NCBI RefSeq assembly: GCF_002067035.1
Contig: NZ_MVQB01000013.1
Coordinates: 186,001 to 250,000 of the forward strand
Reading direction: 5' to 3'
DNA from: Methanoregula sp. PtaB.Bin085
Lineage (GTDB): Archaea > Halobacteriota > Methanomicrobia > Methanomicrobiales > Methanospirillaceae
DNA length: 64,000 nt
A program made the translations under genes and the position numbers. Below the pieces are notes generated by a model. That model saw only the letters and a program-made list of their open reading frames with translations. It had not been told where the DNA came from and did not search any database. Below, piece after piece: positions 1 through 64,000 of the stretch. Each line of letters opens with the position of its first letter. Positions within the stretch are counted from its first letter, which is position 1.

Positions 1-341
1 ACGGTTGAAGGGGAGAGCGTGTGTACAGTACCTTTGGATTCCCGAAGCCGAAGGAATATCCCGGTCTCTACACCTGGTGAAAATCCCGGGGTCCGTCATG
101 CATATCGGTTTCCGAAGGTTCTTCAGCTGTTCACGGCCTCCCGGGGCCGGTCAGAGGGGAGATTGTGACCTCCGTATCCTGATCCGGTAATGGACCGTTC
201 TCCACCCGGCAATTTACTGCAGCCCAATGGTTTTTCAGGATATGCTCTCGGAAAAACCTGAAAATCCGACGTTTTATTGTAAAGAACATTTTGAAACATT
301 CATAAGCAAGAAGGGAATAATGATATTTTCATAGTCAAACC
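1..341. other. Intergenic region, no supported gene
   Basis: I see no convincing gene. A 61-codon frame at 5-190 has no recognisable domain and odd composition. The stretch from about 255 to 335 is AT-rich (TTTTATTG, CATTCATAAG, TGATATTTTCATAG) and lies just before the response-regulator start at 342, so it probably holds that gene's promoter. I cannot place a single TATA box with confidence. Confidence 0.4.
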
Positions 342-2252
342 ATGTCCCCGGTACACCCTCAGCCCGCACCGCTCTCGATCCTCGTGGTCGATGACGATCC
401 CGATGTTCTCGATACGTTTGCTACCTATTTCACCAGCAAGCCGGGGATCGCCGTCCTGACGTTCAGGTCACCGATTGCCGCACTTGAAAAGCTGAAAACG
501 GATCCCGTCGATGCAATCTTCTGCGATTTCTCGATGCCGGATATGGACGGTGTCGAATTCCTCCGGGTGATCCGGTCGCGGGGAAGCACGGCATTTTTCA
601 TCATCTGCACCGGCAGGCACCTCACACGGGTTGCCATCGATGCAATGAACAGCGGGGGGAATTACTACCTGCAGAAGGGGGTGCTCATGATGGACGAGAT
701 ACCAAAAATCATCGAACTCGTCCGGCAGCACCAGGCCGGCCAGGCTCAGGCTTCCCCTGCGAAACCGGCGGCTGCTGCAACCCGACCCGCGGCAACAACG
801 ACCCGGTCCGCATCAGCTGTGACACGGTCCGGCACCGCTGCATCCCGGCCGGCAGCATCCCCGACCCGGGCCCCGGCAACACCGCCGGTCACAGCCGCCG
901 ACAGCCCGTTCCAGTCGCTGATCGACAACCAGTTTGTCCCCTTCTGCGGCTTCGACCGCAATGGCAAAATCCGGTACGCAAACCGTATCTATGCCCAGGA
1001 GATCTCCGCAGATGCTGAGGAAGGTGCGGGATTCTTCTCTGCAATCCCTGAGGACGAGCGTGCAGAGTTTGCAACGTACATCAAGTCGCTGACGGCACAG
1101 AACCCCGCCATCCACCTCCTGCATCATGTCCGGTCGAATGGTGCGCTGAAGCTGGTCCTTGGCAATTACCGGATATTTACCGATCCCTCCGGCGAGATTA
1201 CCGGATATACTGCAATCCTGACACCGATGTCCGGTATCATCTCCCTCTCATCTCTTGCCCTGCACTCTCTGGAGGAACCCCGGGTCAAGCCGGAGCCCGT
1301 GGTGCAGAAGGTCACCATGCCGCCGACTGAAAGCCACGTGACGGTCAGGAAGAAGCGGCGGACGAAGGATTACTTTACCGAGTTGTCGGAATCGGTCGAG
1401 AATGTCCAGTACCCGGTCTTTGCCATCGATACTGCCGGAAAGGTCGTTGCCTGGAACCGGGCTATCGCAGAGCTGACCGGGATCGGCGCCGCGGACATGG
1501 TCGGAAAGGGGGGCTATGCCTATTCAGATGTTCTCGTGGGCGAGAAACGGCCCATGCTGATCGATTACCTGGCAAAGATCCCGCACGACCTCAAGCTCAA
1601 GAAAGCGCTGGGAATCACCCATGACGGAGACGTGTTCAAGAGCGAACCCGACACGGTCCGGCTCCGGGGAAAGACGGTGCACCTCCACAGCAAGGGGGCC
1701 GGCATCTACGATGCGGAAGGAGCGCTGATCGCCGCGGTCCAGTCCATCATGGTCAGTACCGAGCAGCCGGCGCGGAAGGGGAGGGAACGGTACAGCGAGG
1801 AGGTGTACCTTGGCGGGATCTCGAGTATCATCCTCAAGGTCACCGACAGCGGCATGGGCGGGGCAATTGCCGGTGCGATCGGTTCGGCAGTCGGCGGGTA
1901 TGGTGTGTACGTGACCGACCGGCGGCTGTTCGTGATCCACAACCCGTTCCTGGACGCACGGCGCAGTGACAGCATCTCGTTCGGCGAGTTCATCCTTGGC
2001 GAGCTCTTCGGCACGAACGTGGATACCCGCCCGCGGCAGATGGAGGAGCTTGAGCGCCACAAGGTCTTCGAGGTCTGGAAGAAGGATATCGTCCGGATGG
2101 AGCTGAAAAAACCCAAGCTCCTTGCCGGGTCGCTCGATATCACCACGACCGCCGGCGGGAAGTTCCGCGTGTACATCGACCACATCCGGGCATTCGATCA
2201 CCTCCACCAGGTGCTGAAGATGGCTTACCCGGATATCCTTGAAGTTGAATGA
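342..2252 (+). CDS. REC-PAS-PAS protein with C-terminal PH-like/glycine-rich domain
   Basis: This 636-residue cytoplasmic signalling protein has no kinase or DNA-binding domain. Residues 11-130 are a receiver domain with the acidic patch VVDDDPD, phosphoacceptor Asp62 in FCDFSMPDMDG and conserved Lys112 in YLQKG. An Ala/Thr/Pro/Arg-rich linker spans about 132-186. Two PAS folds follow, at roughly 190-295 and 355-470; the second is recognisable from FAIDTAGKVVAWNRAIAELTG. The last 150 residues contain a glycine-rich stretch (GMGGAIAGAIGSAVGG) and then YVTDRRLFVI, which resembles PH-like domains that read out at membranes or in protein contacts; I could not name the family. Methanogens commonly carry REC-PAS proteins that relay signals from hybrid kinases. 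It appears to be a single-gene unit; the next gene has its own promoter-like sequence. Confidence 0.85.
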   Translation: MSPVHPQPAPLSILVVDDDPDVLDTFATYFTSKPGIAVLTFRSPIAALEKLKTDPVDAIFCDFSMPDMDGVEFLRVIRSRGSTAFFIICTGRHLTRVAIDAMNSGGNYYLQKGVLMMDEIPKIIELVRQHQAGQAQASPAKPAAAATRPAATTTRSASAVTRSGTAASRPAASPTRAPATPPVTAADSPFQSLIDNQFVPFCGFDRNGKIRYANRIYAQEISADAEEGAGFFSAIPEDERAEFATYIKSLTAQNPAIHLLHHVRSNGALKLVLGNYRIFTDPSGEITGYTAILTPMSGIISLSSLALHSLEEPRVKPEPVVQKVTMPPTESHVTVRKKRRTKDYFTELSESVENVQYPVFAIDTAGKVVAWNRAIAELTGIGAADMVGKGGYAYSDVLVGEKRPMLIDYLAKIPHDLKLKKALGITHDGDVFKSEPDTVRLRGKTVHLHSKGAGIYDAEGALIAAVQSIMVSTEQPARKGRERYSEEVYLGGISSIILKVTDSGMGGAIAGAIGSAVGGYGVYVTDRRLFVIHNPFLDARRSDSISFGEFILGELFGTNVDTRPRQMEELERHKVFEVWKKDIVRMELKKPKLLAGSLDITTTAGGKFRVYIDHIRAFDHLHQVLKMAYPDILEVE

Positions 2253-2280
2253 TTTTTCCGGTTGTCCGGCCGGTACGGTC

Positions 2281-2293
2281 CGTACATTTATTA
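2281..2293 (+). promoter_or_regulatory. TATA-like box for the small gene at 2316
   Basis: CGTACATTTATTATC contains a good archaeal TATA-like core, centred about 28 bases before the ATG at 2316. That is the spacing expected for a leaderless or short-leader archaeal transcript. Confidence 0.4.
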
Positions 2294-2315
2294 TCTACGG
2301 GCCGGATTACTCCAC

Positions 2316-2597
2316 ATGGCAGCAAAATCCATGCCTGAACGCGGGAAGAAGTCTTCCCGTTCCCGTGGCCCCCCAGGTGTGAGCCAGGACCGGAAAAGGG
2401 ATATCCTTGAGGCCAGGCACCACCCGTCGTCCCATGCCCGGCCGCATCCGGCACACCACCCCCGGCACAAGGTTACCGGCACTTCCCGGCACTATCCTCA
2501 TACCCATCCCCCGGAAGAGGCTCTCGACATCGATCACGGCACTCACCAGGACCGGCCCCGGCCCGGCAAGATCGCGAAGAAGAGCAGGCGTCTCTGA
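2316..2597 (+). CDS. Small His/Arg/Pro-rich basic protein
   Basis: This frame gives 93 residues rich in His, Arg, Lys and Pro, starting MAAKSMPERGKKSSRSRG and ending KIAKKSRRL. It has no domain I recognise. The ATG at 2316 is preferred over the in-frame start at 2262 because a TATA-like box lies about 28 bases upstream. The positively charged ends and central His clusters (ARHHPSSH, HPAHHPRHK) could bind nucleic acid or metal, but this is only inference. Highly biased composition in a GC-rich genome can also arise by chance, so the gene call is moderate to weak. Confidence 0.4.
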   Translation: MAAKSMPERGKKSSRSRGPPGVSQDRKRDILEARHHPSSHARPHPAHHPRHKVTGTSRHYPHTHPPEEALDIDHGTHQDRPRPGKIAKKSRRL

Positions 2598-2733
2598 ATC
2601 CTGTTTGTTCTTTGCATGGCCGAATCATTCCGGAGGGATTTGACGGCAGGAGGAAAATGATTTTTAGCCCTGCTTATCCGGCCTCCGAAACCTTTAATGT
2701 CCCGGGCCCGATCCTGACATTGGAGGGATCTGT

Positions 2734-3558
2734 ATGGCAGCGCAGAAAAAAACGGTCATTGAATTCCCGAGCGTCTCCGACCGGGCGTACCGGGAATCCA
2801 GGCGCCACCTGAAGGTGGACAGCATCATGAGCAAAAAGGTCGTCACCACAACACCGGAGACGACGATGAACCAGGCTGCACAGATCATGGGGGAGAAGCA
2901 CATCGGCAGCCTGATTGTGGTGAAATACAAGACACCCGTTGCCATCGTGACGGAAAGGGACGTGCTCTCACGGGTTCTTGCAACCGGTAAAAACCTCAAG
3001 AAGACCCTGGTCGGGGATGTCATGTCGTACCCGCTCATCAGGATATGTACATCGTTCGAGATCCGGGAAGCGGCACGGACCATGATCAATAAAAAGGCAC
3101 GGCTCGTGGTCTATGTCTGCGGGAAGATGGCCGGGATCATCACCGCTTCCGACCTGATCCGTGAACTGCCCGACGCACCGGAGACCTCGATGGTTGTCGA
3201 TGATTTCATGACGCGGGAGATCGTCACTGCTGACGAGGACGAAACGGTGTACGCGGCAGCAACCCGGATGGGGAAGAAGCGGGTCGGGAGCGTGATCGTC
3301 ATGAGCGATGACAAGCCCCTCGGGATATTTACCGAGCGCGATCTCCTCTCGTCGTTCCTTGTTCATTCCCGGTCGCTCGACACCCCGCTTCGCGAAGCCT
3401 GCTCCGGCCTCATGACCACGGCTCCTGCCGGCATCAGCATCCACGAGGCAGCCAAGATCATGGCGGCGAAGCATATCCGCAGGCTCCCGATCATGAAGAA
3501 GAAGCAGATCGCCGGGATCATCACGGCAAGGGACCTTGTCGAGGCGTACGCGAAGTGA
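2734..3558 (+). CDS. Four-CBS-domain protein
   Basis: This 274-residue soluble protein is made almost entirely of CBS domains, in two Bateman modules. The repeats begin near residues 31 (IMSKKVVTTTPETTMNQAA), 92, 155 (FMTREIVTADEDETVYAAA) and 220. The characteristic ends are visible: GSLIVVKYKTPVAIVTERDV, GSVIVMSDDKPLGIFTERDL and GIITARDLVEAYA. CBS pairs bind adenine nucleotides or S-adenosyl compounds and regulate a partner, but no enzyme domain is attached, so the target is unknown. The ATG at 2734 follows the ribosome-binding sequence GGAGGGATC, and an AT-rich CCTTTAATG element lies at about 2690. It is separated from its neighbours by several hundred bases, so it is probably transcribed alone. 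Confidence 0.9.
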   Translation: MAAQKKTVIEFPSVSDRAYRESRRHLKVDSIMSKKVVTTTPETTMNQAAQIMGEKHIGSLIVVKYKTPVAIVTERDVLSRVLATGKNLKKTLVGDVMSYPLIRICTSFEIREAARTMINKKARLVVYVCGKMAGIITASDLIRELPDAPETSMVVDDFMTREIVTADEDETVYAAATRMGKKRVGSVIVMSDDKPLGIFTERDLLSSFLVHSRSLDTPLREACSGLMTTAPAGISIHEAAKIMAAKHIRRLPIMKKKQIAGIITARDLVEAYAK

Positions 3559-3980
3559 GGATTTTTACTCTGTCGAGAAATCCTCGCAGCAATCCGTTCA
3601 TTGGAATAGCGAAGGTGACCTGTGGTTTCGATCATTTTTTAGATGGCCCTGTACGGCCATGCTCCACGGGGCGAGGGTCGGCAGACCCCGAGCGCCAGTG
3701 CGCCCATCATTATCCGCTATTTGCAGGTTTTCTCCAGAGCGAGAAAATACATAATCGCCCCCCTTGCGCCAGCCCAGCCCCCGTTGGGGGCGGGGGCGCT
3801 TGGGATTCCGCAGTTTTATCTGTTTCATCACTCCTGATTTCATGATAAATGGAATTTAAAAAAATGAATGATGCTACTACGGAATGATCCCGCAAGATTG
3901 AATCGCAATCAGCGGAACATGTGACTCCTGTTTGACATAGAGAGGTGTCACCGTTGCAATCAGGAATTCCCGGTCCTCGT
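3559..3980. other. Intergenic region with inverted repeats
   Basis: No gene seen. A hairpin lies at 3643-3660 (ATGGCC-CTGTAC-GGCCAT); its core GGCCCTGTACGGCC recurs in the hairpin at 39460-39477. A second C/G-rich inverted repeat (AGCCCCCGTTGGGGGC) lies near 3775-3790. The stretch 3835-3870 is AT-rich. The region lies between the 3' ends of two convergent genes, so the hairpins may serve transcription termination. Confidence 0.45.
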
Positions 3981-6122
3981 CTACAATACCTTCAGCACCA
4001 TGATGGTGATATCGTCATGCTGGGGCTGGGTTCCCGCGAACGCGATCACGTCCCGGACAACCGCCTCCCGTATCTCTTTTGCAGTGCCATTCCGGTTCTT
4101 CATCACGCAGTCCGTGAACCGGTCGGTGCCGTACTCCTCGATCTTCTCGTTGGTCGCCTCCGTTACGCCATCGGTGTACAGCACGATAAGGTCATCGGCG
4201 TTCAGCGGGATCTTCACGGCCTCGAGATCGATCTCGTTGATAACGCCAAGCGCGATCCCCTTTGCGGAGAGGAGCTTCACGCTGCCGGTCCCGGCGCTGA
4301 TAAGGATTGGGGGGTTGTGGCCGGCGTTGACATACGTGAGGCTCTTTGCCCTGCTGTCCAGGACCGCGTAGAAGAGCGTAACGAACATCCCCGTCTTCGA
4401 GTCCTCAACGAGATGGACGTTTGCCTCGCGCAGCGAGCCGACCGGGTCGCCGGCGCTGTGGGCGCTGGCCCGGATCAGGGTCCGCGAGAGGGCCATGAAC
4501 AATGCGGCGGGCACGCCCTTGCCGGAGACGTCGGCGATGACGAGACCGGTATGGTCGGAGTCCAGCGGGATAAAGTCGTAGAAGTCCCCGCCGACCTCGA
4601 GCGCCGGGAGATTGTACCCGTCAAGGTCGAACCCGGGGATCATTGGCGCACGCTCCGGCAGGAAATCCTGCTGGATGCCCTTGGCGATCTCGAGCTCCTT
4701 TAACATCCGCTCCTTCTCGGCGGTGGTCCGCTTCAGGGTGCTGATGTACTCCCGGAGATCCGATGCCATGGTGTTGAAGGAGTACGCCAGGCTGCCGAAC
4801 TCGTCCTGCGTGTTCACCTCCACGACATAGTCGAGGTTCCCTTTACCGACCTCCTCGGCTCCCTTCTCAAGTTTCTGCAAAGGCTCGGTCAGAAAGCGGG
4901 AGAAGGTCCACGTCAGGACAACCACTGCCAGGATCAGGATAATGAATATCCCGATGAAGATGGTCTTCATGGTCTGCTGCTGGCTTGCCATGTGGTCGGC
5001 GGCGGCCCGCGTGTCGGCCCGGATTGTCTCCTGCGAGAGCCGGGCCGGAGCGGTCACGTCATCGACCGGCATTACGACACCGACACTCCAGTTCACGCTC
5101 GGCACCGGGGCGTAGGCAATGAACCGGTCGCCATCCTCAAACTGGACACGCTCGATGCCGGTCTTTCCCGCGGTCATCTCCCGGGCCACCCGGACAAGTC
5201 CTGTGTTGTTACTCTCCAGCAGATCCTCAGTCACAAAGGATTCGTCCCACCTGCGATCGCCGGCCGAGAGGCCCGGCCGCGTGATGACATGCCCCGTGCT
5301 GTCGATCAGCATCGCATAGCCGCGGTCGCCGACCTGCGTGCCGATGATGTTCTGGTTGATGGTGTCGATGGTGACATCGGCTCCCACCACCCAGGTTCTG
5401 CCGGTCCGGTTGTCATACACCGGGCGCGAGCAGGTGACCATCAGGCCGTGGCCGAGCAGGTCGACATACGGCTGGGACCACGTGACGCCGCCGTTCTTCT
5501 TTGCGTCCTTAAACCAGCTCCGGAGCCGGGGATCGAATGACGCGTTCAGCCCGTTCGTCCACGGGTAGATGACCGAAATGCCGCTGTCCGTCCCCACGTA
5601 CACTGCCGAGATCTGGCGGTTGTTCGCATACACCGGGATAAAGATATCCCCCATCATGCCGGCAGCGTTGCGCTCTTCCAGTGTCACGGTCTCTTTTGCG
5701 CCGGGTGAGTAGAAGAGGACGGTCGTTGCAAACCGGTCTTCCGGGACATCGTCCTGCGTGTACAGCCGCTGCGTGCGGACCCGGTCCGGGTGCGCCTGGA
5801 TCTCGCCGGCATAGTATGCCATGGTCCCGAGATCTGCGCGGACCCGCTCGAATATGATGTTGCTGATATAGGCCTGGTCGCTTGCAAGTTTCAGGAGCGA
5901 GGCCCGTGCATTGGTCTCGAGCGCCGCGGCGCTGTCGGCGCTCGCCTTGTTCCCGAGATCGGTGCTGCGGCCGGCGGCAAAGGTGCTGACGTCCTCCATC
6001 TGCGTGAACGCAAGATACCCGGTTGCGCCCAGCGCTACGAGGGAGAGTACGAGGAACAGCAAAAGGATTTTTGTCCGTAAAGGGAAGCGGATCTTCGGAG
6101 GAGAGCGGGTACCCGGATTCAT
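3981..6122 (-). CDS. Membrane sensor phosphatase: dCache-HAMP-PP2C (SpoIIE/RsbU type)
   Basis: This is a 713-residue membrane-bound signal phosphatase. An N-terminal membrane segment (residues about 17-38, LLLFLVLSLVALGATGYLAF) is followed by an extracellular double-Cache region (about 50-330), a second membrane segment (about 365-385), a HAMP domain and coiled coil (about 386-470), and a C-terminal PP2C/SpoIIE phosphatase. Metal-binding motifs are present: EVGGDFYDF, VIADVSGKGVPAALFMA, LYTDGVTEA and HDDITIMVL. The family dephosphorylates phosphoserine on STAS/anti-sigma-like partners in bacteria; the archaeal target is unknown. I chose the ATG at 6122 because AAGGAG lies five bases upstream and the membrane segment then starts near the N-terminus. 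A longer frame to 6245 adds 41 residues without family features. Confidence 0.9.
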   Translation of the reverse strand: MNPGTRSPPKIRFPLRTKILLLFLVLSLVALGATGYLAFTQMEDVSTFAAGRSTDLGNKASADSAAALETNARASLLKLASDQAYISNIIFERVRADLGTMAYYAGEIQAHPDRVRTQRLYTQDDVPEDRFATTVLFYSPGAKETVTLEERNAAGMMGDIFIPVYANNRQISAVYVGTDSGISVIYPWTNGLNASFDPRLRSWFKDAKKNGGVTWSQPYVDLLGHGLMVTCSRPVYDNRTGRTWVVGADVTIDTINQNIIGTQVGDRGYAMLIDSTGHVITRPGLSAGDRRWDESFVTEDLLESNNTGLVRVAREMTAGKTGIERVQFEDGDRFIAYAPVPSVNWSVGVVMPVDDVTAPARLSQETIRADTRAAADHMASQQQTMKTIFIGIFIILILAVVVLTWTFSRFLTEPLQKLEKGAEEVGKGNLDYVVEVNTQDEFGSLAYSFNTMASDLREYISTLKRTTAEKERMLKELEIAKGIQQDFLPERAPMIPGFDLDGYNLPALEVGGDFYDFIPLDSDHTGLVIADVSGKGVPAALFMALSRTLIRASAHSAGDPVGSLREANVHLVEDSKTGMFVTLFYAVLDSRAKSLTYVNAGHNPPILISAGTGSVKLLSAKGIALGVINEIDLEAVKIPLNADDLIVLYTDGVTEATNEKIEEYGTDRFTDCVMKNRNGTAKEIREAVVRDVIAFAGTQPQHDDITIMVLKVL

Positions 6123-6278
6123 CCATTCTCCTTCACGTTCCGGACAAAAAAATGGATTGGTTCTGCACTCAGAAACCGGAATCCCGGCTGACAACAGGAT
6201 GGCAGGGGGCGCCTGTATCACCCGGGATGTTTGGGGAGCTCCCATGGAACAGGGAAACCCGGAGAGGAAAGGAGGGTA

Positions 6279-6398
6279 TTACGATCCAGTTTTCCCGAAC
6301 CAGCCAAACGGGTTCAGGATATACAATACCGCAGCGAGCCCGACGAGGCCAAGGGCAATGATTGCGAGCAGCAGTACCTGGTTTGTAGTCAGCGCCAT
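6279..6398 (-). CDS. 39-residue single-span membrane protein
   Basis: This short frame encodes MALTTNQVLLLAIIALGLVG and ends LNPFGWFGKTGS. It has one hydrophobic span (about residues 8-27) followed by a short polar tail with Trp and Phe at the membrane edge. The composition is far from random and the frame is open from a clean ATG to a TAA. A GTGAT-containing sequence lies 12-16 bases upstream. It sits 157 bases ahead of the PP2C sensor gene on the same strand, so the two could be co-transcribed, and it may be a small partner of a membrane protein. Function is unknown. Confidence 0.6.
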   Translation of the reverse strand: MALTTNQVLLLAIIALGLVGLAAVLYILNPFGWFGKTGS

Positions 6399-6568
6399 AT
6401 CAATCAATGATCACGGTTCCGGAAGGAAAAAAGGTTTCCAAATTTTATCAGGTCACCCGGAATATTCCCCGGGATATGCCCCTCCTTTGCCGGCATACAT
6501 TGACACCGGTGTCCGGCCGGTGCCGCCCGATAAAAAAAGAGGCAGCGATACCATATCCGTTGTGGATC

Positions 6569-7414
6569 TCAGCTGCCCTTTCCAAAAGAGAGGAGAGCTG
6601 CACCACCTGCATCGGTCAGTGTGAGCCGGTTACCCGTGACGGTAAAGCCTGCAGTCTTTTTCAGCAGGGTAAGGAAGGTATTCTCCTGCAGCATGATACC
6701 ATCTCCGGGACAGTTCATTTTCGTTGAACTCAGGGAACTGATCATAAGCGAGGTTCCGTTCACCGTGTACGATCCGGAGTACTGGTTGCAGCCGGCAGAA
6801 CCGCTCACGCGCCCTGCGGTGTCGAAAACGGCGGTAACCGTGCTTCCGCTGATCACCGATGAAACAGCATCACCGGCATACACGGAGTCGAGTGTCCAGT
6901 TCGTGCCGGCGAGGGGTGCCGGAGCGGGCGGGACCAGTCGCGTGAATGTCAGCACGGTCCTGCCGGACGCGTCAGCGAACGCAAGGGTATCGCTGCCTGC
7001 CGACACCGATGCAGCAAGGGGGAGTACTTTAAGGTAAGCGCTCTCCTGCTCCATCACGCCCGGCTTCATACAGGCCATTTCCGTGGAACCTGCCGGCCCG
7101 ATCGTGATCTTCGTTCCGTCGAGCCGGTAGTCGGCAAAGTAATGGTTGCAGCCGGATGTGCCGGCGATGCTCCCTCCCTTGCCGAACTCCATCGTGATCG
7201 TTGTGCCGTCCATGGGTGCGGCAAGTGTCCCGCCGGAAAGGTATCCGGTAAGGACCCAGCGGCTCCCGTCAGGTGCCGGGATGTCTCCTGCCGGGATCCC
7301 TGCAGACGGTATGCTGCCGGTGCATCCCGCGGCGATGAGTACGGGGACAATGACCATGAGGCCGGCAATCACGGGGAGGAACGGGATCCTGCCGGTCGTA
7401 TTCTGCGGATTCAT
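6569..7414 (-). CDS. META-domain lipoprotein, two tandem repeats
   Basis: This 281-residue exported lipoprotein has an N-terminal signal ending in the lipobox LIAAGC, so the mature protein is probably lipid-anchored outside the cell. Two META/HslJ-like domains follow. The first starts at GSRWVLTGYL and contains GTSGCNHYFADYRLDG; the second starts at GTNWTLDSVY and contains GSAGCNQYSGSYTVNG. These match the family's hallmark SGCNxYxGxY, and each ends in a TEMAC or TKMNC-like strand. HslJ-type proteins in bacteria are linked to envelope stress, heat and antibiotic tolerance; the archaeal role is not established. The ATG at 7414 places the signal peptide at the N-terminus, and a TATA-like box lies about 27 bases upstream. 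Confidence 0.88.
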   Translation of the reverse strand: MNPQNTTGRIPFLPVIAGLMVIVPVLIAAGCTGSIPSAGIPAGDIPAPDGSRWVLTGYLSGGTLAAPMDGTTITMEFGKGGSIAGTSGCNHYFADYRLDGTKITIGPAGSTEMACMKPGVMEQESAYLKVLPLAASVSAGSDTLAFADASGRTVLTFTRLVPPAPAPLAGTNWTLDSVYAGDAVSSVISGSTVTAVFDTAGRVSGSAGCNQYSGSYTVNGTSLMISSLSSTKMNCPGDGIMLQENTFLTLLKKTAGFTVTGNRLTLTDAGGAALLSFGKGS

Positions 7415-7433
7415 GCAGGAACATGGGATGAAT

Positions 7434-7447
7434 GGTATTATAAACAG
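7434..7447 (-). promoter_or_regulatory. TATA-like box of the META lipoprotein gene
   Basis: On the minus strand this reads TGTTTATAATACC, a strong archaeal TATA-like sequence about 25-30 bases before the ATG at 7414. The transcript is probably leaderless or has a very short leader. Confidence 0.5.
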
Positions 7448-7716
7448 ACCTTTGACTGCGAATGGTTTCGCAGCAATCGCTCCCCGCAGACCGGCCGTGG
7501 CTGCCGGGCCCATCATGAGATGGGACGGCAGTACGGCGCCCTGATGAAGTACAAACTCACCGGTGAACTCACGTGCCGGGCAACCAACATCTCGCGGCGA
7601 GAGTACATGCCGGAGCAGATCCGGGCCATGGGCTGCAATCATTCCGGAAGCACCGGTGCATGCCCTGCCGTCAGTCCCGCGGGTAATGGCTCCGGCAGCT
7701 TGCGTAAAAAAAGGGT

Positions 7717-9237
7717 TCAGACCCGTTCCATGGAGATTGTCATGTCTTCTGCAATCCAGAAGATCGGATCCTCAGTGCAGGTGTCGCACTCGGCCCGGGG
7801 TTCCTGGAAGGCCATATCGTTCGTGACCGGCCGGGTGATCGCCGGCACGAGCGGGATATCGACGTCCTTCTGGATCACGTACCGGTACGGGTCGAGGTTC
7901 TGGGCAAAGTACTCCTTCCACCGGTGCCGATCGTCCGGCGTTGCATTGTATGACCAGTCGCCCCCTTCGGCCGCGGTCACGTCGTTGGGGACCCAGCCGT
8001 AGCCTTCAAGGTAATACTCGGCCCAGAAGTGGGTGCCGGGGTTCGCCTCGAACATCTGGTACCCACCGGCAGCGCGGGCCGGAATGCCGAGCGCCCGGCA
8101 GAGCGCGGCAAAGTACATGCTCTGGGTGCCGCAGTCGCCCTCGCCGGTCTCCAGCATGTACTCGGATTCAGGCTTCCGGATCGCATCCAGGTAGGAATGC
8201 GGGGCATGGCTGTAGGGATACGTGTCTACGATATACCAGTAAATCTTCCGGGTCTGGTTATACGGATTGGTCTCGTTGCCCACAATCTCCTGTGCTTTCT
8301 TCTTCATGGCGGGCGTGATAACGATGTTCACGCCGGATTTTGTATATTTCTGGTACTCGGGACTGCTGGTATTGTACGGCAGGACCTTTGCGGGATCGAT
8401 GGTAAATCGCACCTCGTGCCGGGTGAAGCGGAACTTTGCCGTGGCATTGATGAACGGATCCTTCATCTCCTCGAGCGGGAACTCGAAGTACACGATTCCG
8501 ATGTCCCCGCTGGTGCCGGTCGTGGATTTCATGTACTGTGCTGGTTCCAGGGAAAGGATGGTCACATTCGTCTGGTGAACGTACTCGATGGGGAGGGGCA
8601 GCCAGAGCCGGAACGTGCCGGTTGCCGGGAGCTTTGAGCGGGGAATTGCGATGGATTCGGTTCCTTCCCAGACAACGGGTTCGCCCTTCGAGCCGGTGCC
8701 GGTCCGGTGGAGGAGGAGCGGCACCATCTCATCATAAATTGGCGTGTGGTTCTTTGCGGCCATCCGTTTCCGGATCAGGGGTATGTTGTGGAACTGGATG
8801 TTGTTGATGGTCTCCGAGGAGTACATGATTTCGCCATCGGTCATGAGGGCTGTCGGTTTCATCGAATCGAGCTGGGCGGTCTGCTCCTGCAGGCTGAGGT
8901 CCGGGAAGGCCGACGCGACCTGTGCTTCTGCCACGCTCCGGTTCCAGGGGAACGGGTAGAGAATCATCATGACCTTTGTGGAGCGGTCCCGCGCCCTGAG
9001 GGCTGCCGCGGGATTGCCTTCAGCGGTATAGTTCTCCTGCGCACGGATGAAGAGATCTTCCGCTGCACGGTAATTTGCAGCCGAAAACTCCTGCTCTGCC
9101 TGCTGCATGAGGGTATCGCCCTGCGATTTTTCGGACGCCGGAGGTACAGCTGCGCCCGGGGACTGTGTTGTACAGCCGGCAGCAAGGAGTGCGCATATGC
9201 AGACAATGATGAGGGGAAGGATAAGTGATCGTTTCAT
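7717..9237 (-). CDS. Transglutaminase-like (papain-fold) lipoprotein
   Basis: This 506-residue exported lipoprotein starts MKRSLILPLIIVCICALLAA and continues GC, a standard lipobox. Residues about 35-100 are helical and TPR-like (LMQQAEQEFSAANYRAAEDLF). The central part is a beta-rich N-terminal transglutaminase region. The catalytic core holds Cys in EGDCGTQS, His in GTHFWAEYY and Asp in WVPNDVT, the expected Cys-His-Asp triad, so an active thiol enzyme is likely. Family members act as proteases or protein cross-linkers at the cell surface; the substrate is unknown. The ATG at 9237 was chosen because it gives a signal peptide, and an AT-rich promoter-like stretch lies about 30 bases upstream. 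A 302-base gap separates it from the META lipoprotein gene on the same strand. Confidence 0.88.
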   Translation of the reverse strand: MKRSLILPLIIVCICALLAAGCTTQSPGAAVPPASEKSQGDTLMQQAEQEFSAANYRAAEDLFIRAQENYTAEGNPAAALRARDRSTKVMMILYPFPWNRSVAEAQVASAFPDLSLQEQTAQLDSMKPTALMTDGEIMYSSETINNIQFHNIPLIRKRMAAKNHTPIYDEMVPLLLHRTGTGSKGEPVVWEGTESIAIPRSKLPATGTFRLWLPLPIEYVHQTNVTILSLEPAQYMKSTTGTSGDIGIVYFEFPLEEMKDPFINATAKFRFTRHEVRFTIDPAKVLPYNTSSPEYQKYTKSGVNIVITPAMKKKAQEIVGNETNPYNQTRKIYWYIVDTYPYSHAPHSYLDAIRKPESEYMLETGEGDCGTQSMYFAALCRALGIPARAAGGYQMFEANPGTHFWAEYYLEGYGWVPNDVTAAEGGDWSYNATPDDRHRWKEYFAQNLDPYRYVIQKDVDIPLVPAITRPVTNDMAFQEPRAECDTCTEDPIFWIAEDMTISMERV

Positions 9238-9594
9238 AAGGCATCGTACAGGAAAAAAAGTCGGAAATATACCCTGATAAATGTTAGGAAATGATCCCGG
9301 AAAGAAGCCGGGGGCTGGTTCCGGTTGGTGCGGTATATCCCGTGGATCCACCGAACCCGGTGGGCCGTGCGGTACCGGCCGGGGTAAGCGGCCCGGTACG
9401 CGCACCCGGACAAGTCTCGCGGAAGAAAACGGGTTCGGTCGGCGGGCAGGGCACCATATCAGGTTTTTCTGCGGGCGACGGGATACCCGGGAAGATTTCC
9501 ATAATGAGCCCGGCCGGTCATTGCAGTATCATACCGGAACCACATGTGTTCCGGCTTCCGGGCAGGGTGGAAGTTCCGGATAGCGGGGGTCAGG
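9238..9594. other. Intergenic region with promoter for the transglutaminase gene
   Basis: No supported gene. On the minus strand, 9263-9287 reads as CATTTATCAGGGTATATTTC, a TATA-like element about 30-45 bases before the start at 9237. The rest is GC-rich and shows nothing I recognise; the open frames here on both strands have shadow-like compositions. Confidence 0.4.
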
Positions 9595-10119
9595 CTATGC
9601 CGGTTGCTGCCCCGAAACCCTGCCGATAAGGAAGAACAGGGCCTGGACGATGACGGCATTCAGGAGTGCTGTGCCGATGATGATGGGAAGGTATGCCGCG
9701 ATAAAGTTCCCGAACGTCCCGAACCGGGAAAGGATGGTGCCGAAGACGAAGACCGTTGCAACGGCAACGAATGCACAGCCGCTGACCAGCGTGGCGGTAC
9801 AGGTGGTGAACAGCGGGGCCAGGGCGCTGCCGTTCCCGTAGGATTCATACACGTGATGACAGGCATATGCCCCTGCCGGCCCGCTGATCAGGTTTGCCCA
9901 GGGAAAGATGGACCCGGGGATCAGCATCGACAAAAAGCCGCCGGCGATGCCGATGCCCAGTACCTCGTGGATTGAGGGCCTGAACAGGATGATCCCGAGG
10001 CAGAAGAACGCGGTGATCACATCCGGGGTAAGCAGCAGCCCGGGCAGGGAGAGGAGGTACTGCAGGAGCGTGCCTGCGGCCAGCAGGATTGCTATACCGG
10101 CACTGTCCCGTGTGTTCAT
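9595..10119 (-). CDS. TrpP/ECF S-component-like membrane protein
   Basis: This integral membrane protein of about 174 residues has five or six hydrophobic segments. The order of features, LLTPDVITAFFCLGIILFRP, then GIAGGFLSMLIPGSIFPWAN, then a C-terminal IIIGTALLNAVIVQALF, resembles the bacterial tryptophan transporter TrpP (YhaG). TrpP has the shape of an S-component of energy-coupling-factor transporters. The assignment is from memory of pattern, not from alignment. The start at 10119 (MNTRDSAG) is chosen over 10134 because GGTGG lies upstream with usable spacing, whereas at 10134 it would abut the start. No ECF ATPase gene is nearby. Substrate is therefore a guess. Confidence 0.6.
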   Translation of the reverse strand: MNTRDSAGIAILLAAGTLLQYLLSLPGLLLTPDVITAFFCLGIILFRPSIHEVLGIGIAGGFLSMLIPGSIFPWANLISGPAGAYACHHVYESYGNGSALAPLFTTCTATLVSGCAFVAVATVFVFGTILSRFGTFGNFIAAYLPIIIGTALLNAVIVQALFFLIGRVSGQQPA

Positions 10120-10292
10120 TGCTGTCACATCCACCCGGAAGAAAGAATATTCCTGCCGGCACCTGCCCCGGCTGTCCGGTTATTCCCGCATATGTCCCAT
10201 CCGATAATTCCGGGATCGGCACGCGGTTCCCCGATCCCACCGGTCCGTTGTGTCATGATAATTCCCTGTATGGAATATTGCCGGTGATATTC

Positions 10293-10653
10293 TTATTGGT
10301 TTGCCGCAGGCCCCGGGGAACCGTACGGGCGCGTTGGTCCGCCGGCAACGCTGGTGAGGGGTGCGGGCCGGATCATATTCCGCTTCCGAACGCCTGCCTC
10401 ATTCACCGGGACAAAGACTGTTACGATCGCTGCAAAGATCCAGAGCGCTGCAACGAGGGGGAGATGCACCGCGTTCCTGTACCCGGTAAACAGCACGACC
10501 ACAGCCCCGATCGCCGCGAGCCACGCAGGAACGATGATGAACTGCCCGCGGTTCCGGGCGATACCTTCGGGATGTCTTCGGATATCTTCTTTCCGGGGAG
10601 GATATTTCCCGTCGCGCCACCGCGGGCGCCCGCTTCACTTTCACCCGCCGCAA
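10293..10653 (-). pseudogene. Frameshifted small two-span membrane protein
   Basis: The minus strand encodes two clear membrane spans, QFIIVPAWLAAIGAVVVLF and PLVAALWIFAAIVTVFVPV, in one frame that runs from an upstream TGA to a stop at 10293. Before the spans this frame has no ATG, GTG or TTG. A basic N-terminus with a proper ATG at 10653 (MRRVKVKRAPAVARRE) lies in another frame. Joining the two near 10600-10630 gives a sensible basic N-terminus followed by RRHPEGIARNRGQ and the two spans. I therefore call one gene with a frameshift, or a sequencing error. The alternative is a shorter protein starting at the GTG at 10502, which would lack part of the first span. Family unknown. Confidence 0.45.
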
Positions 10654-10693
10654 TCCCCGGGTTCATCTGCTGTGCCGGTCACCTGATCGGTGT

Positions 10694-10906
10694 ATGGGAC
10701 GGACGTTCCTGAGTGTCCGGCAGGGCTCGAACATCATTGCGGAACGCTGGGAGCGCACAGCCCGGCGCACGAGGCACGGGAAGCACGCGAAGCGGATGGC
10801 AGAGCTGGCAAAGAAGTACGCGAGCGAGGGGTTCATGGGCTGCAACGACCCGCTGGAGTCGGTGCTCTTCTCCGCGTGCGTGGAACTGCAGAAAGCGGGT
10901 AAGTGA
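10694..10906 (+). CDS. Small conserved-looking archaeal protein
   Basis: This gives 70 residues, starting MGRTFLSVRQGSNIIAERWE and ending ESVLFSACVELQKAGK. It is helical and charged, with a basic middle section (RTARRTRHGKHAKRM) and an amphipathic C-terminus, and has no membrane span. The composition is protein-like and resembles small uncharacterised proteins of methanogens, as far as I recall. It faces the membrane-protein remnant upstream on the opposite strand, so the short gap between them may hold both promoters. Function unknown. Confidence 0.65.
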   Translation: MGRTFLSVRQGSNIIAERWERTARRTRHGKHAKRMAELAKKYASEGFMGCNDPLESVLFSACVELQKAGK

Positions 10907-10926
10907 TGGCACCCCGGGGGATATCC

Positions 10927-11590
10927 ATGCGAGGATACATGAGCGCAGAAGAAAAACCGGGACGCATGCAATTCTACCCGGCGTTCTGCTGTATCCTGCT
11001 CATCCTCCTGCTCTGTCCTGCCGGGTGCGACCGCCACTGCACCGTGTCCTGACGGGCCGGGGAATCCCCGGGATGGTATCACGCGCTCCCTCTCCCCGGC
11101 AGGACTGCCGGAACGGGTAACAACGCCCTCACCACCTGCACAGGATACTGCGGCCGCCATAACCCCGCCAATCCCCCTCATTCTGTCGGATGCAGACCGG
11201 CATGCAGCGGACAGTTGCGTTTTGTCGGAGAAGAACATCTCGGAGAGTGTTGCCCTGTTCATGGACAGTTGCATGGTAAGAACAATGCTCCGGGACGGCT
11301 GGACGATCCAAGGGCTGCGGTACGATCTTAACCTTCTCGGCAGCAGGTGCCGCCAGAGTTCACACCAGTATGCATCGCGGAACTGCGACTGGTGCGCGGA
11401 CGGCGGGCCGGTGCTTGTTCTCGGGTACCACGGTATCATGGAAGCCGAACTGATGGCACACCTGGAGGACAGAACGGTATCCCATCTTGGTGCAACACTT
11501 CCGCAGGATTCAGGATCGATCTCACATGGTAATTCAACGAGTGTAATCTTCCGGAACGGGACTGTCCTGTACACATTCCCTGACTGCTGA
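10927..11590 (+). pseudogene. Frameshifted lipoprotein of unknown function
   Basis: A first frame from 10927 (internal ATGs at 10939 and 10966) encodes a classic lipoprotein signal, MQFYPAFCCILLILLLCPAG then C, and stops at 11052. Shifting by one base immediately after the lipobox Cys gives TATAPCPDGPGNPRDG and then a Pro-rich linker that runs open to 11590. The distal part includes SESVALFMDSCMVRTMLRDG and ends TVLYTFPDC. A lipoprotein signal followed by a Pro/Thr linker is the normal layout, so one gene with an extra base near 11024-11030 is the best reading. The C-terminal domain has several Cys residues but no family I recognise. It could be a sequencing error rather than true decay. Confidence 0.55.
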
Positions 11591-11666
11591 GAGGTCCGTT
11601 TTCCCGGGAGGACCCGGGATATAACGGGAAGAAACCTATTATCCCTTCGTGAATATATCCTCCCGT

Positions 11667-11915
11667 ATGATACCCGCCACAGCGGATGTTCCCCCGGATA
11701 CGGAAGAGAACCGGGAGATCTGCAGGAAGTACTGCACGATCTGCCCGACGTACAAGGCGAACCACCTTGAGCAGCACGAGCCGGACGTGCTCTTCTGCAC
11801 ACGGGGACGGTCGTCCTGCCCCGACAAGAAAGAAGTCCGGTGCTTCTGCCTGGGCTGCGAGCTCTTTCTCAAGTACCACCTCCGGCTCGCGTACTACTGC
11901 ACGAAAGGCCGGTAA
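11667..11915 (+). CDS. Cys-rich DUF2769-like protein
   Basis: This 82-residue protein starts at the ATG at 11667 (MIPATADVPPDTEENREICR). It carries a Cys pattern CRKYCTICPTY, then LFCTRGRSSCP, then VRCFCLGCELF and YYCTKGR. The arrangement, with CPTY and FCTRG(R/K)S, resembles the archaeal DUF2769 family, which probably binds a metal or an iron-sulfur cluster. An upstream in-frame start at 11649 is possible but adds six residues of no value. It stands alone between opposite-strand or decayed genes. No catalytic function can be assigned. Confidence 0.7.
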   Translation: MIPATADVPPDTEENREICRKYCTICPTYKANHLEQHEPDVLFCTRGRSSCPDKKEVRCFCLGCELFLKYHLRLAYYCTKGR

Positions 11916-12085
11916 GCGCCGGGGACAGATGGGGAACGGCGCTTTTTCAGATCCGGACAGGAACCGTATCGCCATTCTGCAGCATGTCCTGCAAGCCGGC
12001 AGGTGTACTCTCTTCTCCGTACGGGGAGTACCCTGCCCGGGACGGTATGCCATGTATTGTTTGCGTACAGCAAATTCTTACGATA

Positions 12086-12727
12086 TCACTCTGTGCGTGT
12101 CTCCGCCGGGATGACCCGGAAGATGACAAACACGGCAAGGAGAAATCCGGTCCCCACGAACCCGGTCACGAACGGCACGAGCCACAGCAGGAGAGCGCCC
12201 GTAAAGGTGTCAGTGCGGGCATCCTCCGGGTTCGCCGGGTCGTAGAGCACGGTTACCTCGTCCCCGGCACTCCAGGCCGGAGGGCTGCTGCCCTCGGGAA
12301 TCTTCACGGTATGGTTCCGCCCGCCGCTGTCCGTGAACGCGACAACGGGATAAGAATAGACCGTATCCTCATCGATCTCCTCCACCGTCTTCACCACGAT
12401 GCCAGGTGCCCGTTCCTCAATGCCCGACCTGGTGAAGGCATCGTACGATGAGATTGCTGCAACAAGCAGCATGATTATGGCGATGGAACCGAATGCCAGG
12501 AGAAAGATCGTCCGCGTGCGTGCTGTATCCCCCGCCAATGCGGATGGGCCGGTGCCTGCCCCAGATACCCCTCCGAAGTCCCGTGCGGCCGGATCGCTGA
12601 GCATCGTGGACAGCACGGCCCGGTCCGATTCGTCCGGAACGTCTTCGATCCTCGCGTACAGGGCCCCGTTGACCTCGAACAGCACCGAACCGTCCTTCTT
12701 CCGGTTGACAGAATAGTTCTTCTCCAT
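12086..12727 (-). CDS. DUF3592-like membrane protein
   Basis: This 213-residue protein has a cytoplasmic N-terminal region that looks like a short protein-expression module (SVLFEVNGALYARIEDVP). Two membrane spans bracket a soluble domain: TIFLLAFGSIAIIMLLVAAI at about 72-92 and LLLWLVPFVTGFVGTGFLLA near the C-terminus. The inter-span domain contains YSYPVVAFTDSGGRNHTVKI and GDEVTVLYDPANPEDAR, the hallmark of the DUF3592 family (V-x-Y-D-P-x-x-P). Members are widespread and uncharacterised. The ATG at 12727 is the only reasonable start. The next gene on this strand is the VOC remnant whose start lies 548 bases further along, so no operon is evident. Confidence 0.75.
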   Translation of the reverse strand: MEKNYSVNRKKDGSVLFEVNGALYARIEDVPDESDRAVLSTMLSDPAARDFGGVSGAGTGPSALAGDTARTRTIFLLAFGSIAIIMLLVAAISSYDAFTRSGIEERAPGIVVKTVEEIDEDTVYSYPVVAFTDSGGRNHTVKIPEGSSPPAWSAGDEVTVLYDPANPEDARTDTFTGALLLWLVPFVTGFVGTGFLLAVFVIFRVIPAETRTE

Positions 12728-12799
12728 GCCGGTTCTCCGGATTCCGTTATTCGCGATCTGGTCTTGATTTTCGCATGACCTGCAGGATTTGTGCCCGGG

Positions 12800-13275
12800 T
12801 CATTTCCCCTTGTATGCCCTCGTCAGCGCACCGATATCGGGCTTTGCCATCGGCAGCATCGCCTTCATCACCCGTGCGGCCATCTCCGGATCCGGGTCAC
12901 CGGGCATGCGGGTAATTGCAGATGGGATGATCTGCCATGATACGCCGAACCGGTCCTTCAGCCGCCCGCAGCGCTGCTCTTTGCCGCCGTTCGAGAGCCG
13001 TTCCCAGTACCGGTCGATCTCCTTCTGGTTCCTGCAGTTTACGGCAAACGATACCGCCTGCGAGAACGGTATCCCGGGGCTGCCGTTCAGGGCAACAATG
13101 TCATGTCCCGCCACCCGGAATGCTGCGGCCATGACCCCCCCACTTCCTGCCCGGGTCCTTCCCTGCCGTACCGGGTAATACGGCGCATCTTCCCTTTCCT
13201 GAAGACAGAGCAGTAAAACTCTGCCGCCTCTTCTGCCTGGTTATCGAACCAGAGAAACGGTACGACCTTCTGCAT
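12800..13275 (-). pseudogene. PhnB/VOC-family protein, frameshifted at a C7 run
   Basis: Two frames together make one typical PhnB-like (glyoxalase/VOC superfamily) protein. The first, from the ATG at 13275, reads MQKVVPFLWFDNQAEEAAEF and continues to ITRYGREGPGQEVGG. The second starts in AAAFRVAGHDIVALNGSPG and runs to DIGALTRAYKGK at 12800, with the family's CGRLKDRFGVSWQIIP. The frames meet at a run of seven C (plus strand 13135-13141); one more base there would restore the gene. In related proteins a residue such as VM follows this point, consistent with an eight-base run. Either a true frameshift, a slippage site, or a sequencing error explains it. Members bind small molecules and some are methyltransferase-like in annotation only. 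Confidence 0.75.
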
Positions 13276-13382
13276 GATTACCGGATATCCGGCAGAATAT
13301 AAAACAGCGATCATAGATACAAACACCGGTGCCGGGTACCCGGGGCACGCCTGCCGTTGCAGGACTCGTTTTTCCTCGGGGA

Positions 13383-13598
13383 TTATATCTCTGTCTCCGG
13401 ATCAACTGTGTCGAACTTTCCCTTGTCGTTGAGACCCTGCAGTGCAGCCAGGACCCGCACTGCCGGCATCCGGCACGAACGGGCAAGCCGCTTCACGAAC
13501 CCCTCATAGAGCGCGGGAGGGATCTGGTGCGGTTCCGTGTCCAGCCGGAGCAGCTCGTGCAGCACCACCTCCTCATCCGGTGTCAGTGGCTCGTCCAT
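13383..13598 (-). CDS. Small acidic helical protein
   Basis: This frame gives 71 residues, starting MDEPLTPDEEVVLHELLRLD and ending GKFDTVDPETEI. It is predicted to be helical and soluble, with no Cys or membrane span. The central part, ALYEGFVKRLARSCRMPAVR, looks like a short helix-turn-helix or protein-binding region, but I cannot name a family. A clear ribosome-binding sequence GGGTG lies six bases before the ATG, on a poly-A-rich upstream stretch that could be the promoter. Function unknown. Confidence 0.65.
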   Translation of the reverse strand: MDEPLTPDEEVVLHELLRLDTEPHQIPPALYEGFVKRLARSCRMPAVRVLAALQGLNDKGKFDTVDPETEI

Positions 13599-13718
13599 AC
13601 TACACCCTTTTTTTGTACTATTATAAAACCGGCATATCCGTATCCTGCATTTTTTCCCGTGCCGGAAACGGAAACCTGCGCGGAATGATGTGCCGGCAGA
13701 GGTGTCACCACGGCCCGT

Positions 13719-14288
13719 TCACCGGTTCCCGGTATCCCCCGTCTGCAATGGCGGCACCTTCTGCTGCCAGCCCTTCAGGTTCCTGTGGAACTTCACGCAG
13801 GCAAAGACAAGGATCAGGATGCCCAGCCCGATGATGAACGTCCCCCAGTTGAGGGGGCCGGCCGGCGTGAACACGTACAGGGCCAGCATCAGGACGAACC
13901 CGCACAGGACCGTGACGACGCCAAGGGCCAGGATCTTCCACAACCCCATAAGGATGAAGAGGGCAAGCAGGATCCCTTCCCAGCTGTTCAGCCGGATCCC
14001 CGCAAACCCGGCCCAGGCCTTCTCCCGGTATTCTTCCCACACGTTCTCCGGCATACACGCGACAGCAAGCGCTATTCCGATCGGCACGATGATCAGGTCG
14101 TCGAGGTACCCGAAGAAGGGAATGAAATCCGGGATGAGATCGATGGGGCTGAGTGCGTAGACCACGGTCAGGACGATGATGGCCTTTGCGTACCACGGGA
14201 TCCGCGGGTCGTTCCTTGCAAGGTAGAGCGCATAGACATCGCTCATGATCCGCTCGGCCCGCTGCCGGAACGATTCGAACGAGTCCAT
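13719..14288 (-). CDS. DUF1232 (YkvA-type) membrane protein
   Basis: This 189-residue protein carries the DUF1232 core WYAKAIIVLTVVYALSPIDLIPDFIPFFGYLDDLIIVPI, whose signature is SPIDLIPDFIP followed by DD. After it come two or three further membrane spans (LLALFILMGLWKILALGVVT; FIIGLGILILVFACVKF). DUF1232 proteins are uncharacterised membrane proteins, widespread in prokaryotes. The ATG at 14288 follows GGTGAGG ten bases upstream; a start at 14306 would add MVRNRA. The gene runs divergently from the NHEJ operon and shares its 135-base upstream region. Confidence 0.8.
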   Translation of the reverse strand: MDSFESFRQRAERIMSDVYALYLARNDPRIPWYAKAIIVLTVVYALSPIDLIPDFIPFFGYLDDLIIVPIGIALAVACMPENVWEEYREKAWAGFAGIRLNSWEGILLALFILMGLWKILALGVVTVLCGFVLMLALYVFTPAGPLNWGTFIIGLGILILVFACVKFHRNLKGWQQKVPPLQTGDTGNR

Positions 14289-14423
14289 GGCCCGATTCCT
14301 CACCATCCGGTTGATTGCTGATGGGAGAAAAAGGAGAGTACTCTGCCTTCGGTCTGCCCGGAGCCAACTGTCACCGCAGGATTTAGCGAAACACTTTTTG
14401 GCGGGTACCGGCAACATCCCGTG

Positions 14424-15308
14424 ATGGCACCCCAACCGGATCCCGGCATGGTACTCCGCGACCTCACACGGGTGAGGCTGACAAACCTGGACAAGATCCT
14501 GTACCCGGCAGCCGGGATCACCAAAGCGGACGTGCTCACGTATTACGTCCGCGCGGCCCCCCGCCTCCTCCCGTTCCTGCACAACCGCCCGCTGACCATG
14601 CACCGTTTCCCGGACGGGGCCGGCGGCCCGGGATTCTTTGAGAAGGATGCGCCGGCCGGCACACCGGACTGGGTGGAGACCTTCACCCGCAGAGCGGAGA
14701 CTGCCGGGCGGGACGTCCGCTACGTGCTCTGCAACAACCTCGACACCCTGATCTGGCTCGGAAACCTCGCATCGCTCGAGATCCATACAGCCCTTGCTGC
14801 AGCCCCCGCGTACGAGACCCCCGACCTGCTGCTCTTTGATATCGACCCGGAGCCCCCGCTCACTTTTGACGATGTCGTTTCCGTTGCCCATATCGTCCAC
14901 GGGCAGCTGGAGAACCGCGGCCTTCGCCCGTACGTCAAAACCTCGGGAAAGAAGGGTGTGCATATCGTGGTTCCGCTGGTTCCCGGCCTGTCCTTCTCCC
15001 GGGTCAGGGATTTTGCGCACGGGATAGGCAAGGCGATCGCCCGTGACACCCCGCAGGTGGTCTCCGAGTTCCCGCACTCCCGTGAGCCGGGAACAATCTT
15101 TATCGACTACCTCCAGAATTCCCATGGCAAAACCATGGTGGCTCCGTGGAGCCTCCGGGCAACCCCCCTGGCGACCGTTTCCGTCCCGGTCCGGTGGGAC
15201 GAGCTGAAAAAAGGGGTATGTCCCGAAGTTTTTAATATAAAAACCGTGCTTTCAAGACATGAAGATCCCTGGAGCGATATCTTCCATGACCGGCAGAAAA
15301 TCACCTGA
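14424..15308 (+). CDS. ligD-Pol: LigD polymerase domain (NHEJ primase-polymerase)
   Basis: This 294-residue stand-alone protein is the polymerase module of bacterial LigD. In bacteria this archaeo-eukaryotic primase-type enzyme fills gaps with ribonucleotides at double-strand breaks. Seen in the sequence are the metal-binding Asp pair (Asp139 and Asp141 in LLFDIDPEP), the third Asp228 in GTIFIDYLQN, and the nucleotide-binding stretch VKTSGKKGVHIVVP (residues 171-184). The N-terminal NLDKILYPAAGITKAD is also typical. The gene begins an operon: its 3' end overlaps the Ku frame by about 50 bases, and Ku overlaps the ligase gene. The ATG at 14424 is preceded directly by GTG (14421), and either could be used. 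The C-terminus ends in the family-like DPWSDIFHDRQKIT. Confidence 0.92.
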   Translation: MAPQPDPGMVLRDLTRVRLTNLDKILYPAAGITKADVLTYYVRAAPRLLPFLHNRPLTMHRFPDGAGGPGFFEKDAPAGTPDWVETFTRRAETAGRDVRYVLCNNLDTLIWLGNLASLEIHTALAAAPAYETPDLLLFDIDPEPPLTFDDVVSVAHIVHGQLENRGLRPYVKTSGKKGVHIVVPLVPGLSFSRVRDFAHGIGKAIARDTPQVVSEFPHSREPGTIFIDYLQNSHGKTMVAPWSLRATPLATVSVPVRWDELKKGVCPEVFNIKTVLSRHEDPWSDIFHDRQKIT

Positions 15309-16194
15309 ATCCCCGCCGCCAGCAAAGCAGGCCTCGCACGGAAAGAGATCCCCGGTAACAAAACCCGCGTCTATGGTGAAGACGGAGCACCTGCCGGCCG
15401 GCGGGGAGGAGCACGGGGCACAACCCGGTCGCGCCTTCTGGAGCGGGAGCATCACCATCGGCCTTGTGAACGTCCCGGTCCGGCTGCACACGATGGTCCG
15501 CGATCGCTCGTTTGCGTTCCGGCTCCTCCACCGCGACGACGGCCAGCCCCTGAAGTACGACAGGGTCTGCTCCCGCGACGGGAAGGTCGTGCCGTGGTCG
15601 GAGACCGTGAAAGGCTACGAGATCCGGAAGGGCGAGTTTTTGGTCTTCGAACCTGATGAGCTGAAGGCGATCCTTCCCGAATCGGACCGGAAGATCCGGA
15701 TCGATAAATTCGTGTACTATCTCTCGCTCGATCCGGTGTACTTCGACAGCTCGTTCATCCTCGTCCCCGACCGGAGCGAGGAGGCGTACGGCCTGCTCCT
15801 TGCTGCCCTGCAGGACCTTGGCCGGGCCGCGGCCGGAACCATCACGCTCCGGACCAAGGAGTACCCGGCCATTGTGCACGTGTACGACGGCGCCCTTGTC
15901 CTCACCACCCTCCGCCATGCTGACGAGGTCATCCCGCCGCACGCGTTTTCGATCCTGCCGGAACTCCCGGTTCCCAAAGCTGCGGAGCTTGCGCTTGCAA
16001 AGAAGATCGTTACCGATCTCTCGGGAGATTTCTCCATCAACGACTACCCGGATCGCTACCGTGAAGCGGTGCTGGCGCTTGTGCACAAGAAACTTGCCGG
16101 CGAAAACATCGTATACGAGGAACCGCATCCCGGGCAGGCAAAGGAGCTGATGCAGGCCCTGCAGGAGACCATTGCAACCCTTGCGAAGAAATGA
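15259..16194 (+). CDS. ku: Prokaryotic Ku protein (NHEJ end binding)
   Basis: Ku forms a homodimeric ring on broken DNA ends and recruits LigD. The core begins at AFWSGSITIGLVNVPVRLHT, nearly the textbook Ku opening, and continues through VCSRDGKVVPWSETVKGYEI, FEPDELKAILPESDRKIRID and the barrel region YYLSLDPVYFDSSFILVPDR. The C-terminal part is short and helical (EPHPGQAKELMQALQETI). The frame from 15259 gives 311 residues with a basic extension (TGRKSPESPPPAKQASHGKR) before the core; starts at 15286 or 15373 are also possible. A TATA-like run TTTTTAATATAAAAA at 15229-15243, inside the polymerase gene, sits just before 15259 but also encodes the family residues FNIK. The stop codon overlaps the ligase start (ATGA). 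Confidence 0.95.
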   Translation: MKIPGAISSMTGRKSPESPPPAKQASHGKRSPVTKPASMVKTEHLPAGGEEHGAQPGRAFWSGSITIGLVNVPVRLHTMVRDRSFAFRLLHRDDGQPLKYDRVCSRDGKVVPWSETVKGYEIRKGEFLVFEPDELKAILPESDRKIRIDKFVYYLSLDPVYFDSSFILVPDRSEEAYGLLLAALQDLGRAAAGTITLRTKEYPAIVHVYDGALVLTTLRHADEVIPPHAFSILPELPVPKAAELALAKKIVTDLSGDFSINDYPDRYREAVLALVHKKLAGENIVYEEPHPGQAKELMQALQETIATLAKK

Positions 16195-17627
16195 CGGACT
16201 GTCCCCGTTTTCAGCCGATGCTTGCCGCAACTGCCCCGGCCCCGTTCAGCGGCGACGGCTGGCTCTTTGAGATCAAGTGGGACGGTGTACGGGCGATCGC
16301 GCATGTGGGGCAAAGATTCACCCTATGGAGCCGGAGCGATGCTGACCTGACGGAAAAGTTCCCGGAACTCGCGGAGCTCCAGACCCTCGCGCCCGGAACG
16401 GTGCTCGATGGAGAGATCGTGGTGATGAGCGGCGGCAAACCCGACATGCAGGCCCTCCTGACGCGACTGCAGGGGCGTGCGCCGGGCGCCGGTGCGCCGG
16501 CCGTTACCTACCTTGTGTTCGATATCCTCTGCCGCGGCGGGAAAGACCTGACCCGGCTGCCGCTTGCGGAACGACAGCGTATCCTCCGGGATGCCGTGCG
16601 GGAAGGCCCCCACATCGTGATCTCGGAGCCCGTCCCGGGGAACGGGGAGGAGTATTACCGCGCTGCGGTTGCCCGGGGGCTCGAGGGGATCATGGCGAAG
16701 CGGGCGGACAGCCCGTACGAACCGGGCGTGCGGAGCGGAGCATGGCTGAAGATCAAGGTGACAAAGACCTGCGACTGCATCATCGCGGGATATACGCCGG
16801 GAAGGGGCGGGCGCAGCCCGGCCTTTGGTGCGCTGATCCTCGGCCTGTACGACCGGGGAACGCTGGTTCCGGCCGGGAAGGTCGGGACCGGATTCTCTGA
16901 CCGGCTGCTCAGTGGGCTGATGCAGTTGTTCGCTCCTCTCGTTGTGCCGGAGCCGCATTTTCCCGGGTTCCATTCATCAACAGTCTGGCTGGATCCGGTC
17001 CTGGTCTGCGAGGTGGGATACCTTGCCGTGACAAAGGACCGGAGACTCCGGATGCCCCGCTTCGTCCGCATGCGGGACGACAAGCCGGCCGCAGCCTGCA
17101 CAACGGACCAGCTCGCGGGACCGGCAACGGCCCGTCCTGCAGGCCGGGTGCAGACGCACACGACACCGCAGAAGACGGTAAGAAACGGACTGAGGACCTA
17201 TCATGAGAAACGGAATTTTTCTGTCACACCTGAACCGGCGGGGGCGCCCGGCATAAGCGGCAGCCGGTTTGTCATCCAGGAGCACCACGCCCGCCACGTG
17301 CATTACGACCTGCGGCTGGAGCGCGACGGCGTGCTGAAGAGCTGGGCCGTGCCCAGGGGTATCCCGGAGATCCCGGGAGAGAAGCATCTTGCGGTCGCTG
17401 TCGAGGACCACCCGATCGAGTACGCATCATTCGAGGGCGAGATCCCGAAGGGAGAGTACGGGGCCGGCACGGTCACCATCTGGGATTCCGGGACGTACGA
17501 GACAAAGCACTGGGACGATACGAAGATCGAGGTCCGGCTCCGCGGGAAACGGCTGGACGGGATGTACGTGCTGGTGAAGTTCAGGCGTGCGGGAGACAAG
17601 GACTGGCTGCTGTTCCGGGGAGCGTGA
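16191..17627 (+). CDS. ligD-Lig: LigD ATP-dependent ligase fused to phosphoesterase (LIG-PE)
   Basis: This 478-residue enzyme should seal ends in NHEJ. Residues about 5-310 are an ATP-dependent DNA ligase: Lys29 in the nucleotidyl motif EIKWDGVRA, VLDGEIVVM (motif III region), GIMAKRADSPYEPGVRSGAW and WLKIKVT (motifs IV and V). Next comes a linker, then a 3'-phosphoesterase domain at about 345-478. Its conserved metal and catalytic residues are all visible: HHARHVHYDLRLE, SWAVPRGI, VEDHPIEYASFEGEIPKGEYGAG and TIWDSGTYE. In well-known bacterial LigD proteins the phosphoesterase lies N-terminal to the ligase; here it is C-terminal. Its ATG overlaps the Ku stop by one base (ATGA), so translation is probably coupled. 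Confidence 0.93.
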   Translation: MTDCPRFQPMLAATAPAPFSGDGWLFEIKWDGVRAIAHVGQRFTLWSRSDADLTEKFPELAELQTLAPGTVLDGEIVVMSGGKPDMQALLTRLQGRAPGAGAPAVTYLVFDILCRGGKDLTRLPLAERQRILRDAVREGPHIVISEPVPGNGEEYYRAAVARGLEGIMAKRADSPYEPGVRSGAWLKIKVTKTCDCIIAGYTPGRGGRSPAFGALILGLYDRGTLVPAGKVGTGFSDRLLSGLMQLFAPLVVPEPHFPGFHSSTVWLDPVLVCEVGYLAVTKDRRLRMPRFVRMRDDKPAAACTTDQLAGPATARPAGRVQTHTTPQKTVRNGLRTYHEKRNFSVTPEPAGAPGISGSRFVIQEHHARHVHYDLRLERDGVLKSWAVPRGIPEIPGEKHLAVAVEDHPIEYASFEGEIPKGEYGAGTVTIWDSGTYETKHWDDTKIEVRLRGKRLDGMYVLVKFRRAGDKDWLLFRGA

Positions 17628-17788
17628 TCCGTACGGTACACGGTCTTTCCAGACCCCTGCCGTTACCTTTGTTGTACCCGGGATCTCCTCTCTCCTGCTC
17701 CCCGCAGCCGGCTCTCCGTCCGGTGATGCTGCCGGCATCAATCCGCCAGCGTTAAGAGCGATGAACGCATAGTCTGGAAGATCATTGT

Positions 17789-18295
17789 ATGAACAATATC
17801 TCAGTATTTCTGCTGACCGGCGTCCTGTGCGCCCTGCTGATCGCCTCCGGCTGCACGGGCCCTGCTCCCGCCAGTACGGCGACACCCGCTGCCACGACTG
17901 CAACGACCGCTGTACCGGTGCCATCGCCGGAAACAACCGTCCATTCCTCACCCGCACCGCAGACCGCATCGTGGGCCGGCACCTGGAACACGACATGGCT
18001 CGAAACCGACAACAGCACGACCATCGCGCGGGTCTCTCTGTTCCAGACCGGCACGGACGTGACCGGGAACTACACGTTCACCTATCCCGGGGAAGGCACA
18101 TATACCGGGCATCTCAATGCAACCGCGAGCGGGAATACCCTTGCCGGGACGTATTCCGAGAGCGATGACGATACCGGCTTCATGATCTTTGAACTGTCCG
18201 GAGATACCACATCGTTCACCGGCCGCTGGGTCCATGCAGAGAACCGGAGCATGCTTGCAGACTCGACGCTCTGGTGGAACGGCACGCGGGTGTAA
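17789..18295 (+). CDS. Lipoprotein with Thr/Ala/Pro linker and beta-rich domain
   Basis: This 168-residue exported lipoprotein has the lipobox IASGC at about residue 23, then a Thr/Ala/Pro linker (residues 27-60) and a beta-rich domain starting WAGTWNTTWLETDNSTT. The body has repeats of N-x-T/S-type glycosylation candidates (TGNYTFTYPGEGTYTGHLNA and NATASGNTLAGTYSES), typical of extracellular methanogen proteins. The pattern (GxWxTTW...LxxxGxxVxGxYT) resembles the small lipocalin-like lipoprotein repeats seen in many bacteria and archaea. It follows the NHEJ operon after 161 bases but is probably separate. Confidence 0.72.
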   Translation: MNNISVFLLTGVLCALLIASGCTGPAPASTATPAATTATTAVPVPSPETTVHSSPAPQTASWAGTWNTTWLETDNSTTIARVSLFQTGTDVTGNYTFTYPGEGTYTGHLNATASGNTLAGTYSESDDDTGFMIFELSGDTTSFTGRWVHAENRSMLADSTLWWNGTRV

Positions 18296-18444
18296 TCTCA
18301 CAGCATTTTTATTTTTCCGGGAATCGTCCCGGCCGGTCCCTTCCGGCCCGGACAATATGCCGTTCCCTGTCAGTTCCATCAGTTTCACCCCCCGTTCCCT
18401 GAGTATAAACACGCTGACCGGGAAACGGGAACCTGCAGGAGCGA

Positions 18445-19008
18445 TTGCTCATCCGGAACAAAACCCGTCCCCTCTACCCGCCGCCCGCCGCGGACTTTGA
18501 GACCATCGGCAGCATCGCGGAACTCGACGCAGTTGCCGGCGGATCGCGATGGCAGGGCTTCGAGCGGCTGGCTGCATACATCTTCGGGCAGCATGATTTC
18601 GAGGTCAGCGTCGGCACGGTGATCAACCGGAACGGCAAGCGGCGGCAGTATGATGTCATTGCCCGGCGGGACGGCCGTACCCTGCTCGCGGAGTGCAAAC
18701 AGTGGTCGGGCAGGCGGTACCGCATCTCCGCGCTGAGGCATGCCGTGGTGCAGCACCGGGAGCGGGCGCAGTTCTACGAGACGATCACGCGGGAGGCATC
18801 GATCCCGCTTATCGTCACCCTCATCGACGAGGATATCCGGATCATTGACAGCGTCCCGCTGGTGCCGGTGCACCGGCTTAACGCGTTCATCGGTGAGCTG
18901 GATCATTTTACGGAGGGTTTCCCATGTCCGGAATACCAGACAGCAGATACGGCTGTGACAAGTGTGGAGGATTCGTGGAATCAGGAAGAAGCGTACGAGG
19001 AACAGTAA
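18445..19008 (+). CDS. Mrr-like restriction endonuclease-fold protein
   Basis: This 187-residue protein has a PD-(D/E)XK nuclease core: a conserved N-terminal WQGFERLAAYIFGQHDFEV, the catalytic Asp in RRQYDVIARRDG and Glu-x-Lys in LLAECKQW. This is the Mrr-type layout, without a methyl-binding winged helix at the N-terminus. Proteins of this family cut modified or foreign DNA, or act in repair as resolvase-like enzymes; which applies here cannot be decided. The start is a TTG at 18445 preceded by AGGAG at good spacing; no nearby ATG would keep the core. No methyltransferase gene is in the neighbourhood. Confidence 0.72.
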   Translation: MLIRNKTRPLYPPPAADFETIGSIAELDAVAGGSRWQGFERLAAYIFGQHDFEVSVGTVINRNGKRRQYDVIARRDGRTLLAECKQWSGRRYRISALRHAVVQHRERAQFYETITREASIPLIVTLIDEDIRIIDSVPLVPVHRLNAFIGELDHFTEGFPCPEYQTADTAVTSVEDSWNQEEAYEEQ

Positions 19009-19073
19009 GGTTTTTCCACCACGGGATCATCCGAATCGTGACATCGTGGTATGACAGGAGAACTCCCCCGACC

Positions 19074-19170
19074 ATGAAAACGGAACGGAAGGATGCGTCA
19101 TCGCGGGGATCAGGGACCACCTCTTCCGGAAACGGGAGGGAGAGAACGGCGAGACTGTCGCGGGCCTGCT
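19074..19170 (+). pseudogene. Decayed copy of the DUF2164 gene
   Basis: This stretch matches the intact DUF2164 gene at 23022-23255 at the DNA level. The start ATGAAAACGGAAC, then GATCAGGGACCACCTCTTCC, then GGGAGGGAGAGAACGGCGAG and GTCGCGGGCCTGCTGACGG line up with the corresponding parts of the intact gene. It has been shortened and lost its reading frame. It precedes the decayed zinc-protein copy at 19229, in the same order as the intact pair. Confidence 0.7.
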
Positions 19171-19228
19171 GACGGGCACCCGCAGGAGGAAACGTGTAAG
19201 AAGGGAAAACAAAAAATGTCTGATTCCT

Positions 19229-19390
19229 GTGGCAGAACGGATGAAGTGCGGGAAGGACGCGATCGGGTTCCGGGGGTTCGGGTTCTGTACCGAATATGTC
19301 TGAGCAGACCACGCGGACACGGCGGTCATTGACCTGAAGCCGGGCCAGCGGAAAATATCCGGCGAATGCATTTTCGAGCGGTTCGGCTGA
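19229..19390 (+). pseudogene. Decayed copy of the zinc-protein gene, in-frame TGA at a Cys codon
   Basis: From the GTG at 19229 the frame reads MAERMKCGKDAIGFRGFGFC and then TEYV, a TGA at 19301-19303, and ADHADTAVIDLKPGQRKISG to a natural stop at 19390. It is colinear with the intact gene at 23340-23510. It lacks three codons (which included one of the Cys pairs), changes another Cys to Phe, and has TGA where the intact gene has TGT for Cys28. With metal-ligand Cys lost and a stop in the middle, decay is more likely than function. Selenocysteine was considered and rejected. Confidence 0.75.
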
Positions 19391-19492
19391 CCGCGATCAT
19401 CTTCCCGGTGACCGGCACAGTACAGGAGATGTAAACCAAGCGCACCCGGAAATGCGGAGGAGTATCCCCGGCCGGGCCGGTATGACAGCTGC

Positions 19493-21328
19493 CTATGATG
19501 GCGGGACACGCATCATCGGATCAACGTTTGCCCCTTCCATCTCCCCCTGAGCCCATGCAAACCGTTCCCGTATCGACTGCGGGAGTTCCTTCTCATTGAT
19601 CGGGACGAATCCGTACGCGCCATAGAATTTTTCGAGGCCCCGAACCGAATGCATGTACAGGACGTCACTGCCGCACGCCTCGACAAGCCCCCATACCGCA
19701 GCGTGCGCAAACCCGTGGCCCCGGTGGCCGGGCGGGGTGAAGACCCCGTCGACCTCGTACCCGTCCGGATGCCTCCTGCAGCGGGCGAGCGAGACCATCT
19801 GCCCGTCATGGAATGCGGCGAAGATCCGGTCGGTCCGGGGATCCCCGGTCGTGGTGTGATAATCAACCCAGAGTGCATCCGCAAGCGGGAACTCGGAAGA
19901 GAGCAGCTCGCGCACGGTTGCTCCGGTGCTGTGCCGGATGATATTCCCGGGTGACTGTCGGGGGAGGGCAGAGGGCGGGGCGTCGTCCGATGTTCCCTCG
20001 ATACGGTACCGTCCTGCCGGTACATGGATCACAAACCAGGCCCCGCTGCCCGGGATCCCGATCTCCCGGAGCGTCATGCCGGTCACCCCGGCAATCTGCC
20101 GGCAGATGAACAGGCCGATGCCGGCCTGCCCGCCGGAATCGTACTCGAAGATCCGATCCTTCTTTTCTGCGGGTATTCCCTGGCCGTCGTCCCGGATGGA
20201 GAGGTCGAGCCCTTCCGGCGTCTCGCGGTATGTGACAACGATGTTTTTTACCGTCCTGCCATGACGCAGGGAATTTTCCACCAGATGGACGAGGACATCG
20301 GCAAAGAGCGGGTCCGCGTAGATCTCGAGACGTTCGGTCCAGATCCTGAGGGAGACCGTGCCGATCTTCTGCATCAGCCGGCCTGATTCGAACACCTGCC
20401 GGACACTCATCCAGACCGGGGGCGTTGTGCCGAGATCCTTGTACGATTCAGTGAGAAGGAGCTGGCGGGAAATATTCCACGCAAAGGTCCTGATGCGGTC
20501 AAGATACCCGTGCGTTCCGGTATCCGCGCAGCGGGCATCCGCTTCTTCCACTGTCTCGAGGATCCGGTCCACCGAGAAGTGGAGGTGGTCAGCCGAGATC
20601 CGCGAGAGCATGCTGAGCTTGTCGTTTGCGGTCCTGAGCGCCTGCTCGGCCCGGACCCGGCCGGTGATATCGGTGAACGTAAGGACTGCCCTGCCCCCCG
20701 GGAGGGGGGCAGCCGAGACAAGGACGATGAATGTCCGGTTGTCCGGCAGCCGGAACACGGTATCCGCTGCATAGACCGCTCCTTCCCGCGCGAGCCGGGA
20801 AAAGAAGTCCGGTTCGTCATCCCCGCCCCAGATCAGGGACAGGGGGGAGCCGGTAAGATCGCCTGCCTTCCGGTGGAGGAGATCGGCTGCCTTCCAGTTG
20901 ACCGCCTCGATCGTCCGGCCGGCGCCGGTATCGCTGATGAGAATGGTGCCGCTCTCCGAATGTTCAAAAAGCCCCTGGTAGAGCGCTTCCTGTTCGCGGA
21001 GCCGATAGGTGAGCCAGCCCACCAGCCACCCGATGATGACGAGAACAATGATCCGGACAATCGCCTCGTAAATCTTCTCCGGCATGCTCCCGGCAAGGAT
21101 GAACACCATCAGGAAGTAAATCGCGCCGAGAGCAGCAGCCGCGATTGCTCCCCGCCGCGGGAACCGGTATGCGGTAATGACGACCGGGATATACAGGAGG
21201 TGGGGGATGGCGACCGTTATGCCGGCGAGGAGCCCGGCCAGGTTCAGCAGGAGCGCCGCTGCTGCAGAAACCCCGATGAGAGTCTCCCAGAACCGGGGAC
21301 GGTTTGCGATGGCTTCCAGCCGGATCAC
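19493..21328 (-). CDS. PAS histidine kinase fused to a GNAT acetyltransferase
   Basis: This 611-residue protein has four membrane spans (about residues 15-110), a PAS domain (about 115-225, GLFEHSESGTILISDTGAGR), a dimerisation segment (LSMLSRISADHLHFSVDRIL), and an ATPase domain with N-box HLVENSLRHG, G1 IRDDGQGIP and G2 GQAGIGLFICR. Residues 480-611 are a GNAT acetyltransferase with acetyl-CoA loop TPPGHRGHGFAHAAV and FYGAYGFVPI. In related kinases the phosphoacceptor segment reads TRHDIRNQL; here it is ADHLHFSV, so the expected His-Asp is missing or swapped. The GTG at 21328 is chosen for its GGAGGGAGG ribosome-binding sequence; an ATG at 21385 is possible. Confidence 0.85.
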   Translation of the reverse strand: MIRLEAIANRPRFWETLIGVSAAAALLLNLAGLLAGITVAIPHLLYIPVVITAYRFPRRGAIAAAALGAIYFLMVFILAGSMPEKIYEAIVRIIVLVIIGWLVGWLTYRLREQEALYQGLFEHSESGTILISDTGAGRTIEAVNWKAADLLHRKAGDLTGSPLSLIWGGDDEPDFFSRLAREGAVYAADTVFRLPDNRTFIVLVSAAPLPGGRAVLTFTDITGRVRAEQALRTANDKLSMLSRISADHLHFSVDRILETVEEADARCADTGTHGYLDRIRTFAWNISRQLLLTESYKDLGTTPPVWMSVRQVFESGRLMQKIGTVSLRIWTERLEIYADPLFADVLVHLVENSLRHGRTVKNIVVTYRETPEGLDLSIRDDGQGIPAEKKDRIFEYDSGGQAGIGLFICRQIAGVTGMTLREIGIPGSGAWFVIHVPAGRYRIEGTSDDAPPSALPRQSPGNIIRHSTGATVRELLSSEFPLADALWVDYHTTTGDPRTDRIFAAFHDGQMVSLARCRRHPDGYEVDGVFTPPGHRGHGFAHAAVWGLVEACGSDVLYMHSVRGLEKFYGAYGFVPINEKELPQSIRERFAWAQGEMEGANVDPMMRVPPS

Positions 21329-21793
21329 CGGTGCCTCCCTCCGCTCCCCGCGACATCGGTCCCATGGCAGGATGGTGATAGCCATATGACCGGTAAACCC
21401 CGGGAACCGTCCGGCGTTTCCTGAACGCCCGGCATACCGGCCGGCACGAGCGGTACCAATCCCGTGCGGCAGATGTCCCGTGTCATGGCAGTCTCCGGTG
21501 CTCGTACTCTCCCGCTCATCGGATACATGCTTTGCGAAACGCGATCCGGCGGGTAATCTCCTGTCAGCTCCTGCAGATATGATCAGGCCATGACATAATG
21601 GTACTAGCCCATACCGGAGGAAAAAACGGCGACGGTGAAAAAAATTCAGCCCCTCGTGACCGCGATCGACCAGCAATCCCGCGTGATTGTCCGTGACGTG
21701 TCGGGAGAAATACTTGTTCGGAGATCGGCCTGCCGACCATAAACGCTTTGGTGCTCCGGGCCAAATCATGGTAAAACAGTTCATGGTTTTTTT

Positions 21794-22903
21794 ATGAACG
21801 CAACTCCTCACGGGTGCGACAGCCCGCGCCCCCTCACGTTACCACAGCTTGGCTGGACCTCCGAACACGCAGATGCTTTTGCGAAATATTCCGGGCCCTA
21901 CACGGCCGGCCGCGTGGCCTGCCGGCAGAAGACCGTCTGGGACGTCCTGACCGAATCCGGGATGGTCACGACCGGCATCACCGGCGCCCTCCGGAAGCTG
22001 GGCCGCTTCCCCGCGGTCGGCGACTTTGTCGTGCTGCTCAGCCAGCCCGGTACCGGGGTCTCCGCGATCGTGGATATCCTTCCGCAGCGGACGCGGTTTT
22101 CCCGCGGGGCTGCGGGAAAGGAATGCACAGACCAGGTCATTGCGGCAAACATCGATACCGTCTTCATCGTGACGGCTGCCGGCCCGGACCTCAACGCCCG
22201 GCGCATCGAGCGCTACCTTGCGCTTGTCCATGCTTCCGGTGCCCGGCCGTTGATCGTGATCAACAAGGCCGACCTTGCGGAGGACCCGGGCGGGCTTGCA
22301 TCCGCGATCCTCCCGTCGTCCGGCCAGGTCCCTATCGTTACCCTGAGCGCCCTGAGCGGCGATGGCATGGCACGGCTGGACCCGTACCTTGCGCCCGGCA
22401 CAACCATCGCCCTTGTCGGCTCTTCCGGCGTCGGGAAGTCGACGCTGATCAACCGCCTGCTGGGCGGTACCGTGCAGGACATGGCCGAAACCCGGGAGTA
22501 CGACGACCGGGGCCGGCACACGACAACAGTCCGGCAGCTTTTTGTCCTCAGGGGCGGGGCGCTCATGATCGACAATCCCGGGATCCGCGAAGTGGGTATC
22601 GGGACTGCATCGGAGGGGATCGCGGATACCTTCCCCGATATCCTTGAACTTGCGGGAAACTGCCGGTTCTCTGACTGCCGGCACGACCAGGAGCCCGGCT
22701 GCGCGGTGACGGCGGCGGTGCGCAGCGGGAAGCTTCCGGCATTGCGCCTTGAGAACTACCGCAGGCTCATGAAGGAACTCGCGTTCGGGCAGGAGAAGGC
22801 GGAGATCGGCCTTGTGCGTGCCGAGCGGAAGCGGTGGAAACAGTACAACGGCCATGAGGCAGAGAAGATCCGGAGGGCAAAGGAAGGCAAAGGGATGTTC
22901 TGA
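21794..22903 (+). CDS. rsgA: Ribosome biogenesis GTPase RsgA
   Basis: RsgA is a circularly permuted GTPase that helps 30S subunit maturation in bacteria. The permuted motif order is seen: G4 VINKADL first, then G1 GSSGVGKSTLINRLLG, G2 DRGRHTTTVRQL and G3 DNPGIREVG. An N-terminal OB-like domain contains VGDFVVLLSQPGTGVSAIVD. The C-terminal zinc-binding knuckle is CRFSDCRHDQEPGCAV, with Cys, Cys, His and Cys ligands. The total of 369 residues is normal for the family. RsgA is mainly bacterial but also present in some methanogens, so ancient transfer is plausible. It starts at the ATG at 21794, with an AT-rich upstream stretch. Confidence 0.9.
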   Translation: MNATPHGCDSPRPLTLPQLGWTSEHADAFAKYSGPYTAGRVACRQKTVWDVLTESGMVTTGITGALRKLGRFPAVGDFVVLLSQPGTGVSAIVDILPQRTRFSRGAAGKECTDQVIAANIDTVFIVTAAGPDLNARRIERYLALVHASGARPLIVINKADLAEDPGGLASAILPSSGQVPIVTLSALSGDGMARLDPYLAPGTTIALVGSSGVGKSTLINRLLGGTVQDMAETREYDDRGRHTTTVRQLFVLRGGALMIDNPGIREVGIGTASEGIADTFPDILELAGNCRFSDCRHDQEPGCAVTAAVRSGKLPALRLENYRRLMKELAFGQEKAEIGLVRAERKRWKQYNGHEAEKIRRAKEGKGMF

Positions 22904-23021
22904 GAACACCCCTGCCACCCGTATCCCTTTGACCGGCGAATCAGCCTGCCCCATACTGTCCCGAATCAAATCTCACAGGGTTTTTTCCTCCCGTGACCCG
23001 TGGAGACCGTGAAGTTTTGCC

Positions 23022-23255
23022 ATGAAAAAGGAACAGTCCATAAGAATTTCAAAGGAGCGGAGGGCGGAACTGATTGCTGCGATCCGGGATTTTTACTCCC
23101 GCGAACGGGAGGAGGAGATCGGCGAGCTTGCCGCGGGCCTGCTGCCGGACTTCATCATGGAATCGAGTGCGCCGGAGTTTTACAACCAGGGCGTGGACGA
23201 TGCCTGCCGGCTCATGAAGGAATCTGCCGAGGACCTGCTGTCCCTGCGGGCCTGA
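23022..23255 (+). CDS. DUF2164 family protein
   Basis: This 77-residue protein shows the DUF2164 pattern: ISKERRAELIAAIRDFYSRE, then EEIGELAAGLLPDFIMESSA and PEFYNQGVDDACRLMKESAE. The family is uncharacterised, small, helical and found in bacteria and methanogens. A zinc-binding-like gene follows after 84 bases on the same strand; the two occur together also in the decayed copy at 19.1-19.4 kb, so the pair was duplicated as a unit. The start has no strong ribosome-binding sequence, but the frame is clean and the family match good. Confidence 0.85.
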   Translation: MKKEQSIRISKERRAELIAAIRDFYSREREEEIGELAAGLLPDFIMESSAPEFYNQGVDDACRLMKESAEDLLSLRA

Positions 23256-23339
23256 TTCCCTGCTTCCCGGCAGAATATCCGGGCCGGAGTCCTGGTCTGG
23301 GAAAGACGTATGAATATGCAACGGGAATCTCTGATCACC

Positions 23340-23510
23340 ATGGCAGAACGGATGAAGTGCGAGAAGTGCGGGAAGGATGCGATCGGGTTCCAGGGGTTCG
23401 GATGCTGTGCCGAGTATGTCTGTGCCGACCATGCCGACAAGGCGGTCCTCGATCTGAAGCCCGGCCAGCGGAAGATATCCGGCGAATGCGTCTTCGAGCG
23501 GTTCGGCTGA
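23340..23510 (+). CDS. Small Cys-rich zinc-binding-like protein
   Basis: This 56-residue protein starts MAERMKCEKCGKDAIGFQGF and continues with GCCAEYVCADHADKAV and KPGQRKISGECVFERFG. Two CxxC-like pairs (KCEKCGK and the CC followed by C and H in VCADHA) suggest a zinc-binding knuckle. An upstream in-frame ATG at 23310 would add ten residues (MNMQRESLIT); I prefer 23340 because the decayed copy at 19229 also begins at this point. Function unknown; always adjacent to DUF2164 within this window. Confidence 0.72.
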   Translation: MAERMKCEKCGKDAIGFQGFGCCAEYVCADHADKAVLDLKPGQRKISGECVFERFG

Positions 23511-23869
23511 ATGGCGGGTTGGCCCGGGATGACCAGCATTTGCCGGGAACGCGGCCGGGGCCGGTGAACATCGCTGGAAATGCATGATGTTCCCGACTGA
23601 TACACGATACGGTCTTATCGTTTCTGGCCTGCGGCGCCGCACTGTTCTGAAATGAACAATTTTTATGGCATCCGCGCGATCGTTTGCATCTGAAGCCGGA
23701 CTCTTCGCGGCGCTCTGTTACGGACAACACGTTTCAAAAAGGATTGTATTGGAGAATGTCCCGGCGCTGCCGAACGCCTTGTATATTCCGGGAAGCACGG
23801 GTCAGCAGGGAATGTTTATAGGGTACCTGCCCAAGACTAACACCAGAATACCCGTGCAGGACCCGCCCC

Positions 23870-24925
23870 ATGCATCCTTGTCCGTTGTTCCCAAAGGTAT
23901 CCGGCCTGTCCGGCATCCTTATCGTCATGGCTGCAGCAATCATTCTCCTTGCCGGGCTCCAGGCGGCGTCCCCTGTTCTCGGTCCGTTTTTCCTGTCAGT
24001 GTACCTGACGCTTATCTTCGGTACGCTGATCCACTGGTTTGAAAGGCACGGATTCTCATCCCGTGTGGCTGTTCTCCTTTCCCTGGTCTGCTTCTGTGCC
24101 ACGATCGCGGTATTCCTGTTCGTTATTGCCGGGTCCTTTGTTCAGGCCATGTCCGATCTTCCCCACTACCTGGAGAAGCTTGAGGACGGCGTTGAAGCAG
24201 CGAGCCCGTTTCTCCTGTCGATCGGGATCGATCCGGCAACCCTGACGTTCCTGAACCTTGTTCAGTTTTTCTCTGCTGAAATATACGGTCTCATCAACAA
24301 TCTCTGGGGGATTGCCAGTCCGCTCGGGCTGACCGTTCTCACCACCGTTTTTTTACTCTTCGAAGCAAAGGGATTCTCCCGGAAACTGACGGATATTATC
24401 GCGGAATACCGGCCCGGTGATGTGGACCGGTTCCGTGCACTCGCACAGAAAAACGTGGACTACCTTGTCATCCGGACCGGGGTTAATCTTGCCATGGGTA
24501 CAGGAACGACAATCGTTCTTATGCTCATCGGTGTGAAATACGCGGTATTCTGGGGTTTTCTTGCATTCCTGCTGGGATTTATCCCGAACATCGGCTTCTG
24601 GGTTGCCGTTGTTCCACCCATGCTCCTCGCATGGTTCGATCTAGGACCCGTGCAGGCATTCCTGGTGGTTGTCGGATCCGGGCTGATGGATTTTCTTGCC
24701 GAATACCTTTTTTTCCCGCACATCGCTGCCCGGGGGCTGAATCTCTCCATGGCCGTTGTGTTCATATCCCTTTTTTTCTGGGGTTGGATCCTTGGGGGGA
24801 TCGGTGTTTTTCTTGCAGTACCCCTGACGCTCTGCGTCCAGATGATCTGCGAACTGTTTGATGAGACCCGGTGGATCGGGTTCCTGCTCAGCCCCGCACC
24901 CAAAGAGAATGGCAAGCCCGGATGA
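23870..24925 (+). CDS. AI-2E family transporter (UPF0118)
   Basis: This 351-residue membrane protein has about eight spans in the AI-2E (PerM/TqsA) layout. N-terminal spans include LIVMAAAIILLAGLQAASPV and VAVLLSLVCFCATIAVFLFV; the middle contains the long helix before SPLGLTVLTTVFLLFEAKGF. The C-terminal half has VIRTGVNLAMGTGTTIVLML, FWGFLAFLLGFIPNIGFWVA and GLNLSMAVVFISLFFWGWIL, close to the family core signature. Members export autoinducer-2 or act in Na+/H+ exchange; the substrate in methanogens is unknown. A TATA-like GTTTATAGG lies about 50 bases before the ATG at 23870. Confidence 0.88.
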   Translation: MHPCPLFPKVSGLSGILIVMAAAIILLAGLQAASPVLGPFFLSVYLTLIFGTLIHWFERHGFSSRVAVLLSLVCFCATIAVFLFVIAGSFVQAMSDLPHYLEKLEDGVEAASPFLLSIGIDPATLTFLNLVQFFSAEIYGLINNLWGIASPLGLTVLTTVFLLFEAKGFSRKLTDIIAEYRPGDVDRFRALAQKNVDYLVIRTGVNLAMGTGTTIVLMLIGVKYAVFWGFLAFLLGFIPNIGFWVAVVPPMLLAWFDLGPVQAFLVVVGSGLMDFLAEYLFFPHIAARGLNLSMAVVFISLFFWGWILGGIGVFLAVPLTLCVQMICELFDETRWIGFLLSPAPKENGKPG

Positions 24926-25107
24926 TCCGGGGGCGGAAACGCACAGCCGGGCTGGGCCGTGCCCGGGATGAAATAATCCCAAAGGCGAAAACGGTTGCAG
25001 AGGTTTTTCCTGCGCTGCCATTCGGGCGTGGTTTTTTTTCCCGGAGTCCGACCGAAGGCCCCTGATCTGTCTTTCGGGCGGGTCTGTGCAGCAGGGAACC
25101 CGGAACG

Positions 25108-26007
25108 ATGCAATCCCTTTTTACCCGGCAGGTCGATGGTTTCCGTATGCCTTCAGCCTGGCTCGATACCAGGGAGTACCCGTTCAAACCGCACTATTTC
25201 ACCGTACCTGCGGGGAAGATGCATTACGTGGACGAAGGATCGGGTGACCCCATCGTGTTTGTCCACGGAAACCCCGCATGGTCCTTCGAGTTCCGGCACC
25301 TGATCAAGGCCTTTGCGCCAACGAACCGGTGCATTGCACCGGACCTGATCGGGTTCGGGCTGTCCGACAAGCCGGAGGACTGGACGTACCTCCCGCAGGA
25401 CCATGCGATGAACCTCGGGATGCTCCTCGGGGCGCTGAACCTGGACCGGATCACGCTGGTTGTCGGGGACTGGGGCGGGCCGATCGGGATGTCGTACGCC
25501 CTCGGCCACCCGGAACGGATCCGGAACATCGTCATCATGAACACCTGGATGTGGCCGGTGGATGATGACCTGCATTTCAGGTTGTTCAGCTGGTTCATGG
25601 GCGGCAATGTGGGCCGGTGGCTGATCCGGCACCGGAATTTCTTTGTCCGCAGGGTCATGCCGTCCGTGTTCGGGGACCGGTATAAACTCACGGAAAAGAT
25701 CCACAGGCATTACCTGATGCCCCTTGCAAAGCCTGTACAGCGGAACGGCTGCTGGATCTTCCCCCGCGAGATCATCGGATCGACTGCCTGGCTCCGTTCG
25801 CTGTGGGAGCGGCGCAGCGCACTTTCCAAAAAGGATATCCTGATCGCGTGGGGCATGATGGACAACTCGTTCCGCAAAAAGGAGATGGACCGGTGGGTGG
25901 AGGCATTCCCCCGGGCAAGGCTGGTCCGGTTCGAGTACACCGGTCATTTTGTGCCGGAGGAGAGCCCGGGCGACCTGATCCGCGAGATGCGCAACCTGAT
26001 CGGGTGA
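25108..26007 (+). CDS. Haloalkane-dehalogenase-like alpha/beta hydrolase
   Basis: This 299-residue protein has the alpha/beta hydrolase fold: oxyanion HGNPAWSFEFR (residues 53-63), nucleophile Asp121 followed by Trp122 in VVGDWGGPIG, and catalytic His280 in TGHFVPEE. Asp as nucleophile with an adjacent Trp is the signature of haloalkane dehalogenases, where the Trp binds halide, rather than of esterases. Fluoroacetate dehalogenases and epoxide hydrolases share parts of this layout, so the substrate stays open. Starts at 25108 (MQSLFTRQVD) and 25147 (MPSAWLDTRE) are both possible; the family usually begins near the second. The gene is not evidently in an operon. Confidence 0.8.
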   Translation: MQSLFTRQVDGFRMPSAWLDTREYPFKPHYFTVPAGKMHYVDEGSGDPIVFVHGNPAWSFEFRHLIKAFAPTNRCIAPDLIGFGLSDKPEDWTYLPQDHAMNLGMLLGALNLDRITLVVGDWGGPIGMSYALGHPERIRNIVIMNTWMWPVDDDLHFRLFSWFMGGNVGRWLIRHRNFFVRRVMPSVFGDRYKLTEKIHRHYLMPLAKPVQRNGCWIFPREIIGSTAWLRSLWERRSALSKKDILIAWGMMDNSFRKKEMDRWVEAFPRARLVRFEYTGHFVPEESPGDLIREMRNLIG

Positions 26008-26142
26008 GGCGGGCACCGGGTGCGGGATGGTGGTATGTGCAGGGACGGGAATGTCCGGTATCTCACGCATACTGGTACTGGCAGCGGATACCTGCCCGGT
26101 TTGATCAGCTTGTCGTAGTTGCTTTTTTGAAAAACTAGGATC

Positions 26143-26847
26143 CTATCCCGCCGGACCGGTTTTCAGGATCTCCGCCACGTCATCGGTTACCGTATAGTTC
26201 ATGTTCCTACCGTCCCATACGGAATCGACTATCCGTTCCTCAAGAAACCGGGAGAGGTGCCAGTGCACAGTGCTTTTATCCAGCTGCATCCTCTCTGCAA
26301 TCTGCAAATTGCTGATGCCGGGTTCTCTGAAGATTGTCATGAGGATTTCACGCTTTGTCGGGTTCCGGATATATCCATAGACCTGTTTCTTCTCCGGCCG
26401 GATCCCCCCGTTCCTGAACAGGTACCTCATTTTCCCGTCTTTTTTCTCGGTGACTTTGCTTTCAAGACCGAGCAGGTATATGTGATATTTCGCGGTGCCA
26501 CGGTTCAGGTTCATGTCCCGGACGATGTCCGCTGTCGTGCATCCCGGGTTCTGCCCGACATACTCCAGGATTTCCCGGCGTTTCTCGTTTTTTAAAATGT
26601 TTCGTATCCTCGCAAGGACGACCGGACCGAATTTCAGCACGGTAAAGCCGGCGACAAGGGCACCGGCAGCCCAGCTGAGCTGGATCCAGAGCGGGAGATC
26701 AAAGAAGGAGACCGTCATATCCGAACCGGCAGAATCAAAAGGTCCGGTCGGGGGGGAATATGGCTCGACCGTGTAACCGCCGCCGGCAAGTGCTGCTCTC
26801 GGCATTAAAAACAATAAAAAAATGAGAATAATTGCCGGATATTTCAT
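26143..26847 (-). CDS. Membrane-anchored double winged-helix regulator
   Basis: This 234-residue protein starts with a signal-like segment (IILIFLLFLMPRAALAGGGY), then a short external stretch with the motif GGYTVEP, a membrane span (LSWAAGALVAGFTVLKFGPV, about residues 55-75), and two cytoplasmic winged helix-turn-helix domains. These are EILEYVGQNPGCTTADIVRD with LNRGTAKYHIYLL, and REILMTIFREPGISNLQIAE with LDKSTVHWHLSRFL. Methanogens carry many such regulators with no effector domain; the external part probably senses an outside signal. The gene lies 18 bases downstream of the secreted-protein gene at 26866, so the two form an operon. The shared motif GGY(S/T)VEP suggests the two proteins interact or are related. 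Confidence 0.85.
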   Translation of the reverse strand: MKYPAIILIFLLFLMPRAALAGGGYTVEPYSPPTGPFDSAGSDMTVSFFDLPLWIQLSWAAGALVAGFTVLKFGPVVLARIRNILKNEKRREILEYVGQNPGCTTADIVRDMNLNRGTAKYHIYLLGLESKVTEKKDGKMRYLFRNGGIRPEKKQVYGYIRNPTKREILMTIFREPGISNLQIAERMQLDKSTVHWHLSRFLEERIVDSVWDGRNMNYTVTDDVAEILKTGPAG

Positions 26848-26865
26848 CCAAGAGCATATAGAATT

Positions 26866-27315
26866 TCAGAGTGAATAACCTTGCGTTCCGCTCACGGATT
26901 CCCCGTACACCTCGTAATACCATGTCCCCTTTGCAATCCCGCCCGGGTTGTTGATGTTCAGGTTGATCCGGCTGTCATAATTCCCATCGTAACTGTCATA
27001 GAACGGCCCGAAGGTGTACCCGTCCGGGGAATAGATCTTCAGCCGCAGGGAATTGCCGGGGTTTCCCCAGTTCAGGTCGACGTTGAGCGTCGTGATATAT
27101 GACGACACGGACTTCGTATGCCAGTTTGTCTGGCCCTGGACGATCGTTTCGTACACTGACAGGAGACCTTTCAGATCCCCGCCAGCATCGCGGGCCGGCT
27201 CGACTGAATAACCGCCAACGCTGGTGAGAGGTTCCGTGTTCTCCTGTGCCGATACCAAAGCGGATGATGCGCACAAGACGAGCATCATCATGACAAGTGC
27301 CATTCGTTTTGCCAT
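26866..27315 (-). CDS. Secreted pre-peptidase C-terminal-like protein
   Basis: This 149-residue exported protein has a signal peptide (residues 1-23, MALVMMMLVLCASSALVSAQ). It then carries GGYSVEP and a beta-sandwich region: TLNVDLNWGNPGNSLRLKIY, SPDGYTFGPFYDSYDG and GIAKGTWYYEVYGESVSGTQ. These strands resemble the bacterial pre-peptidase C-terminal (P/Homo B-like) domains that decorate secreted proteins; no protease is attached. It is the first gene of a two-gene operon with the membrane regulator, so it may provide an external sensing or signalling partner. Its start at 27315 abuts the repeated leader element of the divergent cluster. Confidence 0.78.
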   Translation of the reverse strand: MAKRMALVMMMLVLCASSALVSAQENTEPLTSVGGYSVEPARDAGGDLKGLLSVYETIVQGQTNWHTKSVSSYITTLNVDLNWGNPGNSLRLKIYSPDGYTFGPFYDSYDGNYDSRINLNINNPGGIAKGTWYYEVYGESVSGTQGYSL

Positions 27316-27564
27316 GGAAATGCCGTTTCAGGAAAAGCGACTTGAATTTTCTGTCCACATCGTCCAACTGGCAGTTGGATGTTGTGGACAGATTGCTTAT
27401 TACAAGGAATTGTCAACATGCGTCTGTGAATACCTGAATGGTATTCCAGGGATCCCGCCCCGCAGATTCACATCCATTATCATCACACTCAGCGGGATCC
27501 TGAAACGCTCAGGGACTGGCTGGTCCCGATAAAGGCATGGTAACTGGTCCTTTGAGCGGAAGCT
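27309..27564 (+). repeat. Duplicated leader element (copy 1), intergenic
   Basis: This segment of about 255 bases is repeated, with scattered changes, at 43681-43964. The best-conserved blocks are TTGAATTTTCTGTCCA, ATCGTCCAACTGGCAGTT, GTGGACAGA, GGTATTCC, GGGATCCCGCCC, GGGATCCTGA and TCCTTTGAGCGGA. Both copies end just before the start of a gene for an exported protein with a similar signal region. The 41-base palindrome (27351-27391) lies inside. It may be a promoter-operator plus a structured leader transcript, or a short duplicated mobile element. It occupies the space between divergent genes. Confidence 0.65.
27351..27391. promoter_or_regulatory. 41-base imperfect palindrome (copy 1)
   Basis: The arms CTGTCCACA (27351-27359) and TGTGGACAG (27383-27391) are perfectly complementary, and the centre TCCAACT-GGC-AGTTGGA is a second nested inverted repeat. 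In copy 2 (43722-43762) the outer arms differ by one base but remain largely paired. The symmetry and conservation suggest a protein-binding operator or a structured RNA. Confidence 0.65.
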
Positions 27565-28035
27565 ATGGAAAAAAGGAGTGAAAAAATAGAACTGCGAAAG
27601 GTTGGAACTATCCTGCTGCTGGTAATGATGGCAGTGATGGTAGCTGTGCCCTTCGTGAGCGCAGAAAATGCAACGCTGAGTAAAAACCCGAAAATCAAAA
27701 AAATCGTCAGTGATCTTCCGAGTAAAAAAACCATTTCCCAACTCGACCTGCCGAAAGAGTACCTGGAATACCTGAATGCCCCGGCAATCAGTCCGGAAAA
27801 CAAGGATCAGGCAGCAGCAATATGCACAAATTCCACGGGCTTTTCAAAATTCAGGGATCTCACTCATGGTCAGATAAGTGTTGTATGGGCATATCCCTAC
27901 ACCGGCAAACAGAGGATATCCACCGTTGTTGGCTCATCGGCCTCTGACACGTACGGATTATATTATGCGTATGTAAACCCGGAAGACGGCAGCATTCTTG
28001 ACGAGGGATTTCTCAACTGGAAGAAATACTGGTAG
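27565..28035 (+). CDS. Secreted protein of unknown function (first gene of caspase-like cluster)
   Basis: This 156-residue exported protein has a signal peptide (LRKVGTILLLVMMAVMVAVP, about residues 10-32). It then has a basic and polar region (NPKIKKIVSDLPSKKTISQL) and a compact domain with GFSKFRDLTHGQISVVWAYP and ISTVVGSSASDTYGLYYAYV. I do not recognise the family. The next gene starts 8 bases after its stop, so the two are co-transcribed. The start at 27565 follows the duplicated leader element. Base composition is lower in GC than the window's core genes. Confidence 0.7.
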   Translation: MEKRSEKIELRKVGTILLLVMMAVMVAVPFVSAENATLSKNPKIKKIVSDLPSKKTISQLDLPKEYLEYLNAPAISPENKDQAAAICTNSTGFSKFRDLTHGQISVVWAYPYTGKQRISTVVGSSASDTYGLYYAYVNPEDGSILDEGFLNWKKYW

Positions 28036-28043
28036 GTGGAAAA

Positions 28044-28658
28044 ATGATGAAAAAAATCCTCATAAGTTGTATTGCACTCTGTCTGATGGCCGGAATATCC
28101 TCCGCCACTCTGACTGCCAACGCCCTGGCGACCGCACCCGTGAATGAGGGCAACTCGATTGCCGACACGAGTGCTATTGTGGCCACATGGATAGACGCCG
28201 GGTACGATCCCGATTACCTCACAACATCTGCGGCCACGAAAAGCCTGATGCTGGATTATTGGCAGAATGATGCCTATCTGCTCCTGAACAACAACATCGG
28301 GCATATCAACACGGCAGCCAGTCACGGCTCTCCGGCATACGGAGTCTATGCGTACAATAATAACCAGATTACCTCGACCGAGATAAACGATCTGGATCCT
28401 TACCAGGGACTGGCAAGTTCATACATCTTCATGAACGGCTGCAACAGCTATCAGAATCCCTTGCGATCGGCATTTAAAGTGAATAATATCAACATGTATA
28501 TTGGAGGAGTTACCCTGCTGCCGCTGTATGATTCAGAGGATACAGCAGCAGATTTCTGGGACTTTTTCCTCATACAGGGTCTGGAACCGGCGGATGCACT
28601 CTCAAACGCCGTTGCACTGCATGGAACCGGGGGTATGTACGGAATATTGATGCCCTAG
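28044..28658 (+). CDS. Secreted caspase-fold (CHAT/C25-like) protein
   Basis: This 204-residue exported protein has a short signal peptide (MMKKILISCIALCLMAGISS). The mature part has the order expected of CHAT/gingipain-like caspase folds: a beta strand and His94 in INTAASHGSPAYGVY, about 39 residues later Cys133 in SSYIFMNGCNSYQN, then GGVTLLPLYDSEDTAADF and GLEPADALSNAVALHG, which matches the family's typical C-terminal helix. A His-Cys dyad of this spacing suggests a cysteine protease. Lacking alignment tools, I grade this as inference. It sits between the 156-residue secreted protein (8 bases upstream) and the surface protein (22 bases downstream), so its likely partners or substrates are those proteins. 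Confidence 0.6.
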   Translation: MMKKILISCIALCLMAGISSATLTANALATAPVNEGNSIADTSAIVATWIDAGYDPDYLTTSAATKSLMLDYWQNDAYLLLNNNIGHINTAASHGSPAYGVYAYNNNQITSTEINDLDPYQGLASSYIFMNGCNSYQNPLRSAFKVNNINMYIGGVTLLPLYDSEDTAADFWDFFLIQGLEPADALSNAVALHGTGGMYGILMP

Positions 28659-28680
28659 AGTTCAGGACATAGGATGTATA

Positions 28681-29886
28681 ATGAAGCACCAGAAGACATA
28701 CCCCATCCCTTTTTTTATCATGGCTATTTTCATTTGTCTTGTGATCATCGCTCCGGTCAGCGGAACTGTTTCTTCGACGGGCAGTAATCTTCAGGACCGT
28801 GATATACCATTACTGAACAACACGATTCTCACTGCTGAACGTGATGTCCTGTCATTTGATATCGAACCGAACCTCAACAGCACAGCCAATCTTTCCCTCA
28901 TCATCCACCATGAAGCATGGATTTTCAATTATTATCCAGATAAAAAGACCGTTTCTGTTACAAACCTAGTGCCGGTCGGCCGCGATACCCCGGTGCATAA
29001 TCACACCGTTTTTGGTAACAGATCGCTGATGCAGCAGAGCAATATCCCGAACCTTTTCTTCCCGAAAAAAACGCAGGTTTTAGAGAGCGCCCAGATCTCC
29101 GGCACCGGAAACCAGACGCAGTACGGATGGAATAATATTACCATCGATCCGAATTGTGCCGTCATCATCGCATATTCGCACGATTTCACAGAAGGGTCCC
29201 GGTTATATAACGGCGACCAGATCAACCTGCCCGGGGTAACCATATCCCGGAATTTCAGCGAACGCGATTCCTCGTTTATCCTGAATTATTCATTGAAAAA
29301 TACCGGCCCGGTCTCCCTGCACAACGCAAACCTGAACGTGTTTTTCCCGGAAAAAGCGAATGGTATTCCGCTGATCGAAAGTGCTGTGATGAATGTCACA
29401 TCCCCCTGCGGGATCGATATCGCGGACAAAACAACATACACCGATGGCACCGGCCACTTCTCCGCGGGAAAATTATTGTTATCTGACTGCACCGGAGATA
29501 TCATGAGCGGCGGGCAGCAGAATTACCTGGTAACCGTCACGGGAAAAAAACAGAATAGCGGCATGATATTCCCCACGGTAATTCTCAATTACCGGGCCGA
29601 CACTGATCCGTTCAACGCTTCGGGCAGCATGAACAGGATCTGGCCCGGTGTGAACCTGGTTACCGGGGATAACGTGAACATCTCCCGGTACTATTATTAC
29701 GAAGCCTCGGTTGCTATCCCTGAAACAAAATTCTTTGTTGTTTCTCCGGATGGTTCCGGTGCCAGAGAAGCATCGCCCTCCTCTGATGCCACACGATCAA
29801 ACCTGGCTTCTTCACCGCTTCCTCTTTTGGTATCTCTCTTCGCCCTGTGTCTGGCAGGAATATATGTCCGGGTGAACCGAAGATGA
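28681..29886 (+). CDS. Surface protein with C-terminal membrane anchor
   Basis: This 401-residue exported protein has a signal peptide (FFIMAIFICLVIIAPVSGTV) and a C-terminal membrane span followed by a basic tail (LPLLVSLFALCLAGIYVRVNR). The external region is beta-rich and Asn/Thr-rich with many N-x-S/T sites (NTILTAERD, NSTANLSLIIHHEAWIFNY, NVTSPCGIDI). It looks like a secreted CARDB/DUF11-like adhesion or scaffold protein, but no domain can be named. It follows the caspase-like gene by 22 bases and is probably part of the same operon; its location outside the membrane makes it a candidate substrate. Confidence 0.7.
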   Translation: MKHQKTYPIPFFIMAIFICLVIIAPVSGTVSSTGSNLQDRDIPLLNNTILTAERDVLSFDIEPNLNSTANLSLIIHHEAWIFNYYPDKKTVSVTNLVPVGRDTPVHNHTVFGNRSLMQQSNIPNLFFPKKTQVLESAQISGTGNQTQYGWNNITIDPNCAVIIAYSHDFTEGSRLYNGDQINLPGVTISRNFSERDSSFILNYSLKNTGPVSLHNANLNVFFPEKANGIPLIESAVMNVTSPCGIDIADKTTYTDGTGHFSAGKLLLSDCTGDIMSGGQQNYLVTVTGKKQNSGMIFPTVILNYRADTDPFNASGSMNRIWPGVNLVTGDNVNISRYYYYEASVAIPETKFFVVSPDGSGAREASPSSDATRSNLASSPLPLLVSLFALCLAGIYVRVNRR

Positions 29887-29989
29887 GGGGTGACGGGAAT
29901 CATATCGGACGCTGACCTCCATTCATAACTCTTTTTTTTATGTTGACCAACATTATATGAAGAACTTTGAAATAATGAGGTAAACCAGC

Positions 29990-30658
29990 ATGACAACGAT
30001 CAATGTCCGGAAAGTCTTTGTTTCAATCACCGTGATTATCCTTGTTTTTTTTGTGGCATGGTATTTCAGTATCATGTATTTCAACAACAGCCCGGGGCTC
30101 TACCGGTATACAGTTGATATCCGGGGGCTGGAAGATTTTACATCCGGGTCTGTCACCGATATCCTCGTCCCGCTTCCCCAGAGGAACGGCCAGCCGGTCT
30201 TTTCTGATGATGAACTCCAGTACAAAAGGTTTGGGAACTGGACATCGCTCATCGTCGTGACAAAAGATGGCAAAATGCTCTCGTTCCGGACTACCGGCAG
30301 GAACCTGACCCCTATCCATGCAGAATTTTCAAAAAAATATCGCGATGGAACGGTCATCAGGAATATCACGCAGGAATCCCTCACCCCAGTTCTGCCTCTC
30401 GTGCATTCTGAATACTCTATGCTCAAAGCTGTTCCGGATCCCGCGAGGGATTATTCTTCAATTGTGTACATCCCGGATACGATCAGGCCTCTCCACAGTG
30501 CCGGGGGCACGATCTCGGTTTCGCTTGACCTTATCGCGATCGAAGGGATGCAGCATTCGGTAAACGGAAAAGTGTATACGGTGCAGGTATCGGAACGTTT
30601 TCCTCCCGCGGTGTATAACGCTATACCTGTTCTTGTGCATATTTCAGAGGGTGTATGA
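29990..30658 (+). CDS. Single-span membrane protein with external domain
   Basis: This 222-residue protein has one N-terminal span (VFVSITVIILVFFVAWYFSI, residues about 10-30), then an external or pseudoperiplasmic domain: YRYTVDIRGLEDFTSGSVTD, ILVPLPQRNGQPVFSDDELQ, TTGRNLTPIHAEFSKKYRDG. The pattern of strands resembles a beta-sandwich. No family recognised. It lies 103 bases after the surface-protein gene and before two multi-span membrane genes, with which it may form a membrane complex. An AT-rich stretch (TTTTTTTATGTTGACC) precedes it, so it may have its own promoter. Confidence 0.68.
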   Translation: MTTINVRKVFVSITVIILVFFVAWYFSIMYFNNSPGLYRYTVDIRGLEDFTSGSVTDILVPLPQRNGQPVFSDDELQYKRFGNWTSLIVVTKDGKMLSFRTTGRNLTPIHAEFSKKYRDGTVIRNITQESLTPVLPLVHSEYSMLKAVPDPARDYSSIVYIPDTIRPLHSAGGTISVSLDLIAIEGMQHSVNGKVYTVQVSERFPPAVYNAIPVLVHISEGV

Positions 30659-30775
30659 TCTCCCGGCAAAAGTACTGCTGTGTGATGGCAGGAACATGGT
30701 TACAGCAGGACCGGACCCGGCTCCCGGGCACCAGGATGTTCCGGGATATGCCACTTCCATAAGGTATTGGTCAGA

Positions 30776-31234
30776 ATGGATCCGTTTTATTCTGTCCCCC
30801 GGAAAAAATCCTCTGTTTTTCACCCGCTGACGGTATCCGCCCTGATTATCCTGTGCTGGTGCATCCCGCTGGCCGCAGCTGTCCTTGCAGGAAAAGGCCA
30901 TGGCGCCGGCATCTGGAATATTTTTGAGATCATCGCACTCGCTGCAACGGTCCTCGCCTCGGTTATGTACGGGTGGAGGACACTCGATACGAACGGTGCC
31001 GTGCTCATCGGGATCCTGCCGTTCCTGTTGGTAATGACGGTGATCCGGTTTGGAACGGGGAACCTGCCGGTGACTTCGCACCATCTCGTGAATACGGTGG
31101 TTTACATCGCCGTACTCTGCATCATCGGCGGGCTCGAAGGGTACTTCGCATCGCGGCCTGACTGGAAATTCCGGGGAATCGCAATCATCCTTGCTGGTGC
31201 ATGGATCGGTGTGTTCCTCTCGGGGATTGATTAG
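30776..31234 (+). CDS. Four-span membrane protein
   Basis: This 152-residue protein has about four hydrophobic segments: LTVSALIILCWCIPLAAAVL, IWNIFEIIALAATVLASVMY, AVLIGILPFLLVMTVIRFGT and IAIILAGAWIGVFLSG. It has no recognisable domain. The ATG at 30776 is chosen because AAGGT lies at the right distance; a TTG at 30767 is possible. The gene ends 19 bases before the next start, so the two are co-transcribed, and both may function as a membrane pair. Confidence 0.68.
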   Translation: MDPFYSVPRKKSSVFHPLTVSALIILCWCIPLAAAVLAGKGHGAGIWNIFEIIALAATVLASVMYGWRTLDTNGAVLIGILPFLLVMTVIRFGTGNLPVTSHHLVNTVVYIAVLCIIGGLEGYFASRPDWKFRGIAIILAGAWIGVFLSGID

Positions 31235-31253
31235 CCTGCCCCATGGTGAAAAA

Positions 31254-31739
31254 ATGAAATTGTTTAAGCGGATCCCGATCTGGGTCCCCCCGCTGTCTGC
31301 CCTTGGGATCCTGTACCTGTATTCCATTCTTGCCGGAGTGCCTGTATTTCCCTGCAAAACGATTGTCATGCTTTCCCTTCTCGCTGCGTTCGTTGCAATG
31401 GCAGTGATAACACCCGTTCCGCTCCTGGAAAAATTCAAGGGGGGCTTCCCGGTAATTCCACTGTTTCTGACTTTTATCATCGCGCTGGGACTCCTCGGTT
31501 ATTTCATCCTTGGTGGCAGCAGGGAAACCCGTGCCGGCGGATTGATGCCCCCCTTCGGGTACAGGTTTCCGATCTCCGGCCTGGCAGCCGACACTCTCGT
31601 GTCGCTCACAGGCTTTGCGAATATTATGTACCAGAGTCCGGTATACGATGTGATGATCTGGGCTGGATTATTTATCGAGATCGGGGTGGTTTCCGGAATA
31701 ATGTACCTGGTATCTGCCCATCAGCCTCCGGATTCCTGA
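31254..31739 (+). CDS. Four-span membrane protein
   Basis: This 161-residue protein starts MKLFKRIPIWVPPLSALGIL, preceded by GGTGA with good spacing, so I prefer 31254 over an upstream overlapping start. Spans are ILYLYSILAGVPVFPCKTIV, MLSLLAAFVAMAVITPVPLL, FLTFIIALGLLGYFILG and MIWAGLFIEIGVVSGIMYLV. It lies 19 bases after the previous membrane gene and is the last gene of the cluster. A short intergenic segment with GC-rich ends separates it from the convergent alkylsulfatase gene. Family unknown. Confidence 0.68.
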   Translation: MKLFKRIPIWVPPLSALGILYLYSILAGVPVFPCKTIVMLSLLAAFVAMAVITPVPLLEKFKGGFPVIPLFLTFIIALGLLGYFILGGSRETRAGGLMPPFGYRFPISGLAADTLVSLTGFANIMYQSPVYDVMIWAGLFIEIGVVSGIMYLVSAHQPPDS

Positions 31740-31836
31740 CCAGCAGGGAAAAAACATCGCGATCGCGTGCGGACAGGGAAAAATTTCATCGCGTTCGCTC
31801 GATCGGTTTGCGGCTGGTGCGGGAGTGCGTCGGTTT

Positions 31837-33810
31837 TCACGGGATTGCAATATTGAACGCAGGATCGAAGCTATCGAACATGCCGGCAAAGGCAGCAAAC
31901 ACCCCGGGATCTCCCGCGGTCACGCTCACGTTCCGCGGCGCCTGCGAGGGGTTCAGTGCCAGCGTCTCGAGGGTTTTTCTCGGCATCTCCACAATTACCG
32001 CTGCATCCGGCGCAGTCTCGTTCAGCCAGTACATCAGGACGCTGTTCTTCACCCGGATCCGGGCGGTTTCACCGGTATCCGTTATCCGGAGATTCATGGT
32101 ATAGTCAGCGTCGGCTGCTCTCGTTGCATTGACCCGGACGGACAGGTAGTCGAGGAGCTGGCCGGTGGTCATGGCCGCCATGATGTCGCCCGAGATCATG
32201 TTCCGGGCCGGGACCTTCAGCGTGCCCCGGAGTTCCGATGCTGCCGTGAGATACTGGTTCCGCTCGGCGCCCGATTCCGCCTGGTACCCGAGCTGTTCAA
32301 GCGCATCGGCCTCGATCCGCCGTGCCTCCATATTCTCCGGATCGGCATCGACAAGGTATTGCGCGATCGAGGCAACCAGCTCGTACTTCCCGGCATCGTA
32401 ATCCCTGCGGAGCTTCGGCATGATCGCATCCGCTCCGCCCATGTACTCGGTCATGCTCTTCCCGAACTCCGTGGGGGTGAGCCGCTTGATGTTCACCGGG
32501 TTCCCGTCGTAAAACCCGAGATATCTCTGGTACGTGGCCTTCACGGCCATCGGGACCGAGCCGTAGAATCTGTGGGTGTACCAGTATGGTTCGAGCGAGG
32601 CGGGAAGTTTCACCCTGTCCGCGATCTCGTCCATGGTGTAGCCCTTGTTAGCCAGGTTCAGGGTCTGGTCGTTGATGTACTTGTACATGTCCCTCTCGTT
32701 CTCGAGGATTTCGATAACTTTTGCGTTGCCGAACCGGGGCCAGTTGTGGGCCGAGATCATGACCTCCGCCCGGTCCCCGTACCGCGTGCGGGTCTCGTCC
32801 AGGCTCTCTGCCCAGGCACGGGGGTCACGGACCTGTGCGCCCCGCGGCGTGAGGATGTTGTGGAGCGATGCTGCGCAGTTCTCCGACACGAACAGGGTGT
32901 TGTACTGCGGGAGCCAGATGTTGAGTTCCACCGGAGCTTCGGTGTTTTCCGCCATCTGGAACTCCATCCGGACGCCGTCAATGGTGACCTCCTGCCCGGT
33001 GTGCGTGATCGTCATTGTGGGGGGGATGAGCGATGCTGTCCCGGTCGCGAGGGTTTTGCCGATGCCGATATCCACAAGCCCCTTCTCATCCCGGGGGAGC
33101 AGGAGGCCGAACTGGTTTACAGCCCGCCGCTGCATTGCATTGCCGGCGTACACGTTCTCGCTGATGGCCTGATCCATGAACCCTTCGGGTGCGATGATCG
33201 CAACGTTCCCGGATTTCACCGCATCGCTGGTGGTGACGCCCTTCACTCCCTGGTAATGGTCGCTGTGGGGATGGGAGTAGATCACGGCTTTGACCGGGCG
33301 GGAGCCGAGTGTTGAGTTCACGAGTGCCATCGCCGTCCGTGCCGTTTCCACGGTATTGAGGGGGTCGATCACGATCCAGCCCGTGTCTCCCCGGATGAAG
33401 GTGACGGACGAGACATCGAAGCCCCGGACCTGGTAGATCCCCGGCCGGACTTCAAAGAGGCCGTGGATGTTGTTCAGCTGCGCCTGCCGGAACAGGAGCG
33501 GGTTGATGGTATCCGGCCGTGCGCCGGCAGCTGTGCGCCGGAACCCTTCGGCATTCCACGCGGTGATATTCGGGATATCGGACGGGATGACCAGCGGGTC
33601 GTACGTGGCAAGGAGCCCCCGGCGTGCGAATGCGAAGTCCTCATCGCTGTTGTTCCACGCCGGGGTGTTGTTTGCCGCATTGTTTGCGGCGATGGTGAAC
33701 GATGTGGCATTGTTCCGGAGATCGGCAGCGGAGGTACCGGCAGCAGCGACGGTAACGGTACAGGCGCAGATGGCGAGAACAGCCAAAATGACAGGAGACC
33801 GGGATTTCAT
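31837..33810 (-). CDS. Alkyl/aryl-sulfatase, metallo-beta-lactamase fold (SdsA1 type)
   Basis: This 657-residue exported enzyme hydrolyses alkyl sulfate esters in characterised relatives (SdsA1, BDS1). A signal peptide (SPVILAVLAICACTVTVAAA) is followed by the type III sulfatase layout: YQVRGFDVSSVTFIRGDTGW, IVIDPLNTVETARTAMALVN, and the metal motif VIYSHPHSDHYQGVKGV (HxHxDH). Further conserved parts are SENCAASLHNILTPRGAQVR, the dimerisation region YTMDEIADRVKLPASLEPYW and the SCP2-like C-terminal domain (SVRVNATRAADADYTMNLRI). The ATG at 33810 is chosen as it gives a signal peptide directly. In a methanogen it could release sulfate or use sulfated detergents; role not established. Confidence 0.9.
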   Translation of the reverse strand: MKSRSPVILAVLAICACTVTVAAAGTSAADLRNNATSFTIAANNAANNTPAWNNSDEDFAFARRGLLATYDPLVIPSDIPNITAWNAEGFRRTAAGARPDTINPLLFRQAQLNNIHGLFEVRPGIYQVRGFDVSSVTFIRGDTGWIVIDPLNTVETARTAMALVNSTLGSRPVKAVIYSHPHSDHYQGVKGVTTSDAVKSGNVAIIAPEGFMDQAISENVYAGNAMQRRAVNQFGLLLPRDEKGLVDIGIGKTLATGTASLIPPTMTITHTGQEVTIDGVRMEFQMAENTEAPVELNIWLPQYNTLFVSENCAASLHNILTPRGAQVRDPRAWAESLDETRTRYGDRAEVMISAHNWPRFGNAKVIEILENERDMYKYINDQTLNLANKGYTMDEIADRVKLPASLEPYWYTHRFYGSVPMAVKATYQRYLGFYDGNPVNIKRLTPTEFGKSMTEYMGGADAIMPKLRRDYDAGKYELVASIAQYLVDADPENMEARRIEADALEQLGYQAESGAERNQYLTAASELRGTLKVPARNMISGDIMAAMTTGQLLDYLSVRVNATRAADADYTMNLRITDTGETARIRVKNSVLMYWLNETAPDAAVIVEMPRKTLETLALNPSQAPRNVSVTAGDPGVFAAFAGMFDSFDPAFNIAIP

Positions 33811-33959
33811 GGGCAGTATTCCGGTACTCTGTCCTGTGGGATAATAACGCCGCAATAATCCGGATCTCGATCGCCGGCGGGGTCTTCCCATCAGCGCATA
33901 CCACCGGGTACCTCACAGTCTCGCTCGCATTCCTCTCCCTGACATCGGCAGGTTTTATT

Positions 33960-34118
33960 ATGGCTTTTCCCAGGCCGGAACGAAAAATCATCCGGGTATC
34001 TGCCTGTGTATCCGGCGTGATCGGGTTGTATGCCATTTTCCTGAGTACCAGAGTGTTTCCAGACGCCTGTACCCTCTGCAGATTTCGGGGAATGGAAAGG
34101 GTGCATATGCTGCGATGA
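33960..34118 (+). CDS. Possible 52-residue membrane protein remnant
   Basis: From the ATG at 33960 a frame reads MAFPRPERKIIRVSACVSGV, then IGLYAIFLSTRVFPDACTLC and a short tail. The frame extends upstream without an ATG as TGYLTVSLAFLSLTSAGFI, which would add another hydrophobic span. Together they resemble two spans of a small membrane protein, but there is no good start for the longer version. The next small frame overlaps its stop. Low confidence; it may be a remnant. Confidence 0.25.
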   Translation: MAFPRPERKIIRVSACVSGVIGLYAIFLSTRVFPDACTLCRFRGMERVHMLR

Positions 34119-34282
34119 ACCTGTTGGTACTCCTGCCGCTCACCGGTTTTTATCATGTCAGTGCTGCACTGGATGAGAGATCGGAAAAATCGCAAAATTC
34201 CCCGGCACAATCCGCGGTTCTCCGGCAGGAAACCGCGTGCGCCCGTGCCGGAACTCAGATGATCCCCATTTATGAACATTGA
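34115..34282 (+). CDS. Possible 55-residue exported peptide
   Basis: The ATG overlaps the previous stop (ATGA). The frame reads MNLLVLLPLTGFYHVSAALD, which is signal-peptide-like, followed by a polar tail ending GTQMIPIYEH. It could be a short secreted peptide, or the frameshifted continuation of the frame above. Nothing else supports it. Confidence 0.22.
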   Translation: MNLLVLLPLTGFYHVSAALDERSEKSQNSPAQSAVLRQETACARAGTQMIPIYEH

Positions 34283-34313
34283 ACAATAATCCTCCGGTGT
34301 TCAGGGGAGATCA

Positions 34314-36242
34314 ATGGCAGGAAACTCCGGATTAGGGAGGATACCGTCCGAATCATGGTATCCCGTACTGGTTACGATCGCGATCATCATGCTCTGTTGT
34401 GCGGCGGGCTGTATGTCTTCGTTCGGCACGGAGAAAAAAGCAGAGGCCGGCAGCGGAGGGGGCTCCGGCGGGGGGAGTTCCGGCGGGGACAATGCCGGCA
34501 GCGCGGGCTCCGGTGACGGGGGATCCGGCAGCGGGAGCTGGTCGTCCCCGGGATCGGATGAACCGGAGACCAGCACATGGCAGGCAACGGTCTCGGCAAC
34601 AGAAAAGGTCTGGACAAAACTCACATACGTGAGAAAGTTAGAAAAGGATACATCGCGGAGCGAGGAGACCACGTCAACGCTGCAGTTCCAGGGATCGTTC
34701 CCGGTGCAGGTGGATCACGAGCAGGATTACCAGGGCAAGGATATCTACCGGATGCATTTTACCGAAGGCAAACGCTCGTTCCCGGTCTCGGGCTCGTTCT
34801 CGGAACAGAGCACGTCGCTCGCAACCGGGGGCGAGGCCGGCTGCCACCCGATGGACTCCTACACGTTCGATTACGAGAAGCAGGGGACGATCTCGCAGAC
34901 GGATTTCGACTTCGGGTTTTACCCGGACGGGAAGATGATTCAGCTGGACGGGGGATACACGGAAACCACCCATTCAAAGAGCGTTTCATCGGACGGGAAG
35001 TGCGATGGTGAGGACACCGACACCCAGGACGGCGTGTTCTGGTTCCAGTGCCATTCCGAAGCCGATGATGCGAAAGGCACCGAGTTCGATGGCGGCCAGC
35101 GCGACTTCAAAATGGACGGGACGAGCTACGTGATCACCTGCCACGTGAAGAACGTGCGGGAGATGAAGGACGATGAATCGCTGCACTACACCTCGCCGTC
35201 CTCGACAACGCGGGAGATCACGATGCGTGTGGTTCTGGACCCGGTGCCGCCCAAACCGAAAAAACTCAAGGCAGTCCCCGGCGGGCCGTATACGGTGGAG
35301 CGGGGAACCCCGCTGCAGCTGGACGGCAGCAAATCAACCGGATCGATCACGGAATATACCTGGACCTTTACGAAAGGTGCCGGATGCCCGTCATCCGTCT
35401 CGATCGGTTCCGGCACGCTGACCGGATCGCAGCAGACGGTCACGTTCCTCTGCCCGGTCACCGCGAAGCTGACGGTGACGGACGGCAAGTCCACAGATTC
35501 AGCGACTGTGCCGGTTTCCGTGACGCCCCGGTCATGGGAGACGCCCTTCACCCTATCGGCAGAGGGATTCGATACCGGCTTCATGGCAACCCCGCCGTGG
35601 TACAACAGCCTGAGCGGCATGTACGAAGGCGGCGCAAGCATCTGCGGCCTCTGCGAGGGGACGGCAGACGAGAGCTCGAACCTCCTCCACCCGGCACCGA
35701 AAGGCGGGTCCTGGGAGACCGCTGGCGGGTACAGGATTGCCACAGTCAGCGAACCGGGCAAACCTTTTGACGGGTACTCGTACACCGCGGACTACAAGGT
35801 GGAGATGAACCGGAAGACCGTGATCAACCCGAATATCCTCCCGGCAGCATCCGGCGGCAAGGAACTCCCCTATGGCATGGGATCGTTCTACCAGCACAAT
35901 CTCGATGCAAAATATAATGTTGACGGGTATCTCGCCGGCATACGGAAGCACGAGAAGGACCATGCCGACCGGATGAAACAGGCCCTCAGGTCCGCGGATC
36001 CGGCAAAGGATATCGAAAAGATCATTGAGAAGGACAAGGACACCGTCAAGAAGAATGCCGACAAGAAACTCCATGATACCGAGAAACTGATCTGCCAGAA
36101 GAGCAGCGATGCCAGCCAGCCCCCCATGGCAGTGACCTGGACCGGCAAGCTCCTCTTCCCAACGGCAGATACCAACGAGTGGAAGGAAGGCACGACCAGT
36201 GTCGGCGGGTACCGGGCGGATGCCGGCGCATCGTGCGGGTAA
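34314..36242 (+). CDS. PKD-domain lipoprotein with HEKDH motif
   Basis: This 642-residue exported lipoprotein has a signal ending in CCAAGC (about residue 33), a Gly/Ser-rich linker (residues about 47-78), and a long beta-rich region with Cys pairs. A PKD-like domain (about 325-405) starts VPGGPYTVERGTPLQLDGSK. The C-terminal part contains IRKHEKDHADRMKQAL, in which HEKDH fits the HExxH zinc-protease motif, similar to motifs in DUF922-type putative metalloproteases. The overall class is a secreted, possibly hydrolytic, methanogen lipoprotein; catalysis is inference. It starts at 34314 (MAGNSGLGRI); the lipobox position is plausible from there. Confidence 0.75.
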   Translation: MAGNSGLGRIPSESWYPVLVTIAIIMLCCAAGCMSSFGTEKKAEAGSGGGSGGGSSGGDNAGSAGSGDGGSGSGSWSSPGSDEPETSTWQATVSATEKVWTKLTYVRKLEKDTSRSEETTSTLQFQGSFPVQVDHEQDYQGKDIYRMHFTEGKRSFPVSGSFSEQSTSLATGGEAGCHPMDSYTFDYEKQGTISQTDFDFGFYPDGKMIQLDGGYTETTHSKSVSSDGKCDGEDTDTQDGVFWFQCHSEADDAKGTEFDGGQRDFKMDGTSYVITCHVKNVREMKDDESLHYTSPSSTTREITMRVVLDPVPPKPKKLKAVPGGPYTVERGTPLQLDGSKSTGSITEYTWTFTKGAGCPSSVSIGSGTLTGSQQTVTFLCPVTAKLTVTDGKSTDSATVPVSVTPRSWETPFTLSAEGFDTGFMATPPWYNSLSGMYEGGASICGLCEGTADESSNLLHPAPKGGSWETAGGYRIATVSEPGKPFDGYSYTADYKVEMNRKTVINPNILPAASGGKELPYGMGSFYQHNLDAKYNVDGYLAGIRKHEKDHADRMKQALRSADPAKDIEKIIEKDKDTVKKNADKKLHDTEKLICQKSSDASQPPMAVTWTGKLLFPTADTNEWKEGTTSVGGYRADAGASCG

Positions 36243-36462
36243 TTTTTTTGGTTCCCGCAAGGAGTTGACGATGCAGGATTCCGGCTGAAAGCCCGGAAAC
36301 GATCCGTTCCAAATCCTGCAATCCCGGATCCTTCCTTCCGGATCTTTTCCGGGAAAACGTTATCAGGATGGAACGGTCAGATCCTCTCCGGCAGTCCGGC
36401 GGTACGGTGACGATCATGCGTGCAGGTCATTCTTCAAAGCGAACCCGTTGCGGGGCGTGGGT

Positions 36463-37818
36463 ATGGTGAGCGGGCTGACAACGGCAGAGATTGAGCGGAG
36501 GGTCCGGGCGCTGATGCCCGGTGTCGTTGAGGATATCAGGGATCTTATCCGGTACCCGTCCGTATCGTTCCCCGGCTACCCTGCTGAACCGGTCCATGCC
36601 ATGGCCTGTGCAACGGCAGACGTACTGAAGCGGTCCGGCCTTCCGGACGCACATCTCATGGAGATCCCCCGCGGGTACCCATCGGTGTACGGGGAGATCC
36701 CCGCGCCTCCCGGGGCACCGACCATCCTGCTGTACGCCCACTACGATGTCCAGCCCGCAAAAATAGAGGATGGATGGGATTCGGATCCATGGACGCCGGT
36801 GGAGAAGGACGGCCGGCTGTACGGGCGCGGGGCAGCCGACAACAAGTCGGGGATCGTTATCATCGCCGCCGCTCTCAGGGTCTTTGACGGGAAACCTCCC
36901 GTGGGCGTGAAGGTCATCATCGAGGGTGAGGAGGAGACGGCCGGCCATCTTGAGGAGTTCGCTGGAGCGCACCCGGACCTCTTCCGGTGCGACCTGTTCG
37001 TTGTGGCGGATACCGGGAACATTACGGCAGGTGACCCGGTGCTCACCACTACCCTGCGGGGCGTGGTTTCCTGTATCATCAAAGTCCGTACGCTCGATCA
37101 CGCGGTGCACTCGGGCTCATTCGGGGGACCGGCGCCGGATGCCCTCGTTGCCCTCATCCGGATCCTCTCGACGCTTCATGACCCGCAGGGAAATGTTGCG
37201 GTGAAGGGCCTCCGCGAATCCCCGGCCGGCACCGCGGAATACCCGGAGGAACTCTTCCGGCAGAACGCCGGCGTGCTGCCGGGGGTGGATCTTGCCGGCA
37301 CCGGACCGATCGGTTCGCGGCTCTGGGCAAAACCTTCCGTAACCGTGATCGGCATCGACGCCCCGTCCGTCACCGGTGCGGCGAACATCCTGATCCCCCA
37401 CGCCTCGGCAAAGGTCAGCATGCGGATCGCGCCTGATGCCGATCCACGCCGCGAACTGCAGATCCTCGCGGACCACCTGCGGGCGGCTGCCCCGTGGAAT
37501 GCACGGGTCACGATCCAGGAGACGGGAAATGATCCGGGATTCGTCTGCCCGGCCGGCGGGCCGGGGTTCGCGGCTGCAAAACGGGCGATGGAGGCCGCGT
37601 TCAGAAAGCCCGTGCAGGAGAAGGGGACCGGGGGTTCGATCCCCCTGATGCGGGCGCTCCGCGATGCGGTGCCGGGAGCAGAGTTCGTGCTGTGGGGTGC
37701 CTCGGACGATGCGGGCTCGTTCATCCACGGGCCCAACGAGAGCGTTGACATTCGCGAGCTGGAGCGGTTTATCGTGGCACAGGCGCTGCTGATGCAGGAG
37801 ATGGGGGAAGGCTGGTGA
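36463..37818 (+). CDS. M20 family dipeptidase/peptidase
   Basis: This 451-residue cytosolic metallopeptidase binds two zinc ions in its relatives. The conserved motifs are AHYDVQP (residues about 105-111), GRGAADNKSG, GEEETAGH, VVADTG and, near the end, SDDAGSFIHGPNES with the last His. A lid (dimerisation) domain is inserted around residues 185-300 (TTTLRGVVSCIIKVRTLDHA). It cleaves dipeptides or acylated amino acids. I chose the ATG at 36463 (MVSGLTTAEI); a TTG at 36448 would add five residues. It is a stand-alone gene between two unrelated intergenic regions. Confidence 0.9.
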   Translation: MVSGLTTAEIERRVRALMPGVVEDIRDLIRYPSVSFPGYPAEPVHAMACATADVLKRSGLPDAHLMEIPRGYPSVYGEIPAPPGAPTILLYAHYDVQPAKIEDGWDSDPWTPVEKDGRLYGRGAADNKSGIVIIAAALRVFDGKPPVGVKVIIEGEEETAGHLEEFAGAHPDLFRCDLFVVADTGNITAGDPVLTTTLRGVVSCIIKVRTLDHAVHSGSFGGPAPDALVALIRILSTLHDPQGNVAVKGLRESPAGTAEYPEELFRQNAGVLPGVDLAGTGPIGSRLWAKPSVTVIGIDAPSVTGAANILIPHASAKVSMRIAPDADPRRELQILADHLRAAAPWNARVTIQETGNDPGFVCPAGGPGFAAAKRAMEAAFRKPVQEKGTGGSIPLMRALRDAVPGAEFVLWGASDDAGSFIHGPNESVDIRELERFIVAQALLMQEMGEGW

Positions 37819-38415
37819 GATTCATACCATTTTCAAAAAATGCGTTTTGGCCGGTGCCATCCCGTACCAAAAAATTTTGTACAATGTTTTTCCGGATACA
37901 CGAACATTTGGGCGGGTCTGGTGAACGCGGACCATATGCCGGAATGTTTATCGATATCTGAGGAACGGAAAAACCGTGTCAATGGTTTGTACTCGCTGCC
38001 AGGAAACGTTTCAGCAGTTTTTCGGATATACCCGTTGACTGTTTTTTGGTGAAACAGACGATCCGTTCCCCTTTTTCCTGACAGCCGGTCTGACCAGCCC
38101 AGTCCTTCCGGATGCTTCTCAGGCAAGGCAGACGCTGGTGCGTGAATACGTTCAGCGGCCCCGGATGATCGCATCCATGGTTTTGACGTTTTTATCATAT
38201 CATGGCAATGTATCCGGTTCTTTTTCACAGCGGGTTATCGTGGCGATGTGCCGGTGCGGTGGGAGACGGGAACCGGTCGACTGCCATTCATCAGTCAGGA
38301 TGACGGAAGGATATCCGGCGAAAAGGACGGGCTGACCCCTGACTGCCGGACACATCGAACTCTTCGGGCAGTGATCCCGTAACTGAAAAATACCCGGAGA
38401 GACAGAGAAATTGTA
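37819..38415. other. Intergenic region without supported gene
   Basis: About 600 bases with no convincing gene on either strand. The long minus-strand frame at 37833-38228 has unlikely composition and no domain. The 5' part is AT-rich with several runs of T (TTTTTCCGGATA and TTTTTCGGATATA). Nothing else recognised. Confidence 0.4.
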
Positions 38416-38970
38416 ATGGAACCCTCTGAAATCCAGGAGATGTATCCGGCACTTGACCGGGCGGCAGATGACGTGCTGAGCCTGCTCTCCACGGAATTCA
38501 TGAAACCAACCGGGAGTCATGTTGAGACGGTCATCTCTGCTGCAGCAAGCCTGGCCGGCCTCTCGCTCCTCCGGAGCAGGAGTTTCGATCTCAGCCCCTA
38601 CAGGCCGGGAATGATACTGGCCTACGATCCCGGCAGGGATCTGGAAGAGATCCGGGATTTTATGGTGACTGCCGCCGGGAAGACCGGCCTTGACCCGTCT
38701 GCAGGCTGGGGGCGGGAGATCCCTGAAGCACACCGGCCAAAATTCAGCATTCCCGAAATGACCCGGGAACAGGAGAGAAAATTCATTGACGTATGCGAAC
38801 GGCACCGGCTGAGACGGGTTTTTTATCCCTATGTTGCAGTCCTTGCGGCCCTGAAGTTCGTGTATGCATCAGACCGGGTCCGTCTCCTTGACCAGAATAC
38901 CGGCAAAGCCCTGGTCCTGTACTATCTCGTGGCCGGGGCAAAGACCGTTCCCTACCCCTCATTCTCGTAA
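38416..38970 (+). CDS. Helical soluble protein of unknown function
   Basis: This 184-residue protein starts MEPSEIQEMYPALDRAADDV. It has a region with a mixed hydrophobic segment (HVETVISAAASLAGLSLLRS), then MILAYDPGRDLEEIRDFMVT and the C-terminal FYPYVAVLAALKFVYASDRV and KALVLYYLVAGAKTVPYPSF. No family recognised, although the overall composition is that of a real coding gene with the GC usage of its neighbours. It is followed by a 1.4 kb stretch with repeats and no genes. Confidence 0.62.
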   Translation: MEPSEIQEMYPALDRAADDVLSLLSTEFMKPTGSHVETVISAAASLAGLSLLRSRSFDLSPYRPGMILAYDPGRDLEEIRDFMVTAAGKTGLDPSAGWGREIPEAHRPKFSIPEMTREQERKFIDVCERHRLRRVFYPYVAVLAALKFVYASDRVRLLDQNTGKALVLYYLVAGAKTVPYPSFS

Positions 38971-39180
38971 GGGGTGCCGGTGGCAGTGCAACCGTGCGCC
39001 CGTTCTCCAGGATTTCACGTTGGCCGGGGATGGCAGCAGGGGACATCCCGCCAGCGATCGGAAAAAGGTTTTTGGCAGCTGGTCCCGGGTACCTGATGAA
39101 CCGGTGCATGATCACCGGGTACCATCAGGGTACATCCGTTCTCCGCCTTCGGGAACCAGGTTCCGGGGCCGATCCCATCC

Positions 39181-39330
39181 GGGCCCGTATTGTGCCCCGC
39201 TTTACCATTTTTCCGGGAAAATGACAGTGTTTCTCCGGAAAACAGCAGGGTTTTTAGGAAAAAATGGCCTTTTCACGCCGAAGCAGGATGACAGGATATG
39301 GCAGAGTTGGGACGGGCGATCAGGAGGGGA
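39181..39330 (+). repeat. Direct repeat, copy A (about 150 bp)
   Basis: This segment recurs 280 bases downstream at 39461-39610. Both copies contain CCGGGAAAATGACAGTGTTT, CTCCGGAAAACAGCAGGGTT, GAAAAAATGGCC, CGCCGAAGCAGGATGACAG and ATATGGCAGAGTTGGGACGG, differing by only a few bases over the core. The region has no gene, so the repeat is probably a remnant of a duplicated mobile or regulatory element. Confidence 0.8.
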
Positions 39331-39460
39331 ATCTGACTGGGGGAGCGGGATCTGAAGGAAGGCTGGTTTTCCGGATCGGGCGTACGTCGGCTCATACGTT
39401 TTTCCCGTCAGAGAAGATACATATCCCCGGGCACCCCCCTTTTTGGAGTACTTCCCAAAG

Positions 39461-39610
39461 GGGCCCTGTACGGCCCCGGATTGCCCTTTTTTCCGGGAAA
39501 ATGACAGTGTTTCTCCGGAAAACAGCAGGGTTTTTAGGAAAAAATGGCCTTTTTACGCCGAAGCAGGATGACAGAATATGGCAGAGTTGGGACGGGCGAT
39601 TGGGAGGGGG
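39461..39610 (+). repeat. Direct repeat, copy B (about 150 bp)
   Basis: Second copy of the repeat at 39181-39330. It begins in the hairpin GGGGCC-CTGTAC-GGCCCC (39460-39477), whose core also occurs at 3643-3660. Confidence 0.8.
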
Positions 39611-39735
39611 ATCGTGCTATGGCACTGGGGGAGATTTGTCGAAAATTTCCGCCAGGATCCGATTGATCCGGTTCAGGTTTCCGGCAGGGTTGTGGTCACG
39701 ACTGGAATTCTGGACACTGCGAAGCAGTTCCAGCA

Positions 39736-39766
39736 GGTGGGTATCTACGATACCCACCTTTTTTTT
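39736..39766 (+). terminator. Strong intrinsic-type terminator without an assigned gene
   Basis: A perfect ten-base stem, GGTGGGTATC (39736-39745) and GATACCCACC (39749-39758), with the loop TAC, is followed directly by eight T. This is a textbook intrinsic terminator for a plus-strand transcript. No plus-strand gene ends here, so it may terminate an unrecognised transcript arising in the repeat region. Confidence 0.75.
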
Positions 39767-39849
39767 CAGCCAGGGTCCGGGTTCGAAGAAACCTTAAGGC
39801 TTCTTCTCATCCTCCAGGATCTGATGGCCTGTCGGATTAAAAAAAATCT

Positions 39850-40180
39850 GTCCGGCCCTGTTTCCCGGACATCCTCACGTTGATGCTGATGCGATGCCCG
39901 AGACTCCAGAGAATGATCTGGTACTGGATCGCGGACATGAAGAGCACGAACGCGGGGATGAGGCCGTCGAGCCAGTCCCGGAATGCGATATATTTTTTCC
40001 GGAACGGATCGATACGGGAAAGAAGAGCAGCTCCGCGAGAGCAGCCGTGATAAGCGGGACAAGGCCGGTGCCTGCGAGTTTTCCCATGGAGCCGTCCGGC
40101 TCACCCGCGGCATTCCAGTGAGTGATGATTTGATCCGGGAGCACCGGGTACGCGGCGAGCGGGACGAGGGAGGTGAAAAT
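39850..40180 (-). pseudogene. SdpI/DUF1648 membrane gene remnant (copy 1)
   Basis: The minus strand encodes parts of a DUF1648/SdpI protein in two frames. The first holds TSLVPLAAYPVLPDQIITHW, NAAGEPDGSMGKLAGTGLVP and ends in the LLFFP region. The second resumes with AFRDWLDGLIPAFVLFMSAI and ILWSLGHRISINVRMSG, after which the gene ends. The N-terminus differs from the other copies. SdpI proteins are membrane immunity factors in Bacillus; the archaeal role is unknown. The copy lies just before the MntA-HepT pair. Confidence 0.7.
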
Positions 40181-40426
40181 GAGGCCGGTTGAGATCGGGA
40201 GGGAGTTCGAGCCGGGTCGAGGGGTGCTGTGGGGAATGAAGAATAAGGGATGGGGCTTATGGGGGATTGCCATCTTCTTTTCGCGGATGGGTCGGTTTTG
40301 TTAAGCTAAGGCAAGTGCCGGAATGTGTGTCACCCAAAAACACGGAAATCGTATCCTGCAACCATTATTCCCGTCGTGAGAGAAATAATTAATGGGAGGT
40401 ACATCAGATAGGAAGTAGAGAACCAT

Positions 40427-40720
40427 ATGACCAGCCGTGACGAAATCCTTGATCTCCTCACCTCAATAAAGAGTGATCTTACCGCACGGTATAAAGTCCG
40501 CAGCATTGGTATCTTCGGTTCATTTGCCCGGAAGGAAGGACGGGCAGATAGTGATGTGGATATTCTTGTCGATTTTAAAGAGGGTGCAGATCTCTTCGAT
40601 CTTATCGAACTTTCGGAATATCTTGAAGAAAAGATCGGAAGGCACGTGGATCTTGCTACACCGCGGGCACTCCGTCCGGAGATACGTGAAGGTGTTTACC
40701 GGGATGTTGTGTACGCATGA
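40427..40720 (+). CDS. mntA: MntA-type nucleotidyltransferase antitoxin
   Basis: This 97-residue protein is a minimal nucleotidyltransferase: GIFGSFARKEGRADSDVDILVDF contains the Gly31-Ser32 and Asp43-x-Asp45 catalytic pattern. MntA proteins AMPylate a tyrosine on the partner HepT toxin and so neutralise it. Its stop overlaps the next gene's start by the usual ATGA, and that gene is a HepT-type HEPN. An AT-rich upstream segment (AGAAATAATTAATGGGAGG) supplies a promoter and ribosome-binding sequence. Confidence 0.92.
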   Translation: MTSRDEILDLLTSIKSDLTARYKVRSIGIFGSFARKEGRADSDVDILVDFKEGADLFDLIELSEYLEEKIGRHVDLATPRALRPEIREGVYRDVVYA

Positions 40721-41055
40721 GGGAATACCGGCTCCTCATCTCCGATATCCTTCAGGCAGCAGAAGATATTCATAATTTTACGCAAGGGAAATCCCGGGAA
40801 GATTTTGTTGCTGATGAGAAGACCAAATCTGCGGTCCTGTACAAATTTGCCGTCATGGGAGAAGCAACGAAACTTTTACCGGATCAGGTGCGGGAACGTT
40901 ACCCCGATATCCCCTGGCGGAGTATCGCCGGACTGCGGGATAAGGTGATTCACGGATATATCGGTGTGGATTATGAGCTCCTGTGGGAAACGATTGATAA
41001 AAAAATCCCGCTTGTCATCATCGGCCTTCGCAGGATCCTTAACGAAAATAATTGA
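40717..41055 (+). CDS. hepT: HepT-type HEPN ribonuclease toxin
   Basis: This 112-residue HEPN protein has the catalytic R-x4-H: Arg74 and His79 in GLRDKVIHGYIGVDYELLW, with the following Tyr-Ile-Gly-Val-Asp-Tyr motif that in known systems is AMPylated by the MNT partner. The N-terminal MREYRLLISDILQAAEDIHN is the typical helix. HepT toxins cut tRNA or mRNA. The gene overlaps MntA by four bases (ATGA). A poly-T stretch (CTTTTTTTTT) at about 41085-41095 may end the transcript. Confidence 0.92.
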   Translation: MREYRLLISDILQAAEDIHNFTQGKSREDFVADEKTKSAVLYKFAVMGEATKLLPDQVRERYPDIPWRSIAGLRDKVIHGYIGVDYELLWETIDKKIPLVIIGLRRILNENN

Positions 41056-41125
41056 TAATCCGGCACGAAAGGAAATTTACCAAATCTTTTTTTTTCGGCC
41101 TGGCCTTACACGTCATCCGATATTT

Positions 41126-41762
41126 TCAGGATTGCTCCTTCTCCATCCGGAAGACGTAGTAGGAATTAACAACTGTGGCAAGCGCACCTGCGAGCGCCGA
41201 GACCAGGATGAACCAGATGGCAAGATCCGGGACCAGCGCCCCGGCACAGCTCACGATACCGGCAACCTTGAATAAGGTCCCGCCTGGCATGTGGTCTTCT
41301 TCCAGACCGACGGGCTGCTGAGGGTCCAGGGCGTCCGGATGCCGGCAAACCAGTTCGGCTCGACCTTTTCGAGGAAAAACCCGCAGTACAGGAAGAGGAG
41401 CCCCACGAGGACCGGCATCACCAGGTTTATGCTGATGCGATACCCGAGGCTCCAGAGGATGATCTCGCACTGGATCGCGGGCATGAAGAGCACGAACGCG
41501 GGGATGAAGCCGTCGTACCAGTCCCGGAATGCGTCATAATTTTTCCGGAGCGGATCGATCCGGGGAAGGAACAGGAGCAGCGCCACGAGAGCGACTGTGA
41601 TGAGCGGGACAAGGCCGATGCCTGCGAGTTTTCCCATGGAGCCGTCCGGCTCACCCGCGGCATTCCCGTGCGAGATGATTTGATCCGGGAGCACCGGGTA
41701 CGCGGCGAGCGGGACGAGGGAGGTGAGGGGCCGGCGATGATTGCTGGCCGGATGAGGTTCAT
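41126..41762 (-). pseudogene. SdpI/DUF1648 membrane gene (copy 2), two frameshifts
   Basis: This is the most complete of three copies. It starts MNLIRPAIIAG at 41762, then loses frame after a few bases are missing, compared with copy 3. It continues as TSLVPLAAYPVLPDQIISHG, LAGIGLVPLITVALVALLLF, AFRDWYDGF-type helix, ILWSLGYRISINLVMPVLVG and the SdpI motif FFLEKVEPNWFAGIRTPWTL. A second shift near 41285 leads to HMPGGTLFKVAGIVSCAG and ends with a last span. SdpI-type integral membrane proteins may act as immunity proteins or sensors in bacteria. It lies 71 bases after the HepT gene, on the opposite strand. Confidence 0.75.
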
Positions 41763-42009
41763 GCCGGGTGGTGGGTTTCGAGGGGGAATGAAGATGGGGA
41801 ATGGGGTGGGTGACGGTTTTCCTGTCCGGGCCTGCGTCGGCTGTATGGTATTTCACACCAGCCCGGGATGCTGGTGGAAGGGTGCCCTGCGACACGAGAT
41901 TGCCGGAAGGAACGCGGGCACTGGAATTATTCAGGGAATTGTGGAAATCAGTGCGGTTATCAACAAAGATTTTAGTATGGGAGAACCCATGCTGATTCAG
42001 GAGAATCGT

Positions 42010-42222
42010 ATGTCAACATTCACCGCTGTTCTTCATAAAGAGGACGATACCTATGTGGCAGAATGCCCGGAAATAGGAACCGTCAGCCAGGGTAAAACCG
42101 TGGAAGAGGCGGTCAACAACCTCAGGGAGGCAACTGAATTATATCTCGAAGAGTTCCCCAAAACAAAAAAGAAGCGGGCAATCCTCACAACCTTTGAGGT
42201 GTCATCGGTTGCCACATCATAA
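42010..42222 (+). CDS. hicB: HicB-type antitoxin (first)
   Basis: This 70-residue protein has the HicB partial-RNase-H fold: FTAVLHKEDDTYVAECPEIG and GKTVEEAVNNLREATELYLE. The start at 42010 follows AGGAG at good spacing. It has only the domain that binds the toxin; no DNA-binding domain is attached at its C-terminus. Its 3' end overlaps the HicA start, so the two genes are co-transcribed. The order antitoxin then toxin occurs in a subset of HicAB systems. Confidence 0.85.
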   Translation: MSTFTAVLHKEDDTYVAECPEIGTVSQGKTVEEAVNNLREATELYLEEFPKTKKKRAILTTFEVSSVATS

Positions 42223-42439
42223 ACCGGTTTCCGGTGAGGAAACGGTTAAAATTCTTTGTAATACCTTTGGCTTCTCTGTTTCCGGCCATGCCGGCAGCCA
42301 TGTCAGGCTCTCAAAACCAACTGCTGACGGGAAGGTCGGGACGGTTGTTCCTCTCCATGACGAGCTGAAACAGGGAACACTGCGGGGTGTTCTCAGGCTG
42401 GCCCGTGTGGATATCGATGACTTTTACCGGCATGTATGA
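42209..42439 (+). CDS. hicA: HicA-type mRNA interferase toxin
   Basis: This 76-residue protein carries the HicA double-stranded RNA-binding-like fold: PHHKPVSGEETVKILCNTFG, then SGHAGSHVRLSKPTADGKVG with the catalytic His in GSHVRL, and VVPLHDELKQGTLRGVLRLA. It starts at a TTG (42209), giving the typical HicA start MPxxKPVSGxE; a longer frame from 42194 is less likely. HicA toxins cleave mRNA without needing the ribosome. It lies inside a HicB-HicA-HicB arrangement. Confidence 0.88.
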   Translation: MPHHKPVSGEETVKILCNTFGFSVSGHAGSHVRLSKPTADGKVGTVVPLHDELKQGTLRGVLRLARVDIDDFYRHV

Positions 42440-42448
42440 AGGGATGTC

Positions 42449-42718
42449 GTGGTGAAAAGGGATTCATTGGTGATAGAAAAAGCCGGAAATAATTCCGCGG
42501 CCTGTTTCCCTGAACCGCCCGGATGTAGTGAGATCGGAAAAACCGTTAATGAAACGGAAGAGAACATGCGCGAAGGAATTGAAATGCATCTGGTGGAATG
42601 CATTTCCCGAAGGCGTTCTGACATTGTAGTCCGTTCGCACGAAGCGAGAAAAAATATCCTGAATAATCAATGTAAATCCGGGACGTCCGCCAGTCTTCTG
42701 GAGGATTTACACACATAG
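42449..42718 (+). CDS. HicB-like protein (second), possible antitoxin variant
   Basis: This 89-residue protein starts at a GTG and carries a second HicB-like domain: RDSLVIEKAGNNSAACFPEP, PGCSEIGKTVNETEENMREG and IEMHLVECISRRRSD. The second half (VVRSHEARKNILNNQCKSG) has no clear domain. It follows HicA by nine bases, so all three genes look like one transcript. Either it is the true antitoxin with the first HicB a duplicate, or the reverse. Confidence 0.65.
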   Translation: MVKRDSLVIEKAGNNSAACFPEPPGCSEIGKTVNETEENMREGIEMHLVECISRRRSDIVVRSHEARKNILNNQCKSGTSASLLEDLHT

Positions 42719-42818
42719 ATACCGGGAAAGGCCGGTTAACCTGATCGACAACTTGTTCAGGCACCGGGAACACGACAGGATTCCCCGGTATCTCTGGGAC
42801 CTCTGGACAACCCGGATT

Positions 42819-42844
42819 TAATCCCATCGAATTCGATGGGATTA
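42819..42844. promoter_or_regulatory. Perfect 26-base palindrome
   Basis: The sequence from 42819 to 42844 is perfectly self-complementary, with arms TAATCCCATCGAA and TTCGATGGGATTA; the centre is an EcoRI site (GAATTC). It lies about 100 bases after the HicB-HicA-HicB genes, where no gene is recognised. A protein-binding operator or a recombination site is likely; it could also mark the end of a mobile unit. Confidence 0.75.
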
Positions 42845-43503
42845 GAAAACAGGCCGGCCTGAATAGATGTATCCTGACTGCCCGTTCACATTGCAGGAAC
42901 GGAATGTCTGCGAGTCATGAACATAGTGTGCCGCAGGTAAACTTTATCTCTCTACCAGCAGGACCCGGTCTCAAGAGACAGGGACCCGTCGGAAAAAAAC
43001 CGGCCCCGTATCGTGCCCTGTTGTACGACTTTTGCCTCACCCCTCGGATCGCAGAGGCAATGTTTCGCGAAAACACGGTAATTTATCCGGAAAAAATCGT
43101 GATTGTCCGGCGGGAAAATGAGAGGCAATGAATAGCAGAGTTACAGCGGCCGAAATTTCCCTGCCACGTATATTTGCCTTCAGGGGATCCTGATCCCCGG
43201 CCGGGAAGCAGGGTGTGTCTCCGGGCGGAGGGGGGCGGGTTTTACTCCGGTACACGACGGTACCATCTCACCCTGGCGGAGATAGGGCGATCCCCACTCC
43301 TTTGTGAGGGCAGTACGCAACGGAGGCTGAAATGACCTCCGATTGGCCTTTCCGGAGGCATCTTTGGCCACAATTCATCAAAAAGCGGCCACATGTTTTT
43401 CGGAATCGGCGATTCTGGCCCCTGTTTGCCGTTCCGGTGCCCTTTCCGTGCCCGGAAATGGCCACATTCAGCAACGATACACGGGCTTTTGTTTTACCGG
43501 ATA

Positions 43504-43660
43504 GGCTGGAGGACGCTGGATCGAAGGGAAGGGCTGTTTTGGGATCGGGTTTTAGGGAACCCTGGGACGGGTCAGATACCCGTCACGGGTCTGAGCGGAA
43601 TCCAGAAACGGACTATCTTAGTAGGGGCCTGGAGGGGGTTTCTACGACGGTGGGCGACAG
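43504..43660 (+). repeat. Dispersed repeat, copy 1
   Basis: This gene-less segment shares several blocks with 48250-48443: GGGCTGTTTTGGG, GACGGGTCAG, CACGGGT followed by GAGYGGA, and most strongly CTATCTTAGT, GGGG, CTGGAG, and ACGACGGTGGGCGAC. The order of blocks is the same in both copies, with an extra insertion in copy 2. Confidence 0.7.
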
Positions 43661-43680
43661 TGGATTGCGTGCGGGGATTT

Positions 43681-43964
43681 GGGCATGAAAGTGGCGTTTC
43701 AGGATTAACTGCTTGAATTTTCTGTCCATATCGTCCAACTGGCAGTTTGATGATGTGGACAGAGTGCTTATTACGGGAAATTTTCAAGACTCGTGTGCGA
43801 ATACCAGAGTGGTATTCCCGGGATCCCGCCCTGAACTGCTACACCACACCCACACCCTTAACGGGATCCTGACTCCCCAAAGGGACGGCGTTATTCCCGC
43901 GAAAATGAATTATGGCTGATCCTTTGAGCGGAGCGTCTGAAAAAACACAAAGGAGAGAAAACGA
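43681..43964 (+). repeat. Duplicated leader element (copy 2)
   Basis: Second copy of the element at 27309-27564, again ending just before a gene for an exported protein (43965). Conserved blocks include TTGAATTTTCTGTCCA, ATCGTCCAACTGGCAGTT, GTGGACAGA, GGGATCCCGCCC, GGGATCCTGA and TCCTTTGAGCGGA. It directly follows the dispersed repeat at 43504-43660. Confidence 0.65.
43722..43762. promoter_or_regulatory. 41-base imperfect palindrome (copy 2)
   Basis: Equivalent to 27351-27391. Outer arms CTGTCCATATC and GATGTGGACAG pair except for one base. The inner AACTGGCAGTT remains symmetric. Same length in both copies. Confidence 0.65.
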
Positions 43965-45347
43965 ATGGAACCACGAAAAATCAGTATCGCCCTGCTTGCA
44001 CTGCTGCTGGCAGCGATGGCGATGGTGCCGTGCGTGAGTGCGGCGGAACAAAATGTCAATGAATCCGGTGTGAGTCATGAGAATATTGGTAAAAATGCAC
44101 CGGAACATTATATCCCCCCGGAATATTTTAAGGACGCAAAGCCGCCAACCCCTCTGCCTGAATCGGAAATGATCAACCTGATTATTTCAGAGAAAACAAT
44201 TGAGAAATCTGCTCTTGACAACGAAACCGGGATAATTAATCTTCCAACCGCATTTCTGGATTTGAAAGCACAGTTTACCGAATCGAAAGGATATTCGAAC
44301 CGGTTTACTGAAAACGGTCTCAAACCAGAAGAGAGGGTTGTTCTCGTGCGAATGCCCCACGTGATGTATGACAGGTTCCTTGCCGCATCAGATAGCGGTA
44401 ACCTGACCTTACCAGCATCGAATTTTGCAAGGTATTATACGAATCTTGCAGATCTCGAGTCCCATATCAAACTTGAAGGTGTAACATTAAGGGTATCTCC
44501 CGGGGAAGAGGATGCTAAAATGTTGGAGAGGATGACCTCTCTTCCGGCGCCTATCCCGACACCGATGACCGTGAGTTCGGGTAATGCCGGGATTGGAACC
44601 AATGCACTCCTCACCCCACCGGGTGCAAACACATGGCATAATGAATGGATCCATTTTAACCGGATAAATTTCCTGAATACCTATGATTACTGTATCGGTC
44701 AGATTACCCCGAACACATGGTATGTATCAGGCAACAGCAATCAGTACTATTCCCCCCAGGAAAGAGAGTATTACCTCAATGACGGTCAGGAGGCTATTGA
44801 GATCGTAGTGAATTACGATCATTACACCCAGTACCCCTCAGGATATGTTTACCTGTTCCCGGCGATTTACGATGACCACAGTGGAGCACCCATTAATCTG
44901 TCGTTATATGAAGACCCCGGGGAAGGGATTATGCAACTGAATCCCGGGACATTTCCCCATGCGTACGGGTATCACGTCCAGATCTATAACGGGAAATATT
45001 ACATCGTTTTCCAGGATATGAATGATCTGTCATGGTTCCATGAATACGTGTATAATGATCAGGATAATCCCAGTACAACATTCACGAGAGCCAGTGGATC
45101 TGTTGAATTCTGGCAGGGTTCGAACCCGATTACGGATACCTTTTATGCATACACTACTCCCGTGATTGATGAATGGGCCCATGAAGTACCTATTCTTGGA
45201 AGCGCATCATGGAAGAAACCCAGTTCTGTCTGGAGTCTGAACCAGCAGACAGCAAATGAGAATTTTGTCCACATCAGCTGGGCATGGGGAGGTTCGAATA
45301 ATCAGGACCTGATCACAAATTCATATCTCTGGTCCGGATGGGCATAA
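43965..45347 (+). CDS. Secreted protein of unknown function
   Basis: This 460-residue exported protein starts MEPRKISIALLALLLAAMAM, followed by a signal cleavage region VSAAEQ. Its N-terminal half is charged and helical (MINLIISEKTIEKSALDNET, with a GFEPEERVVLVRMP-like region). The C-terminal half is rich in aromatic residues and beta strands (WHNEWIHFNRINFLNTYDYC, ITPNTWYVSGNSNQYYSPQE, VHISWAWGGSNNQDLITNSY). No family recognised; the Trp/Tyr-rich beta fold suggests a binding or lectin-like domain. It shares its upstream leader with the caspase-like cluster's first gene, whose signal peptide is also similar, so the two are probably co-regulated. Confidence 0.75.
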   Translation: MEPRKISIALLALLLAAMAMVPCVSAAEQNVNESGVSHENIGKNAPEHYIPPEYFKDAKPPTPLPESEMINLIISEKTIEKSALDNETGIINLPTAFLDLKAQFTESKGYSNRFTENGLKPEERVVLVRMPHVMYDRFLAASDSGNLTLPASNFARYYTNLADLESHIKLEGVTLRVSPGEEDAKMLERMTSLPAPIPTPMTVSSGNAGIGTNALLTPPGANTWHNEWIHFNRINFLNTYDYCIGQITPNTWYVSGNSNQYYSPQEREYYLNDGQEAIEIVVNYDHYTQYPSGYVYLFPAIYDDHSGAPINLSLYEDPGEGIMQLNPGTFPHAYGYHVQIYNGKYYIVFQDMNDLSWFHEYVYNDQDNPSTTFTRASGSVEFWQGSNPITDTFYAYTTPVIDEWAHEVPILGSASWKKPSSVWSLNQQTANENFVHISWAWGGSNNQDLITNSYLWSGWA

Positions 45348-45466
45348 ATCCCCAAATTTTTTTAGTATATGATACAAATAATGAAAAAAGGAGAATGTTT
45401 TCATTTTTTTTGTTTCATGATAGTGCAGCTGAAAAAAAGGTAATTACCGAGGATGTGATCAATTAG

Positions 45467-45961
45467 ATGAAAATATTGCAGATATCCCCCAAGAGGCTGA
45501 TTCTTGGTATCACTCTCATTGTTTTAGGAATAATCGGGGTTTATTTCCTGTTTGGAATGATAATTCCTCCCAATAACTCACAAACCGGTGTGTCACCTGC
45601 TACAACACAGGAGAATAGTGGCTCCTACTGTTTTATCCAGGAAGTACAACCCGATTTCATCGGGAATTCTGTGATTGTCCATCTCACTGATGATGATCTG
45701 GAAGATTTCCCCGTTATAGGAAAATTCATCAGGAACCCGGGAAATTTTTCGAAAACATGGCATAATGGTCACAGGACCGTTGGTGATTTTACCGATTACC
45801 AGCACCAGTATTCAGATTTCCGAAATTTGTCGTGCCGGAATATATCCTACGAAGAATGTCATGCACGACAGGTTCCGGTGGTTTTCGAATATGATGGACG
45901 ATATCATGAGATAAGTTGTCTTCCGGATTTTGGAGGGGCACACCAGATGAGGGATTCCTGA
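45467..45961 (+). CDS. Membrane-anchored protein of unknown function
   Basis: This 164-residue protein has one N-terminal membrane span (ILGITLIVLGIIGVYFLFGM, about residues 12-32) and an external domain with Cys residues (SGSYCFIQEVQPDFIGNSVI, FRNLSCRNISYEECHARQVP, HEISCLPDFGGAH). The domain looks like a small disulfide-bonded fold; no family recognised. A second frame begins 45 bases before its stop, so the C-terminus may be frameshifted (see the next entry). It starts 119 bases after the secreted-protein gene. Confidence 0.6.
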   Translation: MKILQISPKRLILGITLIVLGIIGVYFLFGMIIPPNNSQTGVSPATTQENSGSYCFIQEVQPDFIGNSVIVHLTDDDLEDFPVIGKFIRNPGNFSKTWHNGHRTVGDFTDYQHQYSDFRNLSCRNISYEECHARQVPVVFEYDGRYHEISCLPDFGGAHQMRDS

Positions 45962-46317
45962 TTGCCGGGAGAAACATCGATGCAGAATGGCCAGCAGATA
46001 TTACCACGCGCAAAAAAACAGTCGAGGATTTAGAGGGGATCTCCGGCAGGACCACCGCATCCAATGGGACCGCTTGGTCTGTTGACGTGAACATGACCTT
46101 ATGGCTTTCCGGGAGATATCTCGTTAATGCCTGGCCGGAGGAATCGGATCCCCGTTACGGGGACCGGAAAATGTTTTTCATTCCCCTGGATGATACTGTC
46201 AGTAATGGTTTCGGTAAGTATTCCGGAACCGGCGAAATTGTTCTTTTTGCGATTGCACCTTCTGAACAATCGTCTCTTCCCGTGTCCATAACCCCGAAAC
46301 CAACACCCGGTTCATGA
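45916..46317 (+). CDS. Unknown protein or frameshifted continuation of the previous gene
   Basis: This frame gives up to 133 residues from a TTG without a ribosome-binding sequence. It has no signal peptide, yet its content (GFLIAGRNIDAEWPADITTR, WSVDVNMTLWLSGRYLVNAW) is beta-rich like an external domain. The simplest alternative is that it continues the membrane-anchored protein upstream after a frameshift near 45920-45960. It ends six bases into the convergent SdpI-like gene. Confidence 0.4.
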   Translation: MSSGFWRGTPDEGFLIAGRNIDAEWPADITTRKKTVEDLEGISGRTTASNGTAWSVDVNMTLWLSGRYLVNAWPEESDPRYGDRKMFFIPLDDTVSNGFGKYSGTGEIVLFAIAPSEQSSLPVSITPKPTPGS

Positions 46318-46653
46318 TGACTCAGCCAGGATCGTGTCAGGTGATTTAACGAACATCAGGACCGCGAGCATGAAGAGCACGAACGCGAGGATGAACCCGT
46401 CGTACCAGTCCCGGAAGGCGGCATAATTTTTCCGTGGCGGATCGATGCGGGGAAGACACAACAGCAACGCCGCGAGAGCGGCCGTGATGAGCGGGACAAG
46501 GCCGATGCCTGCCGGTTTTTCCATGGTGCCGTCCGGCTCGCCCGCGGCATTCCAGTGCGAGATGATTTGATCCGGGAACACCGGGTACGCGGCGAGCGAG
46601 ATGAGGAAGGTAAGGATGAGGCCGCCGATGATTGCTGGCCGGATGAGGTTCAT
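46312..46653 (-). CDS. SdpI/DUF1648 membrane protein (copy 3), C-terminally truncated
   Basis: This 113-residue frame starts MNLIRPAIIGGLILTFLISL and continues AAYPVFPDQIISHWNAAGEP, then PLITAALAALLLCLPRIDPP, AFRDWYDGF and FVLFMLAVLMFVK. It aligns with copies 1 and 2 but stops after the third span and lacks the SdpI motif. It may be a truncated remnant or a short DUF1648 protein. It is followed at 46844 by the HEPN gene on the same strand. Confidence 0.6.
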   Translation of the reverse strand: MNLIRPAIIGGLILTFLISLAAYPVFPDQIISHWNAAGEPDGTMEKPAGIGLVPLITAALAALLLCLPRIDPPRKNYAAFRDWYDGFILAFVLFMLAVLMFVKSPDTILAESS

Positions 46654-46843
46654 GCCGGGTGGTGGGTTTTGGTGGGTAATGAAGTGCAGGGACCGGGATT
46701 TACGGGAGAATGTTCTGGGTTTGGGAAAGTTCTGTTCAGCAGGGGGTTGTGCATCCGGGGATGGTGGTCGAGGAGTACCCCATGTCACTCGAAGGAGAGA
46801 CCGGGCCGGGCAACCCGGTTTCCAATCATATCCGGGGAATCCT

Positions 46844-47287
46844 TCATCGTGGTGTTTTGATCAACTGTTCCATCCGGTTGATGAAGCGTTCAGCATCCAG
46901 AAGAGCCTGCCGGACTTCTGCTGTTGTCGGTCGTGCATCAAAGCTGTACTGATCATTCTGCCTGAGCCCCCGCATATAATCGAATTGTAAGACCCATGTA
47001 TCCTCAAGGAGTCCTTTTTTCTGGTACGACTCAAGATAGATACCGATGCAGTAGTGGCTCTTTTCCCGAATCCCGTCACGATACAAGAGAGCCCGGGCTG
47101 CATGGAAATATCCCATGTACACTGCAATCAGGCCGGAACGCAGGGCATCAGCATCCAGGTCTAATTGCGCTTCAACGATCCATTCCCGCGCCTGAACTAT
47201 TGAGAGAAGGGCTTTCTCTTCTGATGCCGGGACAATCCGCAAGAGTCCCCGCTCGTAACATTCGTCAAGCCGCTTCAGGAGACTCAC
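46844..47287 (-). CDS. HEPN-domain protein (toxin-like)
   Basis: This 147-residue helical protein belongs to the HEPN superfamily (HI0074 partner type): IVQAREWIVEAQLDLDADAL, GYFHAARALLYRDGIREKSH and the motif region DYMRGLRQNDQYSFDARPTT. Its start overlaps the end of the winged-helix-MNT gene by 23 bases. HEPN proteins next to MNT genes are usually RNase toxins or substrate partners. The R-x-x-x-x-H ribonuclease motif is not canonical in this copy, so it may be non-catalytic. Confidence 0.78.
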   Translation of the reverse strand: MSLLKRLDECYERGLLRIVPASEEKALLSIVQAREWIVEAQLDLDADALRSGLIAVYMGYFHAARALLYRDGIREKSHYCIGIYLESYQKKGLLEDTWVLQFDYMRGLRQNDQYSFDARPTTAEVRQALLDAERFINRMEQLIKTPR

Positions 47288-47825
47288 CGTCCAGGGTTAT
47301 TGACTGCCGGGAAAAGAGCCGGTAGAACGGTTCGTCGTTCTTTTTCATGCCGTCAATCTTTTCCCTGGTGATAACGAGAAGATGGACTTCAACAGACAAG
47401 GCCCGCGAAACCGTACGTTCAGTTTCGGCAACGGCAGTACCGGCCGGGGGCTCTTGTACAAAGACCCAGAGGTCGAGATCGCTCTCTTCCGTGTTTGTCC
47501 CCTCTGCCCAGCTCCCGTACATCCCAATCCCAAGCGCCCAGGCTGGTTTTTTAAAAAAAGCCATGACCCGGTCAATATTCAGGATGCGTTTGATCGCTGC
47601 GGTCCGTGCGGAGGGAATGACCCGGTACGTCCGGTCGTCCCTGCGGGCAAGCAGGCCTTCGCGTTCAAGAAGTGCAAGGTACTGGGAGGCAAGCCCTTTT
47701 GAGATGCCGGTCTTTCCGGCAACCTGCTGTACGGTGCAGGCATGCCGGGTGAGTGCAATGGAGAGGAGGGTAACCCGTTCCGGTGTCCGGAACAGGGCCG
47801 GGAGATCGTGCGGCTGGTTGTTCAT
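47265..47825 (-). CDS. Winged-helix regulator fused to MNT nucleotidyltransferase
   Basis: This 186-residue protein has an N-terminal winged helix-turn-helix (TVQQVAGKTGISKGLASQYL, then LEREGLLARRDDRTYRVIPS) and a C-terminal nucleotidyltransferase with GMYGSWAEGTNTEESDLDLW, where the Gly-Ser and Asp-x-Asp pattern is intact. It is the first gene of the operon with the HEPN protein. The DNA-binding domain probably represses its own promoter through the TGAAC-type repeats at 47831-47882. This MNT-HEPN version therefore couples regulation with antitoxin activity. Confidence 0.85.
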   Translation of the reverse strand: MNNQPHDLPALFRTPERVTLLSIALTRHACTVQQVAGKTGISKGLASQYLALLEREGLLARRDDRTYRVIPSARTAAIKRILNIDRVMAFFKKPAWALGIGMYGSWAEGTNTEESDLDLWVFVQEPPAGTAVAETERTVSRALSVEVHLLVITREKIDGMKKNDEPFYRLFSRQSITLDGESPEAA

Positions 47826-47830
47826 GGTCC

Positions 47831-47882
47831 CTGAACAATATGTTCACGTTTCATGAACAAAATGTTTATGGATCGTGAACTT
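47831..47882. promoter_or_regulatory. Operator-like TGAAC/GTTCA repeats upstream of the MNT-HEPN operon
   Basis: Three TGAAC-type half sites lie within about 50 bases: a perfect palindrome TGAACAATATGTTCA (47832-47846), a second pair GTTCA-N7-TGAAC (47842-47858), and a further GTGAAC at 47875-47880. On the minus strand, CCATAAACATTTTG (about 47857-47872) is TATA-like. The position just upstream of the winged-helix-MNT start suggests autoregulation. Confidence 0.65.
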
Positions 47883-48249
47883 TGCGAACGGGCTTACGCC
47901 ATATCTCCGGGATTTCACGTTGGAGAAACCTGACTGTTTCTTCTCCTCTTTCAGGTCTGATGACCATCAGGATCCTGATGACCTGTCGGAAATCGTTATG
48001 CAATGGTAATAGCTACCATCCTGGCACTGTCCCGCGGGAGTCTCCCTCGCTTACACATCCGGCCTCTCCGCGGCCCCGGATTGCCAATCCGGCGATCCGC
48101 GATCCGGAATTTCGTGCAATTTCAGGCCACTTTCGTACACAAATTTCCGGGGGGCGTTGCATTGCCCGTTTTTCGGTAATCGGGGCGATTTCCTTTGAGT
48201 TTAAAATCCATTAACCGGCATTAACCAGTGGCCGATCGCGGGGCCGGAC

Positions 48250-48443
48250 GGGCTGCAGCACTGGGAAATGGAAAGAAGGCCTGTTTTGGGGGGCCAGGTT
48301 TCGGGTGCCCTAGGACGGCTGTCCGGACCTGTGACGGGTCAGGTGATTTGGCCGGGTCGGTGACCTGTCACGGGTATGAGTGGAGTCCGGGAATGCACTA
48401 TCTTAGTGGGGGACTGGAGCGGGGTTTTACGACGGTGGGCGAC
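48250..48443 (+). repeat. Dispersed repeat, copy 2
   Basis: Second copy of the repeat at 43504-43660. The most conserved part is CACTATCTTAGTGGGG with ACGACGGTGGGCGAC. It lies before an AT-rich stretch (48480-48620) that joins the truncated peptidase gene. No gene seen. Confidence 0.7.
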
Positions 48444-48629
48444 GGGGAAATGGTGAGATTTGGAGGAAAAACTCCGGCCATATATTTTCAACCGGTTTGC
48501 GACCGGAATTTTTTTTGAAAAAATCGCAAGAAATTTTTTTTATCACGTTCATTTTGAAATGAAAAAAATTCATCACGAAAACAATCGCGGCCGAAAATTT
48601 TTTCAAACATTGTCCGGTAAGGCAAGGTG

Positions 48630-49428
48630 AACGGCAGCCAGATGTCCCCCGTCACCAGCGGCCGGGCCGGACCCGGCAGCACGTACAGCGTCCCGGTGGT
48701 TGCCATCCTCGCGAACTTCCGGGGACCGGACGGTGACAAGCCATCGCTCCTCAGCCACGAGGATGTCGTCACCCTCTTCCACGAGCTCGGCCACACGTTC
48801 CAGGCAACCCTGACACGGGCCCCCTACGCGACCCTCTCGGGGAGCAATGTCGAGTGGGACTTTATCGAGGCGCCCTCCCAGGCCCTGGAGGAGTGGGCCT
48901 GGCAGCCGCAGGTGCTGGACGGGATCTCCGGTCTGTACATGGATCCCTCACAGAAACTCCCCGCCGATTTTCGGGACCGGATGATCGCGGCCCGGGACAT
49001 GGACGCGGGTTTCTTCTACACGCGGCAGCTGATGTTTGCGAGCGAGGACATGGCGTTCCACACGGTGCCCGGCCCGGTGGATGTGACCAGCGTCTCGAAC
49101 TTCCTGTACCGGGAGATGATGGGGATCCCGCCAACCCCCGGGGCCCACGAGCCCGCCACCATCGAGCACTTCATGAGCGGGTACGATGCAGGCTACTACA
49201 GTTACCTCTGGTCGCAGGTATACGCCTTCAACATCTTCGCGAAGTTCAGGGAAGACGGCCTCGCCAGCCCGGCCACCGGATCTCTGAGTTCCGGCACTGG
49301 ATCCTCAAACCGGGGAACATGCAGGACGGGGGCGTGCTGCTGCAAGGATTCCTCAAAAAAGAGCCCACGACCGCCACGTTCTACGAGTGGCTCAATATCA
49401 CAGTGGCGGCAGGAAACAGGAGCCGGTG
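48630..49428 (+). pseudogene. M3 peptidase, 5'-truncated and frameshifted
   Basis: This frame holds the catalytic half of an M3-family oligopeptidase: LLSHEDVVTLFHELGHTFQA with the zinc motif HExGH, then FIEAPSQALEEWAWQPQVLD and FFYTRQLMFASEDMAFHTVP. The normal protein is near 650-690 residues; here the N-terminal half is missing. The reading frame shifts near 49275, after FNIFAKFREDGLASPATG, and the family C-terminus (ILKPGNMQDGG, FLKKEPTTATFYEWL) continues to 49428 in another frame. The left boundary is the AT-rich stretch at 48480-48620, so an insertion or deletion removed the start. It is probably inactive. Confidence 0.8.
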
Positions 49429-49518
49429 AAAAACCGGCCCGGGGATTTTTTACTCCGGTTTTTCTCTCCGGCATCCGGACACAACCATGCATGGTTTCAA
49501 CTTGCCGGAATAATACCA

Positions 49519-49794
49519 TCAGGATGATCCCTGACTATAGGCCTCATCGTGATGAAGTAATTTCAGGAAAACAATTGCATTTTCTTTTGTATCAATCACG
49601 TAAAACAGGACAAAATGTCCGATATGGACACGCCACTGTCCTTTGAGCGGGGGATGGAGAGGTTTACCCGATTCCGGGTTTTCAACAAGGAATCGTATCT
49701 TTTTTTTGAGTTGCTGGTATCGTGCAGGATCTTTCGTCCGAATCTTCCGGCAGGTGGAAGCCAGATCGGGATGAATGACAGCCCGGTAGCTCAT
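49519..49794 (-). CDS. RelE/ParE-type toxin
   Basis: This 91-residue protein has the RelE fold: RAVIHPDLASTCRKIRTKDP, ARYQQLKKKIRFLVENPESG, KPLHPPLKGQWRVHIGHFVL and FYVIDTKENAIVFLKLLHHD. RelE toxins cut mRNA on the ribosome; ParE variants act on gyrase. The start overlaps the stop of the antitoxin gene by four bases (ATGA). Confidence 0.88.
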   Translation of the reverse strand: MSYRAVIHPDLASTCRKIRTKDPARYQQLKKKIRFLVENPESGKPLHPPLKGQWRVHIGHFVLFYVIDTKENAIVFLKLLHHDEAYSQGSS

Positions 49795-50126
49795 GCCTCA
49801 ATTTCCTTAAAAAAATCGTCGATGGAATTATACGTTTTTCCTTTGCCTTTTTTGATATCGGCATGGGCTTTTTTCAGCTGCCTGATGATTTCGGGTTTGA
49901 TTGCCGATTCCGGGGGATAAACATTCTCATCGATCTTCTCTTCAATCCGGTCAAGACGGCAGACAATATCGGTGAGAAGGGATTCAATTTTCTCATTCCT
50001 TGCAAGACCTCCGGCAGACTCACGGACTCCGGCAGGTTTTTTTCCGGCTGCGGCGATCCATTGCGGATCGTACGTGATGCCTTTCCTGCTCCGGGACCCG
50101 GAATGCCCTGCTGCTCTGGAAGTCAT
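49791..50126 (-). CDS. Antitoxin of RelE-type module
   Basis: This 111-residue protein precedes the RelE gene with an ATGA overlap. The C-terminal part, AHADIKKGKGKTYNSIDDFF, ends in an acidic FKEIEA, typical of antitoxins that fold on the toxin. The N-terminal half is basic and Gly-rich (SGSRSRKGITYDPQW), possibly DNA-binding. A coiled-coil segment (IESLLTDIVCRLDRIEEKI) lies between. No named family. The upstream stretch (AATACACATTACTG on the minus strand) is AT-rich. Confidence 0.75.
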   Translation of the reverse strand: MTSRAAGHSGSRSRKGITYDPQWIAAAGKKPAGVRESAGGLARNEKIESLLTDIVCRLDRIEEKIDENVYPPESAIKPEIIRQLKKAHADIKKGKGKTYNSIDDFFKEIEA

Positions 50127-50257
50127 AGTAATACAGTAATGTGTATTTTTTTATTCAATAGTCTTTTGCCAGAGCGTTCGATGGGGAATCCGTTGGTTAA
50201 TCCCGCTCACGCAAAGGGCCGGACGATTTGTCCGGAATCCAAACAGATCCCAAAAAC

Positions 50258-51322
50258 CTATCCTTTCCGCCACCCCTCATCCACCAGCACCTGCATCACG
50301 CTCGCGTTCACCGTGACCCCGAAGCGGTAGAACCCCGGGCAGACGCCGCAGGCCTGGCACGTCACCATCCCGGTATCAGACCGGGTAATGTTCGAAACCT
50401 CGATCCCGTACACGGCGCTGTAGTAGTGCCGGATGATCTCCTCCTCGGTCGGCGCCCGGATGTACACGCGGCCCGAGTTCGCTTCCCAGGCATCCCAGGG
50501 GGTCTGCTCGCATTGCATGGGAAGGTAGGTGAGAGGGATCGGAGAGCCGATCAGGTACTGGCCGGTCTCGTCCCATGTGTCATCGATGACGGCCGACTCC
50601 ACGGTCCGCCCGGCAACGGTGACGCGGATAGTGTGCTCCGTGATGACCTGCGCCGTCACCATGCCGGAACGGTTGCCGTATCCGGTATGGGAGCTGGTGA
50701 AGCGGTACGTGAGCCCGGACCGGATCGGGTAGTCGGCGGACCGGGTCGCGTTGACGAGCGTGAGGCCGGAGCCGTCATACGCATAGGTCGGCGCTCCCTT
50801 GATCCAGGCCTCGGCAATGGTCCGGACCTCAGTCTCGTCCGGTGCCCGGGTGTATTCGATGGTCTCCTGCAGTTTCTGCCGGATTTTTACCAGACCGTCG
50901 GGCAGGTACTCGTCGAAATTGTACACGGTGACGGTCTTGTTCCGGCCGTTCCCGATGACCGTGATGTCGGCCCAGCCAACGTCCGTCACATGGCTCTGCC
51001 CCTCCTCGTACCGTTCTTTGAAGGACGGGAAGTTATTGTCCGCAAACACCTTCGCGATCGCCGCATACTGCTCCTTTGAGAGAGGCTTTGAGAACTTCTC
51101 CGTGACATTCCCGTCATGGGACATCACCGTGAACGTCGCGGTGTCCGGTGTCACCACCAGCTGCTGGATCGCGTGCGTGGGCATGACAAAGCCCCCGTAG
51201 AACGTGTACCGGATCTCGGCCGTGCCCGTCCCCGGCGCCGAGGTGTTGGAGGTCTGTACGCATGCTGCGGTTACTGCCAGCAGGAGCAGCAGTGCCAGGA
51301 TTCCTGTCAGGTATGGTTTCAT
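50258..51322 (-). CDS. Lipoprotein with DUF6438-like N-terminal domain
   Basis: This 354-residue exported lipoprotein has a signal ending in AVTAAC (about residue 21). The N-terminal half contains YTFYGGFVMPTHAIQQLVVT, FTVMSHDGNVTEKFSKPLSK and FADNNFPSFKERYEEGQSHV, which resembles DUF6438-type envelope domains. The C-terminal half holds EIIRHYYSAVYGIEVSNITR and a Cys-rich patch TCQACGVCPGFYRFGVTVNA. No enzyme domain recognised. The ATG at 51322 is chosen because it gives the signal peptide; the longer frame to 51862 overlaps the next gene on the other strand. Confidence 0.7.
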   Translation of the reverse strand: MKPYLTGILALLLLLAVTAACVQTSNTSAPGTGTAEIRYTFYGGFVMPTHAIQQLVVTPDTATFTVMSHDGNVTEKFSKPLSKEQYAAIAKVFADNNFPSFKERYEEGQSHVTDVGWADITVIGNGRNKTVTVYNFDEYLPDGLVKIRQKLQETIEYTRAPDETEVRTIAEAWIKGAPTYAYDGSGLTLVNATRSADYPIRSGLTYRFTSSHTGYGNRSGMVTAQVITEHTIRVTVAGRTVESAVIDDTWDETGQYLIGSPIPLTYLPMQCEQTPWDAWEANSGRVYIRAPTEEEIIRHYYSAVYGIEVSNITRSDTGMVTCQACGVCPGFYRFGVTVNASVMQVLVDEGWRKG

Positions 51323-51635
51323 TGTCTCGTCTCCCCGCGCTGAACGCCGGTAGGTCCGGGATAAGGCGGAAGCAGGTGTCTCCACACTGGCGTTTGTTGA
51401 GAATCGGATAAAAAACCGTGGCATCGTACCCATGGCGGGGCACGGACGATCCCACACCAGGACTGAATACAGCAAATCCCCTGAAATCCGGTTTTTCCCC
51501 GGGTGCAGGTTCGCTATACCCCGCGTAATCACGGAGCCTCCACCAATGCCGGCTCCCAAAACGTACGCCATCGTTTTAAATAATCCGCAGGAGCAGATCC
51601 CTCTGACGCTGCGTGGCGTGTACGGAGGGTGTCGG

Positions 51636-52415
51636 ATGTCTGTCTCAGGGAAGCGTGTGATCGTTGGTGTCGTTCTTATCGTGATCGTCTGCGTCGTCGC
51701 AGGCTGCTCGGGCTTTTCCGCAACGAAATCCCCGGCGGCCGGTGGCAGCAAAGGTGGCGGAGGCAGCGGAGGCGGAAGCGGAAGCAGCGGTGGCGGCACC
51801 GGTGGAGGGAGCGGAGGCAGCAGCGGCTCCCCGCAGTACGGGTACTTCACCATCAGTTGCAACGGTGAATGGAAGGAATCTTCCGTCGCGGACCATCACG
51901 GGACGTTCTCAATGAAAGGTACCGTACCGTTTACCTTCGACTATCCCTGGGATAACGAAGCCCGGATAGCGATCTATACCAGCGACACGGGAAAGAACGG
52001 CGGCGGCGCACCCCTGCGCATCAAATCCGAGGTGTGGGACGGGGCCCTGTGCACGGGAACCGACTGCCAGCCCTGCCACTTCACCTGGGAGGGGGATGTG
52101 GGCGCGAGCGGATTAATAAACTACAAGAACGGGAAATGGACCGTGTTCTTCTCGGCTGTCCCGCTGGATACCGGGCCGTACAGGACGATCTCCGAAAAAC
52201 AGGACAGCCCGGACTGTCCTGCGATGTACAACAGCCCGGAATTTGTCCATTACGATTCATATGGGCCGGAATATGACTGCATTGTATCGGATGCACCGGT
52301 ACCGTTCGATTTCTCCACCGGATCCGGCTTTGACCTGCCCCCGCACAAACCCGGGAAATCGTGGGAAAAGTTCACGTCCCATGTCTCGTTCTCCCGCGGG
52401 AGAGCGCCGGGCTGA
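51636..52415 (+). CDS. Lipoprotein with Gly/Ser-rich linker
   Basis: This 259-residue exported lipoprotein has a signal (VIVGVVLIVIVCVVAGC) and a long Gly/Ser linker (residues about 32-66). The body is Cys-rich and beta-rich (GYFTISCNGEWKESSVADHH, LCTGTDCQPCHFTWEGDVGA), similar in layout to the lipoprotein at 34314. The start at 51636 follows GGAGGGTG. It faces the previous lipoprotein gene from the other strand. Function unknown. Confidence 0.7.
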   Translation: MSVSGKRVIVGVVLIVIVCVVAGCSGFSATKSPAAGGSKGGGGSGGGSGSSGGGTGGGSGGSSGSPQYGYFTISCNGEWKESSVADHHGTFSMKGTVPFTFDYPWDNEARIAIYTSDTGKNGGGAPLRIKSEVWDGALCTGTDCQPCHFTWEGDVGASGLINYKNGKWTVFFSAVPLDTGPYRTISEKQDSPDCPAMYNSPEFVHYDSYGPEYDCIVSDAPVPFDFSTGSGFDLPPHKPGKSWEKFTSHVSFSRGRAPG

Positions 52416-52490
52416 AAGGATCCTATCTTCAATTTTACCAGTCCCGCCCGACCGGAAAATCCGGCAATTCCGGGTGCCGGGATTGCCGGG

Positions 52491-52643
52491 TCGTGCAATG
52501 AATACATTTTTCACTCAAATGAATACTTTTTGTATTCATTCCGGAAACCCAGGCGGTTCACTGACGACATCACTTATCCGTTCCCGTTATGGTGTCAGGT
52601 TATAACCCCTCACAAATCCCAGAACATGTCGGGTTATAATCCC
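52491..52643. promoter_or_regulatory. Inverted and direct repeats upstream of mre11
   Basis: At 52519-52539, ATGAATAC and GTATTCAT flank a T5 loop, a perfect inverted repeat; a further ATGAATAC precedes it (52498-52505). Two copies of GGGTTATAAyCCCTC-like sequence follow (near 52594-52609 and 52629-52643), each with a palindromic core GGTTATAACC. They lie 190-340 bases before the mre11 ATG and could be operators for mre11 or the end of the lipoprotein gene. Confidence 0.5.
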
Positions 52644-52830
52644 TCCCCACAATTCCTCACAGGAGTCGTGGCAGAATCCGGGATGCATTACCGGATCTGT
52701 TTTTATGGAGCAATCACCGATTCCCATTTTCTATGCAAGGATGAGATATTCAAATCATCAAACCATACTGATACTTTCACCCCGACCCCCCTCCGCTTAT
52801 ATTCCTTGAAATTCCATTAACAATTATCAG

Positions 52831-53976
52831 ATGAAACTCATTCATATCGCCGACACCCACCTCGGCCTCGCCGCCTTCAGCCGCCTCGATCCCGAGACCG
52901 GCATGAACCTCCGCGAAAAACAGATCTACGATAACTTCCTCCGCGGAATAAACGACATCATTAATCAAAAACCCGACGCGCTCGTCCACGCCGGCGATCT
53001 TTTCGATACCGTCAAGCCCAAGACCAAAGCCTACACCACCGTTCTCGAAGCACTGGAGCGGTTGCGGGCCGCAGACATCCCGCTCATCATCATCGCCGGC
53101 AACCACAGCATGACCAAGACCCGGTACACAACAAGCCCGTACGAGGTGCTCACGTACCACCCGGGAAAAATCACGGCCGCGTATAAGTTCCGGTACGAAA
53201 AAGCCGAGATCGGCGACACGGTCTTCCATCTCCTCCCCAACATGCTCCGGCCGGAAGATTACCGGACGGAGTTCGACAAAATCGAACTGAGTAAATCCCG
53301 CCACAACGTGCTCGTGACTCACGGCCTCGCAACCCAGATTAAGGACAAGCGCCTTGCTACCGTTGCGGAGCACGAGCTGGACGGCACGATCCTGGGAGAG
53401 AACTTCGATTACATCGCGCTCGGCCACTACCACCGGCAGTGCCAGATCACCGATAACGCGTGGTACTCGGGCTCGCAGGAGTTCCTGACATACGGCGAGA
53501 TAAAAGACGAGAAAGGCGGCCTTATCGTGGACACCGCGAAGCGCACGGTGACACCGATGGTCCTGCCGCACACCCCGATGGCGGATTGCGGGACGATCAA
53601 GTGCGCCGGGATGCACCCGGGCGACATCACGGAGGAGATCATCAGCAGGGTTTCCGCAAAGCACCTGCCCCTCGGGGCAATGGCACAGATCACGCTGGAC
53701 CAGCTCTGCCGCGAGGACGGCAAGGGGATCGACATGAAGCAGCTTGCGGGGATCCGCGAGGGGCTGCTCGACCTCAAGATCCGGGTGAGGGCTGCGGAGG
53801 AGGACACGGTGCAGCCGCTCCAGCAGGACATCCGGATGATCGATTACCTGCAGGAGTTCTCGTCATTCATCGATCGGCAGGGCCAGCTCACCGCGAAGCA
53901 GAAGGCGTTCATCGCTGCCCGCGGCAGGGAGATCCTGGTGCAGGTCATGGAGGAGCACCGGGGGGAGGTTGAATGA
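52831..53976 (+). CDS. mre11: DNA double-strand break nuclease Mre11
   Basis: This 381-residue protein has the Mre11 phosphoesterase motifs in order: IADTHLG (Asp8, His10), HAGDLFD, AGNHSMTKTRYT, VTHG and LGHYHR. Mre11 with Rad50 forms the end-processing complex for homologous recombination. After the nuclease core, the cap region (about 270-340) and an amphipathic helix (LQEFSSFIDRQGQLTAKQKA) for Rad50 binding follow. It is slightly shorter than archaeal Mre11 proteins of about 400 residues. The ATG at 52831 is the family start (MKLIHIADTHLG). Rad50 follows after 310 bases rather than overlapping, owing to the inverted-repeat element between them. Confidence 0.93.
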   Translation: MKLIHIADTHLGLAAFSRLDPETGMNLREKQIYDNFLRGINDIINQKPDALVHAGDLFDTVKPKTKAYTTVLEALERLRAADIPLIIIAGNHSMTKTRYTTSPYEVLTYHPGKITAAYKFRYEKAEIGDTVFHLLPNMLRPEDYRTEFDKIELSKSRHNVLVTHGLATQIKDKRLATVAEHELDGTILGENFDYIALGHYHRQCQITDNAWYSGSQEFLTYGEIKDEKGGLIVDTAKRTVTPMVLPHTPMADCGTIKCAGMHPGDITEEIISRVSAKHLPLGAMAQITLDQLCREDGKGIDMKQLAGIREGLLDLKIRVRAAEEDTVQPLQQDIRMIDYLQEFSSFIDRQGQLTAKQKAFIAARGREILVQVMEEHRGEVE

Positions 53977-54046
53977 ATCTTTTGTCCGGTTGTCCGTTCC
54001 GGTCAGAAGTTTTTCAGGGGCAGTCTCTGGAAATTATGAGCATTCC

Positions 54047-54215
54047 CACCCCCTTCGGGGGTCGCTCGGGCGCCTCGTCGGGCCCTCGCTGGGCAGATTA
54101 CCGGGTCCGGGAAACCTGCGGAGAATTTCCGGGTTGGCGCCCCTTTTCGATTTCCGAGCTCGTGAACCCGGTAATCTGCCCCGCCGTGCCGCGGAGCGGC
54201 CCTGAGGCGGGGAGC
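54047..54215. repeat. Inverted-repeat element between mre11 and rad50
   Basis: The core is a 16-base perfect inverted repeat: GGGCAGATTACCGGGT at 54091-54106 and ACCCGGTAATCTGCCC at 54166-54181. Outer, weaker complementary blocks extend it (CGCCTCG...GGCC and GGCCCTGAGGCG), and ACCCCC-TTC-GGGGGT lies at 54047-54061. The element fills most of the 310-base gap between two genes normally adjacent. A small non-autonomous mobile element or a structured RNA is likely. Confidence 0.7.
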
Positions 54216-54286
54216 CATCGTATTTCCACAGGTATTTACGGTACTGCCCCGACGTCTCATGCAAAATTTTCCGGAGGATCGCTGAT

Positions 54287-56722
54287 ATGATCCTCGACCG
54301 CCTCGTGCTCCACAACTTCAAGCGCTTCAAAAACGCCGAGATCGATTTCAAAGACGGCATCACCGGAATTCTCGGCAACAACGGCTCGGGGAAGTCAAGC
54401 CTGGTCTCGGCCATCCTCTTCGCGCTGTACGGCGTGCAGGCAACGGGAATCGCGGCGGACTACATCGTCTCGTCGTTTGCCGGCCCGAGGGACCGGTGCG
54501 AGGTGCGGCTGGACTTCCGGATCGGCGGGGACTCGTACACGGTGGTTCGCACGTTCAAAAAAGGCAAGACCGTGTCGCACGATGCCACGTTCCACAACGG
54601 CGGCAAACTGGTGGCAACGGGGGTGAGCCCGGTGGAGGATGCGGTGAAGCGGACGCTCGGGATGGGGCCGGTGGACTTCCGGAACACCATCTACGCGGCC
54701 CAGAAGGACCTCTTAACGCTGCTCGAGAACACGCCGGGGAAGCGCCGGGAGTGGTTCCAGAAGGCGCTCGGGATCGATTACCTGAAAAACGGCAGCGATA
54801 CGATCCTGAAAGAGGAGATCGATCAGAAAGCCGGCGAGCTCCAGCGGGTGACCGGCCAGCTCGACGCCCTTACGGCACGGCTGGGGGAGGCAGATCTGCC
54901 CGCGCTTGAAGCGTCAGTCACTTTCCATAGGGCAGCCATAGCGGAGCAGGAGCAGGCCCGGGCGGCGAAGCAGAAGGAGCGGGACGGGCTCGCGGCACGG
55001 CAGAAGGAGCTTGCGGAGCAGAAGCTTCTGTACACTGCCCTGCTCCAGAAACAGGCGGCGGTTGCAAAGGAACGGGACGCGGACCGGGAACAGGCAGGGA
55101 GACTCGAGGCGCAGCTCGCACTCATCGCACAGGAGCAGGCCGAGTACGAGCGGCTGAAGCCTGTGGTGGCCGGGCACGATGATCTCCGGCAGCGGCTGGA
55201 GGCGCTGCGGCAGAAGAAGGAGAAGTTCCAGCAGCTGAACGCGGAGCTCGGGTTTGCGATGAAACAGATCGCCGACCTGAAGGTGCGGGAAGAGGCACAG
55301 AAACAGAAGCTCGCCTTGCTCGATGCCGGCACGAAGAAACGGGCTGAGCTGGTGACCGCCATCCGCGCCGGCCTAGGCGCCGGTGAAATCGCGGACAACC
55401 GGCTCGAGACTGCTGTCAGTTTCCGGCTGGCGGAGATCAGCAAACAGGCCGGCACGCTCGCTGCCCGGCTCGCCCACTCCACGGAAGAGCGGGAGAAGAT
55501 TGCAGCCGACCGGGAAACCATCCGGAGAGCCGGAGCCGACGGCATCTGCCCGCTCTGCCGGCAGAAACTCGGGGAGCACTTCGGCAGCATCGACGCGGAG
55601 TTCAGCGCGAAGATCCACGATCTCGAGGAAAAAGCGGCCGCCGACCTTGCACGGCAGGAGAAACTCGCACAGGAGAAGGCCGGCATCGATGCACTGAAAC
55701 CCTCCCTCGATACCCTGCGCAGCCTTGACGCGGACCTGAAACAGAAGCCCGTGTACGACCAGGATCTTGCAAACCTTGCCGGACAGAGGATACGCAAGGA
55801 AGAGGACGAACACCGGATCCGGAACGCGCTCACCGTCCTGATGTTCAATCCGGATGAATTCGCTGCCTGCGAGAAGGAGAACGCGGACCTGCAGAAGGTC
55901 CAGCTCCGGTTCATCGAACTCGGCAGGAAGATCGGGCAGGGCATCATGGCGCAGCAGCACCTGGACGCGATCCGGGAGAAGATTGACCGCCGGACGGAAG
56001 ACCTGGAGACAATCTCAGAAGAGATTAAAGCCGCAGCCTTTGATCCTGAAGCAGCAGCAAGGGCAGAGCGTGCTGTCGCGGAGGCCGATGCGGCCCTTCG
56101 CGACATTGGCGTACGGATTGCAGAATCTGCAAAGGAGCTCCGTTTCGCGGAAGAGAAGATCGCGGAGTACCGGAAAGCGGAGCAGCAGGCTGCCGGGCTG
56201 AAGGAACGGATTTCGGCTCTGGAAGACGAACTCGACCTGCTGGCACGGACCCGGAAACTGATCGCCGAGTATGTGGTGTACCTTATGCAGGTGGTGCGCA
56301 GCCGGCTCGAGGGAGAGACCAGCCGGATCCTTGGTGAAATAACCGGCGGGCGGTACGAGCAGGTGCTGCTGGACGATAACTTCAACCTGCTCGTCCGCGA
56401 CATCGACAACGACTACCCGGTGGACCGGTTCAGCGGCGGCGAGCAGGACGACATTGCAGTCGCCCTCCGGATCGCCCTCTCGCGCTACCTTGCCGAGCTC
56501 CACGATGTCCACGAGTCCACGGTGCTCATCTTCGACGAGATCTTCGGCAGCCAGGACGAGGAGCGGAGGGCGAACCTGCTCACAGCGCTCCGCACGCAGG
56601 AGTCCCGGTTCCCGCAGATCCTCCTCATCTCCCACATTGCCGATATCCAGGGCGAGTTCGCGAGCACGCTGGTCGTGGAGAGCGGCGCAGGCGAGGGGAG
56701 CCGGGTCCGGGAAGCGGAGTGA
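54287..56722 (+). CDS. rad50: DNA repair ATPase Rad50
   Basis: This 811-residue SMC-like protein has the Rad50 layout: Walker A LGNNGSGKSSL near residues 29-39, two coiled-coil arms around a zinc hook CPLCRQKLGEH near residue 421, the ABC signature FSGGEQDDIAVALRIALSRY near 713, and Walker B STVLIFDEIFGSQDEER near 745. The coiled-coil regions are rich in Glu, Lys, Gln and Ala. Rad50 tethers DNA ends and works with Mre11. It is somewhat shorter than many archaeal Rad50 proteins (about 880). The start follows GGAGG nine bases upstream, inside the 3' end of the intergenic element. Confidence 0.93.
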   Translation: MILDRLVLHNFKRFKNAEIDFKDGITGILGNNGSGKSSLVSAILFALYGVQATGIAADYIVSSFAGPRDRCEVRLDFRIGGDSYTVVRTFKKGKTVSHDATFHNGGKLVATGVSPVEDAVKRTLGMGPVDFRNTIYAAQKDLLTLLENTPGKRREWFQKALGIDYLKNGSDTILKEEIDQKAGELQRVTGQLDALTARLGEADLPALEASVTFHRAAIAEQEQARAAKQKERDGLAARQKELAEQKLLYTALLQKQAAVAKERDADREQAGRLEAQLALIAQEQAEYERLKPVVAGHDDLRQRLEALRQKKEKFQQLNAELGFAMKQIADLKVREEAQKQKLALLDAGTKKRAELVTAIRAGLGAGEIADNRLETAVSFRLAEISKQAGTLAARLAHSTEEREKIAADRETIRRAGADGICPLCRQKLGEHFGSIDAEFSAKIHDLEEKAAADLARQEKLAQEKAGIDALKPSLDTLRSLDADLKQKPVYDQDLANLAGQRIRKEEDEHRIRNALTVLMFNPDEFAACEKENADLQKVQLRFIELGRKIGQGIMAQQHLDAIREKIDRRTEDLETISEEIKAAAFDPEAAARAERAVAEADAALRDIGVRIAESAKELRFAEEKIAEYRKAEQQAAGLKERISALEDELDLLARTRKLIAEYVVYLMQVVRSRLEGETSRILGEITGGRYEQVLLDDNFNLLVRDIDNDYPVDRFSGGEQDDIAVALRIALSRYLAELHDVHESTVLIFDEIFGSQDEERRANLLTALRTQESRFPQILLISHIADIQGEFASTLVVESGAGEGSRVREAE

Positions 56723-56835
56723 GGGGGTCCCGGCGAATCCGTGCATCGTCTTACCGCGGTGAAAACCGGTTCGCCCGTACGCCGTATTATTTTAATACCA
56801 TGTACCTCAACACGTCTACTCATTGAGGCAGCGGC

Positions 56836-58797
56836 ATGATCTCTCTCCTGTACGTGGATGACGAAGAGGGCCTTCTGGACGTCGGCAGGATCTTTCTTGA
56901 GACGACCGGCGATTTCAGCGTCACGACCGCGCTCTCTGCAAAGGAGGCGTTCGCCGTCCTGAAGAACCGCGAGATCGACTGCATTGTCTCCGATTACCAG
57001 ATGCCGGTCATGGACGGCATCGCATTCTTAAAAACCCTGCGGCAGACGGGATGCCTCATCCCGTTCATCCTCTTCACCGGGCGCGGGCGGGAGGAAGTGG
57101 CGATAGAGGCGCTCAACAACGGGGCCGATTATTACCTCCAGAAAGGTGGCGATCCGGTTGCCCAGTTCGCGGAGCTCTCCCACCAGGTCCGGCTCGCGGT
57201 CCGGCGGAAACGGACCGAGCAGGCGCTGGCCGACAGCGAGCGCCGGCTCCAGGAGATTATTCACGGCTCACCCATCCCCCAGTTCGTGATCGACCGGGAC
57301 CATCGCGTCATCAGCTGGAACCGGGCGCTGGAGGAGATCAGCGGGATCCGGGCACAGGACATTCTCGGGACAACCGATGCCTGGAAAGCGTTCTACCCGG
57401 AGAAACGGCCGGTCCTCGCCGACATCATCGTCAACAATCTTCCGGAGAACGTGCATCACTGGTATGCAGGGAAATCCGGCAGGTCCCGCTATGTTGATGA
57501 TGCATTTGACGCCATCGATTTCTTCCCCCATGAAGGCAGGCCGGGGACGTGGCTTTGTTTTACCGCAGCCCCGCTGAGGGACGGGAACGGGAATATCATC
57601 GGGGCTGTCGAAACGCTCGAGGACGTCACAAGCCTCAAGGAGAAGGAGATCGCGGTCACGGAATCCAAGGTGTTCCTCGACAAGATCATCAACAGCATTG
57701 CCGATCCCATCTTTGTCAAGGACCGGGAGCACCGGTGGGTACTTCTGAACGATGCCTGCTGCCAGCTCATCGGCCGCTCGCGCGAGGTCCTGATCGGAAG
57801 GTCTGATCGCGATTTTTTCCCAAAAGAAGAGGCAGACAGGTTTCAGGAGAAGGACGAGATCGTATTTACCAGCGGGAAAGAGAACATCAGCGAGGAGCCG
57901 CTGACAGATGCCCGTGGAAAGACCCATATCATTGTTACCAAAAAGACCCTGTACACCGATACAGCCGGTAACGCGTTTATCGTCGGTGTCATCCGGGACA
58001 TTACCGACCGCAAGGTGGCGGAAGAAGCCATCAGGCTGAGCATGGAAGAGGCCTGGATCAATGCGGACCGGCTGAAACGGGCGCAGGCTGTTGCACACAC
58101 GGGCAGCTGGGAGTACGATCCCGTAACGGGGAAGATCTGGGGGTCGGACGAGGGATTCAGGATTTACGGGATGGTACCTCCCCCCGGCAACGATCTTCCC
58201 ATCGGGGAGATCGAGGCGTGCATCCCCGAGCGGGAGCGCGTCCACCGGGCGCTCACCGACCTGCTCGAACGGGATCTCCCCTACGATCTCGAGTTTGCGA
58301 TCAATCCTGCAGACGGTTCCCCGCAGCGCATTATCACGTCCGTTGCCGAAGCGCAGCGGGATCCGGACGGCACTGTCCGGAAAGTAGTCGGGGTCATCCA
58401 GGATGTGACCGAGCGCCGGAGGGCTGAAGGGGTGCTTGCCGAGAGCGAGGAAAAGTACCGCTCGCTGGTTGAACACAACCCGTTCGGGGTCCTCCTCACC
58501 CGCCCGGACGGGAGGATTCTGTCCGCGAATGCTGCAGCGTGCCGGATTTTGGGCCGGACCGAGGAGGAGATAAGGACCGCCGGGAGGGCCGGCATTGTCG
58601 ATATGCAGGATCCCCGCGTTGCAGCGGCACTGGACGAGCGGGAACGGACCGGCACGGCGATTGGCAGGGTCATGACCTTTGTCAGGAAGGACGGGACCCG
58701 GTTCGATGCGGAAGTGTCGTCCACGATCTTTCACGACCGGAACGGTGAGAGGATGACCAGTATGATCATCACGATCCCGGCACCTCCCTGCAGGTAA
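56836..58797 (+). CDS. REC-PAS (x4) signalling protein
   Basis: This 653-residue protein begins with a receiver domain: LLYVDDEEG, phosphoacceptor Asp53 in CIVSDYQMPVMDG and Lys103 in YLQKGG. Four PAS domains follow: about 140-255 (IIHGSPIPQFVIDRDHRVIS), 270-390 (IINSIADPIFVKDREHRWVL), 410-525 (TGSWEYDPVTGKIW, with PAC-like GSPQRIITSVAE) and 540-645 (LVEHNPFGVLLTRPDGRILS). There is no kinase or output domain. Such proteins are common in Methanomicrobiales and probably work with separate kinases. A TATA-like ATTATTTTAATACC lies about 45 bases before the ATG. Confidence 0.88.
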   Translation: MISLLYVDDEEGLLDVGRIFLETTGDFSVTTALSAKEAFAVLKNREIDCIVSDYQMPVMDGIAFLKTLRQTGCLIPFILFTGRGREEVAIEALNNGADYYLQKGGDPVAQFAELSHQVRLAVRRKRTEQALADSERRLQEIIHGSPIPQFVIDRDHRVISWNRALEEISGIRAQDILGTTDAWKAFYPEKRPVLADIIVNNLPENVHHWYAGKSGRSRYVDDAFDAIDFFPHEGRPGTWLCFTAAPLRDGNGNIIGAVETLEDVTSLKEKEIAVTESKVFLDKIINSIADPIFVKDREHRWVLLNDACCQLIGRSREVLIGRSDRDFFPKEEADRFQEKDEIVFTSGKENISEEPLTDARGKTHIIVTKKTLYTDTAGNAFIVGVIRDITDRKVAEEAIRLSMEEAWINADRLKRAQAVAHTGSWEYDPVTGKIWGSDEGFRIYGMVPPPGNDLPIGEIEACIPERERVHRALTDLLERDLPYDLEFAINPADGSPQRIITSVAEAQRDPDGTVRKVVGVIQDVTERRRAEGVLAESEEKYRSLVEHNPFGVLLTRPDGRILSANAAACRILGRTEEEIRTAGRAGIVDMQDPRVAAALDERERTGTAIGRVMTFVRKDGTRFDAEVSSTIFHDRNGERMTSMIITIPAPPCR

Positions 58798-59210
58798 TGA
58801 GATTGTCAGGCCGGGTGCAGGATCTCCGGGCCTGCAATCGTGCGTGAAGGATGACGGCCAAAGAACCCGTTCTGCTCATCAGCATCTTCACGCAGGGGAC
58901 TGCTCTTGGGAGTGCTGTATCTTTCAGTGACTGCAGAGATATCGGGGGATACCCATTCCCTGGATACGGAGCGCCGGGTCAATATGATCAGGTTAACCCC
59001 ATGGTATGACATAACCAACGGCAAAGCATCAGATCACCTCAGCGAAGGCATGCGTCCGGTGCCAGACACCGGTGCCTTGCACGATTTTAAAAACGTGAAG
59101 GCGATTCACTTTTACTCATTATCTTTCTGATACCGGTCTGGCACACTGTACGATTATCCTGATCACAGCAATCTGCCGGTGTTCGGAGAGATGAATGATG
59201 GTCGTGGTGT
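58798..59210. other. Intergenic region, promoter for surface protein
   Basis: No gene recognised. Small frames at 58806-59024 (minus) and 58906-59130 (plus) have no support. AT-rich stretches at 59080-59125 (TTTTAAAAACG and TTTTACTCATTATC) probably contain the promoter of the surface-protein gene at 59211, which also has the ribosome-binding-like GGTCGTGGTG. Confidence 0.4.
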
Positions 59211-61250
59211 ATGAGTCCGATAAAGGTTCTGACAGGTATTGCAGTCCTCGTCCTTGTTCTGTTCCTTGTCCCGGGCGTGGCTGCGGATTATACGTTCGTG
59301 ATGAAACTGAATTCGCATGGCAACGAGTTCGAAGAGTTTGCCTCGCCGGTATCGGTTGCGATCAGTCCCACCGGCTGTATCTATGTGCTGGAGCAGGAAG
59401 GGGGAAACCGGGTCCAGAAATTTGCTCCCGACGGCGATTATCTCCTGCAATGGGGAAGTAACTATCATGGCGGTTCTGATGACGGAGATTTTTCCTATCC
59501 AAGCCAGATAGCCGTGAACTCTTCAGGCTATGTCTATGTTGCTGACACCGGGAATTACCGGATCCAGATGTTCGATTCGCAGGGGAATTATCTCCGGAAA
59601 TGGAGTTCATGGGGCGCCGGCACCGGGGAACATTTTACCAATCCCCGCGGTATCGCCATTGATGGACAGGGGAATGTGTATGTTGCCGATGGTGGCGTCT
59701 ACGGGCGGATCGTAAAGTTTGGACCCGGCGGGAACTATATCGGGGAGTGGGGACCGCTGGGTTCTGGAATCACACAACTGGGGGTTGATGGAGACGGACA
59801 CGTCTATGTTGCGGATGCCGGCGCCAACCGGATCCAGAAGTTCGATACTGCGGGAAACGAGCTCAGCTGGGGTCCGGTATCCTTTGCCCGGTTTGGTCCC
59901 CGGGGTGTCGCCGCTGATTCCCTCGGGAACGTCTATGTCTCAGATACCGGCAGCGACCGCATCCGGAAGTTCGATACCTATGGCAACGATATCACCGAAT
60001 TCGGATCTTCGGGTTCGGGTGAGGGCCAGTTCAATTATCCCCAGGGTCTTGCCGTGAATTCCGCGGGTACTGTCTATATTGCTGATACATCGAATGGCCG
60101 GGTCCAGGCATTTTCAGAAGGACCGGTTGCATCCGGGAGTATCTCGGTGACATCGTCTCCTCCCGGGGCAGCGATATTTATCGATGAGACAGATACCGGG
60201 GAGGTAACCCCGAAATCGATCCCGAAAGCCCCCGGCACCTACCGTGTGTATGTGCGTCTTGCCGGGTATGAAGTACCCCCGTTACAGTTCGTTCTTGTCG
60301 AGAGAGGCAAGGATGCAGTTGTGGATTTCCTGCTCACTGCAGAGCCACCAGCCCCGACGGGAACGCTCCGCGTCACGTCCACACCGGAGGGTGCGGAGAT
60401 CTTCATCAACGATGCAGATACCGGTAAAAAGACCCCTGCAGATATCGATGGTGCCCCCGGTACGTACACGGTCGCGGTCGGGAGCCTCGCGGGATATATA
60501 ACGCCCGCGCCACAGAGTGCCGTGATTGAATCCGGTAAAATCACAAGCATTGATTTCCGGTTCCAGGCCGGCGGCAGGGCGTACGTGACTTCAACAGACG
60601 AGGGGGGAAATCCGTATCCGGGTCTGATAACCATTGACGGGCACGATACGGGAAAATTGACACCTGCCATGCTGGACAGCATTGCCCCGGGGCATCACCA
60701 TTTCATTGTCCGGGACATCCACGGCGGCAGTGCCATGGTCTGGGGATATTTTGGCTCTGCAGAAGCTGACATTCCCGTATTTGGGACAACCGATGTGAAT
60801 GTGCCATTGAAGTACGTTGAACCTCTGATGACCGTTATGACCGGATGTCCGGTTGACCTCGCGATCACCGATCCGAAAGGTCATACGGTCAGCGGCCTGA
60901 ACAACGAGATTCCCGGCGCCATCTATTTTGAATATGGTCCCGGTGCCGATGGCCGGCCCGATACAATGGTCATGATTCCCCGGGGTGCGGAGACGGGCGA
61001 ATACCTGATTTCCGTGACACCCCGGCCCGGTGCACTGCCGGCAGAAACGTTTACACTGACAGTCTTCAAAGCCGATGGCAAAATTGTTCTTGCGGACAAT
61101 GTCCCCATCAGCGAGATTCCGGCCGAGCCATATCATGTTATTGTTGGAGGGACCAGCCCCGTTCCGGAATATCCCGGGGGAGCTATTCCCGCGTTCCTGA
61201 TTATATTGATGGCGATTGCCGTCTTCACCCTGAAGGCGGGAAGAGATTGA
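59211..61250 (+). CDS. Surface protein: NHL repeats, PEGA domains, PEFP-like C-terminal sorting signal
   Basis: This 679-residue exported protein has a signal peptide (TGIAVLVLVLFLVPGVAADY). Residues about 30-300 form a beta-propeller of NHL repeats (for example VNSSGYVYVADTGNYRIQMF, DGHVYVADAGANRIQKFDTA and SAGTVYIADTSNGRVQAFSE). Two PEGA domains follow: SISVTSSPPGAAIFIDETDT and TLRVTSTPEGAEIFINDADT. The C-terminus has PVPEYPGGAIPAFLIILMAI and a basic tail, which resembles the PEF-CTERM sorting signal used by archaeosortase C. NHL/PEGA proteins bind partners at the S-layer; the ligand is unknown. Confidence 0.85.
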   Translation: MSPIKVLTGIAVLVLVLFLVPGVAADYTFVMKLNSHGNEFEEFASPVSVAISPTGCIYVLEQEGGNRVQKFAPDGDYLLQWGSNYHGGSDDGDFSYPSQIAVNSSGYVYVADTGNYRIQMFDSQGNYLRKWSSWGAGTGEHFTNPRGIAIDGQGNVYVADGGVYGRIVKFGPGGNYIGEWGPLGSGITQLGVDGDGHVYVADAGANRIQKFDTAGNELSWGPVSFARFGPRGVAADSLGNVYVSDTGSDRIRKFDTYGNDITEFGSSGSGEGQFNYPQGLAVNSAGTVYIADTSNGRVQAFSEGPVASGSISVTSSPPGAAIFIDETDTGEVTPKSIPKAPGTYRVYVRLAGYEVPPLQFVLVERGKDAVVDFLLTAEPPAPTGTLRVTSTPEGAEIFINDADTGKKTPADIDGAPGTYTVAVGSLAGYITPAPQSAVIESGKITSIDFRFQAGGRAYVTSTDEGGNPYPGLITIDGHDTGKLTPAMLDSIAPGHHHFIVRDIHGGSAMVWGYFGSAEADIPVFGTTDVNVPLKYVEPLMTVMTGCPVDLAITDPKGHTVSGLNNEIPGAIYFEYGPGADGRPDTMVMIPRGAETGEYLISVTPRPGALPAETFTLTVFKADGKIVLADNVPISEIPAEPYHVIVGGTSPVPEYPGGAIPAFLIILMAIAVFTLKAGRD

Positions 61251-61251
61251 G

Positions 61252-61289
61252 CGCCGGGCCGGACACCACGACTTTTTTTTGGCCCGGCG
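61252..61289. terminator. Inverted repeat with T8 loop after the surface-protein gene
   Basis: Arms CGCCGGGCC (61252-61260) and GGCCCGGCG (61281-61289) are perfectly complementary. The 20-base loop ends in eight T. Its position directly after the stop at 61250 suggests a transcript end. Confidence 0.5.
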
Positions 61290-61623
61290 GAATGGGCAGG
61301 TTACGCCCTTTCATCGGGCCACAGCAGATCGCTGCGGGCCGTTAATCACGCGAATCCCGTCAGGTCCCCGGCTGGAACGGATTCCTGGCCGGGACAATGG
61401 ATTGGCAGAGAAGCATCCCTCGCCGGAACCCGCTCACCCGTATTGGCAGACCTGAGCGTCTTTCTGGCAGACGGCCCCCACAGCAGAAGGATCGGGCCGG
61501 TTCCCGGAACCGGCACCCCCGGCAGACGGGGAGCGGTTTTCGGGCAGGATGTGTCCGAACCACCGACGGCCGGCAGTGATCGATCCGCAGGTATATCTCC
61601 CCCCGTAACCGATCCTTCCGGGA

Positions 61624-61815
61624 ATGACAAAAAAAGAGCACACTACCCGGGTTGTCGATGAGAAGGAAGGGCTGATGGAATGCCTTGTCTGCGGCGAGAA
61701 GTACCACACCACGATGAAAGCGGGACCGGACGGGAAGTTCCTTCCCGAGAACTGGGTCTGCGTCAACAAGTGCCGGCTGATCCATCACGATAAGAAACCG
61801 GCAGGCCGCAAATAA
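61624..61815 (+). CDS. Small zinc-binding-like protein
   Basis: This 63-residue protein starts MTKKEHTTRVVDEKEGLMEC and continues LVCGEKYHTTMKAGPDGKFL and PENWVCVNKCRLIHHDKKP. The Cys pattern CLVC near residue 20 and CVNKC near residue 46 suits a single zinc knuckle. The start at 61624 overlaps GGAAATG; no good alternative. It stands alone, and its function is unknown. Confidence 0.65.
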   Translation: MTKKEHTTRVVDEKEGLMECLVCGEKYHTTMKAGPDGKFLPENWVCVNKCRLIHHDKKPAGRK

Positions 61816-61893
61816 TGCCCCGGCTGGTTTTTCCCGCCCGGCAGGTTCTGACCTCCTGACGGTAAACCGGCACAGCCATCCGGGGTGTGCCTC

Positions 61894-62387
61894 ATGATGC
61901 TCATAGATCACTTTAAGCGGCTGCTCCGGGAGAGCCGGGAGCAGCTCCGCGCATTTATGGACCCGGCAACGGATGCGTACACCTCTGGGACATTGACCTT
62001 AATCTTGTTGAGATCAACCGGGCCGGCCTCGCTTTCCTTCCCCCGGGTATGCTGAAGGCGGACTTTGTGGGACGCAACATCGCGGAGTTCATGTCAGACG
62101 ACGGCGAGAGGGGGATAATCGGACGGTACCGCGGGGTTCTCAGGACCGGTATCCCGTTCTCCGGCAGCGGCAAGCGATCACAGCATCTCGGCAACCGCTG
62201 GCTGGATGTCACGTGCTTCCGGGTGGGAAGCGGCCTTGGCATCGTAACCCGCGATATCACCCGGTTGATGGAAGCAGAAGAAGAGCTCCGGGCCGCCAAT
62301 GCGAAGCTGACTGCAGCTGAGAAGGCACTCAGGGAACAGTGCGGACAGCCTGACGGGCGGGAGAAGGGCAGCGGGGAAGGGCGGTAG
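61894..62387 (+). pseudogene. PAS-domain protein, frameshifted
   Basis: From the ATG at 61894 a frame reads MMLIDHFKRLLRESREQLRA and FMDPATDAYT, then loses sense. A one-base-deleted reading (ACC followed by CTCTGGGAC rather than ACCTCTGGGAC) continues as LWDIDLNLVEINRAGLAFLP and then MLKADFVGRNIAEFMSDDGE, GNRWLDVTCFRVGSGLGIVT and a C-terminal coiled coil (EELRAANAKLTAAEKAL). This is one PAS domain with C-terminal coiled-coil, and a missing C near 61985 breaks it. It may be sequencing error or decay. PAS-only proteins are usual in these genomes. Confidence 0.7.
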
Positions 62388-62451
62388 CGGCGGACGGCTC
62401 CGGAATTTCCAAAGCGCTTCCATGCGAACCGCCGGTCGCGATTACTGCTTT

Positions 62452-62664
62452 TTAAAGCGTGCTGATCCCAAGAACCGTATAGGCCGGGCAGGTGCCGATC
62501 GCACCGGTCACCAGCCACATGATGCCGAAGAAAACCACCAGATACGAAAGTGGTGCTGTCACCATATTCAGCACGAATCCTGCAAGAAGAATACAGCCGG
62601 CGAGGATCCTGACAGCCCGGTCAATGGTACCGACATTTTTTTCACCAAATTTCACTGCGGTCAC
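62452..62664 (-). CDS. DUF2892 inner-membrane protein
   Basis: This 70-residue protein has the DUF2892 (YgaP membrane part) pattern: NVGTIDRAVRILAGCILLAG, FVLNMVTAPLSYLVVFFGIM and WLVTGAIGTCPAYTVLGIST, with two spans and the conserved GxCPxY. In some organisms the family is fused to rhodanese domains; here it is stand-alone. Function unknown. The ATG at 62664 is preceded by GGTGA-like sequence on the minus strand. Confidence 0.85.
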   Translation of the reverse strand: MTAVKFGEKNVGTIDRAVRILAGCILLAGFVLNMVTAPLSYLVVFFGIMWLVTGAIGTCPAYTVLGISTL

Positions 62665-62876
62665 CTGAATGACTATCGGATGCTGCAGGGAAAAAGGTGG
62701 TGATGGTGTCAGCAGGCCGGTAATTCACCCGTTCCCGATATTCCCGTGGCTGTCAGCCCCCGCCAGGATCTTTTCCTATGAGAAACCGGCCCGAAAAACA
62801 AAAGGTACCCGATCCTTTTCTGCCAGCTTCCCTGCCCCCCGGATCGGCAGGTATTCCCGCCCGGCGCGCTGGCGGA

Positions 62877-64000
62877 TCAGGACGGCGGCCGGTCGCTGCC
62901 GTACCGGAACCCTCTTTCCGGCAAAACGATCTCGAACCGGGCCCCGGTACCTGGCACGCCGTTCTCGGTGATGGTAATACCGGTGATGGCAAGGATCTCG
63001 CGCGAGAGGAAGAGCCCGAGGCCTGTGTTCCTCCCAAACCCCCGGGTGAAGAGGCGCTTCTTGTCCTCCGCGGAAATGCCGGCGCCGTCATCCTCGTAGA
63101 GGATCGCGGGGGATTTGCCGGGCCGCTCCTGCACGCTCACCCGGATGAGCGAGAGATCCGGCCCGGCATACCGGAGGGTATTGTCGATGAGGTTGTAGAA
63201 GACTTTCGGGAGCAGCCGGTCGGCATAGATCTCGAGGCCGGGGCATTGGATCTCGAGCCGGACGCCCTGCACCGTCAGTGATGCAGCAGCATCCTTCACC
63301 ACAGACTCCACGGACTGCCATGACGGTGATGTTACCCCGAGATCTTCGTAATCCTTCGTGAACTCGATCTGCGCGGCGATCGTATTCGTTATCCTCACCT
63401 CGCGGTCGATGAACCCGAGGGTCTTTGCCGGATCGCTGAGGGTATCTTTCGAGATCTCGAGGAAGCCTCCCAGCGCCATCAGCTGGTTGCGGATATCGTG
63501 GCGGGTCATGCCGGAGAGGAGGTTCAGTTTCCGGTTCACGGTACGGAGGGCATCCTCCATCTGCTTGCGCTCCGTGATGTCGGTGAGCACGCTCAGGATG
63601 GCCGGCGATCCCCCGAACCGGACCGGGACGCTCCGGACAATGCAGATATGCCGGCCCCCGCCCGGGGCGATGATGGTGATCTCATGTGATGCGCCCGCTG
63701 CCGGGTCGGTCCGGATTCGCCCGAGAATGCCGGCACTCACGGCCCGGCTCTCCGGGGCAATGAACGAATCGATGGGCAGCCCCGCGATCCGGTCCTCCGG
63801 GATCCCGAGGAGATCCCGGGTTGCCGGGTTCGCGTACCGGATCGCGCTGCCATCGTGCACCACCACATAATCGGGAAGGCTGTCCGCGAGCGTCCGGTAC
63901 CGCTCCTCGCTTGCGGCAAGATCGCTGCGGGCACGGGCCATGTTCAGCATGAGGAAGAGCCCCGCGGCAAGGAGGTCCACGAGCAGCGTGATGATGAAGA
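62877..64000 (-). CDS. PAS histidine kinase, 5' end beyond the window
   Basis: At least 374 residues are visible. A membrane segment lies at the N-terminal edge (VDLLAAGLFLMLNMA), then a PAS domain (about residues 25-140 of the visible part), a phosphoacceptor helix with LLSGMTRHDIRNQLMALGGF (His in TRHDIRNQ) and an ATPase domain with N-box FYNLIDNTLRYAG, G1 YEDDGAGIS and G2 GFGRNTGLGLFLSREI. It is an active-looking kinase and lacks a receiver domain. The frame is open to the window edge, so the start and further membrane spans are missing. Confidence 0.9.
   Translation of the reverse strand, partial: FIITLLVDLLAAGLFLMLNMARARSDLAASEERYRTLADSLPDYVVVHDGSAIRYANPATRDLLGIPEDRIAGLPIDSFIAPESRAVSAGILGRIRTDPAAGASHEITIIAPGGGRHICIVRSVPVRFGGSPAILSVLTDITERKQMEDALRTVNRKLNLLSGMTRHDIRNQLMALGGFLEISKDTLSDPAKTLGFIDREVRITNTIAAQIEFTKDYEDLGVTSPSWQSVESVVKDAAASLTVQGVRLEIQCPGLEIYADRLLPKVFYNLIDNTLRYAGPDLSLIRVSVQERPGKSPAILYEDDGAGISAEDKKRLFTRGFGRNTGLGLFLSREILAITGITITENGVPGTGARFEIVLPERGFRYGSDRPPS

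Follow-up and report, generated by a model that had tools for sequence, protein, structure and literature searches.

Three overlapping genes lie on the forward strand of the window, the 64,000-nucleotide stretch of Methanoregula sp. PtaB.Bin085 DNA analysed here. As an earlier note on this DNA had proposed, they encode the polymerase (POL) of non-homologous end joining (NHEJ), Ku and a ligase-phosphoesterase fusion (LIG-PE), and the overlaps between them are confirmed. The features are as follows.

14421..15308, + strand: POL, a separate gene for an NHEJ primase-polymerase (LigD polymerase domain), 295 aa; PF21686, TIGR02778
15286..16194, + strand: Ku, end-binding protein, 302 aa from the inferred start; TIGR02772 and a start site conserved in relatives
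15286..15429, + strand: N-terminal extension of Ku, Lys/Pro-rich; stop-free Ku frame over nine genomes
16191..17627, + strand: LIG-PE, ATP-dependent NHEJ ligase with a C-terminal 3'-phosphoesterase fused to it, 478 aa; TIGR02779, TIGR02777, alignment of eight members
16215..17084, + strand: LIG part, nucleotidyltransferase and OB domains, residues 9-298; PF01068 (9-189), PF04679 (209-298)
17190..17618, + strand: PE part, 3'-phosphoesterase, residues 334-476; TIGR02777 (334-476), PF13298 (363-463)

The profile search that the note had suggested matched all three proteins to Ku or LigD domain families above the curated cut-offs. POL is recognized by PF21686 (E=8e-81) and scores 264.7 bits against TIGR02778 (cut-off 214.7), Ku scores 231.6 bits against TIGR02772 (cut-off 150), and the two parts of the fusion score 256.7 bits against TIGR02779 (LIG, cut-off 227.75) and 185.6 bits against TIGR02777 (PE, cut-off 144). 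The multidomain LigD profile TIGR02776 gives 263.4 and 211.2 bits, below its cut-off of 373.2. The nearest solved structures are chains of NHEJ polymerase, Ku, LigD ligase and phosphoesterase, with 5DMU, the NHEJ Pol of M. paludicola, closest to POL. The catalytic residues, all of which the note had described as present, are found in POL (D140, D142, H181 and D229), in LIG (the adenylation lysine K29 within KWDG, and motifs III, IV and V) and in PE (H365, H371, D373, R375, H407 and Y411, invariant in eight aligned relatives). The spacing of the PE residues equals that of H42, H48, D50, R52, H84 and Y88 of P. aeruginosa. An AlphaFold2 model of LIG-PE built from an eight-row alignment reached a mean pLDDT of only 49, and we therefore make no structural argument.

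POL can start at GTG 14421 or at ATG 14424. For Ku, the longest open frame begins with an ATG at 15259, but seven of the nine Ku-bearing genomes examined carry a TTG after GGAGG or GGAGGG, placed so that the POL frame ends 19-25 bases later, and at the site of this conserved TTG start the window has an ATG (15286). Two of the nine genomes contain no ATG, GTG or TTG from the POL stop to the Ku core. Because of the conserved site and of these two genomes without a later start codon, we place the Ku start at 15286, which gives a POL/Ku overlap of 23 bases. Over the same interval in the nine genomes, the Ku frame has no stops in 508 codons, and the other two frames have 17 and 20. Starts at 15259 or 15373 were dropped on the strength of these comparisons. 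The stop-free frame and the conserved start site together indicate that the POL/Ku overlap is real and that the N-terminal extension is translated. The overlap of the Ku and LIG-PE genes is the sequence ATGA.

The genus shares the Lys/Pro-rich extension of Ku with a single sister genus from its family (locus L187); it shrinks to about 10-17 residues in Methanolinea and genus g9, and it is variable in the other archaeal phylum that carries these genes. We infer that this basic N-terminal tail takes over the role of the basic tail that bacterial Ku has at its C-terminus. At its C-terminal end the protein carries the conserved sequence ELMQALQETIATLAKK, and a motif L[MLIV]xAL near the C-terminus, predicted from sequence to contact LigD proteins, occurs in 27 of 27 archaeal Ku proteins whose gene follows POL.

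By analogy with its homologues, the operon probably serves Ku-directed end joining. In the homologues studied biochemically, Ku binds the ends, POL aligns them and fills gaps, PE trims and LIG seals (PMC4797286, PMC9638933). If the proteins described here behave alike, two Ku subunits would form a ring on each DNA end, and the conserved C-terminal end of Ku, together with its core, would recruit the other two proteins. POL would then bridge the ends and fill gaps, mainly with ribonucleotides, PE would make the end ligatable by removing 3'-phosphates or excess 3' ribonucleotides, and LIG, in the same chain as PE, would seal it. The overlapping genes may provide for balanced co-expression, and the fusion may couple end cleaning to sealing, with POL recruited in trans via Ku.

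The note had described a complete NHEJ operon in an archaeon, and this description is borne out by the genome. The host is a member of the Methanomicrobiales (2.9 Mb, 98% complete, 63 contigs). The contig that holds the operon is 250 kb long or longer, and the operon has a GC3 of 0.76-0.79, the same as that of the adjoining genes. Its closest named relative is Methanoregula sp. UBA154, whose LIG-PE is 72% identical. Base composition, contig size and the presence of the same cassette in seven relatives within the genus led us to reject contamination. The host further encodes, apart from the operon, an ATP-dependent ligase of 556 aa that is presumably the replicative one, and an additional PE-like protein (C21). 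Mre11-like (52831-53976) and Rad50-like (54287-56722) genes occur in the window as the note had said; any genome of this kind should be capable of homologous recombination, so that their presence alongside NHEJ is unremarkable.

Archaeal NHEJ has been described as rare, with biochemistry from a single species, which encodes LIG, POL and PE individually (PMC4797286, PMC5124664). A survey in 2020 found Ku together with LIG in ten of 243 archaea (PMC7719229), and Ku has been reported in Methanolinea mesophila (PMC11936186). The note likewise called NHEJ rare in archaea. Ku is indeed patchy, but it is present in 8/39 genomes of the genus, 31/199 of the order and 63/393 of the phylum, counts that come from samples spread over species rather than from a census. 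All seven genus relatives with Ku have it in the same POL, Ku, LIG-PE cassette, and this order also occurs in other Methanomicrobiales and in two further families of the phylum (f30 and f36). A LIG-PE profile found single-open-frame matches in 6 of 393 genomes of the window's own phylum and full-length collinear matches in 17 of 398 genomes of the Candidatus Bathycorpusculum phylum, with none in 297 genomes of one bacterial phylum. Each of the 16 single-protein LIG-PE loci fetched from the Bathycorpusculum phylum has POL, Ku and LIG-PE in that order. The genes that flank the operon in the window are absent around the cassette in all genus relatives examined, three of which share flanks among themselves; the cassette is thus kept while its flanks differ, indicating that it changes position. 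Because the gene flanking the operon upstream occurs in only 3/39 genus genomes, synteny and empty-site comparisons are of limited reach. One Ku locus appears to be decaying (L122:7797-8669, genome G014), with the Ku frame broken by a TAG and LIG also in pieces.

The note had called the operon bacterial-type, which raises the question of a recent import of a bacterial LigD/Ku operon, or of a bin contaminated by bacteria. The domain families were first described in bacteria, the cassette is patchy within the genus, and the NHEJ genes of Nitrososphaerales have been inferred to be acquisitions from bacteria (PMC7554672). However, the LIG domains of the cassette form one clade (support 100/99 with 18 rows and 100/100 with 34 rows) that is archaeal only and stands apart from all bacterial rows, and the nearest relatives of LIG-PE are all archaeal, with 48-72% identity over the full length. 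Compared with the Ku encoded by cassettes in other genera and families and in a second archaeal phylum, the window's Ku shows 52-62% identity; against Ku from bacterial plasmids the identity does not exceed 38%. The arrangement of the fusion also argues against the bacterial label: PE follows LIG in one protein, with POL and Ku as separate genes upstream, whereas PE precedes LIG, within one chain or as the preceding gene, in 67 of 67 bacterial loci that hold both. As the bacterial sample consisted of the top matches from a single genome scan, of plasmids and of one phylum, other bacteria may have LIG-PE. A Tsukamurella plasmid match of LIG-PE-like length turned out to be POL-PE-LIG. Given in addition a base composition that equals that of the neighbouring genes and the seven genus relatives that carry the cassette in different contexts, bacterial import or contamination is largely refuted, and we regard it as very improbable. 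The label is not supported for this lineage, and the phylogeny that the note had proposed against Methanocella and bacterial LigD separated the window's LIG from both.

Alternatively, the genes could be intact and yet serve a role other than general break repair: they might repair gaps or ribonucleotides while cells are dormant, for example, or join the DNA of mobile elements. The patchy presence and shifting genomic position of the cassette fit such a role, as does the survival of most relatives without it. Nevertheless, all four parts stay together with intact active sites across two phyla, and a function of this kind seems to us improbable. We regard the operon as a complete NHEJ module of archaeal type, a conclusion that we hold with considerable confidence.

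The trees, which are unrooted, also bear on how the cassette spread. Within the LIG clade, sequences from both archaeal phyla are mixed together, a pattern suggestive of transfer among archaea, and the POL proteins of POL-first archaeal operons form one clade (100/96). In the Ku and PE trees, however, the cassette is not one clade, as operons of genus g4 with POL, Ku and PE fall among its members. These g4 operons, from the same family, have the three genes in the same order as the window and are closely related to them in sequence, but their ligases lie elsewhere in the genome and come from other clades, mostly on the bacterial side; the ligase has thus been exchanged at least once. Such combinations of POL, Ku and PE with a distant NHEJ ligase (L107 and L109-L112 with L232-L236 and L239) represent an exchange of modules. 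PE or LIG may thus have been swapped. Repeated fusion or splitting is also possible, to judge from two Methanolinea loci: L119 has the fusion, whereas in its sister L121 LIG and PE are clean genes lying next to each other (L121:9220-9420). A split by an indel was rejected as the simple reading of L121, where LIG ends in a clean stop and a new ATG, with a purine-rich stretch before it, comes next; fission in L121 and a second fusion are both possible.

Methanocella, which the note named, is the studied archaeal case (PMC4797286). Our genome G215 is Methanocella paludicola or a near-identical strain, since its POL and PE match 5DMU and 5DMP over the aligned residues, cloning tag aside. Its NHEJ system resembles that of the window in having Ku, POL, LIG and PE, all with homologous domains and conserved active sites. 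However, it encodes PE, LIG and POL by individual genes, arranged in this order, its Ku is about 1.5 Mb away rather than inside the operon, and its LIG belongs to a bacterial-side clade and not to the archaeal one, so that Methanocella is a precedent for archaeal NHEJ without sharing the gene layout or ligase lineage of the window. In a 2016 summary, too, archaeal NHEJ is said to be encoded by an operon of distinct genes (PMC5124664). Bacterial LigD is known in the orders PE-LIG-POL, POL-PE-LIG and LIG-POL (PMC8656161), as in Pseudomonas, Mycobacterium and Bacillus, respectively. These proteins share the three domains and the Ku partner with the window, but the window encodes POL as a protein of its own and has PE on the C-terminal side of LIG. 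Pairs of Ku and LIG genes in f9 (same phylum) are similar in placing Ku beside an NHEJ ligase of the archaeal side, but no POL or PE adjoins Ku and the LIG clade is a separate one. In the incomplete literature that we searched, we found neither the LIG-PE fusion nor the POL, Ku, LIG-PE cassette described.

Taken together, we lean towards a distinct, previously undescribed class of archaeal NHEJ, in which a cassette of POL, Ku and LIG with PE fused after it has been exchanged as a unit between archaeal phyla, independently of bacterial LigD and of the Methanocella system, and in which a basic N-terminal tail, acquired by Ku in Methanoregula and one sister genus, replaces the basic C-terminal tail found in bacterial Ku. 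If this is correct, the picture of NHEJ spread would change from "bacteria to archaea" to one that also includes spread among archaea, and a second, compact archaeal type, present in two phyla, would offer an independent system in which to study the coupling of ligase and end trimming. The cassette may also offer a compact end-joining tool for methanogen genetics.

Several other arrangements were seen among archaea. Loci of f10 in the same phylum (L163-L167, for example L164:6791-8794) encode Ku-LIG fusions of about 663-671 aa that lack an adjoining POL or PE, and these form their own clade in both the Ku and the LIG trees. Another domain order occurs in f7 (L180:3824-5170, L193 and L194), where Ku and LIG genes are followed by a PE-POL fusion. 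Some genomes have Ku and no LigD-type ligase above the cut-off (L115, L116 and L117; f2, g25), and others have multiple Ku copies, three in G428 and two in G489 (L169-L173). Within the window, a gene two positions downstream of the operon (18445-19008) encodes a protein with an Mrr-like restriction endonuclease domain (PF04471, barely above cut-off) and is not conserved there in relatives, and positions 19493-21811 encode a histidine kinase (PAS, HATPase) fused to a GNAT acetyltransferase domain.
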